Origin: Chloroflexota bacterium
GTDB taxonomy: Bacteria > Chloroflexota > UBA11872 > VXOZ01
Assembly (NCBI GenBank): GCA_026710945.1
Contig: JAPOQA010000035.1
Span: forward strand, 1 to 64,000
DNA length: 64,000 nucleotides
Reading direction: 5' to 3'
In this document: piece by piece, positions 1 through 64,000 of the stretch
Layout: the number at the start of each line of letters is the position of its first letter
Position numbering within the stretch: position 1 is the stretch's first letter
Position numbers and translations under genes: made by a program
The notes under the pieces: generated by a model
The model's input: only the letters and a program-made list of their open reading frames with translations
Told to the model about the DNA's origin: nothing
Database searches by the model: none

Positions 1-97
1 ATTCTGTCAACGAATTACTCAACACTTACAGGTATGACGGATCGGTGTCGTGCGGGGGATGACGCGCGAATACGCTTTGAACACTCGGAGCATCTAG

Positions 98-117
98 ATT
101 CCGGCTTTCGCCGGAAT
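98..117. repeat. dispersed 20-bp palindrome (ATTCCGGC/GCCGGAAT family)
   Basis: Perfect 8-bp inverted repeat ATTCCGGC/GCCGGAAT around a 4-nt loop. Similar short hairpins occur at 1094-1113, 1136-1155, 23108-23127, 44390-44409, 54642-54659, 54710-54727 and 60049-60068, always between genes. A dispersed intergenic palindrome family; function unknown. Confidence 0.8.
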
Positions 118-176
118 GACGGAACCGGATTGCTTTCCTGCCGCGCACGCTGCTCGGCAATGAGACTTGGTTGACA

Positions 177-980
177 ATGAAAAAGCGTCCATCGATGCCA
201 CTGCAACTCTCGGTGCGTCACATTGTTCACGAGCCGAACCCGCCGCATCTGCCGTATCGGGAGGAGCACTTCGGGTACGTGAATCTCCCTGTGAGCATTC
301 CGACAGAGCAGGCGGCGTTGGTGCTGGTGGACTGCTGGGACCAAATCATCGTGGAGAGCTTTCAGGAACGTGCTGAGCGCATTTGCGAGCAAACGATTAG
401 GCCGGTGCTGGAAGCGTGCCGGTCGAACGGCATTACGGTTGTCCATGCCCCGTCGCCGCCGGTGGCTGAGAAGTTCCGCCGGTTTTGGCCGGAGGACGCG
501 GCGGACGAGGAAGCGCAGGTGAGATTGGGCAGGCAGGACTGGCCGCCGGAAGACTTCGCACTACGTCAAGGTGAATGGGCGCACTTGCAGGCCCGGCGCA
601 GCGGCCTGCACCAGGAACTGCTCGACCGCATCGATCATGACCGTTCCATTCATCCGGCGGTGTTGCCGCAGACGGGCGACCACGTAATCGCCACCGGCGA
701 CCAGCTCCACCGGCTTTGCCGCGAGCGCGGCATTCTTTACCTCTTCTACGTTGGCTTTGCTACCAACATCTGTGTGCCGGACCGGGACTACGGCATGCGC
801 GCTATGCGCGAGCGCGGCTACGCCCTGGTGCTGCTGCGTGACGCCACCACCGGCGTCGAGGCAAGCGACACGTATCCACTCCGTGCGGCCACCAGCGTGA
901 TGATCCACCAGTTCGAACTGCGCGACGTGGCGGGGACGATTACGTCGGAGGCCTTCCTTGGTGCTTTGGGTGGGGCCTGA
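177..980 (+). CDS. isochorismatase-family cysteine hydrolase (copy 1)
   Basis: A 267-residue protein of the isochorismatase/nicotinamidase-like hydrolase superfamily, which uses an Asp-Lys-Cys triad to split C-N or vinyl-ether bonds in small molecules. Visible are the strand ending VLVDCWDQ (Asp about residue 52) and the nucleophile loop GFATNICV (Cys about 199), followed by the usual RDYGMRAMRERGY helix. The substrate cannot be read from sequence. I prefer the ATG at 177 over the in-frame TTG at 171. A close paralogue lies at 62031-62849 near the other end of the window; both share a VRHIVHEP/TRHVVHEP-type N-terminus and the C-terminal DVAGTITS/DIAGTITS motif. No operon partner is evident. 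Confidence 0.85.
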   Translation: MKKRPSMPLQLSVRHIVHEPNPPHLPYREEHFGYVNLPVSIPTEQAALVLVDCWDQIIVESFQERAERICEQTIRPVLEACRSNGITVVHAPSPPVAEKFRRFWPEDAADEEAQVRLGRQDWPPEDFALRQGEWAHLQARRSGLHQELLDRIDHDRSIHPAVLPQTGDHVIATGDQLHRLCRERGILYLFYVGFATNICVPDRDYGMRAMRERGYALVLLRDATTGVEASDTYPLRAATSVMIHQFELRDVAGTITSEAFLGALGGA

Positions 981-1354
981 GTCCCACTGAGAGGCGTGAG
1001 CGCATTTTGTCGGGTACCGCTAACAATACCTGTCGCGGAAGTATTGCTCGCCCGATGGAACTTGCGTTGGAAGCGAGAAGAGGGCCGGCCGTCACTCCGG
1101 CGGAAGCCGGAGTCCAGTGGACGGGGCAAAGATAGATACCGGCTTGTGCCGGTATGACTGAGTGAGGGTGTCTGCACACCCTATGGCAATCCTGCTTGCG
1201 CAGTGGAAACGCGCAACTACTCGGAGCACTCTTGGATACTGCCAGTAGCTAGGCTGCAGCCGCAGGTGGCAGAGCACGAGGGTTCTTAGCTGATTGAGAA
1301 GCTAGACTTGCGGACGAGAGAATCCAAGAGGGATTCTGGTCGCTTTGGGGCGAT
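981..1354. other. intergenic region with two short palindromes
   Basis: No gene seen. It contains two palindromes of the dispersed family (1094-1113 and 1136-1155) between the ends of two convergent genes. No T-tract follows either, so I do not call a terminator. Confidence 0.6.
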
Positions 1355-2278
1355 TTAGGATCCGGTGCGTTCCAGCCAGCGCACAAAATCCTCCGAGCAC
1401 CAGTAGGCCGGGTCTGCTTCCGCCAGGGCGATCCAGGCATCCACGACCGGCTGAATGTGCATGTAGCGCAAGCGCGCGGACCCAATTGCCCCGTACTCTA
1501 ACAGTCCCTTCTCCGCGAAGATCTCTTCCGCGACCAGGCGTTTGTCGGTGCCAATACCGGCCCAGATGCCGTTGCTTGTCCAGCCGCGCACCTGGGCGAG
1601 CAACGCCTTGCGGCGGTCAGGAGCGGCGCGCGCCAGCGCCCGGTGGACGAGATGCGTCTCGACAAAGTGCACCATGGTGAGGCGTTGGCAGTTCACGCCG
1701 ATGAGGCAGTAGAAGACATTCCAATCGTAGAACCGCTGCCAGGGACTCTGCACGGCGAATGCGCCGGGGCCCCAGGGACTCTCGCGCAGACCGGACCGGC
1801 CGTGGTCTGCGGTGAGCTCCTCAGCCCGCGGGCCGATCGCGCTTACCGAGTGGGTATAGTGGTTGCTGCGTTGGGCTTTCGAACGTCTCCGGAAAGTTTC
1901 CGGAATCAGTCCGCAATAGGTGGGCGTATCCGCGATGCTCCACAGATCCCAGACTCGGCGCTTCTCATGCAGTTCTCGCCATGAACTCAATGTCGGCGCA
2001 GCGACGGTGCCAGCGGGCCCCACCGCGTCCAGGAAGCCGTCTATGACCGCATCCGCGCCGCCGACCACGGTGCCCATACTGCTCAGAGAGCTATGGAACA
2101 GAACAGTCTCGCCCGCGCTCAGGCCCGCTGCACGCAGGGCGTCTGCGATCTCGTGCCGCGTCACGCGGACTAAGGGATCGCCCGGTTCATGGTCCATATA
2201 GCCGCCGGCGGCAGCTTCCGGCTCCACGCTGGCCTTAATCCGTCGGGCGGCGCGCTCCGCGCTTTCACGTGATGCCAC
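1355..2278 (-). CDS. AAC(3)-family aminoglycoside N-acetyltransferase homologue
   Basis: A 307-residue member of the antibiotic N3'-acetyltransferase (AAC(3)) family, which transfers acetyl from acetyl-CoA to an amine. The family's N-terminal block is clear at about residues 60-95: LFHSSLSSMG, then VIDGFLDAVG and GTVAAPTLS. A conserved histidine region THSVSAIGP follows near the middle. The GTG at 2278 has a GAGGGG Shine-Dalgarno sequence at good distance; an internal ATG 27 codons later (MDHEPGDP) lacks one. Real aminoglycoside resistance is not implied, because many environmental members act on other amines. It ends convergently with the isochorismatase gene and lies just downstream of the aldo/keto reductase, on the same strand. 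Confidence 0.85.
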   Translation of the reverse strand: MASRESAERAARRIKASVEPEAAAGGYMDHEPGDPLVRVTRHEIADALRAAGLSAGETVLFHSSLSSMGTVVGGADAVIDGFLDAVGPAGTVAAPTLSSWRELHEKRRVWDLWSIADTPTYCGLIPETFRRRSKAQRSNHYTHSVSAIGPRAEELTADHGRSGLRESPWGPGAFAVQSPWQRFYDWNVFYCLIGVNCQRLTMVHFVETHLVHRALARAAPDRRKALLAQVRGWTSNGIWAGIGTDKRLVAEEIFAEKGLLEYGAIGSARLRYMHIQPVVDAWIALAEADPAYWCSEDFVRWLERTGS

Positions 2279-2346
2279 AGGCAGCGCCCCTCAATAGTGA
2301 ACTGGCAGTGACCGCAAGCCGTGCGACATGACAAGAGTGGCCGTGG

Positions 2347-3309
2347 TCATCCTGGGAGGACGGACGCCGCCGGCACAATATCGTCGACAGCGGCGAGCTC
2401 ACCATCCGACAGCGTGACCTCAAGAGCGCCCAGGTTGTCCTGCAGTTGATGCGGGGTACGCGGCCCGATGATGGGCGCGGTAACTCCGGGTTGCGCCAAG
2501 AGCCAGGCAAGGGCCAACTGGCTCAGCGTGATGCTCTTGCCAGCGGCCAGCTCCTCCAGATGCTCGAGCGCGTCGAAGGTCGGCGCGTAGGTATCGCCTG
2601 CGAAATCCATGCCGCGTCCAGCGAACCGCGAGTCGGCGGGCGCACTATCGCCGCGCCGGTACTTGCCGGTGAGCCAGCCGCCCCCCAATGGGCTGTACGG
2701 CACGACGCCGAGGCCGTACTTGCGCGTCACCGGCAGCACTTCCGCCTCAATGGAACGATTTACCAGGCTGTATTCAGGTTGCTCGGAGACGGTAGGGGCA
2801 AGGCCGAGCCTATCGGAGGTCCAGAGGGCCTCGCAGAGCTGCCAGCCGGCAAACTTCGAAGTGCCGAAGTAGAGGATCTTGCCCTGGCGCCGCAGGTCTT
2901 CCAGAGTGCGGAGGGTTTCCTCGATCGGCACTTCAGGATCGGGGCGGTGCAGTTGGTAGAGGTCGATACGGTCGGTATCCAACCGCCGCAGGCTGGCATG
3001 CACCTGCTCCATGATGTGGTAGCGGCTGGAGCCGCGGTCATTGGGGCCGTCTCCCATGGGGTGAAAGACCTTTGTGGCCAGCACCACCTTGTCCCGGCGG
3101 TCTTTAATCGCGCGACCCACGATAGTCTCAGCGTAGCCGCGGGGTTCCGAGTAGGCATTTGCCGTGTCTATCACGTTGATGCCGGCATCGAGCGCGGCAT
3201 GAATGAGTTCGGTCGCGGCCTCCTCATTAATGCGCGTGTTGAAATAGGCGGTCCCCAACCAAAGCGGCGAGACCTTCACACCGGCACGACCCAGATTGCG
3301 ATATTCCAT
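2347..3309 (-). CDS. aldo/keto reductase
   Basis: A 320-residue NAD(P)H-dependent oxidoreductase of the aldo/keto reductase superfamily, a TIM barrel that interconverts carbonyls and alcohols. The catalytic tetrad is visible as Asp48 and Tyr53 (DTANAYSEP), Lys80 (ATKVFHP) and His121 (LYQLHRPD). The GTSKF strand and the C-terminal cofactor segment IIGPRTPHQLQDNL also fit the family. The start is the ATG at 3309, preceded by GGAGGAG at about nine bases; an upstream in-frame extension to 3420 has no such support. It is followed 68 bp later by the AAC(3)-like gene on the same strand. The substrate is unknown; the sequence looks closest to general-stress/YhdN-like reductases. Confidence 0.9.
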   Translation of the reverse strand: MEYRNLGRAGVKVSPLWLGTAYFNTRINEEAATELIHAALDAGINVIDTANAYSEPRGYAETIVGRAIKDRRDKVVLATKVFHPMGDGPNDRGSSRYHIMEQVHASLRRLDTDRIDLYQLHRPDPEVPIEETLRTLEDLRRQGKILYFGTSKFAGWQLCEALWTSDRLGLAPTVSEQPEYSLVNRSIEAEVLPVTRKYGLGVVPYSPLGGGWLTGKYRRGDSAPADSRFAGRGMDFAGDTYAPTFDALEHLEELAAGKSITLSQLALAWLLAQPGVTAPIIGPRTPHQLQDNLGALEVTLSDGELAAVDDIVPAASVLPG

Positions 3310-3487
3310 ACTCTTGGCTCCTCCACTGTTCGATATACTTGCGCTTCTAGCATACCGCCTTGGGCAATCTCGTGCGTCCGGAGTTGCGTGTTTTGCGGAG
3401 GCGAGATCGCAATTCGGCATGTGTGCTGACTACGAGAGCTGCTCTTGGTCGCAGCAGGATGAGAGTTGAGTGATCTCACACATCTGA

Positions 3488-3513
3488 TAGAGGCACGACA
3501 TGTCGTGCCCCTA
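3488..3513. repeat. 26-bp palindrome downstream of binding protein A
   Basis: Centred on GGCACGACATGTCGTGCC, an 18-bp perfect palindrome inside a 26-bp near-palindrome. The same element occurs at 5412-5437, 18221-18246 and 19875-19900, each time behind a minus-strand solute-binding protein gene. Confidence 0.85.
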
Positions 3514-3558
3514 CACCCGGCTCGTGACCTGGCTTTGGTAGATTTGAGCCTGAAAATG

Positions 3559-3605
3559 AAACTAGCGCGCCTCCAGGCCCTGAGGACCCGTTGACACGCT
3601 AGTTT
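3559..3605 (-). terminator. possible 3' hairpin of binding protein A
   Basis: Arms AAACTAGCGCG and CACGCTAGTTT can pair over 11 bp (one G-T) around a 25-nt loop, about 80 bp past the stop codon. The copy at 5494-5540 pairs perfectly. There is no clean T-tract, so it may be a processing or mRNA-stability hairpin rather than an intrinsic terminator. Confidence 0.45.
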
Positions 3606-3685
3606 TCGTCTGGCTTCTACCGTCGTTGCGAAAATCTGCGCGACATACTTACTGAAGCGCAATCCTCACGTTCACCTGGCTGTGA

Positions 3686-5068
3686 CTAGCCACCAAACTC
3701 TGCGATGAATTCGTCCATCGCCGTCTGGGCTTGCTCCTCGAAGTTGCGCATACCTTCGGCAACCGTGACCTCATTACGCATGATCGCCTGCAAGTTTCTG
3801 CTCGTGATCGGGAGGATGTCGCCTGCGCCAGGCACACTCACGACAAAGCGCGCGCCAACCATCTCATCGATGGCGAGCTTGCGGAGCTTGTCGTCGCCGA
3901 TGTACTCGGCACTCTGGGCAACGCTCTCGCGCACCGGAATGCGGTCCATGGCCAGCGACCAACGCAGGTTCACGTCGGCGCCATACATGAAGTCGGCCCA
4001 GGCAAAGCCGCCGTCGGGATTGCTGCTGCCGTTGGGCAGGCAGAAGGCCCAGTCGCCGGAGTAGGTGGCCGGCAGGGCGGTGCTGGAATCCAGCGCCGGA
4101 TATGGCCCAAAGTCGTAGTTGAGGCCTTCCGCGTAGGGCGCAAGAGAGACACGAGTAGCATTGGTCAGATACATGTAGGTGTTGCCGCCGCTGCCGTACT
4201 CCTGCAAGCGGTTCTCAAACGTGCCGTGGAACTCGCGGACCTTATCGTAGCCGCCCTGGCCGTCAAGGACTTTCTTGAGCCAGGTCACGGTGTTGATTGC
4301 CTGATCATTGTTGACCTGGATCTTCGTCCGGTCCGGGCTGAGCATCTCGCCGCCCTGCTGCCAGTAGCCCACCATCCAGGTGTGGATGCCGCCGGAGCCG
4401 CGGAACGGGTCCCAGCCGAGACGGGCGATGTTGTCGCCCTCGACCTTGTGCACTTTCAGCAGCGCCTCGTCCATCTCTTCCCGGGTGGCCGGCGGAGACT
4501 CGGGATCGAGACCGGCTTCCAGCGAGTGGTCCACGTTCAGATAGATGATGCGGGCGTCGATGCTATAGCTGATGCCGTACGTCTTACCCGCCCACTGCAT
4601 GGCCTCGTATTTTCCCGGCCAGAGGTCGTCAATCGGCACGTTGGCGGAAGCAGCGATGTAGGCATCGAGCGGCCGCACGAGCTCAATCAGACCCCACTGG
4701 GGTTGGATGTAGGACTGGGTCTTGGAGTTGTCCGGCGCGACACCGGCTGCCACCACGGTGGGAAGATCATTGAAACCGCCGTTGCCGCGCACGAGCGGTA
4801 CGAGCGTGTAGTTGGTGGTCTCGTCGAATTCTGCGCGGAGCTGCATGGGGACTTCTTCGCGATCGAAGTTCCATGGATCAAAGCCGGTATACCAGAATAC
4901 GACCGGCGACTTCTCCATCATCATTTCGCCGGAATCGCCATCGCCCTCAGGCGCGGCTGCTTCCTCCATGGCCCCGGTGCCTGCTTGCGCGCCGCACGCG
5001 GCGAGCAGTGCGCCCGCGCCTGTCAGAGCAGCGGTACCAAGAAAATGTCGTCTGGACAATGATGCCAT
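3686..5068 (-). CDS. Tat-exported lipoprotein, ABC-type extracellular solute-binding protein A
   Basis: A 460-residue extracellular solute-binding protein, family 1 type (sugar or related solutes). The N-terminus carries a twin-arginine motif SRRHFLG at residues 5-11 and a lipobox ending in Cys25 (LLAAC), so it should be exported folded by Tat and lipid-anchored. An acidic, Met-rich linker follows, then a two-lobed binding fold. The ATG at 5068 sits behind AGGAGGGGTGA; the in-frame GTG three codons upstream is too close to that site. It is the downstream twin of the gene at 5621-7003. No permease or ATPase gene is nearby, so the ligand cannot be inferred from context. A candidate promoter at 5199-5228 gives it its own transcript. 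Confidence 0.9.
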   Translation of the reverse strand: MASLSRRHFLGTAALTGAGALLAACGAQAGTGAMEEAAAPEGDGDSGEMMMEKSPVVFWYTGFDPWNFDREEVPMQLRAEFDETTNYTLVPLVRGNGGFNDLPTVVAAGVAPDNSKTQSYIQPQWGLIELVRPLDAYIAASANVPIDDLWPGKYEAMQWAGKTYGISYSIDARIIYLNVDHSLEAGLDPESPPATREEMDEALLKVHKVEGDNIARLGWDPFRGSGGIHTWMVGYWQQGGEMLSPDRTKIQVNNDQAINTVTWLKKVLDGQGGYDKVREFHGTFENRLQEYGSGGNTYMYLTNATRVSLAPYAEGLNYDFGPYPALDSSTALPATYSGDWAFCLPNGSSNPDGGFAWADFMYGADVNLRWSLAMDRIPVRESVAQSAEYIGDDKLRKLAIDEMVGARFVVSVPGAGDILPITSRNLQAIMRNEVTVAEGMRNFEEQAQTAMDEFIAEFGG

Positions 5069-5198
5069 ATCGTTCACCCCTCCTGGGTAAAGAACTACTC
5101 TCGAACGCTCTCTCTGCATTCTCCAGAAAAATCTACACGCTCTTCGGCGGTCCCGCCCATCGCCATTGCGCACGTCTTACTAAGAATGCTTGGTAGTA

Positions 5199-5228
5199 AT
5201 TCTAGACGCATAGTCCATCAATTGGCAA
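5199..5228 (-). promoter_or_regulatory. candidate sigma-70-type promoter of binding protein A
   Basis: Minus strand: -35 TTGCCA (5223-5228), 18-bp spacer, -10 TAGAAT (5199-5204). The surrounding block is conserved at 7128-7157 upstream of copy B although flanking DNA has diverged, which argues for function. Confidence 0.55.
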
Positions 5229-5411
5229 GACTATTCAATGGGAAAGCTCCTCCAAAGATTGATTGTGAGGGGCGACGCTGTGTAGCCGGTCTGAGCGGCG
5301 CGCAATGCCAACGTTGATCGTGACCTGATCTTGTGTCTTAACGAAACGTCGTGCAGGGCCGGAAGAAAACAGGAGGAGAGGGAGACATCTGCTGAATCGA
5401 GAAGAATGCGG

Positions 5412-5437
5412 TAGGGGCACGGCATGCCGTGCCCGTA
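5412..5437. repeat. 26-bp palindrome downstream of binding protein B
   Basis: Variant centred on GGCACGGCATGCCGTGCC. Same family and same relative place, behind the 3' hairpin, as 3488-3513. Confidence 0.85.
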
Positions 5438-5493
5438 GCGTAGGTCGAATGAGAGTGATGGCCGTAGTCTTCATCTTAATGCGAATTAATGCG

Positions 5494-5540
5494 AAACTAG
5501 CGTGCCTCCAGGCCCTGTGGACCCGTTGACACGCTAGTTT
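5494..5540 (-). terminator. possible 3' hairpin of binding protein B
   Basis: Perfect 11-bp inverted repeat AAACTAGCGTG/CACGCTAGTTT with a 25-nt loop, about 80 bp past the stop codon of copy B, exactly 1935 bp from its counterpart behind copy A. It lacks a clear T-tract. Confidence 0.45.
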
Positions 5541-5620
5541 TCGTCAGACTTCTATCGGCGTTGCGAAAATCTGCGCGACATACTTACTGAAGCGCAATCT
5601 TCACGTTTGCCCGTCTGTGA

Positions 5621-7003
5621 CTAGCCACCAAACTCTGCGATGAACTCGTCCATCGCCGTCTGGGCTTGCTCCTCGAAGTTGCGCATACCTTCGGCAACCG
5701 TGACCTCATTGCGCATGATTGACTGCAGGTTTCTGCTCGTAATCGGGAGGATGTCGCCTGCGCCGGGCACACTCACGACAAAGCGCGCGCCAACCATCTC
5801 ATCGATGGCGAGCTTGCGCAGCTTGTCGTCGCCAATGTAGGCGTCGCTTTGGGCAACGCTCTGACGCACCGGAATGCGGTCCATGGCAATCGACCAGCGG
5901 AGGTTCACCTCGGCGCCGTACATGAAGTCAGCCCAGGCAAAGCCGCCGTCGGGGTTGCTGCTGCCGTTGGGTAGGCAGAACGCCCAGTCGCCGGAGTAAG
6001 TGGCCGGCAGGGCGGTGCTGGGATCCAGCGCCGGATATGGCCCAAAGTCGTAGTTGAGGCCTTCGGCGTACGGCGCCATGGAGGTACGGGTAGCGTTGGT
6101 CAGGTACATATACGTATTGCCGCCGCTGCCGTACTCCTGCAAGCGATTCTCGAACGTACCGTGGAACTCGCGGACCTTGTCGTAGCCGCCCTGGCCGTCC
6201 AGGACTTTCTTGAGCCAGGTCACGGTGTTGATGGCGAGATCGTTGTTGACCTGGATCTTCGTACGATCCGGGCTGAGCATCTCGCCGCCCTGCTGCCAGT
6301 AGCCGGCCATCCAGGTGTGGATGCCGCCGGAGCCGCGGAACGGGTCCCAACCGAGCCGGACAATGTTGTCGCCGTCGGTCTTGTGCACCTTGAGCAGTGC
6401 TTCGTCCATCTCATCGCGGGAGGCCGGCGGAGTTTCGGGATCAAGGCCGGCTTCCAGCGAGTGGTCCACGTTCAGATAGATGATGCGGGCGTCGATGCTA
6501 TAACTGATGCCGTAGGTCTTGCCTGCCCACTGCATGGCCTCGTACTTGCCCGGCCAAAGGTCGTCCAATGACACGTTGGCCGAGGCAGCGATGTAGGCAT
6601 CGAGCGGCCGCACGAGCTCAATCAGACCCCACTGGGGCTGGATGTAGGACTGCGTTTTGGAGTTGTCCGGCGCGACACCGGCTGCCACCACGGTGGGAAG
6701 ATCATTGAAACCGCCGTTGCCGCGCACGAGCGGTACCAGCGTGTAATTGGTAGTCTCGTCGAATTCCGCGCGGAGCTGCAGAGGAATCTCCTCGGAATCG
6801 AAATTCCATGGAGCAATGCCGGTGTACCAGAATACGACCGGCGACTTCTCCATCATCATTTCGCCGGAATCGCCATCGTCCTCAGGCGCGGCTGCTTCCT
6901 CCATGGCCCCGGTGCCTGCTTGCGCGCCGCACGCTGCGAGCAGTGCGCCCGCGCCGGTCAGAGCAGCGGTACCAAGAAAATGTCGTCTGGACAATGATGC
7001 CAT
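5621..7003 (-). CDS. Tat-exported lipoprotein, ABC-type extracellular solute-binding protein B
   Basis: A 460-residue near-twin of binding protein A: same Tat motif SRRHFLG, same lipobox Cys25, same length. Differences include DPWNFDREEVPM becoming APWNFDSEEIPL just after the linker, changes around residues 165-180, and EYIG becoming DAYIG late in the protein. Both copies remain intact, so neither looks like a decaying duplicate. Start chosen at the ATG 7003, behind AGGAGGGGTGA, as in copy A. The gene has its own upstream promoter block at 7128-7157 and its own 3' hairpin. It presumably delivers a solute to an ABC permease encoded elsewhere. Confidence 0.9.
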   Translation of the reverse strand: MASLSRRHFLGTAALTGAGALLAACGAQAGTGAMEEAAAPEDDGDSGEMMMEKSPVVFWYTGIAPWNFDSEEIPLQLRAEFDETTNYTLVPLVRGNGGFNDLPTVVAAGVAPDNSKTQSYIQPQWGLIELVRPLDAYIAASANVSLDDLWPGKYEAMQWAGKTYGISYSIDARIIYLNVDHSLEAGLDPETPPASRDEMDEALLKVHKTDGDNIVRLGWDPFRGSGGIHTWMAGYWQQGGEMLSPDRTKIQVNNDLAINTVTWLKKVLDGQGGYDKVREFHGTFENRLQEYGSGGNTYMYLTNATRTSMAPYAEGLNYDFGPYPALDPSTALPATYSGDWAFCLPNGSSNPDGGFAWADFMYGAEVNLRWSIAMDRIPVRQSVAQSDAYIGDDKLRKLAIDEMVGARFVVSVPGAGDILPITSRNLQSIMRNEVTVAEGMRNFEEQAQTAMDEFIAEFGG

Positions 7004-7438
7004 ATCGTTCACCCCTCCTGGGCAAGAACTACAAATGTATCCAATTGCATCCTACGGAGATTACAGCGCGTCTCCTGGCGGAATCCTCAACCGCTTGTGC
7101 GCAACTCTCTTAGAATGCTTGATAGTAATTCTAGACCTACTGTGCGTCAATTTGCAAGATTTGGGTGAAAAGCGGGGAGTCTACTGTTGAATCCTAGGGA
7201 GAATTGCCATGAATGCTAGGTTTAGACGGATTTTGGGCGAGCCACTATGCGTTGGTACTGTGGCAAGAGGCTCGGAGGGATGTGGATATAGTGCTTGGTC
7301 TAGCTGGGAGGGTGGGTAGCGAGGTCTTGGCAACAGGTGGGAGAGGACTATCATTAGAATAGCGATGAGCCGGAGATAGTACGAGCCTTGAGTTCATTTG
7401 CATGAGTAGACTGGTTTCCCACGAGCGGAGGGCCATTC
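7004..7438. other. divergent intergenic region between binding protein B and the M19 homologue
   Basis: Contains the copy-B promoter block. The remainder, about 7160-7438, has no recognisable gene or repeat; it must carry the start signals of the rightward M19 gene, which I could not pin down. Confidence 0.5.
7128..7157 (-). promoter_or_regulatory. candidate sigma-70-type promoter of binding protein B
   Basis: Minus strand: -35 TTGCAA (7152-7157), 18-bp spacer, -10 TAGAAT (7128-7133). Matches the copy-A promoter in boxes and spacing. Confidence 0.55.
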
Positions 7439-8770
7439 ATGAATGTTGAGACGACAGACTCCGATCTACCAAACGGTATTGCGCCGCTAGAACGAGCCCG
7501 CGACTATTGCGTGCGACATGAAACCTTGGATCGCATCCGGGCGGGACACCAGGTCATCCTGGATGAACTAAAACCCTCCAACGCGCAAATCGAACGCGGT
7601 CTGGAACTGCATTACAACAGCTTCGTCGCCGACGTGCAGGGGTCGGTGCAGATGAGCTCGACGCACGGCATTGTAGGTGACCGGTTGCGGCAGGACCTGG
7701 AGCTATTTCGCGAGGAACTATCCCAGCAATGCCTGGATCCGGAGGAACTCAACCGTCGCCTGCACGCCAGCCACTTCAAACGGAAGACGTTCGAATCGGC
7801 CTGTGACGAGCAGTGGATTGAGGAGTCTCGAGCGCTTTACGCCATCGCCGGAGTAGACCTGGGTGTCTCTGACGTTGCCGGTCCCGAGGAAAATACGTAC
7901 GAAGTGGCCTTGGATCGCCTGTCGCGCATCAACTTCGTCTACGACCGGCGCGATGACCTTATGCGTGTTACCAAGGTCGACGATATCGAGCGGGGGCGCC
8001 GCAGCGGCAAACCGGGTGTGATGTTTCATCTCGCTGGCGTCGGTTGCTTCGCGGAATCCTCAGACCCCCTGCGGAACCTGGACCTCTTCTACGCGCTGGG
8101 TGTGCGCATGTCCCAGATGACGTACATCCAGGCCAACGGCCTCTGCAGTTCGTACCTGCAGGAACGCGATACCGGCCTGACGCCGCTCGGCACGCAGGTG
8201 GTCCGGCGCATGAACGAACTCGGCATCATGGTGGACCTGTCCCATAGCGGCGAACAGTCGTCGTATGACATCATCGCGGCTTCAACCGAGCCGGTGATAA
8301 TCAGCCACACGGGGTGCCGGTCAATTTACGACGACGCCACGAACAGAGGCTACGTGGAAAAGGTGTTCCAGCAGCCGTATGCCCGCGGCGCCACGCCGCC
8401 GACGAGACCGGTCAGCCGCAATGCGGACGATGCCATGCTCAAAGCCGTGGCCGCGAGCGGCGGGCTAATCGCGATATACTCCATCGACTACGTGCTCGGT
8501 ACGGGGCCGGAATCCTTCCACACCTGGTACCGCCATTTGGAGCACGCGATCAAGGTAGCCGGCATTGACTACGTCGGCGTCGGCACGGACCGCACCTTCT
8601 TCCCCGGCTGGCAACCCGCCGCGCTCGACTGGACCAACTGGCCCTTTTGGACCGTGGGGCTCGTCTGCATGGGGCACTCCGACGACGAAATCCAAAAGAT
8701 CATCGGCGGCAACTACCTGCGCTACGCCCAGCAGGTGCTCGACAAGCACCCCTGGGGAGCATTTATGTGA
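7439..8770 (+). CDS. divergent peptidase M19 (membrane dipeptidase) homologue
   Basis: A 443-residue protein of the renal/membrane dipeptidase (M19) fold, which normally cleaves dipeptides with a two-metal centre. The core block ALGVRMSQMTYIQANG, the strand VDLSH (His269) and the strand ISHTGC (His290) are clear. The 21-residue gap between these two histidines equals that of the two zinc-binding histidines of human dipeptidase. However, the N-terminal H-x-D ligand pair is not recognisable (the region reads FVADVQGS), and the position of the bridging Glu reads HLAGVG. It may therefore bind metal differently or have another activity. The ATG at 7439 starts the protein; the preceding CGGAGGGCC could serve as ribosome-binding site. 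Confidence 0.75.
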   Translation: MNVETTDSDLPNGIAPLERARDYCVRHETLDRIRAGHQVILDELKPSNAQIERGLELHYNSFVADVQGSVQMSSTHGIVGDRLRQDLELFREELSQQCLDPEELNRRLHASHFKRKTFESACDEQWIEESRALYAIAGVDLGVSDVAGPEENTYEVALDRLSRINFVYDRRDDLMRVTKVDDIERGRRSGKPGVMFHLAGVGCFAESSDPLRNLDLFYALGVRMSQMTYIQANGLCSSYLQERDTGLTPLGTQVVRRMNELGIMVDLSHSGEQSSYDIIAASTEPVIISHTGCRSIYDDATNRGYVEKVFQQPYARGATPPTRPVSRNADDAMLKAVAASGGLIAIYSIDYVLGTGPESFHTWYRHLEHAIKVAGIDYVGVGTDRTFFPGWQPAALDWTNWPFWTVGLVCMGHSDDEIQKIIGGNYLRYAQQVLDKHPWGAFM

Positions 8771-8864
8771 CTCTCGCTAATGGCAAGCACCTGCGAATGC
8801 GTGAGATGATGGATTCTGGACTGAACTCTAAGTGTTTTTTAGGGCGATTGGGATAAGGGAAGGC

Positions 8865-9386
8865 ATGGCAGACGTAGTATTCCAAGTGAAGTCGCTAAGT
8901 GGAGAGACTGTAGGCAAGGCCGCGGTGCTAGCAGCTTTTCCTGACGGGAGGTATCTTACAGGTCAGACCGACGCTGACGGCATGTGCAAATTAAATCTAT
9001 ACCGCGTCGATCAGTGCATGACGGTGCTTGTAGCTGCAGAGGGCTATCTCCCTTTCCCAACAACTCTTGTGCCAGGAGATTCTGAGGTAGTTCCCTTGGA
9101 ATTGGAGCCGTCCAAGGATGACAGGAAGGCACTCCTTTTCACCCGAAGCACAGGATACATCCCGGGCATAGAAGGACGGCTCAATCCGCACAAAGATGGG
9201 TATGTTTACGGTGACAATATCGCCATAAACGGTAAACTTGCAGCGCCTGCCGCGCATTTTGAGTTAGGAGAGCCTCTCCACCTGCTTGACGTCTACGGCG
9301 TTGAGACAACGATCCGCTTCTTGGTGGTCGAGGGCCAATTCTCGCTCATCGAGTACACTGAGCTCAAGGCGTACACAGGGGAGTAG
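8865..9386 (+). CDS. conserved hypothetical protein with carboxypeptidase-regulatory-like beta-sandwich
   Basis: A 173-residue soluble protein without signal peptide. Its first ~80 residues, with the pattern AAFPDGRYLTGQTDADGMCKL followed by an AAEGYLPF strand, resemble carboxypeptidase-regulatory-like or transthyretin-like beta-sandwich domains. The C-terminal half is unrecognised. The ATG at 8865 follows GGGAAGG; the longer in-frame start at 8832 lacks a ribosome-binding site. The stop codon is only two bases before the start of the broken HEPN-like gene at 9389, so the two almost certainly formed an operon. Function unknown; the pairing hints at a regulatory or toxin-antitoxin-like unit, which is inference only. 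Confidence 0.6.
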   Translation: MADVVFQVKSLSGETVGKAAVLAAFPDGRYLTGQTDADGMCKLNLYRVDQCMTVLVAAEGYLPFPTTLVPGDSEVVPLELEPSKDDRKALLFTRSTGYIPGIEGRLNPHKDGYVYGDNIAINGKLAAPAAHFELGEPLHLLDVYGVETTIRFLVVEGQFSLIEYTELKAYTGE

Positions 9387-9388
9387 AC

Positions 9389-9781
9389 ATGGCTACTGCA
9401 GAGCAGCACCGAGAGATTAGCCTACAGTTCTTGGACCATGCCGAGGATGAGTTGCGTAAAGGCGATTTCCTGCAAGCCTCTGAGAAAGCTTGGGGAGCAG
9501 TTTCACACTTTGTAAGCTCTGTTGCCCGTCAGCGGAATTGGCCGCTGGGTTCGCACTGAAGACTGATAGAGAATGCCAACAGGCTAATTGACCAAGACCC
9601 GGCCAACGCTCGCCATAGACGGAGATTGCTACGATCTCTAGAGGCGCTGCATGCAAACTTCTATCAGGCGCACTTGGACGAAGTCTCGGTCGGGGAAGGA
9701 ATTGAAGACGCCAAGGAACTTATCAGGACCCTGGATGACCTCAATTCAGACTCATTCCTGATCTCCCGGACGCCCGAATAG
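9389..9781 (+). pseudogene. HEPN/PaREP1-like domain gene interrupted by an in-frame TGA
   Basis: The reading frame from ATG 9389 encodes a helical HEPN-type domain. Residues 14-45 show the PaREP1/HEPN pattern: an LDHAEDELRKGD helix followed by ASEKAWGAVSHF. Codon 57 is TGA (9557-9559), exactly after WPLGSH, where relatives usually continue with a charged residue. The same frame then stays open for 73 more codons (RLIENANRLI onwards, ending at TAG 9779-9781) with family-like helical content. The simplest reading is a nonsense mutation or a single-base sequencing error; a truncated 56-residue product is the alternative. The gene starts two bases after the upstream beta-sandwich gene. Confidence 0.75.
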
Positions 9782-9924
9782 GGCAATTGCGCCTACGTCG
9801 TCGTACCGAATTAGCCGAGTATTGGCCCGACCTTCACAGATATAGAAACCCACTTCAGACTCTGCGTCGAGGGACCAATAGTAGCTGGCCCAAGCTTCCT
9901 GCAATAGGGTTGCGCAAGTCCCGC

Positions 9925-11064
9925 CTAGTAGATGCCGGGAAAGACCCGGTACTTCACCTTTGCCTGGTACTCCGCCCACTTTTCCGCGCCGTACTTCTCG
10001 ACGCATTCCTTTTCGTCGTCACGTTGGTGCGTGATTATGTACGTTGTCATGTAGACGAAGTATACCCACGCCCAGGGGTTCGCGATGTGGCCGAAGAGCA
10101 GGGCAACGGCCAGGGCGATGAGCACCTCGCCCATGTAGTTGAAGTGCCGCGCCGGGCCCCAGAGTCCGTTGCACAGGATCTTGCGGTCGCCGGCCGCGAT
10201 GTATTCAGGTTCGATGAGCCCCAGGAATTTGCGGTCCGGCCAGCGCTTGAATGTGTACTTCTGCAGGCTTGCGCCGCGCGAGATGCTCCAGCCGATCCAG
10301 AGCAGCGCAGCCGTGCCGCCGAGCAAGACGTACGTCCACGGCGACGAGATTTCCGGGCGCGGCAGTGCCGCCATACCCCAGATTGGCAGAACGTACAGCC
10401 ATCCCCAGACCATGAGAGCGCCCCAGATCAGCTTGAAGCCCAGTTTCTCGTGGATCAAGTCGTATGTATAGAGCTGGACGCGCTCGAAGACGAAGTAGTC
10501 CGCGATATAGAACGTCATGAACGCCGCAAAGAGAAAAACGCCCGGGTTGGAGTCCGCGCCAAAGCGGGCGTAGTGATACGCGGCGGCGGAGAGCGCGTTG
10601 AGCGCCAGCATCGTCCCGCCGACGACGTAGAGGTACATCTTCACGTCGAAGCGGTTGTTGAAGAACGACAGCTCCTGCGCCCGCCCCAGCCAGAAGGCCG
10701 CGATGGGATTCTTTACCTCGCCACGCGGCTGGCTGAACACCGCGATGATTGCCAGAATCAACGCAACCACTGAGCCGCCGGCCACCGCGTAGGGCGCCGA
10801 TCGGTAGAACCAATCCCGGGGCATGCCGGTGAGTTCGAACCTCCACACGACCAGCGCGAGGGCAAACACCAGAAGGCCGCTCAGCTTGTAGCCGCGGGGT
10901 TCGCCGGTCGCCGGATCGGTGACGTAGCCGGGTACCCGCCTGCCCGGCAGGATGAGCTGCGCCAGGAAGAACACGACGAAGAGCGCCAAGGGGGTGAGAA
11001 AGCCCAGCAGCGCTTCCGTGCCGGTAAGCGCGAAAAGGTGCTCGATGCCAAGCCGTTCAAGCAT
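9925..11064 (-). CDS. ERG4/ERG24-type sterol reductase homologue (downstream copy)
   Basis: A 379-residue polytopic membrane protein of the ERG4/ERG24 family (sterol C14/C7/C24(28) reductases, lamin-B-receptor fold), which reduces sterol double bonds with NADPH. Family hallmarks include several hydrophobic helices, NGLWGPARHFNYMGE in the C-terminal third, and the ending ECVEKYGAEKWAEYQ through FPGIY. The start at ATG 11064 is aligned with that of its tandem twin (MLERLGIEH versus MIEWLGIEH). It lies 53 bp after the twin's stop and is probably cotranscribed. No oxidosqualene cyclase, squalene epoxidase or demethylase is visible, so whether the substrate is a sterol is open. Confidence 0.88.
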   Translation of the reverse strand: MLERLGIEHLFALTGTEALLGFLTPLALFVVFFLAQLILPGRRVPGYVTDPATGEPRGYKLSGLLVFALALVVWRFELTGMPRDWFYRSAPYAVAGGSVVALILAIIAVFSQPRGEVKNPIAAFWLGRAQELSFFNNRFDVKMYLYVVGGTMLALNALSAAAYHYARFGADSNPGVFLFAAFMTFYIADYFVFERVQLYTYDLIHEKLGFKLIWGALMVWGWLYVLPIWGMAALPRPEISSPWTYVLLGGTAALLWIGWSISRGASLQKYTFKRWPDRKFLGLIEPEYIAAGDRKILCNGLWGPARHFNYMGEVLIALAVALLFGHIANPWAWVYFVYMTTYIITHQRDDEKECVEKYGAEKWAEYQAKVKYRVFPGIY

Positions 11065-11117
11065 GACAGCTAATCGCTTTCTGTTGGGCAATCGTCATTG
11101 CTATGAGAGCAGCACGC

Positions 11118-12257
11118 CTAATAGATTCCGGGGATGATGCGGTACTTCACTCGCTCCTGGTACTCCGCCCACTTCTCGGGGCCGTACTTCGCTTCGCACG
11201 CTTCTTCATCTTCGCGTTGCCGCAGGGTGAAGATAGTGACGATGAATACGAAGTACGTCCATGCCCAGGGATTGGTGAAGTAGCCGAACGCCAAGCCGTA
11301 TGAAAAGGAGAGGATCCCTTCGCCCAGGTAGTTGAAGTGGCGGGCGGGGCGCCAGAAACCGCTGGTCAGGATCTTGCGATCGCCGGCCTCGATGTACGTC
11401 GGCTCGATGATCCCCAGAAACTTGCGGTCGGGCCAGCGCTTGAAGGTGTACTTCTGCAGGTTGGCGCCGCGCGTAATCGTCCAGCCGAGGAAGAACAGCG
11501 CAACCGATGCAATTAGCCACACAATCGTCCCCGTCGTTGAAAAACCGGGATGCGGCAGCGCGGCTATGCCCCACAGCGGCAGAATATAGAGCCAACCGTA
11601 GACCATGATGCCGCCCCAGAAAATCTTGAAGCCCAGCTTCTCATGGATTATGTCGTACGTGTAGAGTTGGACGCGTTCGAAGATGAAGTAGTCCACGACG
11701 TAGTACGTCACGAACGCCGCAAAGAGAAAGACGCCCGGATTGAAGTCAGCGCCAAAGCGAGCGTAATTATATGCAGCGCCGGAGAGCGCGTTGAGTGAGA
11801 GCATTGTGCCGCCGACCACGTAGAAGTACATCTTAACGTCAATGCGGTTCTTGAAGAACGACATCTCCTGGGTCCGTCCCAGCCAAAAGGCCACCAGGGG
11901 ACTCTCACTTTCGCCCCGGGGCCGGCTAAACACCGCAATGAGCGCGAGAATAGTGACAACCACCGTGCCGCCAGCCACCGCGTAGAGCGCCGACCGGTAG
12001 AACCAGTCGCGCGGCATGCCGGTGAGCTCTAGCGCCCACACGACCAGCGCGATGACAAACACCAGCAGTCCGTTTAGCTTGTACTTGCGAGGTTCACCGG
12101 TCTCCCGATCGGTGACGTAGCCGGTCACCCACCTGCCCGGCAGAATGAGCTGCACCAGGAAAAACAGGACGAGGATCGCCAGCGGGGTGAGAAACCCCAG
12201 GAGCGCTTCCTGCCCGGATAGCTCGACGAGATGTTCGATACCAAGCCATTCAATCAT
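11118..12257 (-). CDS. ERG4/ERG24-type sterol reductase homologue (upstream copy)
   Basis: A 379-residue membrane protein, same length and clearly paralogous to the gene at 9925-11064. Conserved segments include EPRKYKLNGLLVF near the N-terminus, FKRWPDRKFLG, TSGFWRPARHFNYLGE and the C-terminal EDEEACEAKYGPEKW through IIPGIY. The ATG at 12257 follows GAGAGG; the longer frame to 12326 has no comparable site. Divergence between the copies is spread evenly, so the duplication is not recent, and the two may have different regiospecificity (for example C14 versus C7 or C24). That is inference; the family assignment itself is firm. Confidence 0.88.
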   Translation of the reverse strand: MIEWLGIEHLVELSGQEALLGFLTPLAILVLFFLVQLILPGRWVTGYVTDRETGEPRKYKLNGLLVFVIALVVWALELTGMPRDWFYRSALYAVAGGTVVVTILALIAVFSRPRGESESPLVAFWLGRTQEMSFFKNRIDVKMYFYVVGGTMLSLNALSGAAYNYARFGADFNPGVFLFAAFVTYYVVDYFIFERVQLYTYDIIHEKLGFKIFWGGIMVYGWLYILPLWGIAALPHPGFSTTGTIVWLIASVALFFLGWTITRGANLQKYTFKRWPDRKFLGIIEPTYIEAGDRKILTSGFWRPARHFNYLGEGILSFSYGLAFGYFTNPWAWTYFVFIVTIFTLRQREDEEACEAKYGPEKWAEYQERVKYRIIPGIY

Positions 12258-12631
12258 GACCGCAAACCTCTCATTCCGGTGGTGGAGACTCGATGGGCGT
12301 GGCAAAAAGGGAGGGGTTATTGACACACACTATGCAGCAAAAAGCCCGACAGAGTCAACGCATCTCACTTTGCCCTGCCCTCGACTCTTGAAATGGTGCG
12401 CGAATGGCAACGGCGGGCATGAATTTGACCTATCTACGCGATCAAAGTTTGACATCAAGAGGAGGGTGCTATACATTCAGCATTGACGAGTTATGGATTT
12501 GTACTGCTCCTTGAATTCGTTTCTTTGAGAGCTGTCGGGTGGGGGTGTTGCCGGACTGCGGTGAGCCCTTGGCTTGCAGTAACAGGCAGCGGATGCCCGG
12601 AAGCAAATTGTCACACTTAGGAGGTAGCGTC
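12258..12631. other. divergent intergenic region upstream of binding protein C
   Basis: No gene seen. A possible promoter for the rightward gene is TTGACA (12449-12454) and TATACA (12470-12475), but the 15-bp spacer is short, so this is weak. Confidence 0.4.
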
Positions 12632-13936
12632 ATGGCGCGCATGAGTAGACGACAGATGTTGGCGGGAGTTGGCGTAGGTATTGGAGCGAGTCTGCTCGCT
12701 GCCTGCGGCCAGGTGCAGACGGTGGCGGCACCGGAAGCGCCGGAGAGTGACGCGCCTGCGGCGCCAGAGGAGCCGGCGGGGATCACCGGAGTCTTTCACG
12801 TATGGGGCTTTAGCTCCCAATACCTGCCGGGGGTGGTGCTGGACGCGTTTCAGGAAATGCATCCGGGAGCCGTGGTTGTGCAGTCCCAGCCGGCCGGCAA
12901 CTTCCGTGGCGAGAAATTCCCGGCTGCGGTGGCGGCCGGCGCGCCGCCGGCGCTCATGCAAGGCTTCCTCGACTTTGTCGCCATGTACGCTGACCGCGGC
13001 TTCCTGGCGGATCTCGGTCCCGCGGCCAAAGCGGGAGACTTTGGCGATTTGGGCGCCTATCTCCCCGGTATCGTCGAGGCCGGCACTTTTAGCGGGGTCC
13101 TGCACTTCCTCCCGCACCGGCAGAGCGTGAACATTCCCCTCTACAACAAGGATATCTTCGAGAACGCCGGCATCAACGAGCCGCCCACCCAATGGGATGA
13201 CGTAGCGGAGATCGCACGGCAACTAACCCAGAAGAGGGCGGATGGCTCCGACCAGTTTGGCCTGACCGTCACCACCAGTAAGAACACGCTGAACTCGTGG
13301 TTCAATCCGGTGCTCTGGCAGGCCGGTGGCGAGTTCTTTGCGGAGGACGGCCGGTCAGTCACATTTGATGAAGACCCCGGTCTGGCGGCACTGGAATTCT
13401 TGACCGATCTCTTTAACAAGAAGATTGCCGCTGAGGGCACCACGCCGTACTTCGAAGGCTACGGCGCCATGATCAACGCCCGTACGCCTACCCACGTGAA
13501 GCGCCCCTTCGACAACGGCAACATCCCCTGGCTCGCGGCCAGCCCCGCCTGGCAGAAGGAAAAGCAACTCGGCTTTGGTTCGCTCTCAGGCTGGGTGGTG
13601 CCGGTAAGCCCGCAGTCCGATGCGGCCATACAACTGCTGGCGCATACCTTGCAGCCCGAGAACGTGAAGGCGTTCCTCAAGCTCGTCTTCCTGCTGCCGG
13701 TGAGGAGCGACATCGAAGTGGACTTCGTCGGCGAGGAGTACAATGACTGGATGCCGACGTTCATCGAGCAGAGCCAGAACATGCACTATGACATCCCGCA
13801 CCCGCACATCCGGGCCATCATGCCGCTGGTCTCAGCCGAGATGTATAAGGCAATTGCGGGCGAGGTCACGCCGCAGGAGGCCATCAGGACCGCCGGTGAT
13901 ATCGCGAACCAATTCCTGGCGGACAACATGAGCTAG
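12632..13936 (+). CDS. Tat-exported lipoprotein, extracellular solute-binding protein C
   Basis: A 434-residue family-1-type solute-binding protein. The N-terminus has SRRQMLAG (residues 5-12) and a lipobox with Cys25 (LLAAC), then an Ala/Pro/Glu-rich linker of about 30 residues. The mature part contains the usual hinge-region segments, for example FPAAVAAGAPPALMQGF and PLYNKDIFENAG, typical of sugar or glycerol-phosphate-type binding proteins. The ATG at 12632 follows an excellent AGGAGG; the longer in-frame start at 12539 is unlikely. It is not closely related to pairs A/B or D/E. No transporter membrane component is adjacent. Confidence 0.9.
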   Translation: MARMSRRQMLAGVGVGIGASLLAACGQVQTVAAPEAPESDAPAAPEEPAGITGVFHVWGFSSQYLPGVVLDAFQEMHPGAVVVQSQPAGNFRGEKFPAAVAAGAPPALMQGFLDFVAMYADRGFLADLGPAAKAGDFGDLGAYLPGIVEAGTFSGVLHFLPHRQSVNIPLYNKDIFENAGINEPPTQWDDVAEIARQLTQKRADGSDQFGLTVTTSKNTLNSWFNPVLWQAGGEFFAEDGRSVTFDEDPGLAALEFLTDLFNKKIAAEGTTPYFEGYGAMINARTPTHVKRPFDNGNIPWLAASPAWQKEKQLGFGSLSGWVVPVSPQSDAAIQLLAHTLQPENVKAFLKLVFLLPVRSDIEVDFVGEEYNDWMPTFIEQSQNMHYDIPHPHIRAIMPLVSAEMYKAIAGEVTPQEAIRTAGDIANQFLADNMS

Positions 13937-14179
13937 CGGCTGACTCTAATCTCCACGAAACTCAACAAAATCGAGAACCTTCGTGGTAAAATCCGATCTG
14001 GAGCGATAAGTCTCGGCCCCGGCAGCTGTTACGCTTCGCAAGCTAGGAATGCTGTCACTCATAGAGTCTTGGCTTCTTAGAGCATTGACATTCTATCCAC
14101 TGTGAGCAATAACGCAGCCTCTGCTGCGCATTACCACTTTGCGCTCCCAGCGATACCACATCGGATCAAAGAAACCTAT

Positions 14180-15550
14180 ATGGCGCAAAGCGACCTTCCA
14201 TTCGGTAGTGAATTCTCTCCTGCCCAGATAGACCTGCCAGTCCTTCTGGAGCTGGCGCATTTGCATGCGGCCGACTGGAAAACCTTTGAAGTTGCAGTTC
14301 GTGACCGGTACTTTGCAGGACACAACACCTCGGACTACAACAAACGCAAACTCGCCAACAACACCAAGTTGTCGATGCGCGCCTATGGCCTCATTGGCGA
14401 GAAAGACGCCACGCTCACAGAAACCGGCCAAGCCCTCTTAGCCATCCGAGCCGACGAAGCAGGCCTTTACGAGACGTTCGCTCGTCACATCCTCAAGGAA
14501 TGTCAAGGCATGAACTTGGTACAGTGTCTCCTTGACATGCAGGCTGCAGGCGAAGAGGTCAACTTAAACAAGCTTCGCCTCTGGCTTAAAGAACACGGCA
14601 TCAACGTGCCTCGTGGCGGGAAGCACATGAGCACGATGAGACTGTGGTTGGAGAAGGCTGGGGTATTCGTTTCCGGCTACCGAGTCGACCAAGGTCGCCT
14701 CAATGATATCCTTGGTCTAAGTGTAGAGGAGTTCGAGGTTCTAGCTACCCTTTCTGCAGAGCAGCAGGCTTACCTAAAGGCACTGGCGAATATCGGAGGA
14801 GGCGGTCCTCACTCTTCCAACGATATCGAGCGCCTTGCCGCATCCACTTATGGGGTCAGCTTCAACGAAAAGAATCTGCCCAAACAGGTTCTTTACCCTC
14901 TGCGAGATGCTCAATACGTCACGCTGGAACGCGGTACGAAGGAGGCTGGTCGGGGTGCCAAACCGTTCCTTGTCACTGCTACCAACAGGCTTGCGGTTGA
15001 CATCATCACGCCTCTAATAGAGCAGCTTGAGAAGCAGATTCAAGCAGATCTTCGGCCCTTATTGCGAAAACCCCTAAAGGAAATCCGCGAAGAACTGAAG
15101 TCCAAAAACCGTCATATCCGGGGCCTTGCCCTTGAAGCCTTGGCATTCAAGCTAATGCGCCTCATTGATCTCACCTATGTTGCAACGCGTCTTCGTGGGG
15201 AAGCAACAGGTGGCGCTGAAGTCGACCTTATATTTGAAAGTGCACGACTTGTCTTTTCGCGCTGGCAGGTACAATGCAAGAACACTGCACGCGTGTCACT
15301 CGACGATGTTGCCAAGGAAGTGGGGCTAACGCACTTTCTCAAGAGCAACGCCATAGTAATGGTCTCAACAGGAGAAATAGGTAGCGAGGCCCGCCGGTAT
15401 TCCAACAAGATTATGGCTGATTCCAACCTTTGTATCGTCATGTTGGACAAGATTGACCTTGCTAAAATTGAGTCACGCCCTGCGGCGATAGTTGATGTGT
15501 TTACCCGTGAAGCTGAACACGCAATGGACCTAAAGAGACTCGAACTCTAG
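14180..15550 (+). CDS. type II-like restriction endonuclease with C-terminal Mrr-like nuclease domain
   Basis: A 457-residue protein. The N-terminal ~270 residues are helical and DNA-binding-like, unrecognised in detail. The C-terminal part has a PD-(D/E)XK nuclease core in the Mrr style: Asp in GGAEVDLIFE, then WQVQCKN (Q-x-K), then IVMVSTG. The gene is directly followed by a DNA methyltransferase gene (4 or 10 bp gap), forming a restriction-modification unit in the order R then M. The frame is open back to GTG 14102, but the protein more likely starts at ATG 14180 (MAQSDLPFG). Recognition sequence unknown. No control (C) protein gene is seen. Confidence 0.8.
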   Translation: MAQSDLPFGSEFSPAQIDLPVLLELAHLHAADWKTFEVAVRDRYFAGHNTSDYNKRKLANNTKLSMRAYGLIGEKDATLTETGQALLAIRADEAGLYETFARHILKECQGMNLVQCLLDMQAAGEEVNLNKLRLWLKEHGINVPRGGKHMSTMRLWLEKAGVFVSGYRVDQGRLNDILGLSVEEFEVLATLSAEQQAYLKALANIGGGGPHSSNDIERLAASTYGVSFNEKNLPKQVLYPLRDAQYVTLERGTKEAGRGAKPFLVTATNRLAVDIITPLIEQLEKQIQADLRPLLRKPLKEIREELKSKNRHIRGLALEALAFKLMRLIDLTYVATRLRGEATGGAEVDLIFESARLVFSRWQVQCKNTARVSLDDVAKEVGLTHFLKSNAIVMVSTGEIGSEARRYSNKIMADSNLCIVMLDKIDLAKIESRPAAIVDVFTREAEHAMDLKRLEL

Positions 15551-15554
15551 GGAG

Positions 15555-16598
15555 ATGGCTGTGCAGGAAGGAAATCATACCGCGTTCAAGACTTTCCACA
15601 AGACATCCCTCGGTGAAGTGATCCATGGTGATAGCCTGCACGTGCTTGCCACATACGCCGATAATTCCGTTAATCTGATTATGACTAGCCCACCGTTTGG
15701 ATTAGTCCGGAAGAAGGAGTACGGCAATGTTGAGGCTAGCGAATATGTCGATTGGTTCAAGCCTTTTGGCGCCGAGTTTCATCGAGTTCTCACGGAGAAC
15801 GGCAGTCTGGTCATTGATATCGGTGGCGCATGGAACAGCGGCTATCCCACTCGCAACCTCTATCATTTCAAGCTGCTAATCATGCTTTGTGAAGAGATCG
15901 GCTTTCACCTCGCACAAGAATTCTACTGGTGGAACCCTTCTAAGCTCCCAACACCTGCCGAATGGGTTACCGTACGGCGCCTCCGCGTCAAGGACGCCAT
16001 CAACACCGTATGGTGGTTGTCCAAGACACCCTGGCCCAAGGCAAGTAACCGCCGCGTTCTCCAACCCTATAGCGCAAGCATGCAAGACCTACTCGAAAAA
16101 GGTTACAAGGCGAAGAAGCGACCTTCAGGCCATGACATCAGCGAGAAGTTCAGCATCGACAACGGCGCTGCAATTCCGCCTAACCTCCTTGCGATTCCCA
16201 ATACTGAGAGCAATAGCTTCTACCTCCGTTACTGCGAAGAACACGGGATGAAGCCGCATCCTGCCCGGTTTCCGGCGGAACTTCCCGAATATTTCGTCCG
16301 TATGCTGACAGACCCTGATGACTTCGTGGTTGATCCTTTTGCTGGCAGTTGTGTGACTGGCGAAGTCTGTGAGCGCACAAATCGACGCTGGACATGCATA
16401 GAACTACTACACGAATACTGTGAAGCCGCCCTCGGCCGTTTTGTTCGCGATCCAAGTGAGACCACTAAGTCTGATTCCTATCCCAGTGATCCCTCAAACT
16501 ATTACCGCGTTCCCCGACCTGGCATTCTGTGGGATAGAACTCACAACGGCTCTTTGCCCAAGGACGGCGGTAGGAAGCGCCGTATAAAGGCGACTTGA
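15555..16598 (+). CDS. beta-class DNA methyltransferase (N4-cytosine or N6-adenine) of the R-M pair
   Basis: A 347-residue S-adenosylmethionine-dependent DNA methyltransferase. The catalytic motif IV TSPPFG occurs early (about residue 46) and the SAM-binding motif I DPFAGSCVTG late (about residue 261), the order of the beta class. The intervening ~150 residues hold the likely target-recognition region. SPPF is commonest in N4-cytosine enzymes, but N6-adenine cannot be excluded. Motif I has Cys where Gly is usual (GSCVTG). The ATG at 15555 lies too close to the upstream GGGAG; GTG at 15561 has better spacing and may be the true start. Its job is to protect host DNA from the upstream endonuclease. 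Confidence 0.88.
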   Translation: MAVQEGNHTAFKTFHKTSLGEVIHGDSLHVLATYADNSVNLIMTSPPFGLVRKKEYGNVEASEYVDWFKPFGAEFHRVLTENGSLVIDIGGAWNSGYPTRNLYHFKLLIMLCEEIGFHLAQEFYWWNPSKLPTPAEWVTVRRLRVKDAINTVWWLSKTPWPKASNRRVLQPYSASMQDLLEKGYKAKKRPSGHDISEKFSIDNGAAIPPNLLAIPNTESNSFYLRYCEEHGMKPHPARFPAELPEYFVRMLTDPDDFVVDPFAGSCVTGEVCERTNRRWTCIELLHEYCEAALGRFVRDPSETTKSDSYPSDPSNYYRVPRPGILWDRTHNGSLPKDGGRKRRIKAT

Positions 16599-16653
16599 CG
16601 CGCCCTGCGGCGGGGTGTTTACAACTTTTCCACGCTGCAAGGAGAAACTCACC

Positions 16654-17907
16654 GTGGCAATAACAGCGCTCATAAACGGCAGGATAATTGACGGCAATGG
16701 CGGGCCGCCGCTTGTGGACGGTGCCGTTCTCATTGTGGATAACCGCATCGAGGCTGTGGGCAGCAATGTGGATATCCCGCCGGATGCCGAGGTCATCGAC
16801 ATTGCGGGCACGAGCCTCCTGCCCGGCATGATGGACCTGCACGTGCACCTGCACGGGCCGTATCAGGCGCTGCAGAAGCTGCGCAAGTCGCTCCTGGCGG
16901 GTTTCACGACGATCGCCCACGTGGCGGGCACCATGCCGCCGGCCTCCACGCAGTGCCGCCAGGCGATTGCGGACGGCTGGTTCCCGGAGTGTGCCCGGTT
17001 GATTGTCGGCGCCGTGGTGGACTGTACCAACGGCCACGTACGGGGTCGGGTGGCGGACGGCCCATGGGAAGTGCGCAAAGCCGTGCGGGAGATGGTGCAG
17101 GCCAAGGTTGACTTCATCAAGACGGCTGCCAGCGGCGGCTTCTGGGCGGAAGACGAAGAGACCTGGTGGCTGGACTACACCCAGGAAGAGCTGGATGCCC
17201 TGGTACACGAAGCCCACAGCGTCGGGCGGCTCGTGGTGGTGCATTGCCACACGCAACCGGGGCTGGACATGGCAATTCAGGCCGGCTGCGATCAGATTCA
17301 CCACGGCGCGCTCATCGACGAAAAAGCCCTGCAGGGAATCTTGGAGAACGAACTCTACTTTGTGCCGACGCTCCGCGTCACCTCCCGCCAGAACATGGCG
17401 ATAAAGTACGGCGCGGGCCGCCCGTGGGAGACGCGCAAGATGGGCGAGGCCCACTACGTCCACCGCGAGGGTGTGCGCCTGGCGCACAAGATGGGCGTGA
17501 AGATGGGGCTAGGCACCGACTGCCCGAGCACACCTCCCTGGGACATCTGGGATAGCGGCTTTGAACTCCAGGAGTTCGTGGGCTGCGGCCTGAGCCCGCT
17601 GGAAGCCATCGGCGTGGCCACGAAGGGTTCGGCTGAAGCAATGAAGATCGACGATAGGCTCGGCACGTTAGAAAAGGGCAAGCTTGCCGACGTGGTCGTG
17701 GTGGACGGCGATCCCGCCAGCGACATTCAGGCCGTGGTGAACTATGCCAATGTCCGCTACGTCTTCAAGGAGGGCAGGCTCGCGGTGAGTAGAGATCCGG
17801 CCCGGCCGGCGACCGCCCATCTTGCAACCTATCCCCGCGACTTCACCCCAATTGACGAGCGCTTCACCGCCGATCCGGACTGGGAAGCCGCAGCCGGGCT
17901 GGCGTAG
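16654..17907 (+). CDS. metal-dependent amidohydrolase (imidazolonepropionase/prolidase-like)
   Basis: A 417-residue amidohydrolase-superfamily enzyme with the two-part beta-sandwich flanking a TIM barrel. Metal-binding motifs in order: DLHVHLHG (HxH), DFIKTAASGG (Lys, possible carbamylated bridge), VHCHTQPG, IHHGAL and GTDCPS (catalytic Asp). The C-terminal LEKGKLADVVVVDGDP is a family signature. The true start is GTG 16654 behind AAGGAG at nine bases. It resembles the group that hydrolyses cyclic amides, Xaa-Pro dipeptides or organophosphates; the substrate cannot be told. It follows the methyltransferase by 55 bp on the same strand but is not obviously related to restriction. Confidence 0.88.
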   Translation: MAITALINGRIIDGNGGPPLVDGAVLIVDNRIEAVGSNVDIPPDAEVIDIAGTSLLPGMMDLHVHLHGPYQALQKLRKSLLAGFTTIAHVAGTMPPASTQCRQAIADGWFPECARLIVGAVVDCTNGHVRGRVADGPWEVRKAVREMVQAKVDFIKTAASGGFWAEDEETWWLDYTQEELDALVHEAHSVGRLVVVHCHTQPGLDMAIQAGCDQIHHGALIDEKALQGILENELYFVPTLRVTSRQNMAIKYGAGRPWETRKMGEAHYVHREGVRLAHKMGVKMGLGTDCPSTPPWDIWDSGFELQEFVGCGLSPLEAIGVATKGSAEAMKIDDRLGTLEKGKLADVVVVDGDPASDIQAVVNYANVRYVFKEGRLAVSRDPARPATAHLATYPRDFTPIDERFTADPDWEAAAGLA

Positions 17908-18296
17908 GTCACAGCTTGCGATGCAGTCGCGGTCATCAATCAGCGACGATTTGGACGAGGAGTTGGCGGTCTTTCGACATGTTTTGACCGACCCCACTTT
18001 CTTGGTCTCCCCAATGATGGTTCGTCTCGTGTTAGTAAGAGGTGTGGAAGAGTAGGTGCGAGGATAGCGCGTCCTTCCCGCTAGACCTGTCCGTTCAGTG
18101 CAAACAGAGTGACGACTTTCCTGGCAGTCACGTCATGCCTGAGGAGAGTGAGACATCCGGCCTGCTGGCCTGCTCCTGAGTCTGCTGCTCGTGGCGTACC
18201 CCCATTGAGAAGGCAAAACGTAGGGGCACGACATGTCGTGCCCCTCCCAGCGTGCTGCGGAATTCGCAACCTTGCGCTGTTCCGTGTTACAGGTTC
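17908..18296. other. intergenic region with 26-bp palindrome
   Basis: No gene seen between the convergent amidohydrolase and binding protein D genes. The only clear feature is the palindrome 18221-18246. Confidence 0.6.
18221..18246. repeat. 26-bp palindrome downstream of binding protein D
   Basis: Centred on GGCACGACATGTCGTGCC, identical in core to 3488-3513, 50 bp past the stop codon of binding protein D. Confidence 0.85.
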
Positions 18297-19652
18297 TTAC
18301 CCCAGGCAGCCGCCTTTATTAATCCAGCCTTGTACCTGCTCTTGAGTAGTCGCCATGGCGTCGGCGACTGGAAGCGATCCCTCCACCATGGCATCCCAGG
18401 TGGCGCGCCACGCGGCATAGAATTCCCTTTGCTGCAGCAATTGTGGTTCAGGCCTTCCGTCTTGCGCCATCTGCGTGTAGACAGCGGGGTTCTCGAATGG
18501 ATAGAGCGTCAGCGGCGCAAGATGCTTGTTGGCATTGAAGCGGCCCTGGCCGAAGACAGCCAAGTGCGGTTGGGCCGCGGCGCTCACCGTGTACTTGAGG
18601 AAGGTCCAGGCGCCGTCGGCGTTCTTGGCGCCGTTGCCGAGGTGGATAGCGCTTGGCGTCATGACCGTGCCGCGGTCGCCGTTCGGGCCCCGCGGCCGGG
18701 GAGCCATGCCAATGCTGAAGAGGTCGCGCGCCGCGATCCCCTCGTCGAATTGGCGCACGGCGTCTGGCGCGCGCTCGACCATGCCTTGCGTACCATAGAG
18801 AAAGGTGCCGCCAATGACGTTGTGCTTGGTAAAGAGATCAACGCTGTACTGCACCGCGTCCGTGAATGCGGGAGTAGTAAAGGAAGCCTCGGTGCAGCCT
18901 TCATCCCAAAGTTCTGCGCCCCACGCCCAGGCGTAGTACGGCAGATACGACGTGAACATAGGGAAGACCTGCAAGCCGCCAACTGTAATGTCGCTGTCCC
19001 CGCGCCTGGTGAGCTTTAGGGCGGCATCCAGCACGGCCTCCCACGTCCAATTGCCCTCAGCTTCCAGCGCCGCGGGCGTTTTCAGACCGGCCTCTTGGAA
19101 CCTGTCGGCATTGAACCAGATCGGATGCGCGGTAAGCTGCCAGGCGAGCCCGTAGACAATTCCCCTGTGTCTGAGCACGCCGAAGTCATGGAAGTCGTCC
19201 ATTGAGACATCGGTGTCTGTTGACAGGTAGGGATTGATCGACTGGATGATGCCGGCGTCGGCAAACAGCCCCAGCCAGTCAATGAAGCCGTAGACCGCGT
19301 CAAAAGTGAATCCGGCCGCCATGAATGTAAGCGCTTTGGAGGTAACGCTAGCGAACGCGGAATCGGTTACTGCCAGCTTGTATTCAGGGTGCTGGGCTTC
19401 GAAGTTGGCGAAGATGTCAAGCCACGAATTTATCCAGGTCTCATTCTGGCCCCGCAGCACCATAAGCGTGCTAATGGTGGACGGACCCGAATCTTGAGGA
19501 GTTTCCTGAATTCTCGTCTCTACTTGCGGAGCTTCACCGGATTCCTGCTCCATAGACTCTGTGCCGCACGCTGCCAAGGCCACCATGCCCGCACCGCCCG
19601 CAATTCCGCTGAGAAGGTACCGGCGGGTCATTCGCCTGCGGATGCTTATCAA
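18297..19652 (-). CDS. Tat-exported lipoprotein, extracellular solute-binding protein D (TTG start)
   Basis: A 451-residue family-1-type solute-binding protein, paralogous along its whole length to binding protein E. The Tat motif TRRYLL is at residues 9-14 and the lipobox Cys at 29 (LAAC). Shared landmarks include the segment MVLRGQNETWINSW, the stretch WAWGAELW with EGCTEA, and the C-terminal QEQVQGWINKGGCL. I place the start at TTG 19652 because AGGAGG lies seven bases upstream, exactly as in E, where the codon is ATG. The longer frame to 19673 would place the ribosome-binding site inside the gene. A promoter with the same boxes, 18-bp spacer and distance as E is at 19696-19725. Confidence 0.88.
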   Translation of the reverse strand: MISIRRRMTRRYLLSGIAGGAGMVALAACGTESMEQESGEAPQVETRIQETPQDSGPSTISTLMVLRGQNETWINSWLDIFANFEAQHPEYKLAVTDSAFASVTSKALTFMAAGFTFDAVYGFIDWLGLFADAGIIQSINPYLSTDTDVSMDDFHDFGVLRHRGIVYGLAWQLTAHPIWFNADRFQEAGLKTPAALEAEGNWTWEAVLDAALKLTRRGDSDITVGGLQVFPMFTSYLPYYAWAWGAELWDEGCTEASFTTPAFTDAVQYSVDLFTKHNVIGGTFLYGTQGMVERAPDAVRQFDEGIAARDLFSIGMAPRPRGPNGDRGTVMTPSAIHLGNGAKNADGAWTFLKYTVSAAAQPHLAVFGQGRFNANKHLAPLTLYPFENPAVYTQMAQDGRPEPQLLQQREFYAAWRATWDAMVEGSLPVADAMATTQEQVQGWINKGGCLG

Positions 19653-19695
19653 TGCTCTGCCTCCTCGGCGCATGACAGATCTTCAGCCGCTATCG

Positions 19696-19725
19696 AGTAT
19701 GGTGCTGCATTAGCGGGAAGGTCAA
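19696..19725 (-). promoter_or_regulatory. candidate promoter of binding protein D
   Basis: Minus strand: -35 TTGACC (19720-19725), 18-bp spacer, -10 CATACT (19696-19701), 44 bp from the start codon. The promoter of E has the same spacing, the same -10 hexamer and the same distance to the start. Confidence 0.55.
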
Positions 19726-19874
19726 GTGAAAGAAGCAACGACACCTCCGGGTGCGGTTCAACGAGTCACCGCTTTACCGCGGAAGCGGGAATCCATCTTC
19801 GTGCGCCAAGAGTCTCGTGCAACTCATTGACAAAGAGCTACGCAAGCACTCTGCCAATGAGAAGAGGAGTCACG

Positions 19875-19900
19875 TAGGGGCACGATATATCGTGCCCCTA
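19875..19900. repeat. 26-bp palindrome downstream of binding protein E
   Basis: Perfect palindrome variant with centre CACGATATATCGTG. It follows the stop codon of binding protein E by about 60 bp. Confidence 0.85.
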
Positions 19901-19957
19901 CCGGCGTTCGCTGAGTATCGCAGCGCTAACGCAACGATGCGACGTGCCTTTTAGCTC

Positions 19958-21316
19958 CTAGCGCAGGCAACCGCCTTCGTTGATCCAGCCCTGCACCTGG
20001 TCCTGGGTCTTCGCCATACCCTCGGCAACCGTCAGAGAGCCCTCTACCATGGCGTCCCAGGTGGCACGCCACTCGGTATTGAAGTCGCCCTGCTTGAGCA
20101 GTTGCGGCACCGGACGGCCCTCGCTCGCCATCTGCTTGTAGACTTCGGGGTCTTCATATGGGAAGAGCGTCAATGGCTCCAGATGCTTATTGGCGGTGAA
20201 GCGACCCTGGCCGGTGGCGGCAACCTCCGGCAAGGCGTCGGCACTCACCGTGTACTTGAGGAAGGCCCAGCCACCATCGGGATTCTTGGCGCCTTCGCCG
20301 ATGAAGATGCCGATGGGAGTCATGACTGTAGCGCTATCGCCGTTCGGCCCCTTGGGTCGTCCCGCCATGCCGATCTCAAAGAGATCGTTGGCGGTGATCT
20401 GTTCCTCGAACTGGCGTACGCCGCCGGTGGCACGCTCGAACATGCCCATGGTGCCCTCGAGGAAATTGCCGCCGATCACCTTATGTTTGGCAAAGAGGTC
20501 AACGCAGAACTGCACGGCGTCCGCAAACGCAGGGGTGTTGAACGTGGCCTGGGTGCAGCCTTCGTTCCACAAGTCCGCGCCCCACGCCCAGGCATAGTAG
20601 GGCAGATAGGACGTGTGCGTGGGGTAGATTCGCAAGCCGCCAAACGTAATTTCATCGCCTTCGCGTTTGGTGAGTCTAACTGCCGATTCTAACACGGCAT
20701 CCCAGGTCCAGTTACCCTCGGCCTCCAGCTCGGCGGGCGTCTTCAAGCCAGCCTCGACGAACTTGTCATTGTTCGACCAAATGGGATGCGCGGTGAGCAG
20801 CCACGCGAGGCCGTATGCCACGCCCTTGTATTTGAGAATGCCGGATTCGTAGAAGTCGTCCGGGGATACCTCAGTGTCCTTCGCCAGCAACGGCGTGACC
20901 GGCTGGATGATTCCGCCGTCGACAAACGGTCCCAGCCAGCCAAAATAGCCGTAAATGTCGTCAAAGGAAATACCGGCGGCCAGGGCTGCGCCTGCCTTGG
21001 TCGTGACCTCCCCAAACGTGGAATCGGTGATATCCATCTTGTATTCGGGATTGGCGGCTTCGAAGTTGGCAAAGATGGTGTTCCACGAGTTGATCCATGT
21101 CTCGTTCTGGCCCTGCAGCACCATGAGCGCATTGACGATGGTCGGCTCCATCGCCTTGGGCGCTTCTTCCGCCTTGGTTTCTTCTTCTGCGGGAGCTTCG
21201 CCTTCCTCAGGCATCGTTGTGACAGTGCCGCACGCCGCCAAGGCCAGCATGCCCGCGCTGCCCGCAGCTCCCTTGAGTAAGAATCGACGTGTCATTCTAC
21301 TTCGTTCGCCTTGCAT
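19958..21316 (-). CDS. Tat-exported lipoprotein, extracellular solute-binding protein E
   Basis: A 452-residue paralogue of binding protein D, more diverged from it than A is from B. The Tat motif TRRFLL is at residues 9-14 and the lipobox Cys at 29, followed by a Glu/Ala-rich linker. Start at ATG 21316 with AGGAGG seven bases upstream. The mature protein keeps the family's two-lobe pattern with a tryptophan-rich central stretch (YYAWAWGADLW), compatible with a carbohydrate ligand, though that is inference. It is transcribed from a clear promoter (21360-21389). Permease and ATPase genes are absent from the surroundings. Confidence 0.9.
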   Translation of the reverse strand: MQGERSRMTRRFLLKGAAGSAGMLALAACGTVTTMPEEGEAPAEEETKAEEAPKAMEPTIVNALMVLQGQNETWINSWNTIFANFEAANPEYKMDITDSTFGEVTTKAGAALAAGISFDDIYGYFGWLGPFVDGGIIQPVTPLLAKDTEVSPDDFYESGILKYKGVAYGLAWLLTAHPIWSNNDKFVEAGLKTPAELEAEGNWTWDAVLESAVRLTKREGDEITFGGLRIYPTHTSYLPYYAWAWGADLWNEGCTQATFNTPAFADAVQFCVDLFAKHKVIGGNFLEGTMGMFERATGGVRQFEEQITANDLFEIGMAGRPKGPNGDSATVMTPIGIFIGEGAKNPDGGWAFLKYTVSADALPEVAATGQGRFTANKHLEPLTLFPYEDPEVYKQMASEGRPVPQLLKQGDFNTEWRATWDAMVEGSLTVAEGMAKTQDQVQGWINEGGCLR

Positions 21317-21840
21317 CGCTCCACCTCCTAGGTGCATGACAACAGTACTGTCGGTAACAAGTATGAAGTCGATTTAGCGAATCTGTCAAGAGATGAGATT
21401 TGCTGCGGTCTTGGCCTTGCCCGAGTTAAACACCTCACCTTCGCGGCAGCGAGGAGCCTGCGCGCAATCGTGGCTGACATTCTGTCACGACGTTTGCAGT
21501 TGGACCGCTCCCATTTTCTTTGAGGGCGAAGGTGGGGCTATGGTAGACTGCCGCTACGCTGGAAGTAAGCAATAGGAAACTCATGCATTGGTCTGACGCT
21601 TGGGGCTATAGCGCGAACTCGGTGAAGAGTTCCCCTCACCCCGTCCCTCTCCCCAAGGAGAGGAGGTAATTCTTACGCCTCCGGCCGGAGTTATGCAAAG
21701 GTCTCCACTGGGAGAGGGGGCATGCTTGCCCGCCGAGCCGGATTGTGCCAAAGTTTTCCTTGGGCTTGAGGTCCATCGACTGAAGGAATCGTCTGGCGTA
21801 GGTAGCGATATGCAAAAACAGAATTCGAGGTAGGTACCTG
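21317..21840. other. intergenic region with promoter of E and a dispersed repeat
   Basis: Holds the promoter of binding protein E at its left end. A C/T-rich dispersed repeat (CCCTCACCCCGTCCCTCTCC type) with GGAGAGG arms lies at about 21632-21668. Related copies occur near 37430, 39450, 42312, 44218 and 59815. Confidence 0.55.
21360..21389 (-). promoter_or_regulatory. candidate promoter of binding protein E
   Basis: Minus strand: -35 TTGACA (21384-21389, consensus), 18-bp spacer, -10 CATACT (21360-21365), 44 bp from the start codon. Mirrors the promoter of binding protein D. Confidence 0.6.
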
Positions 21841-23049
21841 ATGGCTTGGGATGAAAGAGTTCCAGTACTTCTGATTGGCGGCGGCATGATCAGCCAGGAC
21901 GTGATCATCCCGACGCTCTTTCAAGAACAGGATCGCGGCGTCGTGGGTGAGGTGAGCATCGCCTCACGGCGGGCGAGCACGCTGCACAAAGTGCGCGATC
22001 TCTTTCCTGACTATGCGTTTCGCGGCTATCCCGATCCCGACACCACCGATCCCGAGGCTTCATTCCCCGATTCGTACCAGGCCGCCTTGGACGACCTCGA
22101 TCCTCACGGCGTGGTGATGGTGGCGACGCCGGACCATCTCCACACAGAGATGATCCTGGCCGCTATCGAACGCGGACACCACGTAGTGGTCCAGAAGCCC
22201 CTCTGCCTGAAGGTATCCGATGTTTACACCATTCTGACCGCCGCCGAAAACAAGGGCATCTACGTCTATACGGACTACCACAAGCGCCACGACCGCGCCA
22301 TTCGCGCCGCCCAGCGCTACTACCGTCAAGGGCATTTGGGCGAGATGCTGCACGGCCACGCGTGGATCGAGGAGCGGCGCGAAATGCCGCTGGATATCTT
22401 TTCCTTATGGGCGGAAGAGAGTTCGCCGTTTGAATACATCGGCGTGCACTATGCCGACGCCTACTTCTTCATTACCGGTCTCAAGCCCGCCCGCGTGTGG
22501 GGCTTCGGACAGAAGAAATTCCTGCCGACGCAGGGCCAGGACGCGTTTGACGCGGTGCAGGGCGTGATCGAGTGGACTGACGGCTCGGTGCTCTGGGTGC
22601 AGACCTCATGGGTCTGCGCGGAGGCAAATAGCTCCCTCACCAACCAGGGCATGCAACTCTCCGGCACCCAAGGCGAATATTGGGCCGATCACAAAGACCG
22701 CAAGCTGCACTTCGTGACCCAGGACAAAGGCTTCGAGCACTTCAACCCCAACTTCTTCAAGCAGTATGAGCCGTGGGACGGCGAAGGCACCGAATACGTG
22801 GGGTACGGCTACGATAGCGTGATGCAGGGTGTCCATGACGCGCGCCGCATCCTGCGCGCAACCGAGAGCATGGACGCGGCCCAGGCGTTGCAGGTTCGGC
22901 GGGATATGCTCGCCGAATTTGCCAAGTCGCGTCCTCTCCCACAACAGGCCGTCGTCGGCACGGCTATCGCCGAGGCCGTGCGCCTGAGTATCGACCACAA
23001 CAGCCGGGCGGTAACGTTTGATGAGCTTCTCTATCCTGTGTTAGAGTAA
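21841..23049 (+). CDS. Gfo/Idh/MocA-family oxidoreductase
   Basis: A 402-residue NAD(P)-dependent oxidoreductase of the Gfo/Idh/MocA family, whose members act on sugars, inositols and related polyols. The Rossmann turn VLLIGGGM is at the N-terminus and the segment MVATPDHLHTEMILAA with HHVVVQKPL gives the family's EKP-like motif (here QKP). A conserved YTDYHKRHD follows. The C-terminal half is the usual alpha/beta substrate domain. It stands alone, separated by over 400 bp from its neighbours. The partial gene at 63003 belongs to the same family but is not a close copy. A substrate cannot be assigned. Confidence 0.88.
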   Translation: MAWDERVPVLLIGGGMISQDVIIPTLFQEQDRGVVGEVSIASRRASTLHKVRDLFPDYAFRGYPDPDTTDPEASFPDSYQAALDDLDPHGVVMVATPDHLHTEMILAAIERGHHVVVQKPLCLKVSDVYTILTAAENKGIYVYTDYHKRHDRAIRAAQRYYRQGHLGEMLHGHAWIEERREMPLDIFSLWAEESSPFEYIGVHYADAYFFITGLKPARVWGFGQKKFLPTQGQDAFDAVQGVIEWTDGSVLWVQTSWVCAEANSSLTNQGMQLSGTQGEYWADHKDRKLHFVTQDKGFEHFNPNFFKQYEPWDGEGTEYVGYGYDSVMQGVHDARRILRATESMDAAQALQVRRDMLAEFAKSRPLPQQAVVGTAIAEAVRLSIDHNSRAVTFDELLYPVLE

Positions 23050-23464
23050 CTCGCTTGTAATTCGCAGGGCCACTCCCCTTTCCATTGGAGAGGCCAAAAT
23101 GCCCGTCATTCCGGCGAAAGCCGGAATGACGGGCGTGGAGAACCGCGCGCTTACTTGCCAAGCAGCCCTCTTCGCTCCAATACAACCTCTCACCCCATTG
23201 ACCAAGGACGACCGGCGAAAGTCGTTCAATATAGTGGGGCAGAGTGGTGAGATGATTGCATGCCCGACGTAGCCAGTACGGCACATTCATGCTGCCGACT
23301 CCTTAGGTAAGCAGCGTCTCACCGGTAGTGGGCACGCCCTTACCTCCCCTCTGCGGTGCACAAGGCCCCGCGCTACAAGATAGGGCTTCTCGTGGGTAAG
23401 GTGACGAGAAGGGCTACTTAATCTAAGTTCTAACGACTGCTCTTAAATTTCAAGGACACTTGCC
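23050..23464. other. intergenic region with one dispersed palindrome
   Basis: Contains ATTCCGGC/GCCGGAAT at 23108-23127, 60 bp after the oxidoreductase stop. The rest, to 23464, shows no gene. Confidence 0.6.
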
Positions 23465-24220
23465 ATGTATTCGTTTCGCAACACCACGAAACAACTGACC
23501 GACGTCGGTGTAGATACTGCGATTATTAGCGTCGGGTCCACCGAACAGTGCGGCCCGTGTCTTCCTCTCCACATCGATACGCTTGTCGCGGAGTACTTTG
23601 CGCGGGCGTTTGGCGAACTGCTCAACGCCTACGTGCTGCCGACCTTGCCTTTCAACACCGCTGAAGAGCACGCCTCGTTCACAGGTACGGTCACGCTGCG
23701 GCCGGCTACCGTGATGCTCGTGTTGGAAGAGATTGTGGCCGGTCTGCGGACGCAGGGCTTCCGCAAGCAGGTGCTCACCTGCGGTCACGGCGGCTCGTAC
23801 TGGCTCACAGCCTTCATCAAGCACATCAACCGGCAGTTTGCGGACATTGTGGTCGTCAACGCTCATCAGGGCGGCGACCGCGTCTGGGAAGAGGCGCGGA
23901 AACAGGCCGGTCTCGCCGGTCGCGGTGAGGTGCACGGTGGCGCGGAGTCCCGCGCGCTTGCGCTCTATCTCGCGCCGGACTGTGTGCTCCCCGGCCCGTT
24001 CGGCAGCGCGGTGGCGGAAGACGAACAAGCTTACATGGACTACATGACGTGGGACAAGCTCACGCCGGACGGCAGTTGGGGAGCATACGCTGAGAGCGAC
24101 GCGGAGGTAGCCACCGCCGAGGCGGGGCATGCTCTGTTAGCGTACTTTGCAGAGCATCAGGGCAAGTGGTTGGCGGAGCATCTAAGGGGCGCGTGCGAGC
24201 GCAAGGGGATTCCGGCATAG
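23465..24220 (+). CDS. creatininase-family amidohydrolase with altered metal ligand
   Basis: A 251-residue protein of the creatininase family (creatinine amidohydrolase, also MftE and similar C-N hydrolases). The N-terminal metal site is recognisable as GSTEQCGPCLPLHID: Glu27 and Asp38 match creatininase Glu34 and Asp45 in spacing, but the position of metal-binding His36 is Cys29. The later motif CGHGGSYW (His109) matches the family's GHGGN. A Cys for His change could keep metal binding with a different metal preference. The frame is intact and the rest of the fold (VVVNAHQGGD) is well conserved, so this looks like a real divergent enzyme. Start at ATG 23465 follows AAGGACA. Confidence 0.82.
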   Translation: MYSFRNTTKQLTDVGVDTAIISVGSTEQCGPCLPLHIDTLVAEYFARAFGELLNAYVLPTLPFNTAEEHASFTGTVTLRPATVMLVLEEIVAGLRTQGFRKQVLTCGHGGSYWLTAFIKHINRQFADIVVVNAHQGGDRVWEEARKQAGLAGRGEVHGGAESRALALYLAPDCVLPGPFGSAVAEDEQAYMDYMTWDKLTPDGSWGAYAESDAEVATAEAGHALLAYFAEHQGKWLAEHLRGACERKGIPA

Positions 24221-24283
24221 CCAGGCACAGAGTGTGCAGGTTCATGCGGCGTCGGGTGTTTTTACGCTTCTTGTGCCCTGCGA

Positions 24284-24304
24284 GCGCAGGTTGCAAACCT
24301 GCGC
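24284..24304. repeat. short palindrome of the GCGCAGGT family
   Basis: Inverted repeat GCGCAGGT/ACCTGCGC between genes. Similar elements lie at 31642-31662 and 37238-37254, often followed by TACCG or TGCCG. Confidence 0.65.
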
Positions 24305-24498
24305 TGCCGGAAGCCTCTTTGCCTGCGTAAAAGCAAGGTTCCGTCCGACAAAAGTCATTCACCACAAGCGCTCCGCGTAGGGACAACCACTAGAGCTGTT
24401 CCTACGAGGGACAGAGAATTGTCCGCCAACACGTCTCGTCATCGATTGCGCCGGGCAGCGGGCAGCCACAAGGGTTGCCCCGACACCAGATCGGCGGC

Positions 24499-25077
24499 TT
24501 AGGGCGAATGCGTTGGTGCCGGCTTCTCTTTTCTTCGGGCGCCTTGGATGCGTGCGGCGAGAATGCCGGCGAGGAGACCGAAGAGGTGGCCTTCCCAAGA
24601 GATATAGGTGGTCGTGGGTAGCACGCCCCACACGAGACCGCCGTAGAAGAAGAGCGTTACCAGCGCGATGAAGATGGACCAGAGACTGCGGTCGTACCAG
24701 GCGCGGGCTACGAGGTAACCAAAATACCCGAAGATGAGGCCGCTCGCGCCGATGTGGTAGGCCGTGCGTCCAAAGACCCACAGGGCTATTCCCCCGCAGG
24801 CGATGACGACGAGCGACACGCCAAGAAACGCCCGTCTGCCCTGTATGGCGACAAGCCCCCCGAGCACTAGAAACGGCACGGTGTTTACCAGCAGGTGGCC
24901 GATGTCGCCATGGAGAAACGGACTTAGCGGAATGCCACGCAGTCCTGTAACGGTGCGCGGCAGGATGCCCCAGGTGTTAAGGTGATGTCCCGTTAGAAGG
25001 TTCGCTGCTTCCACGGCCCAGAGCAGGGCAACGGCTGCGAGCACAAGCAGTAGGTTGGATTTGAGCTGTGCGACCAT
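24499..25077 (-). CDS. rhomboid-family intramembrane serine protease
   Basis: A 192-residue polytopic membrane protein of the rhomboid family, which cleaves transmembrane segments of other proteins inside the bilayer. About six hydrophobic helices are visible. The loop-1 region after helix 1 contains FLHGDIGHLLVN, the serine box is HIGASG with catalytic Ser112, and the catalytic His164 lies in WEGHLFG. This is the short bacterial type without extra domains. The ATG at 25077 was chosen because the hydrophobic segment begins a few residues after it; the frame extends to 25152 without support. The C-terminus is a short basic tail. No partner gene is apparent. Confidence 0.92.
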   Translation of the reverse strand: MVAQLKSNLLLVLAAVALLWAVEAANLLTGHHLNTWGILPRTVTGLRGIPLSPFLHGDIGHLLVNTVPFLVLGGLVAIQGRRAFLGVSLVVIACGGIALWVFGRTAYHIGASGLIFGYFGYLVARAWYDRSLWSIFIALVTLFFYGGLVWGVLPTTTYISWEGHLFGLLAGILAARIQGARRKEKPAPTHSP

Positions 25078-25659
25078 GCGATTTTGTGCCCCCGGCACTT
25101 TTGCTCCGGGTCGGGTGCCTGACTGTATGACGACATTCGCTGGACTGCGCAATTCAGAGGCAATGTGACAGTCTTATCGCGGCGCCCGTTCATGCTTCGA
25201 CAGGCTCAGCACGAACGGAGGAGTTCCCCAAAAATGCTTCGACAGGCTCAGCACGAACGGAGGCGCTCTCTATAAGTGCTACGACAAGCTGAGCACGAAC
25301 GGAGGGATCTCCCTATGAGTGCTTCGACAGGCTCAGCACGAACGGAGGGATCTCCCTATGAGTGCTTCGACAGGCTCAGCACGAACGGAGGAGCTCCTTT
25401 TGAGTGCTTCGACGAGGACAGCACGAACGGAGACACTCTCAATAAGTGCTTCGACAGGCTCAGCACGAAAAGAGGCGCTCTCTATGAATGCTTCGACGAG
25501 CACAGCCGAACGGAGGCACTCTCTATGAATGCTTCGACAGGCTCAGCACGAACGGGCAGGACTCCTAGTTTTGCAGGGGTGGCCGTTCGCCCCCGTTTCA
25601 AGTACGGGGCAGGCACTGAGCCTATCGCGGGGTGAGCGGACGCTAAAGTCTCACGCTTG
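25078..25659. other. intergenic region dominated by a tandem repeat
   Basis: No gene. Almost the whole interval from 25193 to about 25560 is a nine-copy 42-bp repeat. Short open frames across it are by-products of the repeat. Confidence 0.75.
25193..25560. repeat. nine-copy tandem repeat, unit about 42 bp
   Basis: Units start near 25193, 25235, 25277, 25320, 25363, 25405, 25447, 25489 and 25530. Each begins with TGCTTCGACAGGCTCAGC and then CACGAACGG, and ends with a more variable tail such as AGGGATCTCCCTATGAG. Several units are mutated in the core (for example GACGAGGACAG). There are no unique spacers of constant length, so this is not CRISPR. A lone inverted copy of the core (GAGCCTGTCGAAGG) lies near 38410. 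Confidence 0.9.
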
Positions 25660-26556
25660 TTACGAGCCGCCTCTGCCGGGGTAGGTGAGCTCCGCCACGC
25701 CGGACTTATCGAGTTCGCCCAAGCCCATGTCAATCATCTTGTCGTACTGCGCCTTAGTTGCCTGTGCCAGCGGTAGCGAAAGGCCGGCGTCCGCTGCCAA
25801 ATCCAGCGCAATGCCGGAGTCCTTAGAGGCATGGGCGGCGGAGAAATAGCACTCGTGGTCGCGGGATTCCATGTCCTCGCCGTCGGTCTCCAGCACGCGG
25901 GAATTGGCGCCGGTCTGCGCAAAGACTTCCTGCAGCAGCGCGCTGTCGAGCCCCAGCGCTTCGCCCAGGCCGAGGCCCTCAGCCAGGCCCGCCGTGTTGA
26001 TGTTCATCACCATGTTAACAAGCGCCTTGACCTGCGCCGCCTTGCCGGCGGACCCAATGTAACGCAGCGAGATGCTCATGGTGTCCAGCAGCGGCCGGGC
26101 GCGGGCAAAGGCGTCCTCGCTACCACCGCACATGAGGTACAGCGTGCCGTCGCGCGCTTGGGTGATGCTGCTCGCCATGCACGCCTCCAGGCTTTGGGCG
26201 CCTGCCGCCTCGGCGCGCTGCTCCACGTCCACGTGGACCTGGGGCGCGATGGTGGCGCAGTTCACGAAGATTTTGCCGGCGGCTCCCTGCAGGAGGCTAT
26301 CGCCAGTTTCCGCGAAGATCGTATACATTGCCTGGTCATCGGTGACGACGGTTATGATCGTGTCGGCGAGACCGGTTACGTTTGCCAGCGAATCGCAGGC
26401 CTGCGCGCCGATTTTCCCGGCGAGTTCCTGGGCAATGGCGGAGTTCACGTCGTAGACGGCGGTTACGGCGTAGCCCTCGTCATTCAGGTGGCGGGCAATA
26501 TTCGCGCCCATCCGACCCACGCCCACAATACCGACCGTTCCAAAGTCACTTCCCAT
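25660..26556 (-). CDS. 3-hydroxyisobutyrate dehydrogenase-family oxidoreductase
   Basis: A 298-residue beta-hydroxyacid dehydrogenase (HIBADH/GLYR family), converting a short hydroxyacid to its semialdehyde with NAD(P). The Rossmann motif GIVGVGRMGANIA starts the protein, and the catalytic Lys177 with Asn181 occurs in AAQVKALVN. Between them FVNCATIAP and the substrate-loop segment SSITQARDGTLYLMCGG are as expected. The all-helical C-terminal domain is complete. It is separated from the upstream DUF5069-like gene by an intrinsic terminator (26585-26619), so it is transcribed separately. The substrate is not readable; close relatives include tartronate-semialdehyde reductases. Confidence 0.9.
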   Translation of the reverse strand: MGSDFGTVGIVGVGRMGANIARHLNDEGYAVTAVYDVNSAIAQELAGKIGAQACDSLANVTGLADTIITVVTDDQAMYTIFAETGDSLLQGAAGKIFVNCATIAPQVHVDVEQRAEAAGAQSLEACMASSITQARDGTLYLMCGGSEDAFARARPLLDTMSISLRYIGSAGKAAQVKALVNMVMNINTAGLAEGLGLGEALGLDSALLQEVFAQTGANSRVLETDGEDMESRDHECYFSAAHASKDSGIALDLAADAGLSLPLAQATKAQYDKMIDMGLGELDKSGVAELTYPGRGGS

Positions 26557-26572
26557 GACTCTCTCCCTTTCG

Positions 26573-26619
26573 TATTAATAAAGAGCCGTTCGGCCCACGC
26601 GATGGTCAGGCCGAACGGC
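26573..26619 (-). terminator. intrinsic terminator behind the DUF5069-like gene
   Basis: Minus strand: perfect 11-bp stem GCCGTTCGGCC/GGCCGAACGGC with a 13-nt loop, followed by TCTTTATTAATA. It sits 27 bp past the stop codon at 26646 and is the clearest Rho-independent terminator in the window. Confidence 0.85.
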
Positions 26620-26645
26620 AATTGCAGTCGTTCCTTATGCGTACG

Positions 26646-27089
26646 TTAGCCGGATAGCGAGCTGTGTAACTCTTGCCAGTCCTCTAGTGCATTTAGCGTG
26701 GCAGCATCCGTAATATTGCCATCATTTGCGAGGCCGGTGGCATCGCAAATCCCGGCGACCGTGTCACCGTCATGGTTGTAACCGAGAATTGCCGCATTGC
26801 TCGCCTCGACGGTCTCCGCAGCAATGCTCCCGCCGTTCTGGTCCACGACCCACTGCTCAAACTCCAGGTACGACGGCCGGTTGGACCGCAAGTAGGCAAG
26901 CGCCGCGTCACGGTTGACGTTGAGGCCGTCTAAGACCATTTGGTCGAAGCCCGCGCCGCACTCGTCATAATCATCGGGCAGCCTGCCGTTCGCCGCCAGC
27001 GTGACCTTTAGCCACAGGCGAGGCAAGTGCACTGCTCCCAAGGGACCGGCTTCACATGAGCCAATCAGGGGTACGAGCTTATCTGCCAT
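26646..27089 (-). CDS. DUF5069-like hypothetical protein
   Basis: A 147-residue soluble protein. The segment LPRLWLKVTLAANGRLP, the following CGAGFDQMVLDGLNV and the later EFEQWV resemble the small DUF5069 family of unknown function; I recognise it by pattern only. Start at ATG 27089 follows AAGGAG at a good distance; 19 further upstream codons are open but unsupported. It is monocistronic, ending in a strong terminator, and lies at the border of the AT-rich patch that begins around 27.2 kb. No enzymatic motif or membrane segment is seen. Confidence 0.6.
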   Translation of the reverse strand: MADKLVPLIGSCEAGPLGAVHLPRLWLKVTLAANGRLPDDYDECGAGFDQMVLDGLNVNRDAALAYLRSNRPSYLEFEQWVVDQNGGSIAAETVEASNAAILGYNHDGDTVAGICDATGLANDGNITDAATLNALEDWQELHSSLSG

Positions 27090-27294
27090 GACTCTTTCTC
27101 CTTGATCGCTGCACTGCGGCAACGTGGTCCGAACACAATACATCATTCAACATCGGAATCACTATAGCCGCCCAGCGGTAGCACTGTCAACACCGGTAGG
27201 TGCGAATGTCACGGGGTTTACATCCCCAGCTAGCCACCAAATGAGAATTTCTGAGAGACTCGCAAATCAATACGTTTGAGGAGGAATCGCTCAG

Positions 27295-27369
27295 ATGAAC
27301 TACTACACGCCAAGAATACGAAAACGGTTGCTCGAAATTGCTCAATGCGCAAAGCACATGATGGCCTAG
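27295..27369 (+). CDS. possible 24-residue small ORF or gene remnant
   Basis: ATG 27295 is preceded by AGGAGG (27279-27284), a good ribosome-binding site, and opens a 24-codon frame reading MNYYTPRIRKRLLEIAQCAK and a short tail before TAG. The basic amphipathic look resembles the N-terminus of a DNA-binding or regulatory protein. It may be a small peptide gene or the stub of a longer gene lost when the AT-rich patch inserted. Confidence 0.3.
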   Translation: MNYYTPRIRKRLLEIAQCAKHMMA

Positions 27370-27381
27370 CGAGACGAATCT

Positions 27382-27627
27382 CTAATACCCCAAAAGAATC
27401 CTCACAATGCGAAAACTCGTGTGAAGAATCGTAAATAGATCCATTAGATAAGCAAATCTATCATCGAAATCATCACTTATAGGCTCTCTAGCCATATATG
27501 ATTCTATAGTGTCTAACTCTCTCAAGATTTCCCGCAACGCACTTTCGTCAACTTCCCCTCGCCTACTATAAGCTTCAATCGCAACAAGCACATTTTGCAG
27601 TCTTGCCCGTCTTTCCTCAAAGCTCAC
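27382..27627 (-). CDS. small hypothetical protein in the AT-rich patch
   Basis: About 81 residues, helical and charged, with an N-terminal Glu/Arg-rich stretch and a hydrophobic C-terminus (LFTILHTSFRIVRILLGY). I choose GTG 27627, with AAAGAG just upstream; TTG 27642 would add five residues. I recognise no family. The sequence is much more AT-rich than the surrounding genes and lies beside two other small unknown genes on the same strand, which suggests a transferred block. Confidence 0.4.
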   Translation of the reverse strand: MSFEERRARLQNVLVAIEAYSRRGEVDESALREILRELDTIESYMAREPISDDFDDRFAYLMDLFTILHTSFRIVRILLGY

Positions 27628-27778
27628 AATTTGCTCTTTCAACTAAATGGGACCCCGCGGTTGCGCATAGTAGCCGCGCGAGGGCCTTCATCTATACTAA
27701 AGGCGGGGTACTCGGGGGAGAGGGTACACTCTCGTGAAAGCGAAAGCTATTAGCTCTCCCTTTCCCTCATGCCAAGCC

Positions 27779-28078
27779 TTAGAGGGAAGTCAGTCTCTTT
27801 AGAATCCCAAAGTGTGTTTCCTCGTCAACTTCAAAGAGAATGGAAATATGAGTGGCGTCCGCTCCGGCAAAGTTTGTTTTGCGCCGGTGCTCTTTTACTT
27901 GCTCCTTCAAATTGCCAGTCTTGCCCACGTGTAGAATGAGTCTTTCCAATACCCTTTCACTCTCGAATACCTTCTTTTCATACATGTAAGTGCAGAGCAA
28001 AGAATCAAAGCAGTCTAGGATGTCATCTTCGGCATTGGCACTGATGCGCAAATAATGTCTGCAAGTCTCTAAATCCAT
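27779..28078 (-). CDS. small hypothetical protein in the AT-rich patch, weak GIY-YIG resemblance
   Basis: A 99-residue protein with a convincing ribosome-binding site (AAGGAAG) before ATG 28078. The first half is helical and acidic. The second half, LILHVGKTGNLKEQVKEHRR, resembles the middle of GIY-YIG nuclease domains (VGKTxNLxxRxxxH), but the catalytic Arg position is Gln and no GIY segment precedes it. If related, it is an inactive or truncated member. I give this resemblance low weight. AT-rich compared with the flanking genome. Confidence 0.5.
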   Translation of the reverse strand: MDLETCRHYLRISANAEDDILDCFDSLLCTYMYEKKVFESERVLERLILHVGKTGNLKEQVKEHRRKTNFAGADATHISILFEVDEETHFGILKRLTSL

Positions 28079-28141
28079 AGAATCTTCCTTTTCATTCTTT
28101 TAAACTTAAGCCTAAAGACGTTCTGTAACAGGGGTAGCGTG

Positions 28142-28297
28142 ATGAATGCAACGACAGTTAAAACCCAAACTAAGCTCTTAGAATCAAGAGACCTTCATCT
28201 TCAAGAAACGAGGGCTGCTATAGAGAGAGGCAAAGTACTACGGCCGATCTTTAAACGTAGAAGAAAAATCAACAAGAAGGTTGATCTTAATTCCTAG
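28142..28297 (+). CDS. possible small basic ORF
   Basis: A 51-codon frame from ATG 28142 with a Lys/Arg-rich C-terminus (FKRRRKINKKVDLN), in the gap between two leftward genes and overlapping the 3' end of one of them by 60 bp. A weak AGGGG precedes it. It may be a short DNA- or RNA-binding peptide or just chance. Confidence 0.2.
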   Translation: MNATTVKTQTKLLESRDLHLQETRAAIERGKVLRPIFKRRRKINKKVDLNS

Positions 28298-28561
28298 GAT
28301 CGCTAGTCGCATGTTAAGATTAGCGTTGTGACTGATAAGAGAAGAGACTTTTTCTAAAGAATCTGTCTCATCAGAAGTAAGCCCAATCAATGACTCCATG
28401 TCTTTCATTAGAGCAGCCATCGCGCGTTCGCAAGCAAAAAAGACAAGCTTTGCCTTTTCCTCATCCCCTATATAATTGGCCAAGTAATCTTGGTATAGTA
28501 ATATTGCAGCTTGATATGTCTGATCAGGATCATCACTGCGAAAGTCTGGCAAATCTGACAT
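28238..28561 (-). CDS. small hypothetical protein in the AT-rich patch
   Basis: A 107-residue acidic, largely helical protein starting at ATG 28561. No signal peptide, metal motif or known domain is seen. It shares low GC and orientation with the genes at 27382-27627 and 27779-28078. The repeated helical pattern in the C-terminal half (LEKVSSLISHNANLNMRLAI) could form a small bundle. Function unknown. Confidence 0.45.
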   Translation of the reverse strand: MSDLPDFRSDDPDQTYQAAILLYQDYLANYIGDEEKAKLVFFACERAMAALMKDMESLIGLTSDETDSLEKVSSLISHNANLNMRLAILGIKINLLVDFSSTFKDRP

Positions 28562-28722
28562 CAAATTTCTAATCCTTCGATTTCAACACTATTCTTCTAC
28601 CACAATGAATGCCCGGTGATGATCTCCATACCTCCCATGTTTATTATTGATCTCGATCTCTGTCTGATCAACAGAAACGCTCTTTGCGGCAAACGTAGTG
28701 TAGCACAGACGGGAGAGAACGA

Positions 28723-29013
28723 ATGCTCCTTAGAGTAACTGTCAAGAAAGCAAATGAAAGAATAAACGCTAAAGACCCTAAATGGACATCCACTGTCAAC
28801 CTTGAAAGAAACGAATTTGGTGCGCCCAACGCCGTCAAAGTCTCGGTAACCATCTTGGGACGAACACATGAAGCCATGGCGCAGTTGATGATAGACACAT
28901 TTAACCCGTCCCTAGACAGCATACAACACGCGGAGGATACAGCTTTTGCTAAAGCAGTAAACAGGTTCGGGTTCGACTTTGAGGTTGACCCAGAACGAAG
29001 TGATCCCTATTAG
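28723..29013 (+). CDS. small hypothetical protein in the AT-rich patch, opposite strand
   Basis: A 96-residue soluble protein from ATG 28723, behind GGGAGAG at seven bases. It reads like a mixed alpha/beta fold with a beta-strand-rich first half (LLRVTVKKANERIN, then PNAVKVSVTILGR) and a helical second half. I do not recognise the family. It is the only rightward gene of the patch with a clear start signal and ends just before normal-GC sequence resumes near 29.1 kb. Confidence 0.5.
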   Translation: MLLRVTVKKANERINAKDPKWTSTVNLERNEFGAPNAVKVSVTILGRTHEAMAQLMIDTFNPSLDSIQHAEDTAFAKAVNRFGFDFEVDPERSDPY

Positions 29014-29148
29014 CCATCTATCCTTGCCGTGAGTTTTACTTTTCTGAGAAAATCTGACTAGCTAGGTATGTAGGTACCAGTAGTCACGGGATTTCGGTCG
29101 CTGCGGCTACAGGACGATACACTCTTAGGACGCGTGTCATCCACACGC

Positions 29149-30468
29149 TTACACGTCCAGGTGCGGCTGTATCAGATCGTCCAGGGTCTCGCGGCGGCGG
29201 ATCAAGCGGGCGCTGCCGTCATTCACAAGCACCACTGCCGGCCGCGGCACCAGATTATAGTTGCTGGACATGGCCAGGCAGTACGCGCCGGAACTGGGCA
29301 CGGCGATCAGGTCGCCGGGGTTGAGCTTGGGCATTTCAATGTCTTTGAACAGCACGTCGCCGCTCTCGCAGTAGCGGCCGGCGATGGTCACCGTCTCCTC
29401 AGCAGGATCGTGCATGCGGTTGCCGACAAGCACGGTATACAGCGCGTCGTAGAGCGCCGGTCGGATATTGTCCGCCATGCCGCCATCCACCGCGACGTAT
29501 TTGCGCAAATTCGGAATCGTCTTGCTCGACCCCACCGAGTAGAGTCCGACGCCGGCCTGTCCCACGATGGAGCGTCCCGGTTCCACCACCAGACGAGGCA
29601 GCTCCCAGCCCAACGCGGCCATGCGGTCCTTTACCGTGGCCGTAACCGTTTCCGCCAGGTCTTCGATGGGCGGCGGATCGTCGGCGCCGGTGTAGCGAAT
29701 GCCCCAGCCGCCGCCGGGCGAAAGCTCCTGGACAGAGAGGCCGTACCTATCGGCCATCTCGTGCGCGAACTGAATTAGCAAGTCGAGAGTGTCTACGTAG
29801 GGCTCGATGTCGAAAATCTGGCTGCCAATGTGGGCATGGATGCCGATGAGGTCCAGGTGCGGCGCGGCCTGCGCCCGCTTGACGGCTTCCTCCGCTTGGC
29901 CGATGGGCAGCGCGAAGCCGAACTTGGAATCGAGCGCGCCGGTCTTGATGTAGTCGTGGGTGTGCGCCTCGACTCCGGGGCCGATGCGCAGCAGTATTTG
30001 CGCCCGCTTCCCGGCCTCGCCCGCGATGGAATTGAGCAGGTCGATCTCGTGGAAGTTATCCACCACGATGCGTCCCACGCCGACTTCCAACGCATAGGCG
30101 AGCTCTTCCGGCAGCTTGTTATTGCCGTGGAAGTACATGCGTTCCAACGGGAAACCGGCAGCAACAGCAACCGCGATTTCGCCCGCCGACACCACGTCCA
30201 GCCCCATGCCCTCTTCAGCGGCGATCTTGACCACGTGGGGGTCGGAATACGCCTTGCTGGCGTAGAGCGGAAGGGCATCCGGGTAATTGGCGTTGAGGGC
30301 ATTTACATAACGGCGCATGTTCGTGCGCAGGGTTGCTTCGTCATAGATATAGAGCGGCGTGCCGAATTCCTTTGCCAGTTCCGTGACAGGCATTCCGCCT
30401 ATGGCAAGTACGCCGCTGTCGGACACTTCTGCGGAAACGGGCAACACCCGATCTGCTACTTCAATCAT
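29149..30468 (-). CDS. lysA: diaminopimelate decarboxylase
   Basis: A 439-residue fold-III PLP enzyme that decarboxylates meso-diaminopimelate to L-lysine, the last step of lysine synthesis. The PLP lysine is Lys72 in LYASKAYS, followed by VVSAGEIAVAVAAGF. The PLP-phosphate and substrate motifs IGIHAHIGSQI, ELSPGGGWG, and RYCESGDVLFKD near the C-terminus are all present. Family length is normal. A 6-bp hairpin GCGTGT/ACACGC (29132-29148) abuts the stop codon but has no T-tract. No other lysine-pathway gene is adjacent. Confidence 0.95.
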   Translation of the reverse strand: MIEVADRVLPVSAEVSDSGVLAIGGMPVTELAKEFGTPLYIYDEATLRTNMRRYVNALNANYPDALPLYASKAYSDPHVVKIAAEEGMGLDVVSAGEIAVAVAAGFPLERMYFHGNNKLPEELAYALEVGVGRIVVDNFHEIDLLNSIAGEAGKRAQILLRIGPGVEAHTHDYIKTGALDSKFGFALPIGQAEEAVKRAQAAPHLDLIGIHAHIGSQIFDIEPYVDTLDLLIQFAHEMADRYGLSVQELSPGGGWGIRYTGADDPPPIEDLAETVTATVKDRMAALGWELPRLVVEPGRSIVGQAGVGLYSVGSSKTIPNLRKYVAVDGGMADNIRPALYDALYTVLVGNRMHDPAEETVTIAGRYCESGDVLFKDIEMPKLNPGDLIAVPSSGAYCLAMSSNYNLVPRPAVVLVNDGSARLIRRRETLDDLIQPHLDV

Positions 30469-30688
30469 CTATTTCCGGCTCCTGACTTGCGTGAATCTAA
30501 TGAAGAAATGCACCTCTCATGGTACCGCACTCAGCTTGGCGATGTGTAGAATTTAGGTAGGTGACGGCGCGGTTTCTCAGAGTGCGGAGAGCCAGAGTCT
30601 GCAGGGGGTGTGCCGCGGGTAGTGAGCTTTTCTGACTGCAGACGTAATGGCGCGACGGGCACCACCGTAGTACAGAAGGGATGAGACA

Positions 30689-31624
30689 GTGCTTCAACCA
30701 CGCCGATTTGCGGGGTTAGTCTTCGTGCTCATCATTGCGTTCGCACTCTCAGGTTGCGCCATAGAGACAGGTGAGCTTCCACCGGAGTCGGCTGACGCGA
30801 CGGTAAGTCCCAGGGCCACGGGCGTAGCGCAGTCTGACCAGAGCACGGAGTGCCCGGTAACGACACCCGTTCAGGTGCACCCGCCGGAGCTGATTCACGA
30901 GAGTAGTCCGCTGCCGCGTGGCGAGTATTTTGTGAGCGTCGATAAGAAGATCTGGGCAGTCGCAGTGCCATGGCGACAAGGGAGCCACAAAGTACCCTGG
31001 ATCAAGCCGCTTGGATCGCAATTGGTGATACAGGGGCGGCGTCTCGACGGTGACTCCGCTCCGCTCTGGGCTTCGCTGCCCGCAGGGTATACCAATGACT
31101 TTCAACCGAGCCGTTTGATATTCTCGGCCCCCGGCTGTTGGGAGATTGAGGCCCGGGCGGATGCGAGCGTGTTGCGCATTGTAGTTGAGGTCGCGTCGCA
31201 GACGGAACCACGGAGAGCGCCATCGTGCGCGGATGCGAGCCATGTACTGCACATTAACCGGCCGATCATTCACGGCCGCATTGAGAGCAGCACGGTCGAT
31301 TCAAGCGGGCGCTGGGGGTGGCTGACTGTACGGGTCGTGCGTGACCTGATGCATCCCTTCGCATTGCATTCGGTGCAAGCCGGCCAAACGCTCATGGTAC
31401 TGCAGGACACAGAAAGGGAGCCATTCCTCGCGCGGGACGAGGATTACGTACTCGTGCTTGATGGTGCGCCGTGGCAAATTGTGTGTCCGCTCCAGACGTT
31501 GGCGGCGATTGACAGCGCGCATAGGCCAATTACCATTGAACCTGTGCTGCCCAGGCTGACACTCTGGACCGGTGAGACACTAACGGAGATAGAAGCGCAA
31601 GTCAGAGAGGCTATCAGAAGGTAG
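30689..31624 (+). CDS. lipoprotein of unknown function
   Basis: A 311-residue protein with a Sec lipoprotein signal: basic start, hydrophobic core and lipobox LSGC (Cys23). After a Ser/Thr-rich linker the mature part appears beta-rich and includes SAPGCWEIEARADASVLRIVV, a pattern common in secreted Ig-like domains of Gram-positive-type and Chloroflexota proteins. Start is GTG 30689, preceded by GGGATGAGA. It is divergent from lysA and stands alone. No catalytic motif is visible; a structural or binding role outside the membrane is only a guess. Confidence 0.65.
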   Translation: MLQPRRFAGLVFVLIIAFALSGCAIETGELPPESADATVSPRATGVAQSDQSTECPVTTPVQVHPPELIHESSPLPRGEYFVSVDKKIWAVAVPWRQGSHKVPWIKPLGSQLVIQGRRLDGDSAPLWASLPAGYTNDFQPSRLIFSAPGCWEIEARADASVLRIVVEVASQTEPRRAPSCADASHVLHINRPIIHGRIESSTVDSSGRWGWLTVRVVRDLMHPFALHSVQAGQTLMVLQDTEREPFLARDEDYVLVLDGAPWQIVCPLQTLAAIDSAHRPITIEPVLPRLTLWTGETLTEIEAQVREAIRR

Positions 31625-31790
31625 AGCCTACGGTGCCGTAGGCGCAAGATTCAAATCTGCGCTACCGGTTGCGCGCCCGCATGCTTGCCTTAGATTGCAG
31701 CTAATGCCGACTTGCGTTTTTCTTCATAATGCGCTGCCTCACCGAGACGTTAGTGCGGCCATCAGTTAGCCTCCGGCGCTCAGAGTCTCG

Positions 31791-33865
31791 TCACTCAGCA
31801 ATCTGCAGGGACACGACGTCAATTTCATCCAAGCGCGGCAGCGTAACGAACGTGTGCTTGCCTTTGCGCTCAACGTGCACAGGTTGGCCGCTGGCGGCGG
31901 TTGCCGCGCTGACCCCGAGCGCTGTCTTGATGGTTACGTCGGCTAACGGCACCGCTTCCGGTATGTCGACCCAGGCCCCGGCGCGCCGACCGCGGCCAAC
32001 GCCATCGCCGAGGGGCCGTGTCACGGGACAGTTGACGAGAAAGAGCTTGAGTTCGTTGCCGTCTTTGGTGTAGGTGGCTTCAACGTTGGGCACGCCTTGC
32101 AGTCGCAGGTCGGCGGCATAGCCGATGAACTGCAGTATCCGCATTGCCATGCGTCCAAAGGCCCGCGCGCCCCGCACATGTATTCAGCGAACGGCTCATG
32201 GTTGCAGTAGGCGATTTGGCCCGCGCCCATACGCCCAAAGACCACCGCCGGCATGCCGGTCTCCGTGCTCCAGCGCGTGCCGTGGCTGTCCCACACCTCG
32301 CCATGGGGCTCAACGACGGGTTTTAGAGTATACGCAAGCTCCCCAAAGCCGGGAAAATTCCGCAGCGGCCAGTGGCCGAGGGAACATGCCAACTCCCAAT
32401 CCGGAATCTGCCACGCCTCAGGCGCGTGGATAAACCAACCGTCCTGGCGCCTCCCACGATGGTCTTGCCTATCGGCGAGAATGATGTCGAGTTCGCGCTG
32501 CAGGTTGTTCGCGCCGGTGACGAGCATCCGGCCGCCGCCTTCCACGAATTCCCGCAGGAATGGCAGCGATTCCGGCCGGAGATCGCCCGGATGGGCGACG
32601 ATGACTGCTTTCAAGCCGGCGAGATCGGATGCCTCCAGCATGTCATCGCAGAGGAGCCGGAAGGGAAAGTGCTGTTCGGTAAGGTACTTGTACGCGCCGG
32701 CCGTGTCGCGGCTGAAGCCCTGTACGGTTGGCACGTTCCCGATCGCCACCTGCTCTTCAGAGTAGAGCAGGCCGACTTCCGCGTATGCTGTAGCTCGTGC
32801 ACGCTCATCTGCGAGCGGCCCAATCTTCTCAAATGTCGCAGCTACCTTATTCAGCACCGGTTCGCCAAAGAAGCCCGTACGCGTGTCCGGCGCACCCCAG
32901 ATGGTCGTGGTGTCGGCTCCCGCCGCCAGAGCGCTGGCGGCCTGGTACGTTAGTTGGCATTCGCTGACCCCCGCGTACATGACGTTGTCCCAGCAGAAGG
33001 CGATTTCGACGGGTCGCCCCTTCGCCACTGCCCGCAGCCGGTGCGTCTGCATGGCGGGCGCAAAGAAGTTGGCGCCGGTGGCATCGGATTCGCCAAAGAG
33101 GTAGTCATCATGCATGTAGGGCCAGAAGGCGTTATGAGTGAGCTGAATGTCTTTGCCGCTGGCTTGGATGCGCTCCTTTACGCCTGCGAGATACGTTTCA
33201 ACTACGTGATTGCCAAAGGCGGCGAGGCGTGCCCGGTGCTCCAGCGCAAAGCGACGGCGATGTCCGCGCGCGCCGCGCCCTCTTCTAGATCGGCGCTGAG
33301 GGCCGGAAGGAGGCACCGGCACCTCGGGAAAGGGCTCTCCAAAGAATTCTCCCCAGGCTTGCCGGCAGTGATCGCAGAAACAGAGCATCCGGTAGTGGAC
33401 GATGTCCAAGAACAGCCGTGAAAACGTGTATTGGGAAAGCAACTCGTCGAGCATGGCGTAGGTGTAGTCGCGATAGGGCGAGTTGAGACAGAGCCAGCGC
33501 CAGCGCGTGTGCGGGCCGGGCTGAGGGTTGCCGTCTGAATCGTGGCTGCGCCACTCAGGATGGGACCGATAGGCGTGCTCGTCCCAACGCACCGAGTAAT
33601 AGAGCGCCGGATCTATACCATGCTCGCGCGCAGCGTTAGTCTGGGCCGCGATCAGGTCGAAGTCGAGCGCCGGATGCCGCTTGCCGACGGCAGTGTCATA
33701 GTACGTGTGACCCCAATGGCACTTGGCTTGCAGCAACACTCCGTCCGTACCGATGTCGCCCAACGCCGCCATCTGCGCGGCGGGATCCACCTGTGAGAGC
33801 GTGTGTGCGCCGTAGGGGCCAAAATGATTATCGATAAGTATTTGTTTTGGGCCTGCTTCTGCCAT
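31791..33865 (-). pseudogene. glycoside-hydrolase-like gene (beta-galactosidase trimerisation-type) with frameshift
   Basis: Reads as a ~690-residue protein with an N-terminal TIM-barrel-like glycosidase domain (FLDIVHYRMLCFCDHCR, typical of GH42/GHL families) and a central glutamine-amidotransferase-like trimerisation domain (LAGLKAVIVAHPGDLRPES, FVEGGGRMLVTG). From 33865 the frame is open to 32021, but after EYMCGAR (about 32165) the residues turn into nonsense. The family-like continuation (GRMAMRILQFIGYAADLRLQ and on to 31791) is in another frame. The shift falls in a GCGCGCGGG run, so it is either a real mutation or an assembly error. If corrected, the C-terminal beta-sandwich domain is complete. 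Confidence 0.8.
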
Positions 33866-34008
33866 GGGCTACTTCCCTCTTACCGCGATGCCTTTGTAGG
33901 ATTCACTTGCCTCAGCTACACGACTGCAGCGACAGTAGAATGTGTTCCTTGCGTCATCTCATGTGGCGTGCGGCCTATACCGAAGACTGGTTAGCATGAT
34001 TCTCTTCA

Positions 34009-37000
34009 ATGCTACTTACCTCGCAGCTAATTGCCAACTTGCCAGACTTGCCAGCCGGGGCTGACACTCTTGGCGGTCGATTTGGAGCGCCGCCCGTGTT
34101 AGGCGGTATTATAGGCGGTAGAGCAGACTGCATTTTGATCGGTAATCGCAAAGTGAACGTGCGCCCGTCCGACACTGCTACAGCAAGAGAGAGCTCCCCG
34201 CGCCTGCCCATAGAATTGCAAGAGGCGGTGGCTGCTGAAGTTGCGGCTATGAAGGCCCAAGCGGCAACGTTTCATGCGGAGGTGTTGTCCGGCACACTGA
34301 CTTCAGAGGCAGACAGCGACTATACCTATGCGTTCTCATTGAGTTCGCTGCTGCCAATCCCGGATGATACGCCGGGCGAACTCCACATTGGGAGCCAGGT
34401 GCATCCATGCCGCATTATTGCCGTGCAAGGGTTGCGCGCGTCGCTGCGGCTGGCAGTTGCTCCCGCACGCTTCATCGAGCGCGCCACACTTGTGGCGCAA
34501 CCGTGGGTTGCGCTTGCGCGGCTCCACGCGGCGCTTGGGGAGCAGTCGAGCGAGCCAGGCACGAGCCCAGGATTGAGTGCTGCGCTCTTTGAAGGTGAAT
34601 CTTTAGCCGCAGAAGAGGTACGCGAAGATACGACAAGCTCTCAGGCGACGATGCTCGACGAGGCACAGCAGCAGGCGCTTGACACAGCACTTCAAAGAAC
34701 GGTGACGGTCATTGCCGGTCCGGCAAACTCCGGGAAGACCCACCTGCTCAGCAGCATTGCGGCAGCCAGTATTGCGGCCGGCTATCGTGTGCTCGTGCTC
34801 GCTCCCTCCAACAGCGCGATAGATTCAGTGCTCCGAACGTTGATCGAGACCGGAAGCAGGACCGCCTATACAGCCGGTGAGGTGCTCCGGAGCGGCTGCA
34901 GCGCAGATCCGGCTGCGCAAAGCGCCTACCCATTGCTTGCAATGGAGCGAGCTGAAAGCCACCTCAAAGACGAGCTTGAGCAAGAGCTGGCGGCTCTGCA
35001 GGCTGAGCGCAAGGCTCTGGCGGAGCGAAATCAAGCCCTTCGCGTCCTGCAGAAGGCCGTAGGTCTGGCTCAGCGGGCAGCGGAGGAGCGTGATGCTGTG
35101 CAGGCAGAGGTGGCTGCGCTGCTGGCGCGGCAGGAAGCCGCGGCGCCCAGACCTGTTGAACCCTCGGGAGTGCAGTATTTGAAGGAGCGGTGGGAGCTTG
35201 TGTGGCAGCAGGCCAGGCGTCTCACCCGGCGGTCCACAGGTGTTGGCCGGCGCACCTTTCGCGTTGATCCGGAGCGGCAGCGGCAGGAGGCCTACGGATT
35301 TGCGCAACGGCTTGCGGAAGCGCGGCGCCGTCTCGCAGAGAATGAGGCGGCTGCGGAGCGCCTGCGTGCCAGCATTCAGCAACAGCTTGCGCAGTACGAG
35401 CTGACCACTGACAGTTTTGATGCGGCGCTTGCAGATACGGAAGCACGCCTGAGTGAAGTGGATGAAAAGCACCGGAATGCTTTGGGCGGGATGAAAGGCG
35501 TGCGACTCGCCACCCGCGAACGAGCACGACTTGTGGCGAGCACGGTCTCGCAAGCTCTCGCCGCGGAATCCCACGCTGCTGAATCGTTTGACGTCGTGCT
35601 GATTGACGACGCCCACGGTATTCCTTTGCCGCATATCTTCTGGGCCGCGGGCCTCGCGCACTCGCGTCTCGTAGTTTCGACCGAGGAGACCGCGCTACAA
35701 CCCTGGCACTGCGCCCATACTGCGGTTGCCGGGCGCTGGCTGGGACGCTCGTTTGTTGAATACATGGCGGGCTTGGGGACGCAATCTGCAGCCTGGGTAG
35801 TCAACCTCTTGGAACGCCATACGCTCCAGCCGTCGTTTGCCGAAGCCGTCTCGCGCTGGCTCGACGTTGCCGGGGACGGCAGCAAATCGCTGTTAATGCA
35901 GGCGCCAAGCCGACTGCAGGGGCCGCGCCGCAGCGTGCGGCGACGCTTACCGGTGCGCGGACATACCGTGCCCCTTGAGAAGGCGTTGGGGCAGGAAAGT
36001 CCATTGTTGCTCGTAGATACCGGTGCATTGAAGCCGTGGAGTGAAGCGATCCCGCAGGAAGGGCGCATGAACATCGGGGGCGCCCTTGCGGCGGTAGCGC
36101 TCGCGGAACGGGTCCACGCGGCAGAACCAAAGGCAACAGTTGCAGTCGTGACGCCATACGCTGCACAAGCTCGTCTCTTGCTTCACTTGGCCCGAGACCG
36201 GGAGATTAACGCCGGTATCGACATTTACGCGCCTCCATGCCTGCCTCAGCGGGGGGCAGACATTGTAATTTTGGATACTGTGGAGACGCCGGGTACTTTC
36301 ACTTGGTCTGCTCTTGACGATTCCCGCCCCGATTCCCAGGCGTATGCCCTCTTTAGCGGCGTGTTTAGTCAGGCGCGGCAGCGGGTGATGATCGTCGCCC
36401 ATTGGAAGCACGTGCGCGACACGTTTGGCGCGCGTGCGCTCATGCGGCGCATGTTGGGAGAGGCCGTGCAGTCCGGGTGGGCGGTTTCGGCGTCCGAGCT
36501 TGTGCGAAGCGAACGTGCCGGTGCGCTGCCACGCGTTCCGTTGGCGCCGTCTCACTCCAAAGGAGCGGGCGCCAAACGGTCCGGCAAACCTACCGGCTGG
36601 CACCTTCTCTTGGAAGACCTGCAAGCGGCAGAGCGCCATGTGACCGTGTGGAGTCCGCATTTGGCATTGTCCACCGTGGAACGCCTGCTAGACTCGCTGC
36701 CGTCCGCGCTCTTGGAGCGTGGCGCGGTGAGAGTTATCACCCTTCCTCCCGCTCAGCAGAGGGGGCAACGAGCACAGGGGGCTGAGGCGCGGCAGGTATG
36801 TGAACAGGTCGGTGCGGTTGTAGAAGAACGCAGCGCGCTGGCAGCAAGTCTTGTGACCGTGGACGACCGCCTGACTTGGGAATGTACATTCCCGCCGCTC
36901 GGGGCCGTCAGCCGCGGTGCGGAATTGCGCCGAGTTGAGAGTGAGCAGATCGCGAGGACGCTGCGGAAGCTCCTGGCGCCGCCACATAGCGCCGCCGCTC

Positions 37001-37092
37001 CCCAGGACATGGCAGCTTTCATGCCCTACACTGAGGCAGCGAGCTTATTGACCCAAGCTGGCTCCTATTCTCCTGCACGGGAGCTGCGGTAG
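34009..37092 (+). CDS. UPF1/DNA2-like SF1 helicase with coiled coil and degenerate PLD-like C-terminus
   Basis: A 1027-residue protein. Residues ~230-310 hold the first RecA half with Walker A GPANSGKT (237-244). Residues ~320-490 are a long coiled-coil-like insertion rich in Ala, Glu, Arg and Leu. Walker B follows as VVLIDDAHG (~530). The second RecA half includes ADIVILDTVETPG and FSQARQRVMIVA (~750-795), matching UPF1/DNA2 motifs V and VI. Motif III is degenerate (STEETALQP for GDxxQLPP). Residues ~870-1010 resemble the PLD-like module of helicase-PLD proteins (VWSPHLALSTVERLLDSL), but the HxKxxxxD motif is lost (ALAASLVTVDD). The architecture is like type II Mokosh defence proteins; activity is doubtful. 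It stands alone. Confidence 0.75.
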   Translation: MLLTSQLIANLPDLPAGADTLGGRFGAPPVLGGIIGGRADCILIGNRKVNVRPSDTATARESSPRLPIELQEAVAAEVAAMKAQAATFHAEVLSGTLTSEADSDYTYAFSLSSLLPIPDDTPGELHIGSQVHPCRIIAVQGLRASLRLAVAPARFIERATLVAQPWVALARLHAALGEQSSEPGTSPGLSAALFEGESLAAEEVREDTTSSQATMLDEAQQQALDTALQRTVTVIAGPANSGKTHLLSSIAAASIAAGYRVLVLAPSNSAIDSVLRTLIETGSRTAYTAGEVLRSGCSADPAAQSAYPLLAMERAESHLKDELEQELAALQAERKALAERNQALRVLQKAVGLAQRAAEERDAVQAEVAALLARQEAAAPRPVEPSGVQYLKERWELVWQQARRLTRRSTGVGRRTFRVDPERQRQEAYGFAQRLAEARRRLAENEAAAERLRASIQQQLAQYELTTDSFDAALADTEARLSEVDEKHRNALGGMKGVRLATRERARLVASTVSQALAAESHAAESFDVVLIDDAHGIPLPHIFWAAGLAHSRLVVSTEETALQPWHCAHTAVAGRWLGRSFVEYMAGLGTQSAAWVVNLLERHTLQPSFAEAVSRWLDVAGDGSKSLLMQAPSRLQGPRRSVRRRLPVRGHTVPLEKALGQESPLLLVDTGALKPWSEAIPQEGRMNIGGALAAVALAERVHAAEPKATVAVVTPYAAQARLLLHLARDREINAGIDIYAPPCLPQRGADIVILDTVETPGTFTWSALDDSRPDSQAYALFSGVFSQARQRVMIVAHWKHVRDTFGARALMRRMLGEAVQSGWAVSASELVRSERAGALPRVPLAPSHSKGAGAKRSGKPTGWHLLLEDLQAAERHVTVWSPHLALSTVERLLDSLPSALLERGAVRVITLPPAQQRGQRAQGAEARQVCEQVGAVVEERSALAASLVTVDDRLTWECTFPPLGAVSRGAELRRVESEQIARTLRKLLAPPHSAAAPQDMAAFMPYTEAASLLTQAGSYSPARELR

Positions 37093-37766
37093 ATTGCGGG
37101 CAGGCCGGTTTGCCAGCCGGCTGGCAAACCCCAAATCGCCTTCTTGCCGGTGTGAGAGGAAGTCTTAGCGGGCCGGTCAGGCGTGAGAAATTCACTTTGC
37201 ATTGATGGTAGGCATGAGGGTGATGCCTGCACCTGACGCAGGTTTCAAACCTGCGCTACCGCAATGAAATAGGGCGCCGTGAGCTGCGGACTCTCGACGC
37301 ACGCAGTCGTGCGTCGAGGCTTGCGAGATGTCCATGAAGCGCGTACTGCGGCTGTTTTCTCGCCTGGGGAGAGACTATTGCGAAACTCTGGCGGTTCCCA
37401 GGAACCGGGCGACATTGGTGTAGATTTCCCCTCACCCCGGCCCATTCCCCCAGGGAGAGGGTGTCTCCACTTTAGAAGGCCCTGGTTGCGCAAAAGACTC
37501 CCCAAGTAGAGAGGCGTTTTCGCCTACCGGCATGGATGTGCATAGGTCTTGTTCAGCGAGTGCGGAGCCAAGGGGGAACGGGAGCCCCCGCCCTACAGGT
37601 TGTGCCTGCAAGCTCAGGGTGGAGCAATGCGGTGCGGTTGGTAAGCCTCCGCTCAATGGTTTGAGCAGGTTGGCGCAGGTGGAGAAATGCGGCGCGGGGG
37701 CTTGCCCTCCGCACTACTCCCGATTCAAGGCCGCTGAGAATATGCAATCTTCCTGGCGTGGAGTGG
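37093..37766. other. intergenic region with two dispersed repeats
   Basis: No gene seen. It contains the palindrome GCAGGTTTCAAACCTGC (37238-37254) and a C/T-rich repeat with GGGAGAGGG arm at about 37430-37462. Confidence 0.6.
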
Positions 37767-38237
37767 CTAGTCTGCCGCAAAATCGGCGAGGGTGGGTTGC
37801 TCGACGTCGATGAAGTCTTTGCATGCCATGACGATCGAGGCCGTGCGGCTGCCCGCGTTGAACGAGATGCGCTCGTTCGCCAGCAGGCCGCGGTCCACGT
37901 AGGTTGGAAGGTCTATGACGCTGCCAAACGGGGGTACCGCTCCGACGGGCAGGCCTGTCGATGCGCGCAGTTCATCCGGATTGACCATGCGCAGGTTCTT
38001 GATGCCGAACGCTCGCTTGAAAGCACGCGTGCCCACTCGTCGATGGGCGGGCACCACTGCCAGCACCATCGCTTCGTCCGCGGCAAAGACGAGGGCTTTC
38101 GCGCCCTCGTGCAGAGGCGTGCCGCGCACCGCCGCCGCTTCCTGGCTGGTCTTCACCGGTGCATGTTCTTTAAACGAGAAGGTGGCACCGTGGTCGCGCA
38201 GCAGCTTGAGGATGCGCTCGGTTACTGTGCTTGACAT
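37767..38237 (-). CDS. YbaK/ProX-type aminoacyl-tRNA deacylase
   Basis: A 156-residue protein of the YbaK/ProRS-associated editing domain family, which hydrolyses mischarged aminoacyl-tRNA such as Cys-tRNA(Pro) or Ala-tRNA(Pro). Visible are the N-terminal helix, the EHAPVKTSQEAAAVRG segment, the conserved lysine in EGAKALVF, and the characteristic glycine/proline turn TGLPVGAVPPFG. Start at ATG 38237; the longer frame to 38363 is not supported. Length is normal for a free-standing editing protein. No tRNA synthetase is nearby. The precise tRNA specificity is not predictable. Confidence 0.88.
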   Translation of the reverse strand: MSSTVTERILKLLRDHGATFSFKEHAPVKTSQEAAAVRGTPLHEGAKALVFAADEAMVLAVVPAHRRVGTRAFKRAFGIKNLRMVNPDELRASTGLPVGAVPPFGSVIDLPTYVDRGLLANERISFNAGSRTASIVMACKDFIDVEQPTLADFAAD

Positions 38238-38556
38238 AAGGATACGTTGCCCCCGACTGTTTGGAAAGGCCTGAGAGATGCGGTAACGCCGAACGAGAAC
38301 CTGTCGCCAGTATACCACCGGAGGCCGGGCGAGCCAGATCCAGAAAGAGCAACGAGAACTCATCTCATAGATAGATTCGACATGCCGTTTCGTTTTCCCG
38401 TTCCTTCTGAGCCTGTCGAAGGGCAGATCTGCGCAAAGCTATGTATTTATGAGATGAGTTCTAGCAAGAAGCAGACCCAGTGAAGACTTTATGCTTCGTT
38501 GGCAGCGGGCGCATAGGGTTTACACAGGGGCCACTTGCTGTGCTGAGGGTTCCGAT
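38238..38556. other. intergenic region
   Basis: No gene seen. The only notable item is a single inverted copy of the core of the 25.2-kb tandem repeat at about 38408-38422. Confidence 0.5.
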
Positions 38557-39315
38557 TCAGAGCAAGCCCGCTGTCAGGCCGCCGTCGATGTGGATGACTT
38601 GACCGGTGATATAGGAGGCGGCGTCGCCGGTGAGATACGATACGAGCGCAGCAATCTCCTCGGGAGTTCCCGCGCGCTTGATGGGAAGCTTCTGCATAAG
38701 GCGGTCCATGAGGTGCGGCGGTATGTCGTGGGTCAGGTCGGTGGGGATATAGCCGGGCGCGATAGCATTGACCGTGATACCCCTGCTGCCCATCTCCACG
38801 GCAGTGGAGCGGGTCAACGCGACGACTCCGGCCTTAGCGGCAGTGTAGTTCGCTTGCCCGGGATTGCCGACCAGCCAGCCGACTGACGTGATGTTGACTA
38901 TGCGGCCCCAGCGCTGCGCCAGCATGGGGCGCAACGCGGCGCGGGTGCAGAGAAAGGCGCCGCGTAGGTTGGTGTCTACTACCAGGTCCCAGTCATCTTC
39001 GCTCATCTTGAGGACGAGAGTATCTTTGGTGATACCAGCATTGTTCACCAAGACGTGGATGCTGTCGAACCGGCTCAGGGTTTCGTCTACGACAGACGTG
39101 ACCGCTGCGGAGTCTCGCACGTCCCCGCTGACTGCCAGCGCGTTGCCGCCATCGCTTTGGATCTGCGCTACAGTTTCGAACGCGGCTTCTTCGTTGACCT
39201 GGTAATTGATCGCTACGTTAGCGCCGGCTGCGGCGAGATGGAGCGCTATAGTGCGCCCGATGCCGCGCGAGGCTCCCGTTACGAGCGCCGTTTTGCCGGC
39301 GAGGTGTTGTTCCAT
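38557..39315 (-). CDS. fabG: 3-oxoacyl-[acyl-carrier-protein] reductase (SDR family)
   Basis: A 252-residue classical short-chain dehydrogenase. The cofactor motif TGASRGIG is at residues 13-20 and NNAG at 91-94. The catalytic tetrad is Asn116, Ser144, Tyr157 and Lys161. Overall match, including the ending DGGLTAGLL, is that of FabG, which reduces 3-oxoacyl-ACP with NADPH in fatty acid elongation. Other roles (for example polyhydroxyalkanoate or secondary metabolism) are possible because no other fab gene is adjacent. The start is ATG 39315 or ATG 39351 (12 residues longer); neither has a strong ribosome-binding site. Confidence 0.88.
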   Translation of the reverse strand: MEQHLAGKTALVTGASRGIGRTIALHLAAAGANVAINYQVNEEAAFETVAQIQSDGGNALAVSGDVRDSAAVTSVVDETLSRFDSIHVLVNNAGITKDTLVLKMSEDDWDLVVDTNLRGAFLCTRAALRPMLAQRWGRIVNITSVGWLVGNPGQANYTAAKAGVVALTRSTAVEMGSRGITVNAIAPGYIPTDLTHDIPPHLMDRLMQKLPIKRAGTPEEIAALVSYLTGDAASYITGQVIHIDGGLTAGLL

Positions 39316-39685
39316 ATTTTCAGTGCGTTGCGGGAGAGCTTGGCTGGACATTACGTATCTGTAGAGGCGGTTGAGACCCGAGTCCTCAGCTAGTTCTAGC
39401 GTACTTGAACTGGACTAACGGTCGTGGGACGGATCAAGTAAAGCCCCCCCCCCTCACCCCGGCTCTCTCCCCAGGGAGAGGGAGTCACTTTGGCTGCCGA
39501 CCTGGACTGAGCAAGAGTCTCCGAGGGAGAGGGAGCCCCCGCCAGGTTGTGCGGACAGTTCATCGTCTGCGTTAGAAAGGACTCTTACTGCTCGCTGTGG
39601 TTGCGCAAACGTCTCCTAAGAGAGAACTCTCACTTGCGCCGGTTACGCTCTACGGCGAGCGCAAGCCGTTGCAGAGCGCAAAGCG
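39316..39685. other. intergenic region with C/T-rich dispersed repeat
   Basis: No gene seen between fabG and the methyltransferase gene. A CCCCTCACCCCGGCTCTCTC-type repeat lies at about 39449-39483, with GGGAGAGGG arms. Confidence 0.55.
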
Positions 39686-40528
39686 TCACGTCTTTTCGGC
39701 GACAACCTGCAGCCAGTAGCGGGGGACCGTGGTTAGTTTCAACTCCTTTAGGGCTTCCCGGATGCCGTGCTTGAGCACCTCGGCGCCTATGTCCAACGGC
39801 ACGCTGGGCAAAACCCCTTCGATGAAGAGAGAGTAATCGCTAATGTCTTCCAGGCTCTCCTGTGTCATTTCGACTTGCCGGCACTCCATGTGGGTAACGG
39901 CAAAGCCGTTCTCTCCGAGCAGCGCTTCGTATTGATCGGGGGAGAGCCAGCGCATGGCGGTTGTCTTTGCATCCTTGACGACTTTGACATTGGGATATTC
40001 TCGTCGCAGCTTCTGCACCGCACGGACGATCCATATGCGATTGGCCTTCTCTGTAATGGGAAGGTAGGCCCCGTCGAAGAACGTCGTATTGAAGGCAATC
40101 ACACCGCCGGGATTGAGGGCCTTGCCGACCTCCCGCAAGACAGCCTGTTTGTCCTCGATCAGATGAATGGCATTGCAGAAGAAGAGCGCGTCGGCAGAAG
40201 AGACCAATTGGGATACGTTTTCGGCGCTGCCATTGAGAAACTTGACCATGGAACTGCTAACGCTCTGCCGAGCCTTGTCCAACGCCAAGGGAGAAGGGTC
40301 AATCCCAAGAATCTGTGCTTTCAACCCGAGATCCTGCACTTTGGCGAGGACCAGCCGCGTAATGGCACCGGTGCCGCAGCCCAGGTCCACGATGCGCCGC
40401 TGCACGGTCGGATCAAGCCGCTCGAGAAAGCCTAGGGCGGATTCAACCAGTCGAGTGTTGGTTTCACGATAGAATTCATGCCGAGCGAATGGCTCGAAGG
40501 AGTGATCCGTTGCCTGCAAATCTCCCAT
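39686..40528 (-). CDS. class I SAM-dependent methyltransferase
   Basis: A 280-residue Rossmann-fold methyltransferase. Motif I is VDLGCGTGAITR, the acidic ribose-binding position is GIDPSP, and a motif IV-like stretch ADALFFCNAIHLIED and LNPGGVIAFNTTFF follow. Such proteins methylate small molecules, lipids or quinone precursors. The C-terminal 100 residues carry no known add-on domain. ATG 40528 follows GGGAGGAAAG, a good site; the frame to 40552 is unsupported. It points in the same direction as fabG, 371 bp upstream of it, but cotranscription is uncertain because repeats lie between them. Confidence 0.85.
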   Translation of the reverse strand: MGDLQATDHSFEPFARHEFYRETNTRLVESALGFLERLDPTVQRRIVDLGCGTGAITRLVLAKVQDLGLKAQILGIDPSPLALDKARQSVSSSMVKFLNGSAENVSQLVSSADALFFCNAIHLIEDKQAVLREVGKALNPGGVIAFNTTFFDGAYLPITEKANRIWIVRAVQKLRREYPNVKVVKDAKTTAMRWLSPDQYEALLGENGFAVTHMECRQVEMTQESLEDISDYSLFIEGVLPSVPLDIGAEVLKHGIREALKELKLTTVPRYWLQVVAEKT

Positions 40529-40937
40529 TGAACACTTTCCTCCCACCGGCACGGACGCTGAACTTCCAGTTAAGCGGTGCCGGTCACTTCCTTGTGCGCG
40601 GGATCAGCCGTGGATACCGCGATACAGAACTCGACGTTGTCTCCGACTTTCAGCCTATCCGTGAATAACACCGTGCAGAGCTTTCGAGAAGCCCCTGTCG
40701 CAGTTTACTACCCATTATACGGGTTTTCGGTTTGGCAGGGACAACCACACGCCACAACTCTGCGCTCGTTCCCGGCTCCCCTGGGCAGACCGGTCTGAAA
40801 CGCAATGCTACAATGTGTGCGTGAGTGGGCGCAAACAGCAGGAGACTCTGCTGTCTACCGTATCACTCCGCGTGAGCCGCGCGAGGGAAAGCGCGAGCGT
40901 CGTCAACGAGAATGGGTGTTTCCATGAGGAAGAGCGC
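40529..40937. other. divergent intergenic region
   Basis: No gene seen between the leftward methyltransferase and rightward enolase-superfamily gene. No convincing repeat; promoters for both genes are expected here. Confidence 0.5.
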
Positions 40938-42125
40938 ATGAAGATCCGCACGGTAGAGGCAGTGCCGCTGCGGTGGCCGGTGCAGAGCAGCGGCCGCGAG
41001 CGGCCTTCGGACTATGGGCTTCACGACGAGACCCACGCCATCATTGTAAGGATCGAGACGGACGACGGGCTCGTCGGCCATGGCGAGGTTCATCCGGGCT
41101 ATGGCTACACGCGAGGCGCGTGCTTTTCATTGCAAGCCATTGTCGAGCGGGAACTCGGACCGGAGATCATTGGTCAAGACCCCACGCAGCCTGAGTATGT
41201 CTGGGAAAAGATGTACAACGGCCCGCGCCTGGACATTGCGCTCACCTACGGCCAGAGCGCGCCGCGCATGGGCCGCCGGGGTGTGACCGTTTGCGCTATG
41301 GGTGGCATTGACATGGCACTTTGGGACATTTTTGCCCGGTCGCTCGGTGTGCCGATTTACAAGCTGCTGGGCGGCGGGTACCGCTCCCGCTTGCCTACGT
41401 ATGCAAGCGGCGGTCACGCTGACGCGGACGGCGCGGGAGATGAGGCGCTGGGCTACATTGCACAGGGCTTTCGGGCAGTGAAGATGCGCGTGGGCGCCAT
41501 GGATGCGCCCCGCATCGTTAAGGACGGCATCGCGCGCATTCGCGCCGTACGGGAGGCTATCGGACCCGACAACAGAATCATGCTGGACGCCCACGGTTCC
41601 CTTAATGAGGGCCAGGCGATTCGCTTGGCGCAGGCGGCTGAGGAATATGATATTGACTGGTTCGAGGAGCCGGTGAGCAGCGACAACTGGAACGGTATGC
41701 GACGGGTGCGACAGGCAACGTCAATTCCCATTTCAACCGGTGAGAATGACTTCACCCACTTCGACTTTCGCGACATCATCGCGCGCGAGGCGGCAGACAT
41801 CCTGCAACCCGATCTTGCGGTGGTCGGCGGGTTTACGGCAGCACGCCGCATCGGCACCCTGGCACATGCGGCAAATCTGCAGGTGGCCCCGCACATTTGG
41901 GGATCGGCGCTCCTTTTCTACGCCAGCTTGCAACTGGCGGCGGCACTGCCGAATTGTCCGATCATCGAATTTCGCCAGGGCGGCAATCCGCTCTTTACCG
42001 AACTGATCGCACCGCCGCCCGCGATAGACAGTGAGGGCTGCGTGACGATCCCAGATGGGCCCGGCTTGGGTGTGGAAATAGACCTGGAGGCAGCCAAGCG
42101 AAAGTTTCCCTTTGAAGGTGCGTAG
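40938..42125 (+). CDS. mandelate racemase/muconate-lactonizing enzyme family protein
   Basis: A 395-residue enolase-superfamily enzyme with capping domain and TIM barrel; members abstract a proton alpha to a carboxylate, stabilised by Mg2+. Metal ligands are Asp217 (LDAHGS), Glu243 (FEEP) and Glu269 (STGEN). The base region reads AVKMRVG (Lys182, with Arg184 in place of the second Lys of KxK), and the opposite-face His319 lies in APHIWGS. This combination fits acid-sugar dehydratases rather than cycloisomerases. Start at ATG 40938 behind GAGGAAG. The substrate, likely an aldonate or similar acid sugar, is inference. Confidence 0.9.
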   Translation: MKIRTVEAVPLRWPVQSSGRERPSDYGLHDETHAIIVRIETDDGLVGHGEVHPGYGYTRGACFSLQAIVERELGPEIIGQDPTQPEYVWEKMYNGPRLDIALTYGQSAPRMGRRGVTVCAMGGIDMALWDIFARSLGVPIYKLLGGGYRSRLPTYASGGHADADGAGDEALGYIAQGFRAVKMRVGAMDAPRIVKDGIARIRAVREAIGPDNRIMLDAHGSLNEGQAIRLAQAAEEYDIDWFEEPVSSDNWNGMRRVRQATSIPISTGENDFTHFDFRDIIAREAADILQPDLAVVGGFTAARRIGTLAHAANLQVAPHIWGSALLFYASLQLAAALPNCPIIEFRQGGNPLFTELIAPPPAIDSEGCVTIPDGPGLGVEIDLEAAKRKFPFEGA

Positions 42126-42606
42126 CGCGGTTGGATGTGCCATGCGGCAGGATCATTGCCACAGGAATATACCGTAACCGGGCAGGTTGTGTATCCTGAT
42201 CTTGAGAGAAAGCGCACGTTTCTGCAGTAATGGCAATTGCCATGACCCACAAGCAGGCACTTGTGTAGCTCTGGCATGCAAATGGAATTGGGGTGGATGG
42301 GCACCCGATTCCCCTCACCCCGGCCCTCTCCCCAAGGAGAGGGAGGAAGTCATACGCCTAAGGGAGAGGGAGGAAGTTATACGCCTGAGGAAGAGGGCGC
42401 AAGTCATACACCTGAGGAAGAGGGAGCAAGTCTCGCGCCTGCGGCGTGCGGGAGGGAAGCTCTTGTGCTAGCGGAGTGAGAAGTGCAAGTCTTGCTCCTG
42501 GGGACGGAGAGGTAACAAGACTTCCAACGGCATTCTTGGAGAGTTAGGTGTTCATGGCGGCCGGCGCGGGTCATGCGATGGGCTCAATCAGGGAGAAGAG
42601 ATAACG
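42126..42606. other. intergenic region with dispersed repeat and 27-bp tandem repeat
   Basis: No gene seen. A C/T-rich dispersed repeat at about 42310-42343 runs directly into four tandem 27-bp units (42336-42443). Confidence 0.6.
42336..42443. repeat. four-copy 27-bp tandem repeat
   Basis: Units at 42336, 42363, 42390 and 42417, of the type GGAGAGGGAGGAAGT followed by CATACGCCTGAG. The first two copies are nearly identical and the last two diverge. The unit begins with the right arm of the dispersed C/T-rich repeat, so it seems to have grown from it. Confidence 0.85.
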
Positions 42607-44052
42607 GTGGCAACTCTTACGGGCACAATTCACGATGCATCTACCGGCAGCCCGCTGGCAGCGAAGGTCTCGGTGCAAAGCAGTCAGGGCAGATTCCTTG
42701 TCCCTGAAGACAGTTTGGAGACCGTTGGCACGACCAACCCGTTCTTCTACTGCGACGGCGCCTTCACGCTCGAGGGCCCGCGGGGACAGGTGGACGTGCG
42801 CGTGGAGCGGGGTACCGAGTACGCGCCGCTCGAAATGACCGTAGACCTCCCAACCCAAGGCACGGTCAACCTCGAAATGCCGCTCCAGCGCTGGATAAGT
42901 CTGCCCAAGCAAGGGCTCTACCCCGGCAATACACACATCCACTACCGTGAGTTCGAAAGCCGGCCGGAGGAACGCCTGCGCTTCGACTCCACGGTAGAAG
43001 ACCTCACCGTGACCATTATCAGCGTGCTGCAGCGCCAGGAATTGGAGTACGCGACAAATCGCTTTCCAGTGGGACAAATGGAGCACCCCACCACGCCGGG
43101 ACACGTGCTGGACGTAGGTGAGGAATCTCGTCACAATCGCACTCCTTGGGATATCGGCTACGGCCATGTGATGCTGGTGCGGCTGCAAGAGCACGTGGAG
43201 CCACTGAGTCGCGGTGTGCTGGTGGATGAATCAGCGCCGGACTACCCGCCCCTCATCGATGCCTGTACCGCCGCGCAGGAGCAGGGCGGTGTGACGATCT
43301 GGTGTCACAACGGCCAGGGAATGGAGGCGCCCATTGCCGCCGGTTTGGGGCGGCTGGATGCCTTGAATCTCTTTGACCCCTACTGGTCAGACCCCGAGTA
43401 CGATCTGTGGTACCACCTGCTCAATTGTGGATTTCAACTGCCGGTCAGCACCGGCTCAGACTGGTTTGTGTGCTCAGCGAACCGGGTGTACGTGCAGCTC
43501 GAGGACTCTTTCTCGTACGACACGTGGTTGGATGGTCTCAAGAGCGGGGCAACGTTCATTACAAACGGCCCATCGCTCACTCTCCGCGTTGCCGGGCAGC
43601 CGCCTGGCAGCGTGCTGGACATGCGCACCAGCAGACGCAAGCAGGTGAATACCTTTGTGCGCTGGCAGGCATTGCGGCCGGTGCAACGCATCGAACTCAT
43701 CTGCAACGGGGAGGTGGTGGCGCGCGAGGAATACGGTGACGGACTGCGCGAGGGCGTCTTGCGCACTCGCTTGACGGTTCCGAACGACAGTTGGATTGCC
43801 GCGCGCTGCTGGGGTCGGCAGCGCGATAGTTACGGCCATGCGCAATGGGCCCACACTAGTCCGGTGTACGTGCAAGCTGGTGGTTCCAACCCGGCTACCA
43901 GGGCGTCTGCTGAGTTCTTCGTGGCAGCAATCGAGCGGGCTACCGCGTGGATTACGACGAAAGGCCGCTTCGACCATAACGACCAGCGGCAGCGCATGCT
44001 GGAAATCTTCAACACCGGTCGCGAGCAATATACCCGTCTGGCACGTGGATAG
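42607..44052 (+). CDS. CehA/McbA-family metallohydrolase-like protein
   Basis: A 481-residue cytosolic protein. The N-terminal ~95 residues look like a carboxypeptidase-regulatory-like beta-sandwich (LTGTIHDASTGSPLAAKVSV). The central part has the PHP-type start GLYPGNTHIHY with an HxH pair and a later WCHNGQG, matching CehA/McbA-type proteins (carbaryl hydrolase and relatives). SGSDW-like (STGSDWF) and GATFITNGPSL segments towards the C-terminus are typical of that group. Start GTG 42607 follows GGGAGAAGAG. Substrate unknown; members of this family are often misannotated. A regulatory beta-sandwich plus PHP domain is the usual layout. Confidence 0.75.
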   Translation: MATLTGTIHDASTGSPLAAKVSVQSSQGRFLVPEDSLETVGTTNPFFYCDGAFTLEGPRGQVDVRVERGTEYAPLEMTVDLPTQGTVNLEMPLQRWISLPKQGLYPGNTHIHYREFESRPEERLRFDSTVEDLTVTIISVLQRQELEYATNRFPVGQMEHPTTPGHVLDVGEESRHNRTPWDIGYGHVMLVRLQEHVEPLSRGVLVDESAPDYPPLIDACTAAQEQGGVTIWCHNGQGMEAPIAAGLGRLDALNLFDPYWSDPEYDLWYHLLNCGFQLPVSTGSDWFVCSANRVYVQLEDSFSYDTWLDGLKSGATFITNGPSLTLRVAGQPPGSVLDMRTSRRKQVNTFVRWQALRPVQRIELICNGEVVAREEYGDGLREGVLRTRLTVPNDSWIAARCWGRQRDSYGHAQWAHTSPVYVQAGGSNPATRASAEFFVAAIERATAWITTKGRFDHNDQRQRMLEIFNTGREQYTRLARG

Positions 44053-44675
44053 GTCGAGGAAAGTTTCAGCTTCCACATCCGCGGTAAGATTTTCCAATGT
44101 TCGATTCAAGAGGGCTAACTCAGGCTACAGATGTTGCCCCGTGATTGTGTATGTGGAAGAGACCATCGTGTAGCGCTGACAAATAACAAGAATCTAGACT
44201 GAAGCGACGAAGTTTTCTCCTCAGCCCGGTCCTCTTCCCCAAGAGACCTTTGCAAAACCCATGTGGAAAGGAGATTGTCCCCTCTCCCTAAGGAGACTTT
44301 TGCATAACCCTTCACCTTTGAGGGGGAAGGTTGGGATGGGGGTGAAATGACTTGACATCATGCTGTCTTTAGTTGTAAAAGCGCTCTGGATTCCGGCTTT
44401 CGCCGGAATGACGGAGTTACGCAAAGGTCTCCCAAGGAGTGGGGGTTTCCGCTGCTGCCAGCCTAGAGGGTGCAAGAGCCTTCATGTTGTGCAAAGGTCT
44501 GCTATGGAGGGAATTGGGGCAAGGCAGCGCGCGCCACGGGTTCGCTGAAGAAGATTGCCCCGACTGGGGAAAGGAGCGGCGACTAAACAGCACGGGCCTT
44601 GGCGTGGCCTAGCGAAAGCTGACTGCATGGCTGAGCGTGGTCTAATTGCAGCATGGGACGACCCAATATGTCCAT
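44053..44675. other. repeat-rich intergenic region
   Basis: No gene seen. It includes a C/T-rich repeat near 44218-44250 and the 131-bp composite repeat 44302-44432 shared with the region after mutS. Confidence 0.65.
44302..44432. repeat. 131-bp composite intergenic repeat, copy 1
   Basis: About nine-tenths identical by eye to 59961-60091, same length with no gaps. It contains the blocks GCATAACCC, CACCTTTGAGGGGGAAGG, GGGGTGAAATGACTTGACAT and the ATTCCGGC palindrome, ending in TTACGCAAAGGTCTCC. Confidence 0.85.
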
Positions 44676-45155
44676 ATGAAACGCGTGACTATCTACACGG
44701 ACGGTGCTTGCATCGGTAATCCCGGGCCGGGCGGCTACGGCGCGGTAATCATGTTCAAACAACACCGCAAAGAAATCTCCAGCGGATTTCGCAAAACGAC
44801 GAACAACCGCATGGAGATTCTTGCGGCCATTCGCGCGTTAGAAACGCTCACTGAGCCCTGCGAGGTGACCTTGCATAGTGATTCCGCATACCTTGTGAAT
44901 GCAATGATGCAAGGTTGGGCAGAGAGGTGGAAAGCCCAGGGGTGGAAACGCGGGAAGCAGGGCAAGGCCGCCAATCCCGATCTCTGGGAGATCTTGCTCA
45001 ATTTAGCCGGCACGCACCGCGTTACTTTCAAGTGGGTACCCGGTCACAAGGGAATACTGGAAAACGAGCGTTGCGATGCGCTCGCGAACGCGGCGGCGCG
45101 GGGCAAGAACTTGCCGGTTGACGAGGCGTACGAAAAGTCTACGACACCGACATAG
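44676..45155 (+). CDS. rnhA: ribonuclease HI
   Basis: A 159-residue ribonuclease H that cuts the RNA strand of RNA-DNA hybrids, removing primers and R-loops. The four acidic residues are Asp9 (IYTDGA), Glu47 (NNRMEI), Asp69 (HSDSA) and Asp134 (ERCDALA). His124 (VPGHKG) of the active site is also present. The basic handle region (AERWKAQGWKRGKQGKAAN) is intact, as in the E. coli enzyme. Start at ATG 44676. It is a free-standing gene between repeat-rich intergenic DNA and the pseudogene remnant. Length is normal. Confidence 0.95.
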   Translation: MKRVTIYTDGACIGNPGPGGYGAVIMFKQHRKEISSGFRKTTNNRMEILAAIRALETLTEPCEVTLHSDSAYLVNAMMQGWAERWKAQGWKRGKQGKAANPDLWEILLNLAGTHRVTFKWVPGHKGILENERCDALANAAARGKNLPVDEAYEKSTTPT

Positions 45156-45330
45156 ACGGAAGCAGAAGCAGTCCGCTCGAGTGAGCTTTACTTGCAGATG
45201 CCATACGACGGGTACTCGCGCAGAGGTGGGGTGAAGTCGCCAAGACCGGTGCAAGCCGTAGTTTAGGGCAAGCCCTGTGGGTCCAGATTCCTAACGGCTG
45301 CTCGGAGTGCCGCATCGCCGCGATTCCGGG

Positions 45331-45600
45331 CTAACCACTGCGGGGTGAGCCAAAGAGCAGTATTGCGCAGGGCGCAGGCGAGGGGATTCTGCCATTGGCG
45401 CGGAGTCCAATGCCTGCCCCTACTTCCTGCAACACCGGCGCGCGTTCGTAAACGGCGGCGGGAATGCCGGCCTGTTGTAAGGCAAAGGCGGCTGCCAGAC
45501 CGCCAATGCCGCCGCCGATGATGAGGACGGCGCTCTCAGCGGGGCGCGCCTGAGGCTCACGTGCGTTGGCTATGGCGGATAACCTTTCACGTACAGCGAC
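45331..45600 (-). pseudogene. remnant of an FAD-dependent monooxygenase
   Basis: On the minus strand, the frame bounded by stops at both ends (TAG 45601-45603 upstream, TAG 45331-45333) encodes a typical FAD-binding start: SAVLIIGGGIGGLAAAFALQ, then an AAVYERAP strand end and the GAGIGLRANG motif of salicylate-hydroxylase-type enzymes. After about 50 residues of homology it ends abruptly. No start codon (ATG, GTG or TTG) precedes the GGGIGG motif in frame. It is therefore a 5'- and 3'-truncated relic of a ~380-residue enzyme. Confidence 0.8.
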
Positions 45601-45637
45601 CTAAGCGGTCAAGCTGCGCGGATTAAGGTGCACAAGG

Positions 45638-46720
45638 CTACCCTGTGCGGGCCACGACAAGTGCATCGACGCCGGATTCTGCTCCCCAAACTTCGCCAGG
45701 CCTACCGAGGAGTTGTCGCACCGCGGCACCGCTGCTGGGCCAGGGATAGGTGGCGAATGACTCGTCAGTTGGGTCGAAGCGCACAAGGGCGTTGGCGCCG
45801 AAGTCCGTAAGCCAGACCAAGTCGTGCTCGTCGACATAAACGGCGTAGGCGCGGGGTGAATCGCCAGGGAGCCGCCACTCCCGCCAGCTCTGATCTGTCG
45901 GGTCGTAGAGACTGACCTGTCCGGCATTCCACTCGGCCACCCAGATGCGGCTCTGCGAATCCGACCACACGCGCCGGGCGCCCTGGCCCGCCGTGGGCGG
46001 ATCCAGTTCCGTGACGGCACCGGTAGTTGTGTCTACGTGCCCCACGTAGCTACCTGCGAGTGAGGCGTAATAGACATTGCCGTCGGGTGTGGTGCAGATG
46101 CCATACGGGCCGCGACCGCGTGGAGCATTAAAGACCTGCAATTCCCCACTCTGCGGGTCAACGCGACCGTAGATGCCGCTCTGTCCGGTGAACCAGCAGA
46201 TGCCATTGGAGTCGAACGTTGCCGTGTTGAGATTGGCGTAGCCCGTGCTAGCCGGCAGCGAGAAAATAGCTACGTCCTCTGTGGCTGGATCGACGCGCAC
46301 CATGGCGTTGAGGCCGCCGTCGGTGATCCAGGGCGCGCTGTCCGGACCCACGATCACGCCGTGAGGCCGCGCGCCGCTGCCAAGGTGAATGTGGCGCGTT
46401 TCACCGGTGGTGGGATCGAGAATGCCCAGGGCTTCTCGGTGCTGGGCAGTGTACCAAACGATGCCGTTGGTCTCCAGCGCCGGTGCCACGTCGTGGGGGT
46501 GCGCGCCGCTTGGAACAGGGAATTCCTGCAGGGAGACACTCTCCGCAGTGGGCTTCGGCATGGATTCCGTTTTCGTCACCGGAGTCGCGGCAGGCGTGGG
46601 AGTTGGCATGGGGGAGGCAGCGGGTTCCTCCGCCGTTTCATCCGAAGTGCCGCCGCACGCCGCTGCCAAGCACACGGTGGCCAAAGCCAGCCCCTGACCG
46701 AGTAGTTTTCTTCTCGTCAT
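45638..46720 (-). CDS. Tat-exported lipoprotein with virginiamycin B lyase-like beta-propeller
   Basis: A 360-residue lipoprotein. The signal carries TRRKLLG (residues 2-8) and the lipobox LAAAC with Cys22; a Pro/Thr-rich linker follows. The mature part is a beta-propeller of about six to seven blades with repeated PHDVAPALETNGIVWYTA-like units, as in virginiamycin B lyase and SMP-30-like proteins. In such repeats the H and G positions of each blade line the channel. Catalysis is not proven; many members are only binding or strand proteins. Start at ATG 46720; AAGGAG is 13 bases upstream, rather far. It follows the APH-like gene by 145 bp on the same strand (46866 to 46720). Confidence 0.8.
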   Translation of the reverse strand: MTRRKLLGQGLALATVCLAAACGGTSDETAEEPAASPMPTPTPAATPVTKTESMPKPTAESVSLQEFPVPSGAHPHDVAPALETNGIVWYTAQHREALGILDPTTGETRHIHLGSGARPHGVIVGPDSAPWITDGGLNAMVRVDPATEDVAIFSLPASTGYANLNTATFDSNGICWFTGQSGIYGRVDPQSGELQVFNAPRGRGPYGICTTPDGNVYYASLAGSYVGHVDTTTGAVTELDPPTAGQGARRVWSDSQSRIWVAEWNAGQVSLYDPTDQSWREWRLPGDSPRAYAVYVDEHDLVWLTDFGANALVRFDPTDESFATYPWPSSGAAVRQLLGRPGEVWGAESGVDALVVARTG

Positions 46721-46865
46721 AGTAATCAGGTTGCTCCTTTGCAGGCGTCGCGGCGTCTGAGCGCCGGACGGCGGTACGTCAAACTCTCCTGAATCCACCA
46801 TACCGCAGACGTGACGGGTTTGTGAATCAAAGACAGCGTTGCCTGTGTACGCCGATAGTTGCCGC

Positions 46866-47846
46866 CTACTCTCTCGTCGCGCTGGTGGAGACGTCCAGCC
46901 AGTCGCCAATGGGGTCGATATCGTGTCGCGCGCGGTGCAGGCGCTGTCGAGCGTTGTCAATAAAGCGCCGGTCGTTAACCTGGATGCCGTAGAGCAACTC
47001 TATGAAGAGGATGCGTCTTGCGATGAGTTCGATGCGGCGGCGCATAGCACGAGACACGTCCAGCGTGTAGGAGTTGAGTACGGCCTCCAGGAAGGCGGTA
47101 CCGAAGCCCGCGAGCAACGCGCAAAAGTCTACCGCCGGGTCGCCCTTCTGCCCGGCTTCCTCGAAGTCTATGACGCCGCTGACTTCCCCTCGTGATTCAT
47201 CGTAGAGGATATTCGATCCGTCGAAGTCGCCGTGAGTGAACACGGGCGTGAGTTCCCACAGAGAACTGTCGCCGGACATCTCCCGGAACAGATTGCTCGT
47301 CCACTCCTGCTCCTCCGCACTAAGCAGCGGGAACGCCTGCGCTTTCACCTGGCGGAATAGGCTGCGCGCGTTGTCACGCCCGATAGTCGATGGGGAAGGT
47401 GGGCGCAGCTCTGCCGGTAAGGTTGATAGCGGGATGGCATGAAGCTCTGAGAGGAACGCGCCAATCTGGCCTGCCACGCGCTGAAGCTCGTCTTCCGAAA
47501 TGGAGCAGCCGGACAGGCTCCGGCCAGACAGCCTAGCGTAGCCCGCCACCGGGTACGGGAACTGCTCGCAACCCGCGCTAAAGTAGCGGTAGCGCGGGAC
47601 CGGGAGCCGGAGTAAAGGTGCTACGGAATCGTACACGCGTTTCTCGTGGAAGAGGAATGCGCCGTCTTCCTCAGGTGCGTCGCCGTTATCTACTGAGCCG
47701 CCTGCGTGAGGAAAACGAAATATCAGCGAATGATTGACGACGAACACGCGGCAAGTCCCGCCGCCTTTGAAACGGATGTGCGCAACCCGAATATTAGGGA
47801 AGCACGTTTCAATGACACGTTGGTAGAAGGTTTCGTCTACGGACAT
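46866..47846 (-). CDS. aminoglycoside phosphotransferase-family kinase
   Basis: A 326-residue protein-kinase-like phosphotransferase of the APH/choline-kinase family. The catalytic loop reads THGDFDGSNIL (Asp in HGD) and the metal-binding loop VIDFEEAGQKGD. An N-terminal ATP-binding lobe with GGGTCRVFVV and LIFRFPHAG is present. Such kinases phosphorylate antibiotics, choline, homoserine or other hydroxyls; the substrate is not evident. Together with the AAC(3) homologue it gives two resistance-family homologues, but context gives no link to antibiotics. The downstream gene (beta-propeller lipoprotein) is on the same strand. Confidence 0.85.
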   Translation of the reverse strand: MSVDETFYQRVIETCFPNIRVAHIRFKGGGTCRVFVVNHSLIFRFPHAGGSVDNGDAPEEDGAFLFHEKRVYDSVAPLLRLPVPRYRYFSAGCEQFPYPVAGYARLSGRSLSGCSISEDELQRVAGQIGAFLSELHAIPLSTLPAELRPPSPSTIGRDNARSLFRQVKAQAFPLLSAEEQEWTSNLFREMSGDSSLWELTPVFTHGDFDGSNILYDESRGEVSGVIDFEEAGQKGDPAVDFCALLAGFGTAFLEAVLNSYTLDVSRAMRRRIELIARRILFIELLYGIQVNDRRFIDNARQRLHRARHDIDPIGDWLDVSTSATRE

Positions 47847-48129
47847 GGTGGAGTTAATGTGTACCTGTTGACTCTACGCTTGTTTCACCGTGACCACATA
47901 CATGTGTCTGCATTCCCCTACCCAACCCCAAGGGCGGCGGTGACCGCCTGCCAGGTTGGATCGCTTTCACGGTTGGGCGAATCGCCAGCAGAAACTCGCT
48001 GCGCCCGCGTGGGATGAGCTGCGCTCGAACGTTTCATTTGCCTGCGGATGGGATAACTCCCCAGCGAGGATGCGGCTTGCCAGGAGCGACGCCCTATGAG
48101 AGTAAGTATAATACTTCGGCTAACCGGCT

Positions 48130-48609
48130 ATGGGTGAGGATAGCATCGAACTGCGCGCACCCTTTACGGCAGTACTCCGCGAATTTCAAGACGAAGTGGT
48201 TGCTTTCGGGCACATGGTGGGCGTTGCCGTCAGCCAGGCGGAGGGCATCTGCAAAAACAATGTCATGCTGGATGATGAATCGCTCGTCAGGCCCCTGATC
48301 GACATTCCCCGTATGGCGGCGACAGCAAACGGTTTGCTGAGCCGCTCGCGTGAAGCCTCAGTGGAGCGCGACGTAGAGAAGGCCAAGCGTGTTTCGCATG
48401 AAGATGATGCGGTAGATGCCTTGCGCGATCAGATGGCGCGCGAATTCATTAGCTTCTTGATCGAGGACTCGTGCACGATGCAACGCGGGCTCTATCTGAG
48501 CCGGGTCTCCCACAACCTGGAGCGCACCGCCGAACGGGTGACCAACATCTGCGAGCGTGTGGACTGCATCGTCACCGGCGAAATGGAAGGGATCAACGCA
48601 TCGATGTAA
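48130..48609 (+). CDS. short PhoU-like protein
   Basis: A 159-residue protein with the second half of the PhoU fold: RDVEKAKRVSHEDDAVDALRDQ, then SRVSHNLERTAERVTNICERV, which are the signature metal-binding E/D-rich helices of the three-helix PhoU repeat. Typical PhoU has about 220 residues in two repeats; the first ~70 residues here keep only parts of repeat 1. PhoU controls phosphate uptake through the Pst transporter and PhoR. No pst or phoBR gene is near. Start at ATG 48130, with weak upstream signals. The frame is intact. Confidence 0.75.
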   Translation: MGEDSIELRAPFTAVLREFQDEVVAFGHMVGVAVSQAEGICKNNVMLDDESLVRPLIDIPRMAATANGLLSRSREASVERDVEKAKRVSHEDDAVDALRDQMAREFISFLIEDSCTMQRGLYLSRVSHNLERTAERVTNICERVDCIVTGEMEGINASM

Positions 48610-48655
48610 TGCGTATCGAGCGCTGCGAGGGGAGCGCTAAACTCTTGCTCTCGTC

Positions 48656-49855
48656 CTAGTTGTCCTCGTCCTCGAGGTGCAATCGGGTGTTGCCGCGCTT
48701 GTCGGCGAGCACCCGGTTGTTCTCGTGAATAACGCCGATCCAGAGCTGTACCGGATCTTGCGGAAAGTTCTCATTCACGGTGATTGTGCCGGTTACCGCG
48801 GCGCTCTCGCCAGGCGCGAGGTCGCGACCCAGGCTCCAGCGAAACGGATAACCGATCCCGCTGCGGTTGAGTGAAAAGTCTACGCCCCAGCGCACGGTTC
48901 CGGCGGCCGCCGTGTACCCGAGCGAGGGGGCATCCTGGCCCCAGGCGTACGTGGCTGGACCCGGAGGCGCCGCACGCAATGTGACCGCTCCGACGTTCGT
49001 GACAATTGCGGAGACCGCTATCGTACCGCCGGGCGGTACGGTTTCAGGTGTGATCTCAAGTCCAGATACTTGTGCCTGCGGAACGCCCGTCTCGCCGATT
49101 TCAATGGTGTGGCGCTGCATGGTGCGGTTGCCTGCAGGATCCCAAATCGCGACTTCCACCTCCGCCCGGCCGGCAGGTAAACGGTCCACCGCCTGATTGA
49201 GACTGGGAGCGTGCCGCACCGATGGCGGCCACGACGTGCGCACCGTGCCGGGGGGTGCAGCGACATTGCGCACCAGCCATCGCGTTTCGTCGCCTGCAAA
49301 GAGGCGTACTGCCACGATCACGGGCTCGGCAACGGCGAAGCTAAGTGTCAGGCGGTCGTTTACACCGTCTTGGTTTGGTGAGAACACTGCCGGTGAGACC
49401 TGGAGGTCTTCGATCACTGGGGGTGACGTATCGGCGTTGGCGATCGCGAGCGGCTGTCGCTGTTCAACTGACGCACCTGAATGGGAGTCCTCCGCTGTGG
49501 CGACAACGGTGTATGCACCGTTGGGCAGCACGCGACCGTCAACGGCGCCCTGAAAGACAAAGGAATACGCGCCCGGCCCGCGTGCAACGCGGTCCCGCAA
49601 GACAGCCACCGTGCCATTGGCAGACTGCAACGCAAGCGAAACGGCTGCCTCGCGCGCGACTTGGTAATGAATGGTGACAGACCCCGAGCCGTCGGCCTGC
49701 AGCGAAGCCGGACTCACCTGGAGTTCGAGGAGCGGGCGTGAAGAGTCAGACGAAGCGCAAGCGACCAGGAGCAAGAGAAGGAGAAGGCACAAAACTTGCC
49801 GCAACCGGAGTCGTGCGAGAGATAGCAGCGCAGCCTGTCGTCCAGGGGGACTCAT
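48656..49855 (-). CDS. secreted lipoprotein with Ig-like/FlgD-like domains
   Basis: A 399-residue lipoprotein. A long leucine run ends in the lipobox LLLVACASS (Cys33 in the frame). Two or three beta-sandwich repeats follow; the second contains SPNQDGVNDRLTLSF, the hallmark of FlgD-like/gliding-motility Ig domains. It lies 41 bp after rho, on the same strand, and may be cotranscribed. I see no catalytic residue. Probably a surface adhesin-like or cell-envelope protein; this is inference from domains. Confidence 0.75.
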   Translation of the reverse strand: MSPPGRQAALLSLARLRLRQVLCLLLLLLLVACASSDSSRPLLELQVSPASLQADGSGSVTIHYQVAREAAVSLALQSANGTVAVLRDRVARGPGAYSFVFQGAVDGRVLPNGAYTVVATAEDSHSGASVEQRQPLAIANADTSPPVIEDLQVSPAVFSPNQDGVNDRLTLSFAVAEPVIVAVRLFAGDETRWLVRNVAAPPGTVRTSWPPSVRHAPSLNQAVDRLPAGRAEVEVAIWDPAGNRTMQRHTIEIGETGVPQAQVSGLEITPETVPPGGTIAVSAIVTNVGAVTLRAAPPGPATYAWGQDAPSLGYTAAAGTVRWGVDFSLNRSGIGYPFRWSLGRDLAPGESAAVTGTITVNENFPQDPVQLWIGVIHENNRVLADKRGNTRLHLEDEDN

Positions 49856-49896
49856 TGATGCAGGAGCACGTGCCCGGCGTGAAGCGAGTGCCGCGC

Positions 49897-51213
49897 CTAG
49901 ACCGCGTCTTTGCTCAAGCGTGCGAGGAAGTCCGCATTTGATTTCGTGCGCTCCAGACGGTTGAGCATGGCTTCATAGCCTTCGGTATTGCCGAGGGCCG
50001 AGAGCATGCGGCGCAACGTGACTACTTTCCTGAGCATTTCAGACTCAAACAGCAATTCCTCGCGTCTGGTGCCGGAACGTGCAACGTCAATCGCCGGGTA
50101 GATGCGGCGCTCGGCAAATTTGCGGTCGAGCCGCAGTTCCATGTTGCCGGTGCCCTTAAATTCCTCGTAGATGACGTCGTCCATGCGGCTTTCCGTCTCA
50201 ACCAGACACGTTGCAATCATCGTGAGGCTGCTACCATTGTCGACATTCCGGGCCGCGCCGTAGAACCGTTTCGGCGGATAGATCGCGGCGGGGTCGATAC
50301 CGCCGGAGAGCGTCCTGCCGCTGGGCGGAATGGCCTGATTGTAGGCTCTCGTGAGGCGCGTGATAGAGTCTAGCAGCAGCATCACGTCCTGCCCGCCTTC
50401 CACCATCCGCTTTGCCCGCTCCAGTGCCAGTTCCGCGATACGGGTTTGATTCTCCGGAATCTCATCGAACGTAGAAGCGACGACCTCAGCACCCACACTG
50501 CGTTCCCAGTCCGTTACTTCCTCAGGTCGTTCACCGATGAGGACCACCATGACGTGCACGTCGGGGTAATTTGCCATGACGGCGTTCGCAATGCTCTGCA
50601 GGAGCATTGTTTTACCGGTCTTGGGCGGAGCAACGACCAATCCGCGCTGACCGCGGCCAATCGGCGAGACGAGATTAATGAGACGGCCCGTAATGCTGGG
50701 GGAAGCAGTCTCAAGGTTGAGGTGTTCATCGGGGAAAATTGCCGTTAAGTTCTCAAAGTGCGGACGGCGCTTGGCTTCTTCCGGATCGAGGTTATTGACG
50801 GTCTCGACCCGCAGCAGGCCGTAGTACTTCTCGCCTTCCTTCGGCGGACGCACTTGTCCTGCGATCATGTCTCCGGTACGCAGGCTCAAGCGGCGAATTT
50901 GCGTGGGGGCTACGTAGACATCCTCGGCCCAGCCGGTATTCCAATACCGATGAAGCCGCAGGAATCCATACCCATCGTCGATGGTTTCGAGGAGCCCGGT
51001 GCGGTAGAGATTGCCTTGTTCTTCGGATTGCGCCTGCAGGAGCCGGTTGACGAGTTCGTGCTTCTTGAGGACTGAGTAACCGCTAATTCCCAGTTCTCTC
51101 GCACGCTCTCGCAGTTCGGCCAATGGTTTGGCGTCTAAATCTGCGTATTGCACTCCGGGGTCGCTCCTTTGGTTGGTTGGATTGGATGTATGGTTCGTTC
51201 CATTACGTTGCAT
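49897..51213 (-). CDS. rho: transcription termination factor Rho
   Basis: A 438-residue RecA-type hexameric helicase that terminates transcription at C-rich unstructured RNA. The N-terminal Rho-N helical part (ELRERARELGISGY) precedes the cold-shock-like RNA-binding fold (GYGFLRLHRYWNTG). Walker A is PPKTGKT (a Rho-specific GxxKxGKT variant), Walker B LLLDSITRLTRAYN, and the Q-loop/R-loop region contains GGIDPAA and YPPKRFYGAARN. All are canonical. Presence of Rho explains why few intrinsic terminators are found here. The start ATG 51213 follows a spacer with weak signals. The length is normal. Confidence 0.97.
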   Translation of the reverse strand: MQRNGTNHTSNPTNQRSDPGVQYADLDAKPLAELRERARELGISGYSVLKKHELVNRLLQAQSEEQGNLYRTGLLETIDDGYGFLRLHRYWNTGWAEDVYVAPTQIRRLSLRTGDMIAGQVRPPKEGEKYYGLLRVETVNNLDPEEAKRRPHFENLTAIFPDEHLNLETASPSITGRLINLVSPIGRGQRGLVVAPPKTGKTMLLQSIANAVMANYPDVHVMVVLIGERPEEVTDWERSVGAEVVASTFDEIPENQTRIAELALERAKRMVEGGQDVMLLLDSITRLTRAYNQAIPPSGRTLSGGIDPAAIYPPKRFYGAARNVDNGSSLTMIATCLVETESRMDDVIYEEFKGTGNMELRLDRKFAERRIYPAIDVARSGTRREELLFESEMLRKVVTLRRMLSALGNTEGYEAMLNRLERTKSNADFLARLSKDAV

Positions 51214-51868
51214 CCAATGGCGGGTAGAACGTTTGCGACGACGATTGCCACGTTTGCGAGAGGGTAGTACCGTTGACAGATGTGTCCTCCTTCAAAAGCA
51301 ATACAACGAACCAGACCCATATAGAGCAATGCTGAATTCAACTAGTGCTGTACCCAGCATAGTAGGCGTGGTGCATTAAAACAGATACGACCTTCGCCTT
51401 TGGTGAGTTACCCTGCCGCGAGTTGTTTACGTGCGATGCGCCAAGTAATCCGTATCGAAAAGTGGAAGATAAAGAGACTACAAAGTCTCGAAATGTCTAG
51501 GCGCCGATAAGCAGTATTAGGTAACTGATGGGCTTGTGGAAAGAACAGAGTGACGAAGCAGGTGCTTCTATAGCTATTCTAACAGATTGTAGTGCGGGTA
51601 TTTCGGAGGATTATATAGAGCTCGCGCTTCACAGTCAAGATTACCAAACGGTAGTATCCCTGTCAACCGACGAACTGGAAAAATCTGCAACAAAATGACC
51701 CACACGTGCGGGTAAGGAAGAGCGGCGGAAAAGTAGGAACCTGCTCTGCCGACTATGGCCCTGTCCCACGAGCGAAATCCAAGCACCCGTCGCTTATAGA
51801 CTTGGCTAAGGAATCACAGTGTCAGCGGTCCAATTCTCCGCATACAGCCGGCGAAACCCCAGGTTCTG
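51214..51868. other. intergenic region upstream of rho
   Basis: 655 bp with no recognisable gene or repeat. It should carry the rho leader, which in many bacteria contains autoregulatory Rho-binding sites; I see no definite structure. Short open frames here lack family resemblance. Confidence 0.5.
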
Positions 51869-52147
51869 CTAATTTTCGCGGCGGTTAGTGAAACAGTCGC
51901 TGCAGTAGATGGGTCGGTCGTCCCGCGGCACAAAAGGCACGCGTGCGACGGTGCCACACTCTGCGCACACTCCTTCATGCATCTGACGCTCACCTTGGCG
52001 TTCCCGCCGCCGTGAGTTGCGGCAATCCTGACAGCGGCGCGGTTCGTGCATGAGGCCTTTTTCTTGATAGAATTCCTGTTCACCAGCAGTAAATACGAAC
52101 GACTGGCTGCACTCCACGCAAACTATCGTGCGATCCTCGGGTGACAC
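51869..52147 (-). CDS. small zinc-ribbon protein
   Basis: A 92-residue protein with two zinc-binding Cys-x2-Cys pairs in each half: Cys10/13 with Cys39/42 and Cys61/64 with Cys82/85. This matches the small zinc-ribbon proteins found next to ribosomal or DEAD-box genes in many bacteria. The middle is very basic (RNSRRRERQGERQ), so it may bind RNA or DNA. Start is GTG 52147 behind AAGGAG at nine bases. It is divergent from the MFS gene. Function unknown. Confidence 0.8.
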   Translation of the reverse strand: MSPEDRTIVCVECSQSFVFTAGEQEFYQEKGLMHEPRRCQDCRNSRRRERQGERQMHEGVCAECGTVARVPFVPRDDRPIYCSDCFTNRREN

Positions 52148-52647
52148 TGTGATCTTCTCCTTGCGTTGGGTCTCACCGCGCTTCGTCTCGCTTCAGGCCA
52201 AATCGTGTGGTAACGGTCAACTGCGTTTGCAGCACCACTTTCGCTCATCTCTCAAGCAATCACACCATACGCATGACATGAAATGATTGCCCAAGTATAC
52301 GAGACTACTCGTATCTATGCAAGCTCGCTAAGTCAATAGATGCGCGCGTGCTTAACCCGGGCAGTTGCCTCGCTGCCATGACGTGCGGATACCTGAGACA
52401 TAACGAGGCAATGCAGGCTGCTGGCAGGGAGGCATGTGCTATAGTAAGTGCGCCGGTGCGTTGTGTGGCGATAGCGACGAGCCCCTTGCTGAGCGATGCT
52501 GACGAACTCTTCTGTAGGCCCCCTCCCATCGCACGTCTTGAGTGCGGCAGGCAGGGCCGGTGGTATAGACCGACTTCTGCCTGCTCTTGTACTCGTTAAA
52601 GGTAGTTGCTGCCACCTTGTCGCGGCGATTCCTTCTTATAGCCACTC
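52148..52647. other. divergent intergenic region with small palindrome
   Basis: No gene seen. A perfect ATACGAG/CTCGTAT inverted repeat lies at 52297-52314 between the two divergent genes; it could be a regulator site but nothing else supports that. Confidence 0.45.
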
Positions 52648-53847
52648 ATGAGTCGCCGTGTCCTTGCGCTCATGCTGCCGGTGTACGTGCCCAGCTTTCT
52701 GCTGGCGTTTACACAGGGACTCTTGATCCCAACCTTGCCTTTGTATGCCACGACCTTTGGCGTGTCGTTCAGCTTGGTAAGCCTGGCGGTAGCGGCCCGC
52801 GGCATAGGCACGCTGGCCATGGATCTCCCGTCGGGCGTAATGCTGGAACGCCTGGGGAGCCGCAAGGTGATGTTGCTGGGTGTGGGAGTGGCATGTATTT
52901 GCCTGGCGCTCATGGGCCTCATCGAGAACTTCCACGTGCTTGTGCTGCTGCGGTTAATCGCCGGGGGCGGTGCGGCTATGTGGATGCTCTCCCGCATGGC
53001 CTTCATCTCAGAAGTCATCCCGGTAGAGGTGCGGGGGCGGGCCCTTTCGGCGTTTGGCGGTGTGAGCCGTATCGGCGTGTTTGCGAGCCCGGCAATTGGC
53101 GGATTCGTGGGAGCGAATCTTGGACTGCAAACGCCGTTCTTGCTGGCGGCGGCTTTGACCGGAGTGGCCCTCGTAATCACGCTCCTGTACGTGCCGGAGT
53201 CGCGTAAGCCGGTCGAAGCTGCGCATCGCCGCCCCCACTGGCGCACCATGGCGCAAATCGTGGGGACATACCGCCGTGACTTGCTGTCGGCGGGAAGCGC
53301 CCAGGTCCTCGCACAGATGATCCGCGCCGGACGCGATATCATCGTGCCTCTCTACGGCGGCACAGTACTTGGGCTGGACCCAACTGCTGTCGGCGTCATT
53401 ATCACGGTGTCCGCGGCGATCGATATGTCTCTCTTTGGCATCGCCGGACTGCTGCAAGACCGCATGGGTCGCAAATGGGCATCGGTTCCCTCTATGATAA
53501 TCCTGGGCGTGGGCATGGCCATGGTGCCCTTGGCCGGAGGGTACGGCGGATTGCTCGCGGCGGCTGCTATCATGGGCTTAGGCAACGGCCTCGGCTCCGG
53601 CACGATGATGACCCTGGGGAGCGATCTTGCGCCGCGCGATGCCATGGGTGAGTTTCTCGGCATGTGGCGGCTAATTGGCGACGGTGGGAATACCGGTGGA
53701 CCGCTCGTCGTGGGCGCCGTGGCGGACCTTACAGGTCTCGGCCTTGCCGCTATTGTTCTGGCGGGCGTTGGCGCACTGGCGGCAAGTAACTTGGCGTGGT
53801 TTGTGCCGGAAACCCGAAACCAGCGCGAGCGGCGCGCCTTATCCTAA
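52648..53847 (+). CDS. major facilitator superfamily transporter
   Basis: A 399-residue MFS permease with about 12 transmembrane helices in two halves. The loop-2 signature appears as SGVMLERLGSRKVMLLG and is partly repeated in the second half (AGLLQDRMGRKWASVPS). It probably moves a small solute or drug against a proton gradient; no specificity can be read. Start at ATG 52648. Its first helices contain conserved Pro and Gly residues (VYVPSFLLAFTQGLLIPTLP). No adjacent partner gene. The gene is complete. Confidence 0.9.
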   Translation: MSRRVLALMLPVYVPSFLLAFTQGLLIPTLPLYATTFGVSFSLVSLAVAARGIGTLAMDLPSGVMLERLGSRKVMLLGVGVACICLALMGLIENFHVLVLLRLIAGGGAAMWMLSRMAFISEVIPVEVRGRALSAFGGVSRIGVFASPAIGGFVGANLGLQTPFLLAAALTGVALVITLLYVPESRKPVEAAHRRPHWRTMAQIVGTYRRDLLSAGSAQVLAQMIRAGRDIIVPLYGGTVLGLDPTAVGVIITVSAAIDMSLFGIAGLLQDRMGRKWASVPSMIILGVGMAMVPLAGGYGGLLAAAAIMGLGNGLGSGTMMTLGSDLAPRDAMGEFLGMWRLIGDGGNTGGPLVVGAVADLTGLGLAAIVLAGVGALAASNLAWFVPETRNQRERRALS

Positions 53848-54014
53848 CAACGCGGTCGGCGGGAGATCAAATGCGGGAGAGTCTTGGAGGACAGCAGTCG
53901 CCAAACACAAATCACGCATACTCAATCACGGACTCGATGTCGCCAAATTCCGGCAACTGCTGATGGCATAGCTGGTGACGTTCACATTGAAGACACAGTG
54001 TAGGGTTCTTGGAG

Positions 54015-54422
54015 ATGTCATTTGACCTAAGTCTCTTTAGCGCCGGCTGGCTCCTTCTCCTGCTGGGAGCGCTCATTCACTTCGCGCTAACCGTAGCGAC
54101 GTTGCTCGGCTTCGGACCCTATGGAAAGCGCCTGGCGCCCCGGCTGGGGGCAAGCGACGTACCGGAAGTGCACGCGTTTTCGCGCCACATTGCTTTGCAC
54201 GTCTTCATCATGGGCGTGGCGTGGTGGGGGCTGGCTTATTGGGGCATCCGCGACGGCTATTGGTGGGCGTGGCTTGCGCTCTTGCTGATGGGTCTATCGC
54301 ACTTTGCCGCGTTTGCATGGACCGAAACTCGCAGCGAGGGGAGTTGGCAACCGCCGGACTGGCGCTGGTGGGGACTGTTGGTGGGGTTTGTCGTCAGCAT
54401 GATCCTGACTGTGCCGAGCTAA
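54015..54422 (+). CDS. small membrane protein of unknown function
   Basis: A 135-residue protein with four hydrophobic segments, rich in Trp and Leu (WWGLAYWGIRDGYWWAWLAL). ATG 54015 follows TTGGAG. The pattern HAFSRHIALHVFIMG, with two histidines, could bind a cofactor, but I recognise no family. It follows the MFS gene on the same strand after 167 bp and may be cotranscribed. Confidence 0.55.
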   Translation: MSFDLSLFSAGWLLLLLGALIHFALTVATLLGFGPYGKRLAPRLGASDVPEVHAFSRHIALHVFIMGVAWWGLAYWGIRDGYWWAWLALLLMGLSHFAAFAWTETRSEGSWQPPDWRWWGLLVGFVVSMILTVPS

Positions 54423-54804
54423 CGCTTGGCGCGTGTGCACGTACCCGGGAATCCAGCCGGTTTCGCTAGAGTTGGGTAGCGGTAGCCAGCCAGGACCGAT
54501 TCCGCTACAATGGCTTCAATCTGACGTGTGGTTAGGTAGTGTTGACATTTCAGGTCATTCCGAGCGCAGCGAGGAATCTATAGTGTAGCGCGAGGGCTTG
54601 TCCCCCGCTTGAGACAGCGTGCGCCGTGCGGAGTGGATGGCTTCCCGCTTTCGCGGGAATGGCGGGCCGGTTCTTGAAACAATCAAAACAACCTAGTGGC
54701 AAAGATAGCTTCCGGCTTGCGCCGGAATGACGGACTTGGCGGCTTGCGCCGCAATGACGGATGTGGCGGCTGGCGGCAACTGCCGGAGATACGGGAGAAG
54801 ACTG
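54423..54804. other. intergenic region with short palindromes
   Basis: No gene seen. Palindromes of the dispersed family are at 54642-54659 and 54710-54727, with a GCGCGAGGGCTTGTCCCCCGC-type variant near 54587. Part of this stretch is tandem-like (GGCTTGCGCC repeated at 54716 and 54740). Confidence 0.6.
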
Positions 54805-55428
54805 ATGGATTTACCGCTTGGCGCACCGATCTCTGCTGAAGGTGGAGAAGCGGTTGGCACGCTCGGTGGCATTACTATCGATCCACTTTCGCGTACGGTA
54901 AAGGCGATCGTGTTATTCCTCGATCAAGCCCTTGTCGTGCCGGCGGCGGTGGAGATTGAAGCCGTGCGGGAGGGGCGGGCAACCACCCCCTCTACGTCCG
55001 CCGAAGGCATTGTGCGCGTGCAGGTCCCGCTGTCATTCATACGCGGCGTTTCCGGCAAAGCGATAACTCTTGCGCTTACGCATGCTGACTTGTCCCAATC
55101 CTTGGAAGCGTATCCCGACGTCGACTCTATTGCGGGCATCCCGCTGGTGCTGCGAACCCGCGCCGACGGCAGCCTGGATACGGAAGCCGCCGCATTGCCT
55201 GATACATTCGTACCCGACGCCGAGCTCGATGGAAACACGTTTGTGCGGGATGTCTACGCCAAGATAGGGCACTGGGATGAGATGCGCGTGGACCCGTTTA
55301 CGCACAAGCTCCAGAGCTTGAAGGTGGTCGACACGCTAACGAATGATAGAACAGAAAACCGCATCCCCGTGCACGCGCTGGGTAGCATCCACCGCCGCTT
55401 CATTACGGTAAAGCTGCCGCTCTTCTAA
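54805..55428 (+). CDS. PRC-barrel domain protein
   Basis: A 207-residue protein whose first ~75 residues are a PRC-barrel-like beta domain (LGAPISAEGGEAVGTLGGITID), with a second similar segment later (DELDGN to DPFTHKLQSLKVV). Such domains occur in RimM and in photosynthetic reaction centre H subunits and mostly mediate protein contacts. Start at ATG 54805, behind GGGAGAAG; the longer frame to 54727 lies in repeats. No membrane segment. Function unknown. Confidence 0.75.
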   Translation: MDLPLGAPISAEGGEAVGTLGGITIDPLSRTVKAIVLFLDQALVVPAAVEIEAVREGRATTPSTSAEGIVRVQVPLSFIRGVSGKAITLALTHADLSQSLEAYPDVDSIAGIPLVLRTRADGSLDTEAAALPDTFVPDAELDGNTFVRDVYAKIGHWDEMRVDPFTHKLQSLKVVDTLTNDRTENRIPVHALGSIHRRFITVKLPLF

Positions 55429-55588
55429 GTGCCTTGCCTTGAGATGGCGTTTGCCCTCGTATCAAGTAGGGGCATGATGTTGCGCCAAGAGGCGGGGGAC
55501 GAGCCCCCGCGCTACGGCATGGTAGGGAAGAGGCGGGCGACGAATCCCAACGTCACGGCAAAGTAGCGCAAAACGGACGAAACGTCTG

Positions 55589-56659
55589 ATGTTCGACCTC
55601 ATCGCAGAACTAACGACAGCCCACTCTCCCGTAGGCAACGAGCGGGAGATAGACGCTGTACTCCGCAGACATCTTGATCCTCTGCCATGCGACGTTTGGC
55701 AAGATTCTGCCAATAACGTAATTGCCAAGATTGCGGGCGCAGCCAGCGACTGCCCGTTGATCCTGGACGCCCATAAAGATGAACTTGGCCTGATCATCAA
55801 GCGCATTGAAGACGACGGCAAGATACGAGTAGCTACCCTGGGCGGCACGTATCCCTGGAAGTACGGTGAGGGCCCCATGGACATTCTGGGGGACGCCGGC
55901 ACGGTACCCGCTATACTTTGCTTTGGCGCCATGCACGTGACGGAAGAGAGCCCGATTCAGGCCGTGCGCTCTGGTGGGGGTCGGCAGCTCAAATGGTCGG
56001 ATTGCCACCTGGATGCGAAACTCAGCAAGGACGAACTCTTGGAGCAGGGGGTGCATCCCGGCTGTAAGGCGGTCGTCTCGCGCGAGCGCAAGCACCCGGT
56101 ACGCATTGGCGACTTCGTGGGCACGTATGCTTTGGACGACAAGGGCGCCGTGGCAATTCTCCTTTCTCTCGCCACACTGCTTGTGGGCAGTCCGCCGCCG
56201 CAAGACGTGTACCTGGTCTTCTCAAGCACGGAAGAAAACGCCGGCGGCGGCGGTCCGTTTGCGGCGCGTACCTTGCCGGGAGATACGTACATTGCGTTAG
56301 AGATTGCCCCGGTGGCTGACGAATACGGCCTGGAAGCCGGCGGCGCGCCGGTCTTGGTGTATAAAGACGCCTACAACGTATACGATGAGGGCATCCTGCG
56401 GCGCTTTGCCTCTCTGGCCAAGGAACTCGAACTAGATGTGCAACACGCTGCCTTGGAGTCCTATGGCACCAATGCTTCCATAGCCCGCAAGGTAGCGGCA
56501 ATCGGCCGCATTGCGGCGTTGGCCTTCCCGTGCGAAAATACGCACGGCTTTGAACTGGTGCACCTTGACTCTCTCACCAATCTCACGACCTTGCTGCTCA
56601 CGTTCGTCAATCGCTGGCCGGCGATTCTTCAGGACGAACCGGCGTCGCCCGACGCCTGA
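55589..56659 (+). CDS. peptidase M42-family aminopeptidase
   Basis: A 356-residue dinuclear-zinc aminopeptidase of the M42 family (glutamyl aminopeptidase/TET-type). Metal and catalytic residues occur in order: His in LILDAHKDELG, Asp in YALDDKGAVA, Glu-Glu in SSTEENAGGGG, Asp/Glu in ALEIAPVA and His in CENTHGFELVH. The ~80-residue domain insertion is present. Start at ATG 55589. The protein probably trims peptides in the cytosol, in line with peptide or amino-acid scavenging. The motif order and spacing match the family; the M42 relatives that are endoglucanases are less likely. Confidence 0.92.
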   Translation: MFDLIAELTTAHSPVGNEREIDAVLRRHLDPLPCDVWQDSANNVIAKIAGAASDCPLILDAHKDELGLIIKRIEDDGKIRVATLGGTYPWKYGEGPMDILGDAGTVPAILCFGAMHVTEESPIQAVRSGGGRQLKWSDCHLDAKLSKDELLEQGVHPGCKAVVSRERKHPVRIGDFVGTYALDDKGAVAILLSLATLLVGSPPPQDVYLVFSSTEENAGGGGPFAARTLPGDTYIALEIAPVADEYGLEAGGAPVLVYKDAYNVYDEGILRRFASLAKELELDVQHAALESYGTNASIARKVAAIGRIAALAFPCENTHGFELVHLDSLTNLTTLLLTFVNRWPAILQDEPASPDA

Positions 56660-57022
56660 GCCAAGTCAGGCCAAGCGGAAAGCACCCCTTTCACCGCTTG
56701 CAGAGAGACTGCACCGCGACTTAGTACCTCGGCTCATTTGTGTTCCCTTGCCACCATAGGCTCGATTCCGACTTATAGAGCCGTAGCGCGGGGGCTTGTC
56801 CCCCGCATCTTGGTGTAAGGGAAGCAAAGCGCAATCAATTGGATTGCCTCTTTGGCAGGTGGGCGCAGGTTTGCACGTCTCCCGTGCGAACCGGTGCTAC
56901 CGGGGAGTGTAGCGCTTCGCCTGAACACCTACATGTCCCAACAGTTTAGAATGAATCAGAGCCGTCTTCTTCCATGCGGTCGTGACATAGTGAGAAGCCT
57001 GTCTCCTAAGAGCAGTACGCCA
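56660..57022. other. intergenic region upstream of mutS
   Basis: No gene seen. A GCGCGGGGGCTTGTCCCCCGC-like hairpin is at about 56787-56806. The mutS frame stays open upstream of 57023, but that part lacks homology. Confidence 0.5.
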
Positions 57023-59584
57023 ATGCCTAAGTCCTCTCGGAGCATGACGCCTGTACAAGAGCAGTACTATCGCATCAAGCAGAACTACCCGGATGCGCTC
57101 CTCTTCTTTCGTCTCGGCGACTTCTATGAGCTTTTTGGGGATGATGCCAAGGTTGCCGCTGAGACCTTGCAGATTGTCCTCACCGCACGCGAATTCGGTA
57201 AGGGTCAGAAGATGCCGATGTGCGGCGTGCCCGCACATGCCGCGGAAACATACCTGGGACGACTGCTCGCGGCGGGACACCGCGTTGCGATTTGCGAACA
57301 GGTCTCTGAGCCCGGACACGGTCTGGTGGAGCGCGCCGTGGTGCGCGTCGCCACACCGGGCACGATTGTAGACCCGGACTTGCTTGCGGCCAAGCAGAAT
57401 ACCTACGTGGCGGCCGTCGTACACGATAAGAAGGGTGTAGGGCTGGCGTACGCCGACGTCAGCACGGGGGAGTTCGCCGCCACCGAGATCCGGGAAGATA
57501 CCGATGCTGTCCTTGCCGCTGAATTGGGACGGCTGCAGCCGGCAGAGTGTGTGTTTCCCGAAGGCAAGACGCTGCAGCTGTCCTCCACGGCTCTCACCTC
57601 GTATGCATCATGGCACTTCGACTTGCAGGAAGCGACGAGCACCTTGCTGCGGGTACTTGCAGTTGCCGCGCTTGACGGCTTTGGCTGCGCCGACCTGCCA
57701 TTGGCGTCCCGCGCCGCCGGTGGGCTCCTGGCGTATCTGGAGGAAACGCAAAAGTCATTCCTGGGCGGTCTGGACGGCCTGCGCACGTACTCCCTCGATT
57801 CCTTTATGGGTCTGGATCCCGCTACGCTGCGTAACCTGGAGATCTTGCGCAATAACCGCACGCAACAGGAAGAGGGCTCGCTGCTCGGTGTCCTAGATGA
57901 AACGCGCTCGGCAATCGGCGGTCGCCTGCTCCGCCAATGGCTTACCCAGCCCCTGGTGGATGTGCCTGCTATCGAGGGGCGTTTAGCGATTGTCGAGACG
58001 TTGACACGGGACCATGTCTTGTTGGAGCGGTTGCGGGAAAAACTGGGGAAACTCGCCGACGTCGAGCGGCTTGCCCATCGCGCTTTGCAGGGCCTGGCAA
58101 CACCGCAGGATCTGGCACGCTTGGGCCGCTCGTTGGAAGTTGCAGCGGACATAGAGGGCTTGTTGAACGCATCTTCGGACCCTCCGATCCAAGCCCGCGC
58201 GGCTAGCGTCGATCCGGCGCCGGAAGTGGCGGCATTAATTGCTACTTCGATTGCAACGGAGCCGGGACAACCACCAATCAAGTCAGGGTATAGCAAAGAG
58301 TTGGATGAGTTGGTGCGGCGTACACAGGAGGCGTGGGCCTTCATCGCGAATCTCGAAGCAAAGGAGCGGCACGCCACCGGCATCAAGTCCCTTAAAGTTG
58401 GCCACAACAAGGTCTATGGCTATTACCTTGAAGTGAGCAAAGGTGCACTGCCCGACGTACCGGAGCGGTACATGCGCAAGCAGACCCTGACAACCGGCGA
58501 GCGGTATAGCACCACGGAATTACAGGATGCCGAGTCCCTCATGCTCAACGCGGAAGAAGAGCAGAGCGTGCTCGAGCAGCAGATATTTGCCGGCATCGTG
58601 AAGAGCGTAGCCGCGGAGGAGCGTCGGTTGCGGAGGTTGGCGCTCGCCCTGGCTGAGCTCGATGTCTTTGCCGCGTTTGCCAGGGTGGCTGCGCGCCGCA
58701 ACTATGTGCGTCCGGTGTTGGATGAAGGTGACTGTATCGAGATTGTCGAGGGGCGCCATCCTGTAGTGGAGGCGACACTGGGAGGAGCGCCCTTTATCCC
58801 CAACGACGTGCGGCTGGATGCGGAGCAGCAAATCATCGTGCTCACCGGCCCGAACATGGCAGGGAAGTCGACGTACCTGCGACAGGTTGCCCTCACCGTT
58901 CTCATGGCGCAGATTGGCAGTTTTGTAGCTGCCCGGTCGGCGCACGTCGGCATCGTGGACCGCATCTTCACGCGCGTGGGCGCGCAGGACGAAATTGCCG
59001 CCGGCGCCAGCACGTTCATGGTAGAGATGACGGAGACGAGCTACATCCTCACTCACGCTACGCCGCGATCACTGGTGGTCTTCGACGAGGTAGGGCGCGG
59101 CACCAGCACGTACGATGGGCTGGCAATCGCCCGCGCCGTGCTGGAGTACTTGCACAATCACTCCGGCCTTAACTCCAAGACCCTGTTTGCCACCCACTTT
59201 CACGAGTTGGCTGAATTGGAGGGTACGCTGCCACGCGTAAAGAACTCCCGCGTGGACGTATTGGAAGAGCAAGGCAATGTAGTCTTTCTGCACAAAGTGG
59301 TACCCGGTGGCGCCGACCGTTCGTATGGCGTTAATGTTGCTAAGCTTGCCGGACTGCCCCGCCCGGTGCTGAGGCGCGCGGAGCAGGTGCTGCACGAACT
59401 TGAGGAGCGGCACTTGCGGGGTGAAGCGCCAGCCTTGATCGGATCGAATGGCGCCGATCAACTGCCACTCTTCAGCGGCCCTCATCCGGTGATTACGGAG
59501 CTGCAAGATCTTGACGTGGACGCCATGACCCCGTTGGAAGCGATCAGTACGCTCTACGAACTGAAGAAAAAAGCGCAAGACTAA
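57023..59584 (+). CDS. mutS: DNA mismatch repair protein MutS
   Basis: An 853-residue MutS. The mismatch-reading motif is Phe34-x-Glu36 (GDFYELF). The ABC-type ATPase at the C-terminus has Walker A GPNMAGKST (about 608-616), the STFMVEMTE motif and Walker B VFDEVGRGTSTYDG. The dimerisation-helix tail is normal. MutS binds mismatches and recruits MutL. I start at ATG 57023 (MPKSSRS); ATG 57044 (MTPVQEQ) is the alternative and better matches family N-termini. The 57-codon extension to 56852 is unlikely. No mutL is adjacent. Confidence 0.96.
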   Translation: MPKSSRSMTPVQEQYYRIKQNYPDALLFFRLGDFYELFGDDAKVAAETLQIVLTAREFGKGQKMPMCGVPAHAAETYLGRLLAAGHRVAICEQVSEPGHGLVERAVVRVATPGTIVDPDLLAAKQNTYVAAVVHDKKGVGLAYADVSTGEFAATEIREDTDAVLAAELGRLQPAECVFPEGKTLQLSSTALTSYASWHFDLQEATSTLLRVLAVAALDGFGCADLPLASRAAGGLLAYLEETQKSFLGGLDGLRTYSLDSFMGLDPATLRNLEILRNNRTQQEEGSLLGVLDETRSAIGGRLLRQWLTQPLVDVPAIEGRLAIVETLTRDHVLLERLREKLGKLADVERLAHRALQGLATPQDLARLGRSLEVAADIEGLLNASSDPPIQARAASVDPAPEVAALIATSIATEPGQPPIKSGYSKELDELVRRTQEAWAFIANLEAKERHATGIKSLKVGHNKVYGYYLEVSKGALPDVPERYMRKQTLTTGERYSTTELQDAESLMLNAEEEQSVLEQQIFAGIVKSVAAEERRLRRLALALAELDVFAAFARVAARRNYVRPVLDEGDCIEIVEGRHPVVEATLGGAPFIPNDVRLDAEQQIIVLTGPNMAGKSTYLRQVALTVLMAQIGSFVAARSAHVGIVDRIFTRVGAQDEIAAGASTFMVEMTETSYILTHATPRSLVVFDEVGRGTSTYDGLAIARAVLEYLHNHSGLNSKTLFATHFHELAELEGTLPRVKNSRVDVLEEQGNVVFLHKVVPGGADRSYGVNVAKLAGLPRPVLRRAEQVLHELEERHLRGEAPALIGSNGADQLPLFSGPHPVITELQDLDVDAMTPLEAISTLYELKKKAQD

Positions 59585-60233
59585 GTTACAAGTGCGCTCA
59601 TGGGCCCTAACCGTCAAGCAGCCTGCGCTCGGGGCCGGTCAACGCACCGTACGAGAAGCGGGCAACGCTAAGCGGTTGAACGAACACCCGGCGGCTGCCT
59701 GCCTATGGAGACCATTGCCAAACCCTCGCCGCAGCGAGAGAGTTCCCTCTCCCCGTGGAGAGCTTTGCGTAACTCTAACGATCACGGGGAATTGGGCTGG
59801 AACTATGAAGATTCGCCCTCACCCCGGCCCTCTCCCCCAGGAGAGGGTGTAGAGTACGGATCCGACTGAACTTGGAGTGGCTCCGGTCCACTCTCTTGAG
59901 GAGACCATCGCATAACCCTTACCTCAGCAAGGAAGTCCCCTCTTCCATTGAGAGACCACTGCATAACCCCTCACCTTTGAGGGGGAAGGATGAGATAGGG
60001 GTGAAATGACTTGACATCATGCTATCCTTAGGTGTAAAGGCGCTCTGGATTCCGGCGCAAGCCGGAATGACGGAGTTACGCAAAGGTCTCCTGAGGGAGA
60101 GGGTTAAAGCCTGCCCCGAACTTGATGCGGGGGTGAAGGGATCTTCTCTCTTATCGGCTTGAGTGTTGCAAAAGTCTCCCCAGGGAGAGGGGATAGTACA
60201 CTTTCCACAGGACCCATCTAACGCAGGGGTCTC
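59585..60233. other. repeat-rich intergenic region after mutS
   Basis: No gene seen. It contains the C/T-rich repeat near 59815-59850, further half-copies (TGCATAACCC, AGGGAGAGG) and the 131-bp composite repeat 59961-60091. Confidence 0.65.
59961..60091. repeat. 131-bp composite intergenic repeat, copy 2
   Basis: Second copy of the element at 44302-44432, in the same orientation, same length. The embedded palindrome differs only in its 4-nt loop (GCAA instead of TTTC). Confidence 0.85.
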
Positions 60234-61631
60234 CTACGGTAGTGGAAACGCTGTGTTTCCGGTGAGACGGAAGAAGATGAATGTCTCGCCGCCGATGTGT
60301 GGGTTGAGAGATTCGTGCAAGCGCACCACTTGCGGTTCGTCCCGAGCAGCGTATTGCATTCTGCCATAGACGTCATATCCGACGAATCCCGGCGGCAACG
60401 TGAACTCCCGCGGCAGGCCGCGACGGTCATTCGCCCATACGAACCAGCCTTCCAGGTCACGTTCTTCATCGGGCGTGAGCGGGGGGCGCACAAAGTGCGC
60501 GACCGAAAGGCCATGCTCCGGGGTGCTGCTCAGTGACGCGCTGGCCCCGGCGAGCAGGTCTGTCACAAAGCGGAAAACCGTCAAGGCCGGTCGTGGGGTC
60601 ATGTTGCCGATACTATCGTTGTACACCGTCAAGCCCTTCCTGCTTTCGTAGCCGCCGGTGCTAATTGTGTCAATAGCGCCAAAATAGAAGGCTTGCTTGG
60701 CGATGCTGGCGGTGGCGGCGGTGAGGAGTTGGGCTACGGCGCGTGACTGATCGTCCGGTGTAAGCCGTTGTTCACTTTCCGCATCCCGGCGCACGATGTT
60801 CCCGCCGCCAATCACGTCGCCATAGTGGCCGAGTTCGCCAATGATAATTGGCAGCCGCTGCTGGATTGCATGCGTTGTGGCGGCACTAATCTCATCAAGC
60901 CATGGCTGGAGGAGATTGGCGTGATCGTAAAAGTGCACCAATAGCGCATCCGGTAAGACGCCGCGCTTTTGAAGGATGCCAAGTACGCCCTGGAGGAATG
61001 GGCGATTGTCCTGCAGCGTGTGGTACGCCTCGCCGTACATGTGGACGCTCACCAGGGGATCGGCTCGCTTTACTGCGCGATGGCCCGTCACGAAACGGTC
61101 CACGTACCACTGAATTCTGTTCTGGCCTTCGACATGAATGTCGTGCAGGTTTTCCTCGTTGCCGATGATGATTGCGCTGGGCTGGAATTCGCGGACAAGA
61201 TTGTCAAGGTAGCGCCCAAACGCATCGGCGCCGGTATCCTGGGGAATTGGCACCACGAGGTGCTTTTGCCAGCGTTCGAGCCGGGCTACTTCCCGGCGTA
61301 GGCCGAAGAGGTTCGCATCGGTAAGTCTGTAGAGAATGCCCGCGCGTCGTTGTTCCAAGAACGTTCCGGTAGTCGTGTCGGCGGCGAGCGCGCCCGTAAC
61401 GATTCCTTCCGGCGCGAGCATACCTGGGTTTACGGTAATGCGGTGCGTGAGGCGGTAGGTCATTGCCGCCGCTGGTCGATTCGTTAGACCGAGCTTGATG
61501 AGTTCCTGTCCCTGTCCCAGTCCCAGCCGAAAGTTGCGATTGGATTGGTGAATGCAGCGATGCAACGCCAGCAACTCGAAGTCCTGGGTGGTCTGGGCAG
61601 AGTCAATTGATGCCACTGGGAGGGGACTCAT
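60234..61631 (-). CDS. putative clan GH-A-like glycosidase, family not recognised
   Basis: A 465-residue soluble protein. It has two motifs typical of TIM-barrel glycosidases of clan GH-A: IIIGNEEN (Glu159, acid/base-like, Asn before it) and IIIGELGHYG (Glu266, nucleophile-like), 107 residues apart. FVWAND towards the C-terminus suggests a beta-sandwich tail. The start ATG 61631 is preceded by AGAAGG. No signal peptide is seen, so it is likely cytosolic. I could not match it to a numbered family; it could also be a non-catalytic relative. Confidence 0.5.
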   Translation of the reverse strand: MSPLPVASIDSAQTTQDFELLALHRCIHQSNRNFRLGLGQGQELIKLGLTNRPAAAMTYRLTHRITVNPGMLAPEGIVTGALAADTTTGTFLEQRRAGILYRLTDANLFGLRREVARLERWQKHLVVPIPQDTGADAFGRYLDNLVREFQPSAIIIGNEENLHDIHVEGQNRIQWYVDRFVTGHRAVKRADPLVSVHMYGEAYHTLQDNRPFLQGVLGILQKRGVLPDALLVHFYDHANLLQPWLDEISAATTHAIQQRLPIIIGELGHYGDVIGGGNIVRRDAESEQRLTPDDQSRAVAQLLTAATASIAKQAFYFGAIDTISTGGYESRKGLTVYNDSIGNMTPRPALTVFRFVTDLLAGASASLSSTPEHGLSVAHFVRPPLTPDEERDLEGWFVWANDRRGLPREFTLPPGFVGYDVYGRMQYAARDEPQVVRLHESLNPHIGGETFIFFRLTGNTAFPLP

Positions 61632-62030
61632 GTACGTGCGCCTTCTCTGATGGCGAGGTTAGCGCCTTTGGGTGCGGCGAATGGGGAATGAACGTACCGG
61701 ACTCGTGATTTGGCTAGGGAAGGAGAAAAGAGACGAGACAAGACCGGGGTTGCACTGCTTGTATTATACCCAAGTAACAACGAGGGTGGAAAGAGCATGG
61801 AGATGTGGAAGCCGTTGCGCTCCGGTCAATCGGGGTGTTCAGCGGCAGGAGACAGATACGGGGTACGCTATGTCGGAACACGTGTACAGAGGGAGCAGAA
61901 TGCCCCGTTAGCTGCGGCAATTTCTTGACAACGAGGCGGTGGCTGCACCATAGTCTTTGTAGGTGTGGGCGGTCGCCGCCTCGCGCTGAAACTGAGCAGA
62001 GGTCGCCAGTATGATGAAGGAGATTGCGCT
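61632..62030. other. divergent intergenic region
   Basis: No gene seen between the glycosidase-like gene and the second isochorismatase-family gene. An open frame continues upstream from 62031 but without family resemblance. Confidence 0.5.
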
Positions 62031-62849
62031 TTGGCATCACTCGCGATTTCGACGCGGCATGTCGTCCACGAACCCACCGCGCCAGGCCTCCCTTTTCGTG
62101 AAGAAAACTTTGGCTACCGTTCTGCTAGTCTGACAGTCCCACCGGAGCAGGCCGGCATTGTCTTAGTAGACTGCTGGGACATTCACATTACGGCGAGTCA
62201 CGTGGAGCGGACAGGGCAGATTTGCCGGGAGCGCATTCGTCCGGTGCTTGACGCCTGCCGCGAACTTGGCGTAACGGTGATTCATGCGCCGTCGCCCAGT
62301 GTGGCACACAAGTTTCCCCAGTGGCTGCGTTATGCCGGCGACAGTGAACTCTCACCGCAAGCGAGTCCCGCGCCGGCCTGGCCGCCTGAGGACTTTGCCA
62401 AGCGCAGAGGAGAGTGGGCGCACCTGCGCGCGGATCGTACGGATACGTGGGCCGCAGAGATCGAGCAGATCAACCAGGACCGGTACATTGATGAATCGGT
62501 CTTTCCGCAACCGGATGACTTTGTCATCGCCAACGGCCATCAGCTCCACCGGCTTTGCACGCACCGCAAGATTCTCTATCTCTTCTACGTTGGTTTTGCC
62601 ACCAATCTCTGCGTGCCCCATCGGGACTATGGAATGTTGGCCATGCGCGAGCGCGGGTATGGTCTCATCCTCCTGCGCGACTGCACGACCGGTATCGAAA
62701 CGAGCGACACGATCGACGGTTTGCTCTGCACAAATACTGCTATTCACGATTACGAGTTGCGAGACATCGCGGGAACAATAACTTCGGATGAGTTTCTGGC
62801 TGCGGCGCAGCCATTGCGCAATGATGCGGCGGCGGGTGCAGAAGGCTAA
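62031..62849 (+). CDS. isochorismatase-family cysteine hydrolase (copy 2, TTG start)
   Basis: A 272-residue paralogue of the gene at 177-980. The triad regions match: VLVDCWD with the Asp, and GFATNLCV with the Cys nucleophile, followed by DYGMLAMRERGY and TTGIETSDT. I start it at TTG 62031 because AAGGAG lies eight bases upstream and alignment with copy 1 begins there (STRHVVHEP against SVRHIVHEP); the frame continues to 61965 without support. The next gene, a Gfo/Idh/MocA oxidoreductase, is on the same strand 150 bp later. The substrate is unknown but probably similar to that of copy 1. Confidence 0.85.
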   Translation: MASLAISTRHVVHEPTAPGLPFREENFGYRSASLTVPPEQAGIVLVDCWDIHITASHVERTGQICRERIRPVLDACRELGVTVIHAPSPSVAHKFPQWLRYAGDSELSPQASPAPAWPPEDFAKRRGEWAHLRADRTDTWAAEIEQINQDRYIDESVFPQPDDFVIANGHQLHRLCTHRKILYLFYVGFATNLCVPHRDYGMLAMRERGYGLILLRDCTTGIETSDTIDGLLCTNTAIHDYELRDIAGTITSDEFLAAAQPLRNDAAAGAEG

Positions 62850-63002
62850 CAATCAGAGCTCACCGCCTTGCCTGCGTGGGACTTGCCGTCTGATGGAGGA
62901 AGTCCCCGCGAACGGCCGGGGTGTCACCGGCTTGGCGCGGCCGCTGTGTCATGATGCTGCAAGTCGAGAGCCAATGGTGTTATACGAAACAAGGACGTGG
63001 TA

Positions 63003-64000
63003 ATGGAAGAGATTCGGATAGGTGTCGTGGGTCTTGGTGGCCGTGGGCTCAGTTGGATGCGCCTGCTGCAACGCGTACCGGGCTATCGCATTGTCGCGCT
63101 CTGTGATCCCATCACTGCCACACATGAGCGGGCCCTGGCTGCGCTTGAGAATAGTGATGGTGTGGCCACCTACGCCCAATACGAAGATATCCTCGCCGAT
63201 TCCAACGTGGAAGCCATTGCATTGACCGTGCGCAGCCCGCGGCAAGGGGCATTGGCGGCGCAGGCCCTTGAGGCCGGCAAGCACGTCAACGCGGAAGTGC
63301 CGGCGGCGCATTATATCGAGGACTGCTGGCGCATTGTCGTGGCCGCTGAGCGCTCCGGCAAGGTCTACCAGTTGGCGGAGCAAACGCGCTACATGGGAGT
63401 AATGCAAGCGTGGCACGACATGGTGGCGGAAGGCCAACTCGGTAGGGTTACCTTTGTCGAAGGACAGTACTTCCACTATTACGTTTCCCAGTTCTTTTGG
63501 GAAAAGGAGACCGGCACGTTCTACGGACCCACGGAAGTTTCCGATCACCCCGAGGCGGAGCCCACGTGGAGTGCGCTCATGCCCTCCATCCACTATCTGC
63601 CGCACGAATTGAGCCCGCTGTTGTACGTGCTTGACGATCGGGTAGTATCTGTTACGGGCATGAGTACGCAGGCTCCAAGCTACGCTCACCCCGTAATTCC
63701 CCAACCGGACATGCAGGTCTGCTTGATGAAGACTGAGAAGGATGCGATTTTGCGGTTGGCTGCGAGCTTCGCGCAGCCGCAACCGCCGCGTGATTACCAT
63801 TGGTACCAGATCATGGGGACGCAGGGGTCAGTGGAATGGCGGCGGTCGGCCCGGGAGCGACCGAAGATGTGGCTTGCAAAGGCCCAGATGCACGACTTGG
63901 CGGAGGTGGACTGGCAGTTTCAGCGCACGGATGCGCCTAGAGAAGCGCGAGGCAGCGGCCACGGCGACGCTGACTACTACGTGCACGCGGCGTTTCGTGA
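63003..64000 (+). CDS. Gfo/Idh/MocA-family oxidoreductase, cut by the window end
   Basis: The first 332 codons of an NAD(P)-dependent oxidoreductase; no stop before the window ends. The Rossmann turn IGVVGLGGRG starts the protein, and LCDPITATHERAL gives the cofactor-selecting position. The family's EKP motif is replaced by AEVPAAHYIED. Segment WSALMPSIHYLPHELSPLLY is the histidine-containing substrate block. Start ATG 63003 follows AAGGACG. Different subgroup from the gene at 21841, which keeps QKP. Confidence 0.85.
   Translation, partial: MEEIRIGVVGLGGRGLSWMRLLQRVPGYRIVALCDPITATHERALAALENSDGVATYAQYEDILADSNVEAIALTVRSPRQGALAAQALEAGKHVNAEVPAAHYIEDCWRIVVAAERSGKVYQLAEQTRYMGVMQAWHDMVAEGQLGRVTFVEGQYFHYYVSQFFWEKETGTFYGPTEVSDHPEAEPTWSALMPSIHYLPHELSPLLYVLDDRVVSVTGMSTQAPSYAHPVIPQPDMQVCLMKTEKDAILRLAASFAQPQPPRDYHWYQIMGTQGSVEWRRSARERPKMWLAKAQMHDLAEVDWQFQRTDAPREARGSGHGDADYYVHAAFR

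Follow-up and report, generated by a model that had tools for sequence, protein, structure and literature searches.

A candidate pseudo-helicase/pseudo-nuclease held at one chromosomal site in a genus of Chloroflexota

The 64-kb stretch of Chloroflexota DNA analyzed here (the window) contains a solitary gene, with both flanking genes on the opposite strand, whose product joins a UPF1-like helicase to a C-terminal segment patterned like a PLD nuclease. A first-pass annotation made from the letters alone had raised the possibility that this is a type II Mokosh anti-phage protein, and it had also pointed out that the presumed catalytic residues look wrong. The question that this locus raises is whether the gene encodes a working defense enzyme, a decaying remnant of one, or a protein kept for something other than catalysis.

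The gene and its helicase core

The open reading frame from 34009 to 37092 (+) was confirmed to be open throughout its 1,027 codons. However, the orthologs in the genus begin at codon 49 (GTG 34153), where the six genomes have GTG, GTG, GTG, GTG, TTG, and ATG, and the 48 codons preceding this position show no conservation among them. For this reason, the start is probably GTG 34153 rather than ATG 34009, which gives a protein of 979 amino acids. The full-length frame is open in five copies, and the sixth is cut by a contig end. A promoter and terminator scan gave nothing above chance, and Rfam and tRNA searches of the 64-kb window returned zero matches. Coordinates are collected in Table 1.

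Table 1. Positions of features in the helicase-PLD gene, numbered within the window, with residues counted from GTG 34153
Feature	Positions	Strand	Observation
Whole gene	34153..37092	+	979 aa; likely GTG start, stop 37090-37092; start position and frame shared by six orthologs, dN/dS 0.22-0.28
N-terminal beta-rich region and stalk helix (aa 1-160)	34153..34632	+	Aligns with G343; strands 43-115 in model
Motif I/Walker A GPANSGKT (aa 189-196)	34717..34740	+	G, K, T kept (motif table)
Coiled-coil insertion, motifs Ia-II (aa 264-455)	34942..35517	+	AF2 helices; aligns with G343 region
Motif II VVLIDDAHG (aa 481-489)	35593..35619	+	Asp in place of the catalytic Glu of DE (6/6)
Motif III position STEETALQP (aa 509-517)	35677..35703	+	Replaces xGDxxQLPP
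Motif IV position LLERHTLQP (aa 552-560)	35806..35832	+	Replaces QYRMHP; Arg position lost
Motif V position YAPPCLPQ (aa 692-699)	36226..36249	+	Replaces xTVHxFQG
Motif VI position GVFSQARQR (aa 736-744)	36358..36384	+	Replaces NVAxTRAR; Arg of AR kept; R742 invariant
Degenerate PLD domain (aa 815-925)	36595..36927	+	hhalign 98% vs intact PLDs; best conserved domain in genus
Former HKD active site RSALAASLVTVDDRLTWECTFPPL (aa 893-916)	36829..36900	+	H to A, K to S/N, D kept, GSxN to CTFP
C-terminal tail (aa 926-979)	36928..37089	+	No Cys cluster; topoisomerase-type zinc ribbon (Zn_ribbon_Top1) there in the lineage's PLD-bearing relatives

By homology, the protein is a UPF1/SMUBP2-like SF1 helicase: its core matches Pfam AAA_11 (1.8e-14) and AAA_12 (4.6e-4), and its sequence matches in the PDB are SMUBP2, UPF1, NAM7, and DNA2. 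The Foldseek search proposed in the first-pass annotation could be carried through for the helicase, with Setx, Ighmbp2, Upf1, and Sen1 as best matches to a low-confidence predicted model, but not for the C-terminus. The AF2 model of the whole protein is poor (mean pLDDT of 52), and that of the C-terminus alone (pLDDT of 38) is unusable for a fold search, so we judged retained folds from sequence profiles. The N-terminal beta-rich region with its stalk helix is probably the equivalent of the UPF1-type OB/stalk (1B). The coiled-coil insertion that had been read from the sequence is present in the AF2 model as long helices (264-330, 339-358, 373-414, and 422-448) with pLDDT mostly above 80, and intact relatives also carry aligned helical insertions.

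The motif set of an active UPF1/DNA2-like helicase is not preserved in any of the six genus genomes. Motif I is kept as GxxxxGKT and motif VI in part, with TRA(K/R) changed to xxAR. In motif II, DE has become DD; xGDxxQLPP of motif III has become (S/T/A)(T/A)(E/D)xxxLxP; QYRM of motif IV has become ER(H/Y)xL, with a residue that varies within the genus at the place of the Arg; and TVHxFQG of motif V has become (Y/F)APPxLPx. Thus, the motif II Glu, motif III, the motif IV Arg, and motif V are lost in 6/6, while the Q-motif Gln (Q172, an invariant column slightly upstream of motif I), the Walker A GKT, the Walker B Asp, and the motif VI Arg are retained. The first-pass annotation had called only motif III and the HKD positions abnormal; the motif table extends this to motifs II, IV, and V.

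A degenerate PLD domain and its intact relatives

Homology of the C-terminus to PLD nucleases was established through profiles. Aligned by hhalign, the six-ortholog profile of the C-terminus alone matches six intact PLDs at 98% (E=3e-13) with the HKD columns in register, while the probability for two unrelated control proteins was 0.1 and 0.3%. The match to the PLD of one Vibrio MkoC was weak, at only 4%, and the PLD claim is therefore based on the family profile. In a BLASTP comparison with G343, an intact relative, the alignment remains collinear across the PLD (aa 69 to 975 of the 1,027-aa frame, E=1e-75). Pfam and PDB sequence searches with the C-terminus alone did not detect a PLD, and the link was made only via intact relatives and the PADLOC MkoC model. 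On these alignments, the C-terminus is a true but degenerate PLD domain, homologous to the PLD superfamily, and the helicase-PLD architecture proposed at first reading holds.

PLD catalysis depends on a His nucleophile and a Lys. In place of the signature HxKx4Dx6GSxN, all six genus members have AxS/N x4 D followed by CTFP, and the HKD Lys position itself varies between S and N. The region is nevertheless well conserved: 54% of columns are invariant in aa 813 to 916 versus 34% over the whole protein, and the HKD stretch, with 20/27 invariant columns, ties with the former motif V-VI block as the most conserved 27-aa window, which means that the altered sites are themselves constrained. That the old active-site stretch is conserved so strongly, and that several substituted residues (D486, A897, C911, T912, and P914) are invariant, would fit an enzyme that is still active through its substitutions, with Walker B Asp standing in for Glu and a PLD site rebuilt with D904/D905, C911, or T912. 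Some activity can persist when Asp replaces the Walker B Glu. However, the His nucleophile and the Lys are missing in 6/6, three helicase motifs (III, IV, and V) are lost jointly, and neither the motif IV Arg place nor the HKD Lys position is held constant, and we consider continued catalysis improbable.

Relatives with the order helicase, PLD, and Zn ribbon occur in other Chloroflexota (G343, L049:6884-9871; G193, a TIR fusion, L050:3614-7423; G316, L051; and G162, L125). Motifs II to VI are essentially canonical in the lineage relatives that cover those sites, and HxK..D..GSxN is intact in eight relatives, namely, G343, G193, G316, G162, and G221, which are of the Zn-ribbon type, and three MkoC proteins. 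The G193 protein (-) is a 1,270-aa chain of TIR, UPF1-like helicase, coiled coil, PLD, and zinc ribbon, and it is likely a defense protein of unusual architecture. Two further relatives, from Aulosira (L097:3968-6595) and Cytobacillus spongiae (L101:3581-5803), retain a canonical set of helicase motifs, but at the PLD position neither H nor K is present; their sequences raise the possibility that the PLD has eroded repeatedly and independently. Two related helicases (L121 and L122, in G274 and G151) have in-frame stops.

In an IQ-TREE phylogeny, the genus members form a single clade, and a long stem (1.61 changes per site) precedes their radiation, after which branches are shorter. They fall in a 100/100 group with G343, the G193 TIR fusion, G316, G052, Aulosira, and Cytobacillus, a group from which the three MkoC proteins are separated; within that group the sister of the genus is unsettled, and letter composition differs among rows, a difference that the tree models leave out of account. 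The same split bears on the suggestion that the protein is a genuine type II Mokosh defense protein (MkoC). The order of helicase and PLD is alike, and the PADLOC MkoC model matches all six orthologs, in the window protein at its C-terminal stretch. However, this match is 39 bits over ~100 of 1,136 model positions and covers the PLD only, compared with 929 to 1,411 bits from end to end for real MkoC proteins, which themselves keep the HKD intact and the helicase motifs canonical. We therefore reject the MkoC identity, which has hardly any probability left, and a low-scoring match to an MkoC or MkoA profile should not be taken as a Mokosh system. Judged from sequence, the ancestor of the protein is related to type II Mokosh but distinct from it. 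One full-length MkoC (L100:1934-5449), on a Vibrio coralliilyticus plasmid, adjoins the defense reverse transcriptase drt3a.

Occurrence, neighborhood, and selection

The gene is present in 6/6 genomes of the genus, in which the five other copies are 55 to 66% identical to that of the window; this sample consists entirely of MAGs, and the alignment is shallow. A scan of genome contigs with the single protein as the query found zero matches, and the same scan with the ortholog alignment found the five other genus members. These relatives are Chloroflexi/Chloroflexota MAGs that, from names such as SB0662_bin_44, we presume to come from sponges. At a cutoff of 1e-25, the 35 other genomes searched in the class gave no match, and no intact close paralog was seen in the genus genomes. 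Viral scans found no copy of this subfamily, and the intact lineage matched only distant helicases there.

Gene order around the helicase-PLD gene is conserved (lysA-like decarboxylase, lipoprotein, GHL6-type hydrolase, helicase, YbaK-type, SDR, methyltransferase, and enolase-superfamily genes), with all flanking genes found in the G001 to G004 stretches and the G005 contig covering only the upstream side. Defense genes on mobile elements or islands are marked by patchy presence, variable location, and defense neighbors, and this gene instead sits at one syntenic site in 6/6 genomes. PADLOC, run on ten window open reading frames, gave only generic or orphan methyltransferase matches and no defense system adjoining the gene. 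The first-pass annotation had stated that its reading would be refuted if all homologs lay in housekeeping surroundings without defense genes, and this holds in part: the genus has a syntenic housekeeping neighborhood with no detected defense partner, and the wider lineage includes one clear defense-like member, the TIR fusion.

Several other genes of the window deserve mention. An N6/N4 DNA methyltransferase at 15555-16595 (+) (PF01555, 2.5e-39; PADLOC MTase_II, 402 bits) appears to be an orphan, with no restriction enzyme recognized. The GHL6-type hydrolase (31791-33865, -) appears split over two frames (32021-33865 and 31791-32177), while its relatives have a single open frame of 700 to 744 aa, and the split would be either a frameshift or an assembly error. 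The putative lipoprotein at 30689-31624 (+), which has no Pfam match, is 45 to 48% identical within the genus versus 80 to 95% for most neighbors and evolves as fast as the helicase.

In 15/15 ortholog pairs, close pairs included, dN/dS of the helicase-PLD gene is 0.22 to 0.28. The dS of ~1.0 to 1.5 is like that of most neighboring genes (0.7 to 1.5), and dN is several times higher than theirs; we therefore conclude that the gene has descended vertically at a faster protein rate. Most flanking genes have dN/dS of ~0.04 to 0.17, and the lipoprotein resembles the helicase. By region, pN/pS is lowest in the PLD (0.29) and RecA2 (0.30). The protein is under purifying selection, and constraint outside these two regions is moderate, given a dN/dS above that of most neighbors. 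These values lead us to reject a decaying pseudogene. The many lost catalytic residues and the raised dN might have indicated decay, but the low dN/dS of every pair, the five full-length open frames, and the invariant blocks that center on the altered sites leave that reading very little probability.

The main rival is that the protein is still anti-phage, as a noncatalytic sensor or decoy in which helicase and PLD surfaces recognize invading nucleic acid and then signal or recruit another factor. It draws on the TIR-helicase-PLD-Zn fusion in the lineage, the weak matches of the orthologs to Mokosh models, a rate of evolution that would fit a conflict gene, and the sensor role proposed for inactive REase and P-loop domains in BREX-type systems (PMC12839542). 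We regard it as rather unlikely, given a presence in 6/6 genomes at one site between opposite-strand flanks and no defense gene detected among the flanking genes tested; moreover, our searches found no close copy of the subfamily in phages or plasmids.

Proposed role and comparison with known systems

We favor, with a probability of roughly 0.6, the reading that the gene encodes a vertically fixed pseudo-helicase/pseudo-nuclease. In this reading, the product descends from a helicase-PLD-Zn-ribbon protein, has been disarmed catalytically, and probably serves as a nucleotide-binding nucleic acid scaffold or sensor. Homology extends along nearly the whole chain, both catalytic sets are lost in 6/6, and the zinc ribbon is absent. 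Loss of the Walker B Glu and of motifs III, IV, and V would have abolished ATP hydrolysis, coupling, and strand translocation, and loss of the His, Lys, GS, and Asn would have abolished phosphodiester cleavage by the PLD. Because the Q-motif Gln, the Walker A GKT, the Walker B Asp, and the motif VI Arg are retained, nucleotide is probably still bound, without productive hydrolysis or translocation. The result would be a nucleotide-switched, nontranslocating binder of nucleic acid or protein, with the pseudo-PLD as a binding or dimerization module. The gene would have become a fixed chromosomal gene of the genus, as opposed to a mobile defense gene, and the fact that every sampled genus genome keeps the disarmed gene at the same place suggests recruitment to a new, probably nonenzymatic job. 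This agrees with the view of the first-pass annotation that the abnormal HKD and motif III point to a divergent or regulatory relative more than to an active nuclease.

More tentatively, a defense-type helicase-nuclease may have been disarmed at both centers in the ancestor of the genus and exapted for a core role in the cell; its dead nuclease site, now among its most constrained surfaces, would be a new ligand or nucleic acid binding site or an active site rebuilt around D904/C911/T912. Pseudohelicases are seldom documented, and one paper names Utp25 and one PriA (PMC9539457). We regard the protein described here as a candidate double pseudoenzyme, for which the intact outgroup is clear, the loss maps to the stem of one genus, and constraint at the altered sites can be measured, and it makes testable the domestication of immune helicase-nucleases into housekeeping roles after their weapons are removed.

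The closest proteins in architecture are the Chloroflexota helicase-PLD-Zn-ribbon proteins, exemplified by G343, which share a collinear N-terminal region, the SF1 core, the helical insertion, and the PLD but differ in that their helicase motifs are canonical, their HKD is intact, and the chain ends in a zinc ribbon. Type II Mokosh MkoC (PADLOC PDLC03924; Vibrio coralliilyticus WP_165579948.1) likewise has an SF1 helicase followed by a single PLD in one chain, but it belongs to another clade and keeps its catalytic residues, and the window protein misses its full-length model. CnuH of CoCoNuT systems, which occurs in McrBC-type operons, has a UPF1-like SF1 core in which Walker A is followed by a helical insertion that is coiled coil in part, and one CnuH type is paired with PLD domains on a separate protein (PMC11090510). 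In contrast, the window gene is solitary, and its product lacks the motif II Glu and motifs III to V. In Utp25 and Deinococcus radiodurans PriA, catalytic motifs are lost and the helicase scaffold is kept, and the D. radiodurans protein retains binding to DNA and to DnaB (PMC9539457). These two belong to other helicase families, and unlike the protein described here, they carry no second, equally disarmed nuclease domain.
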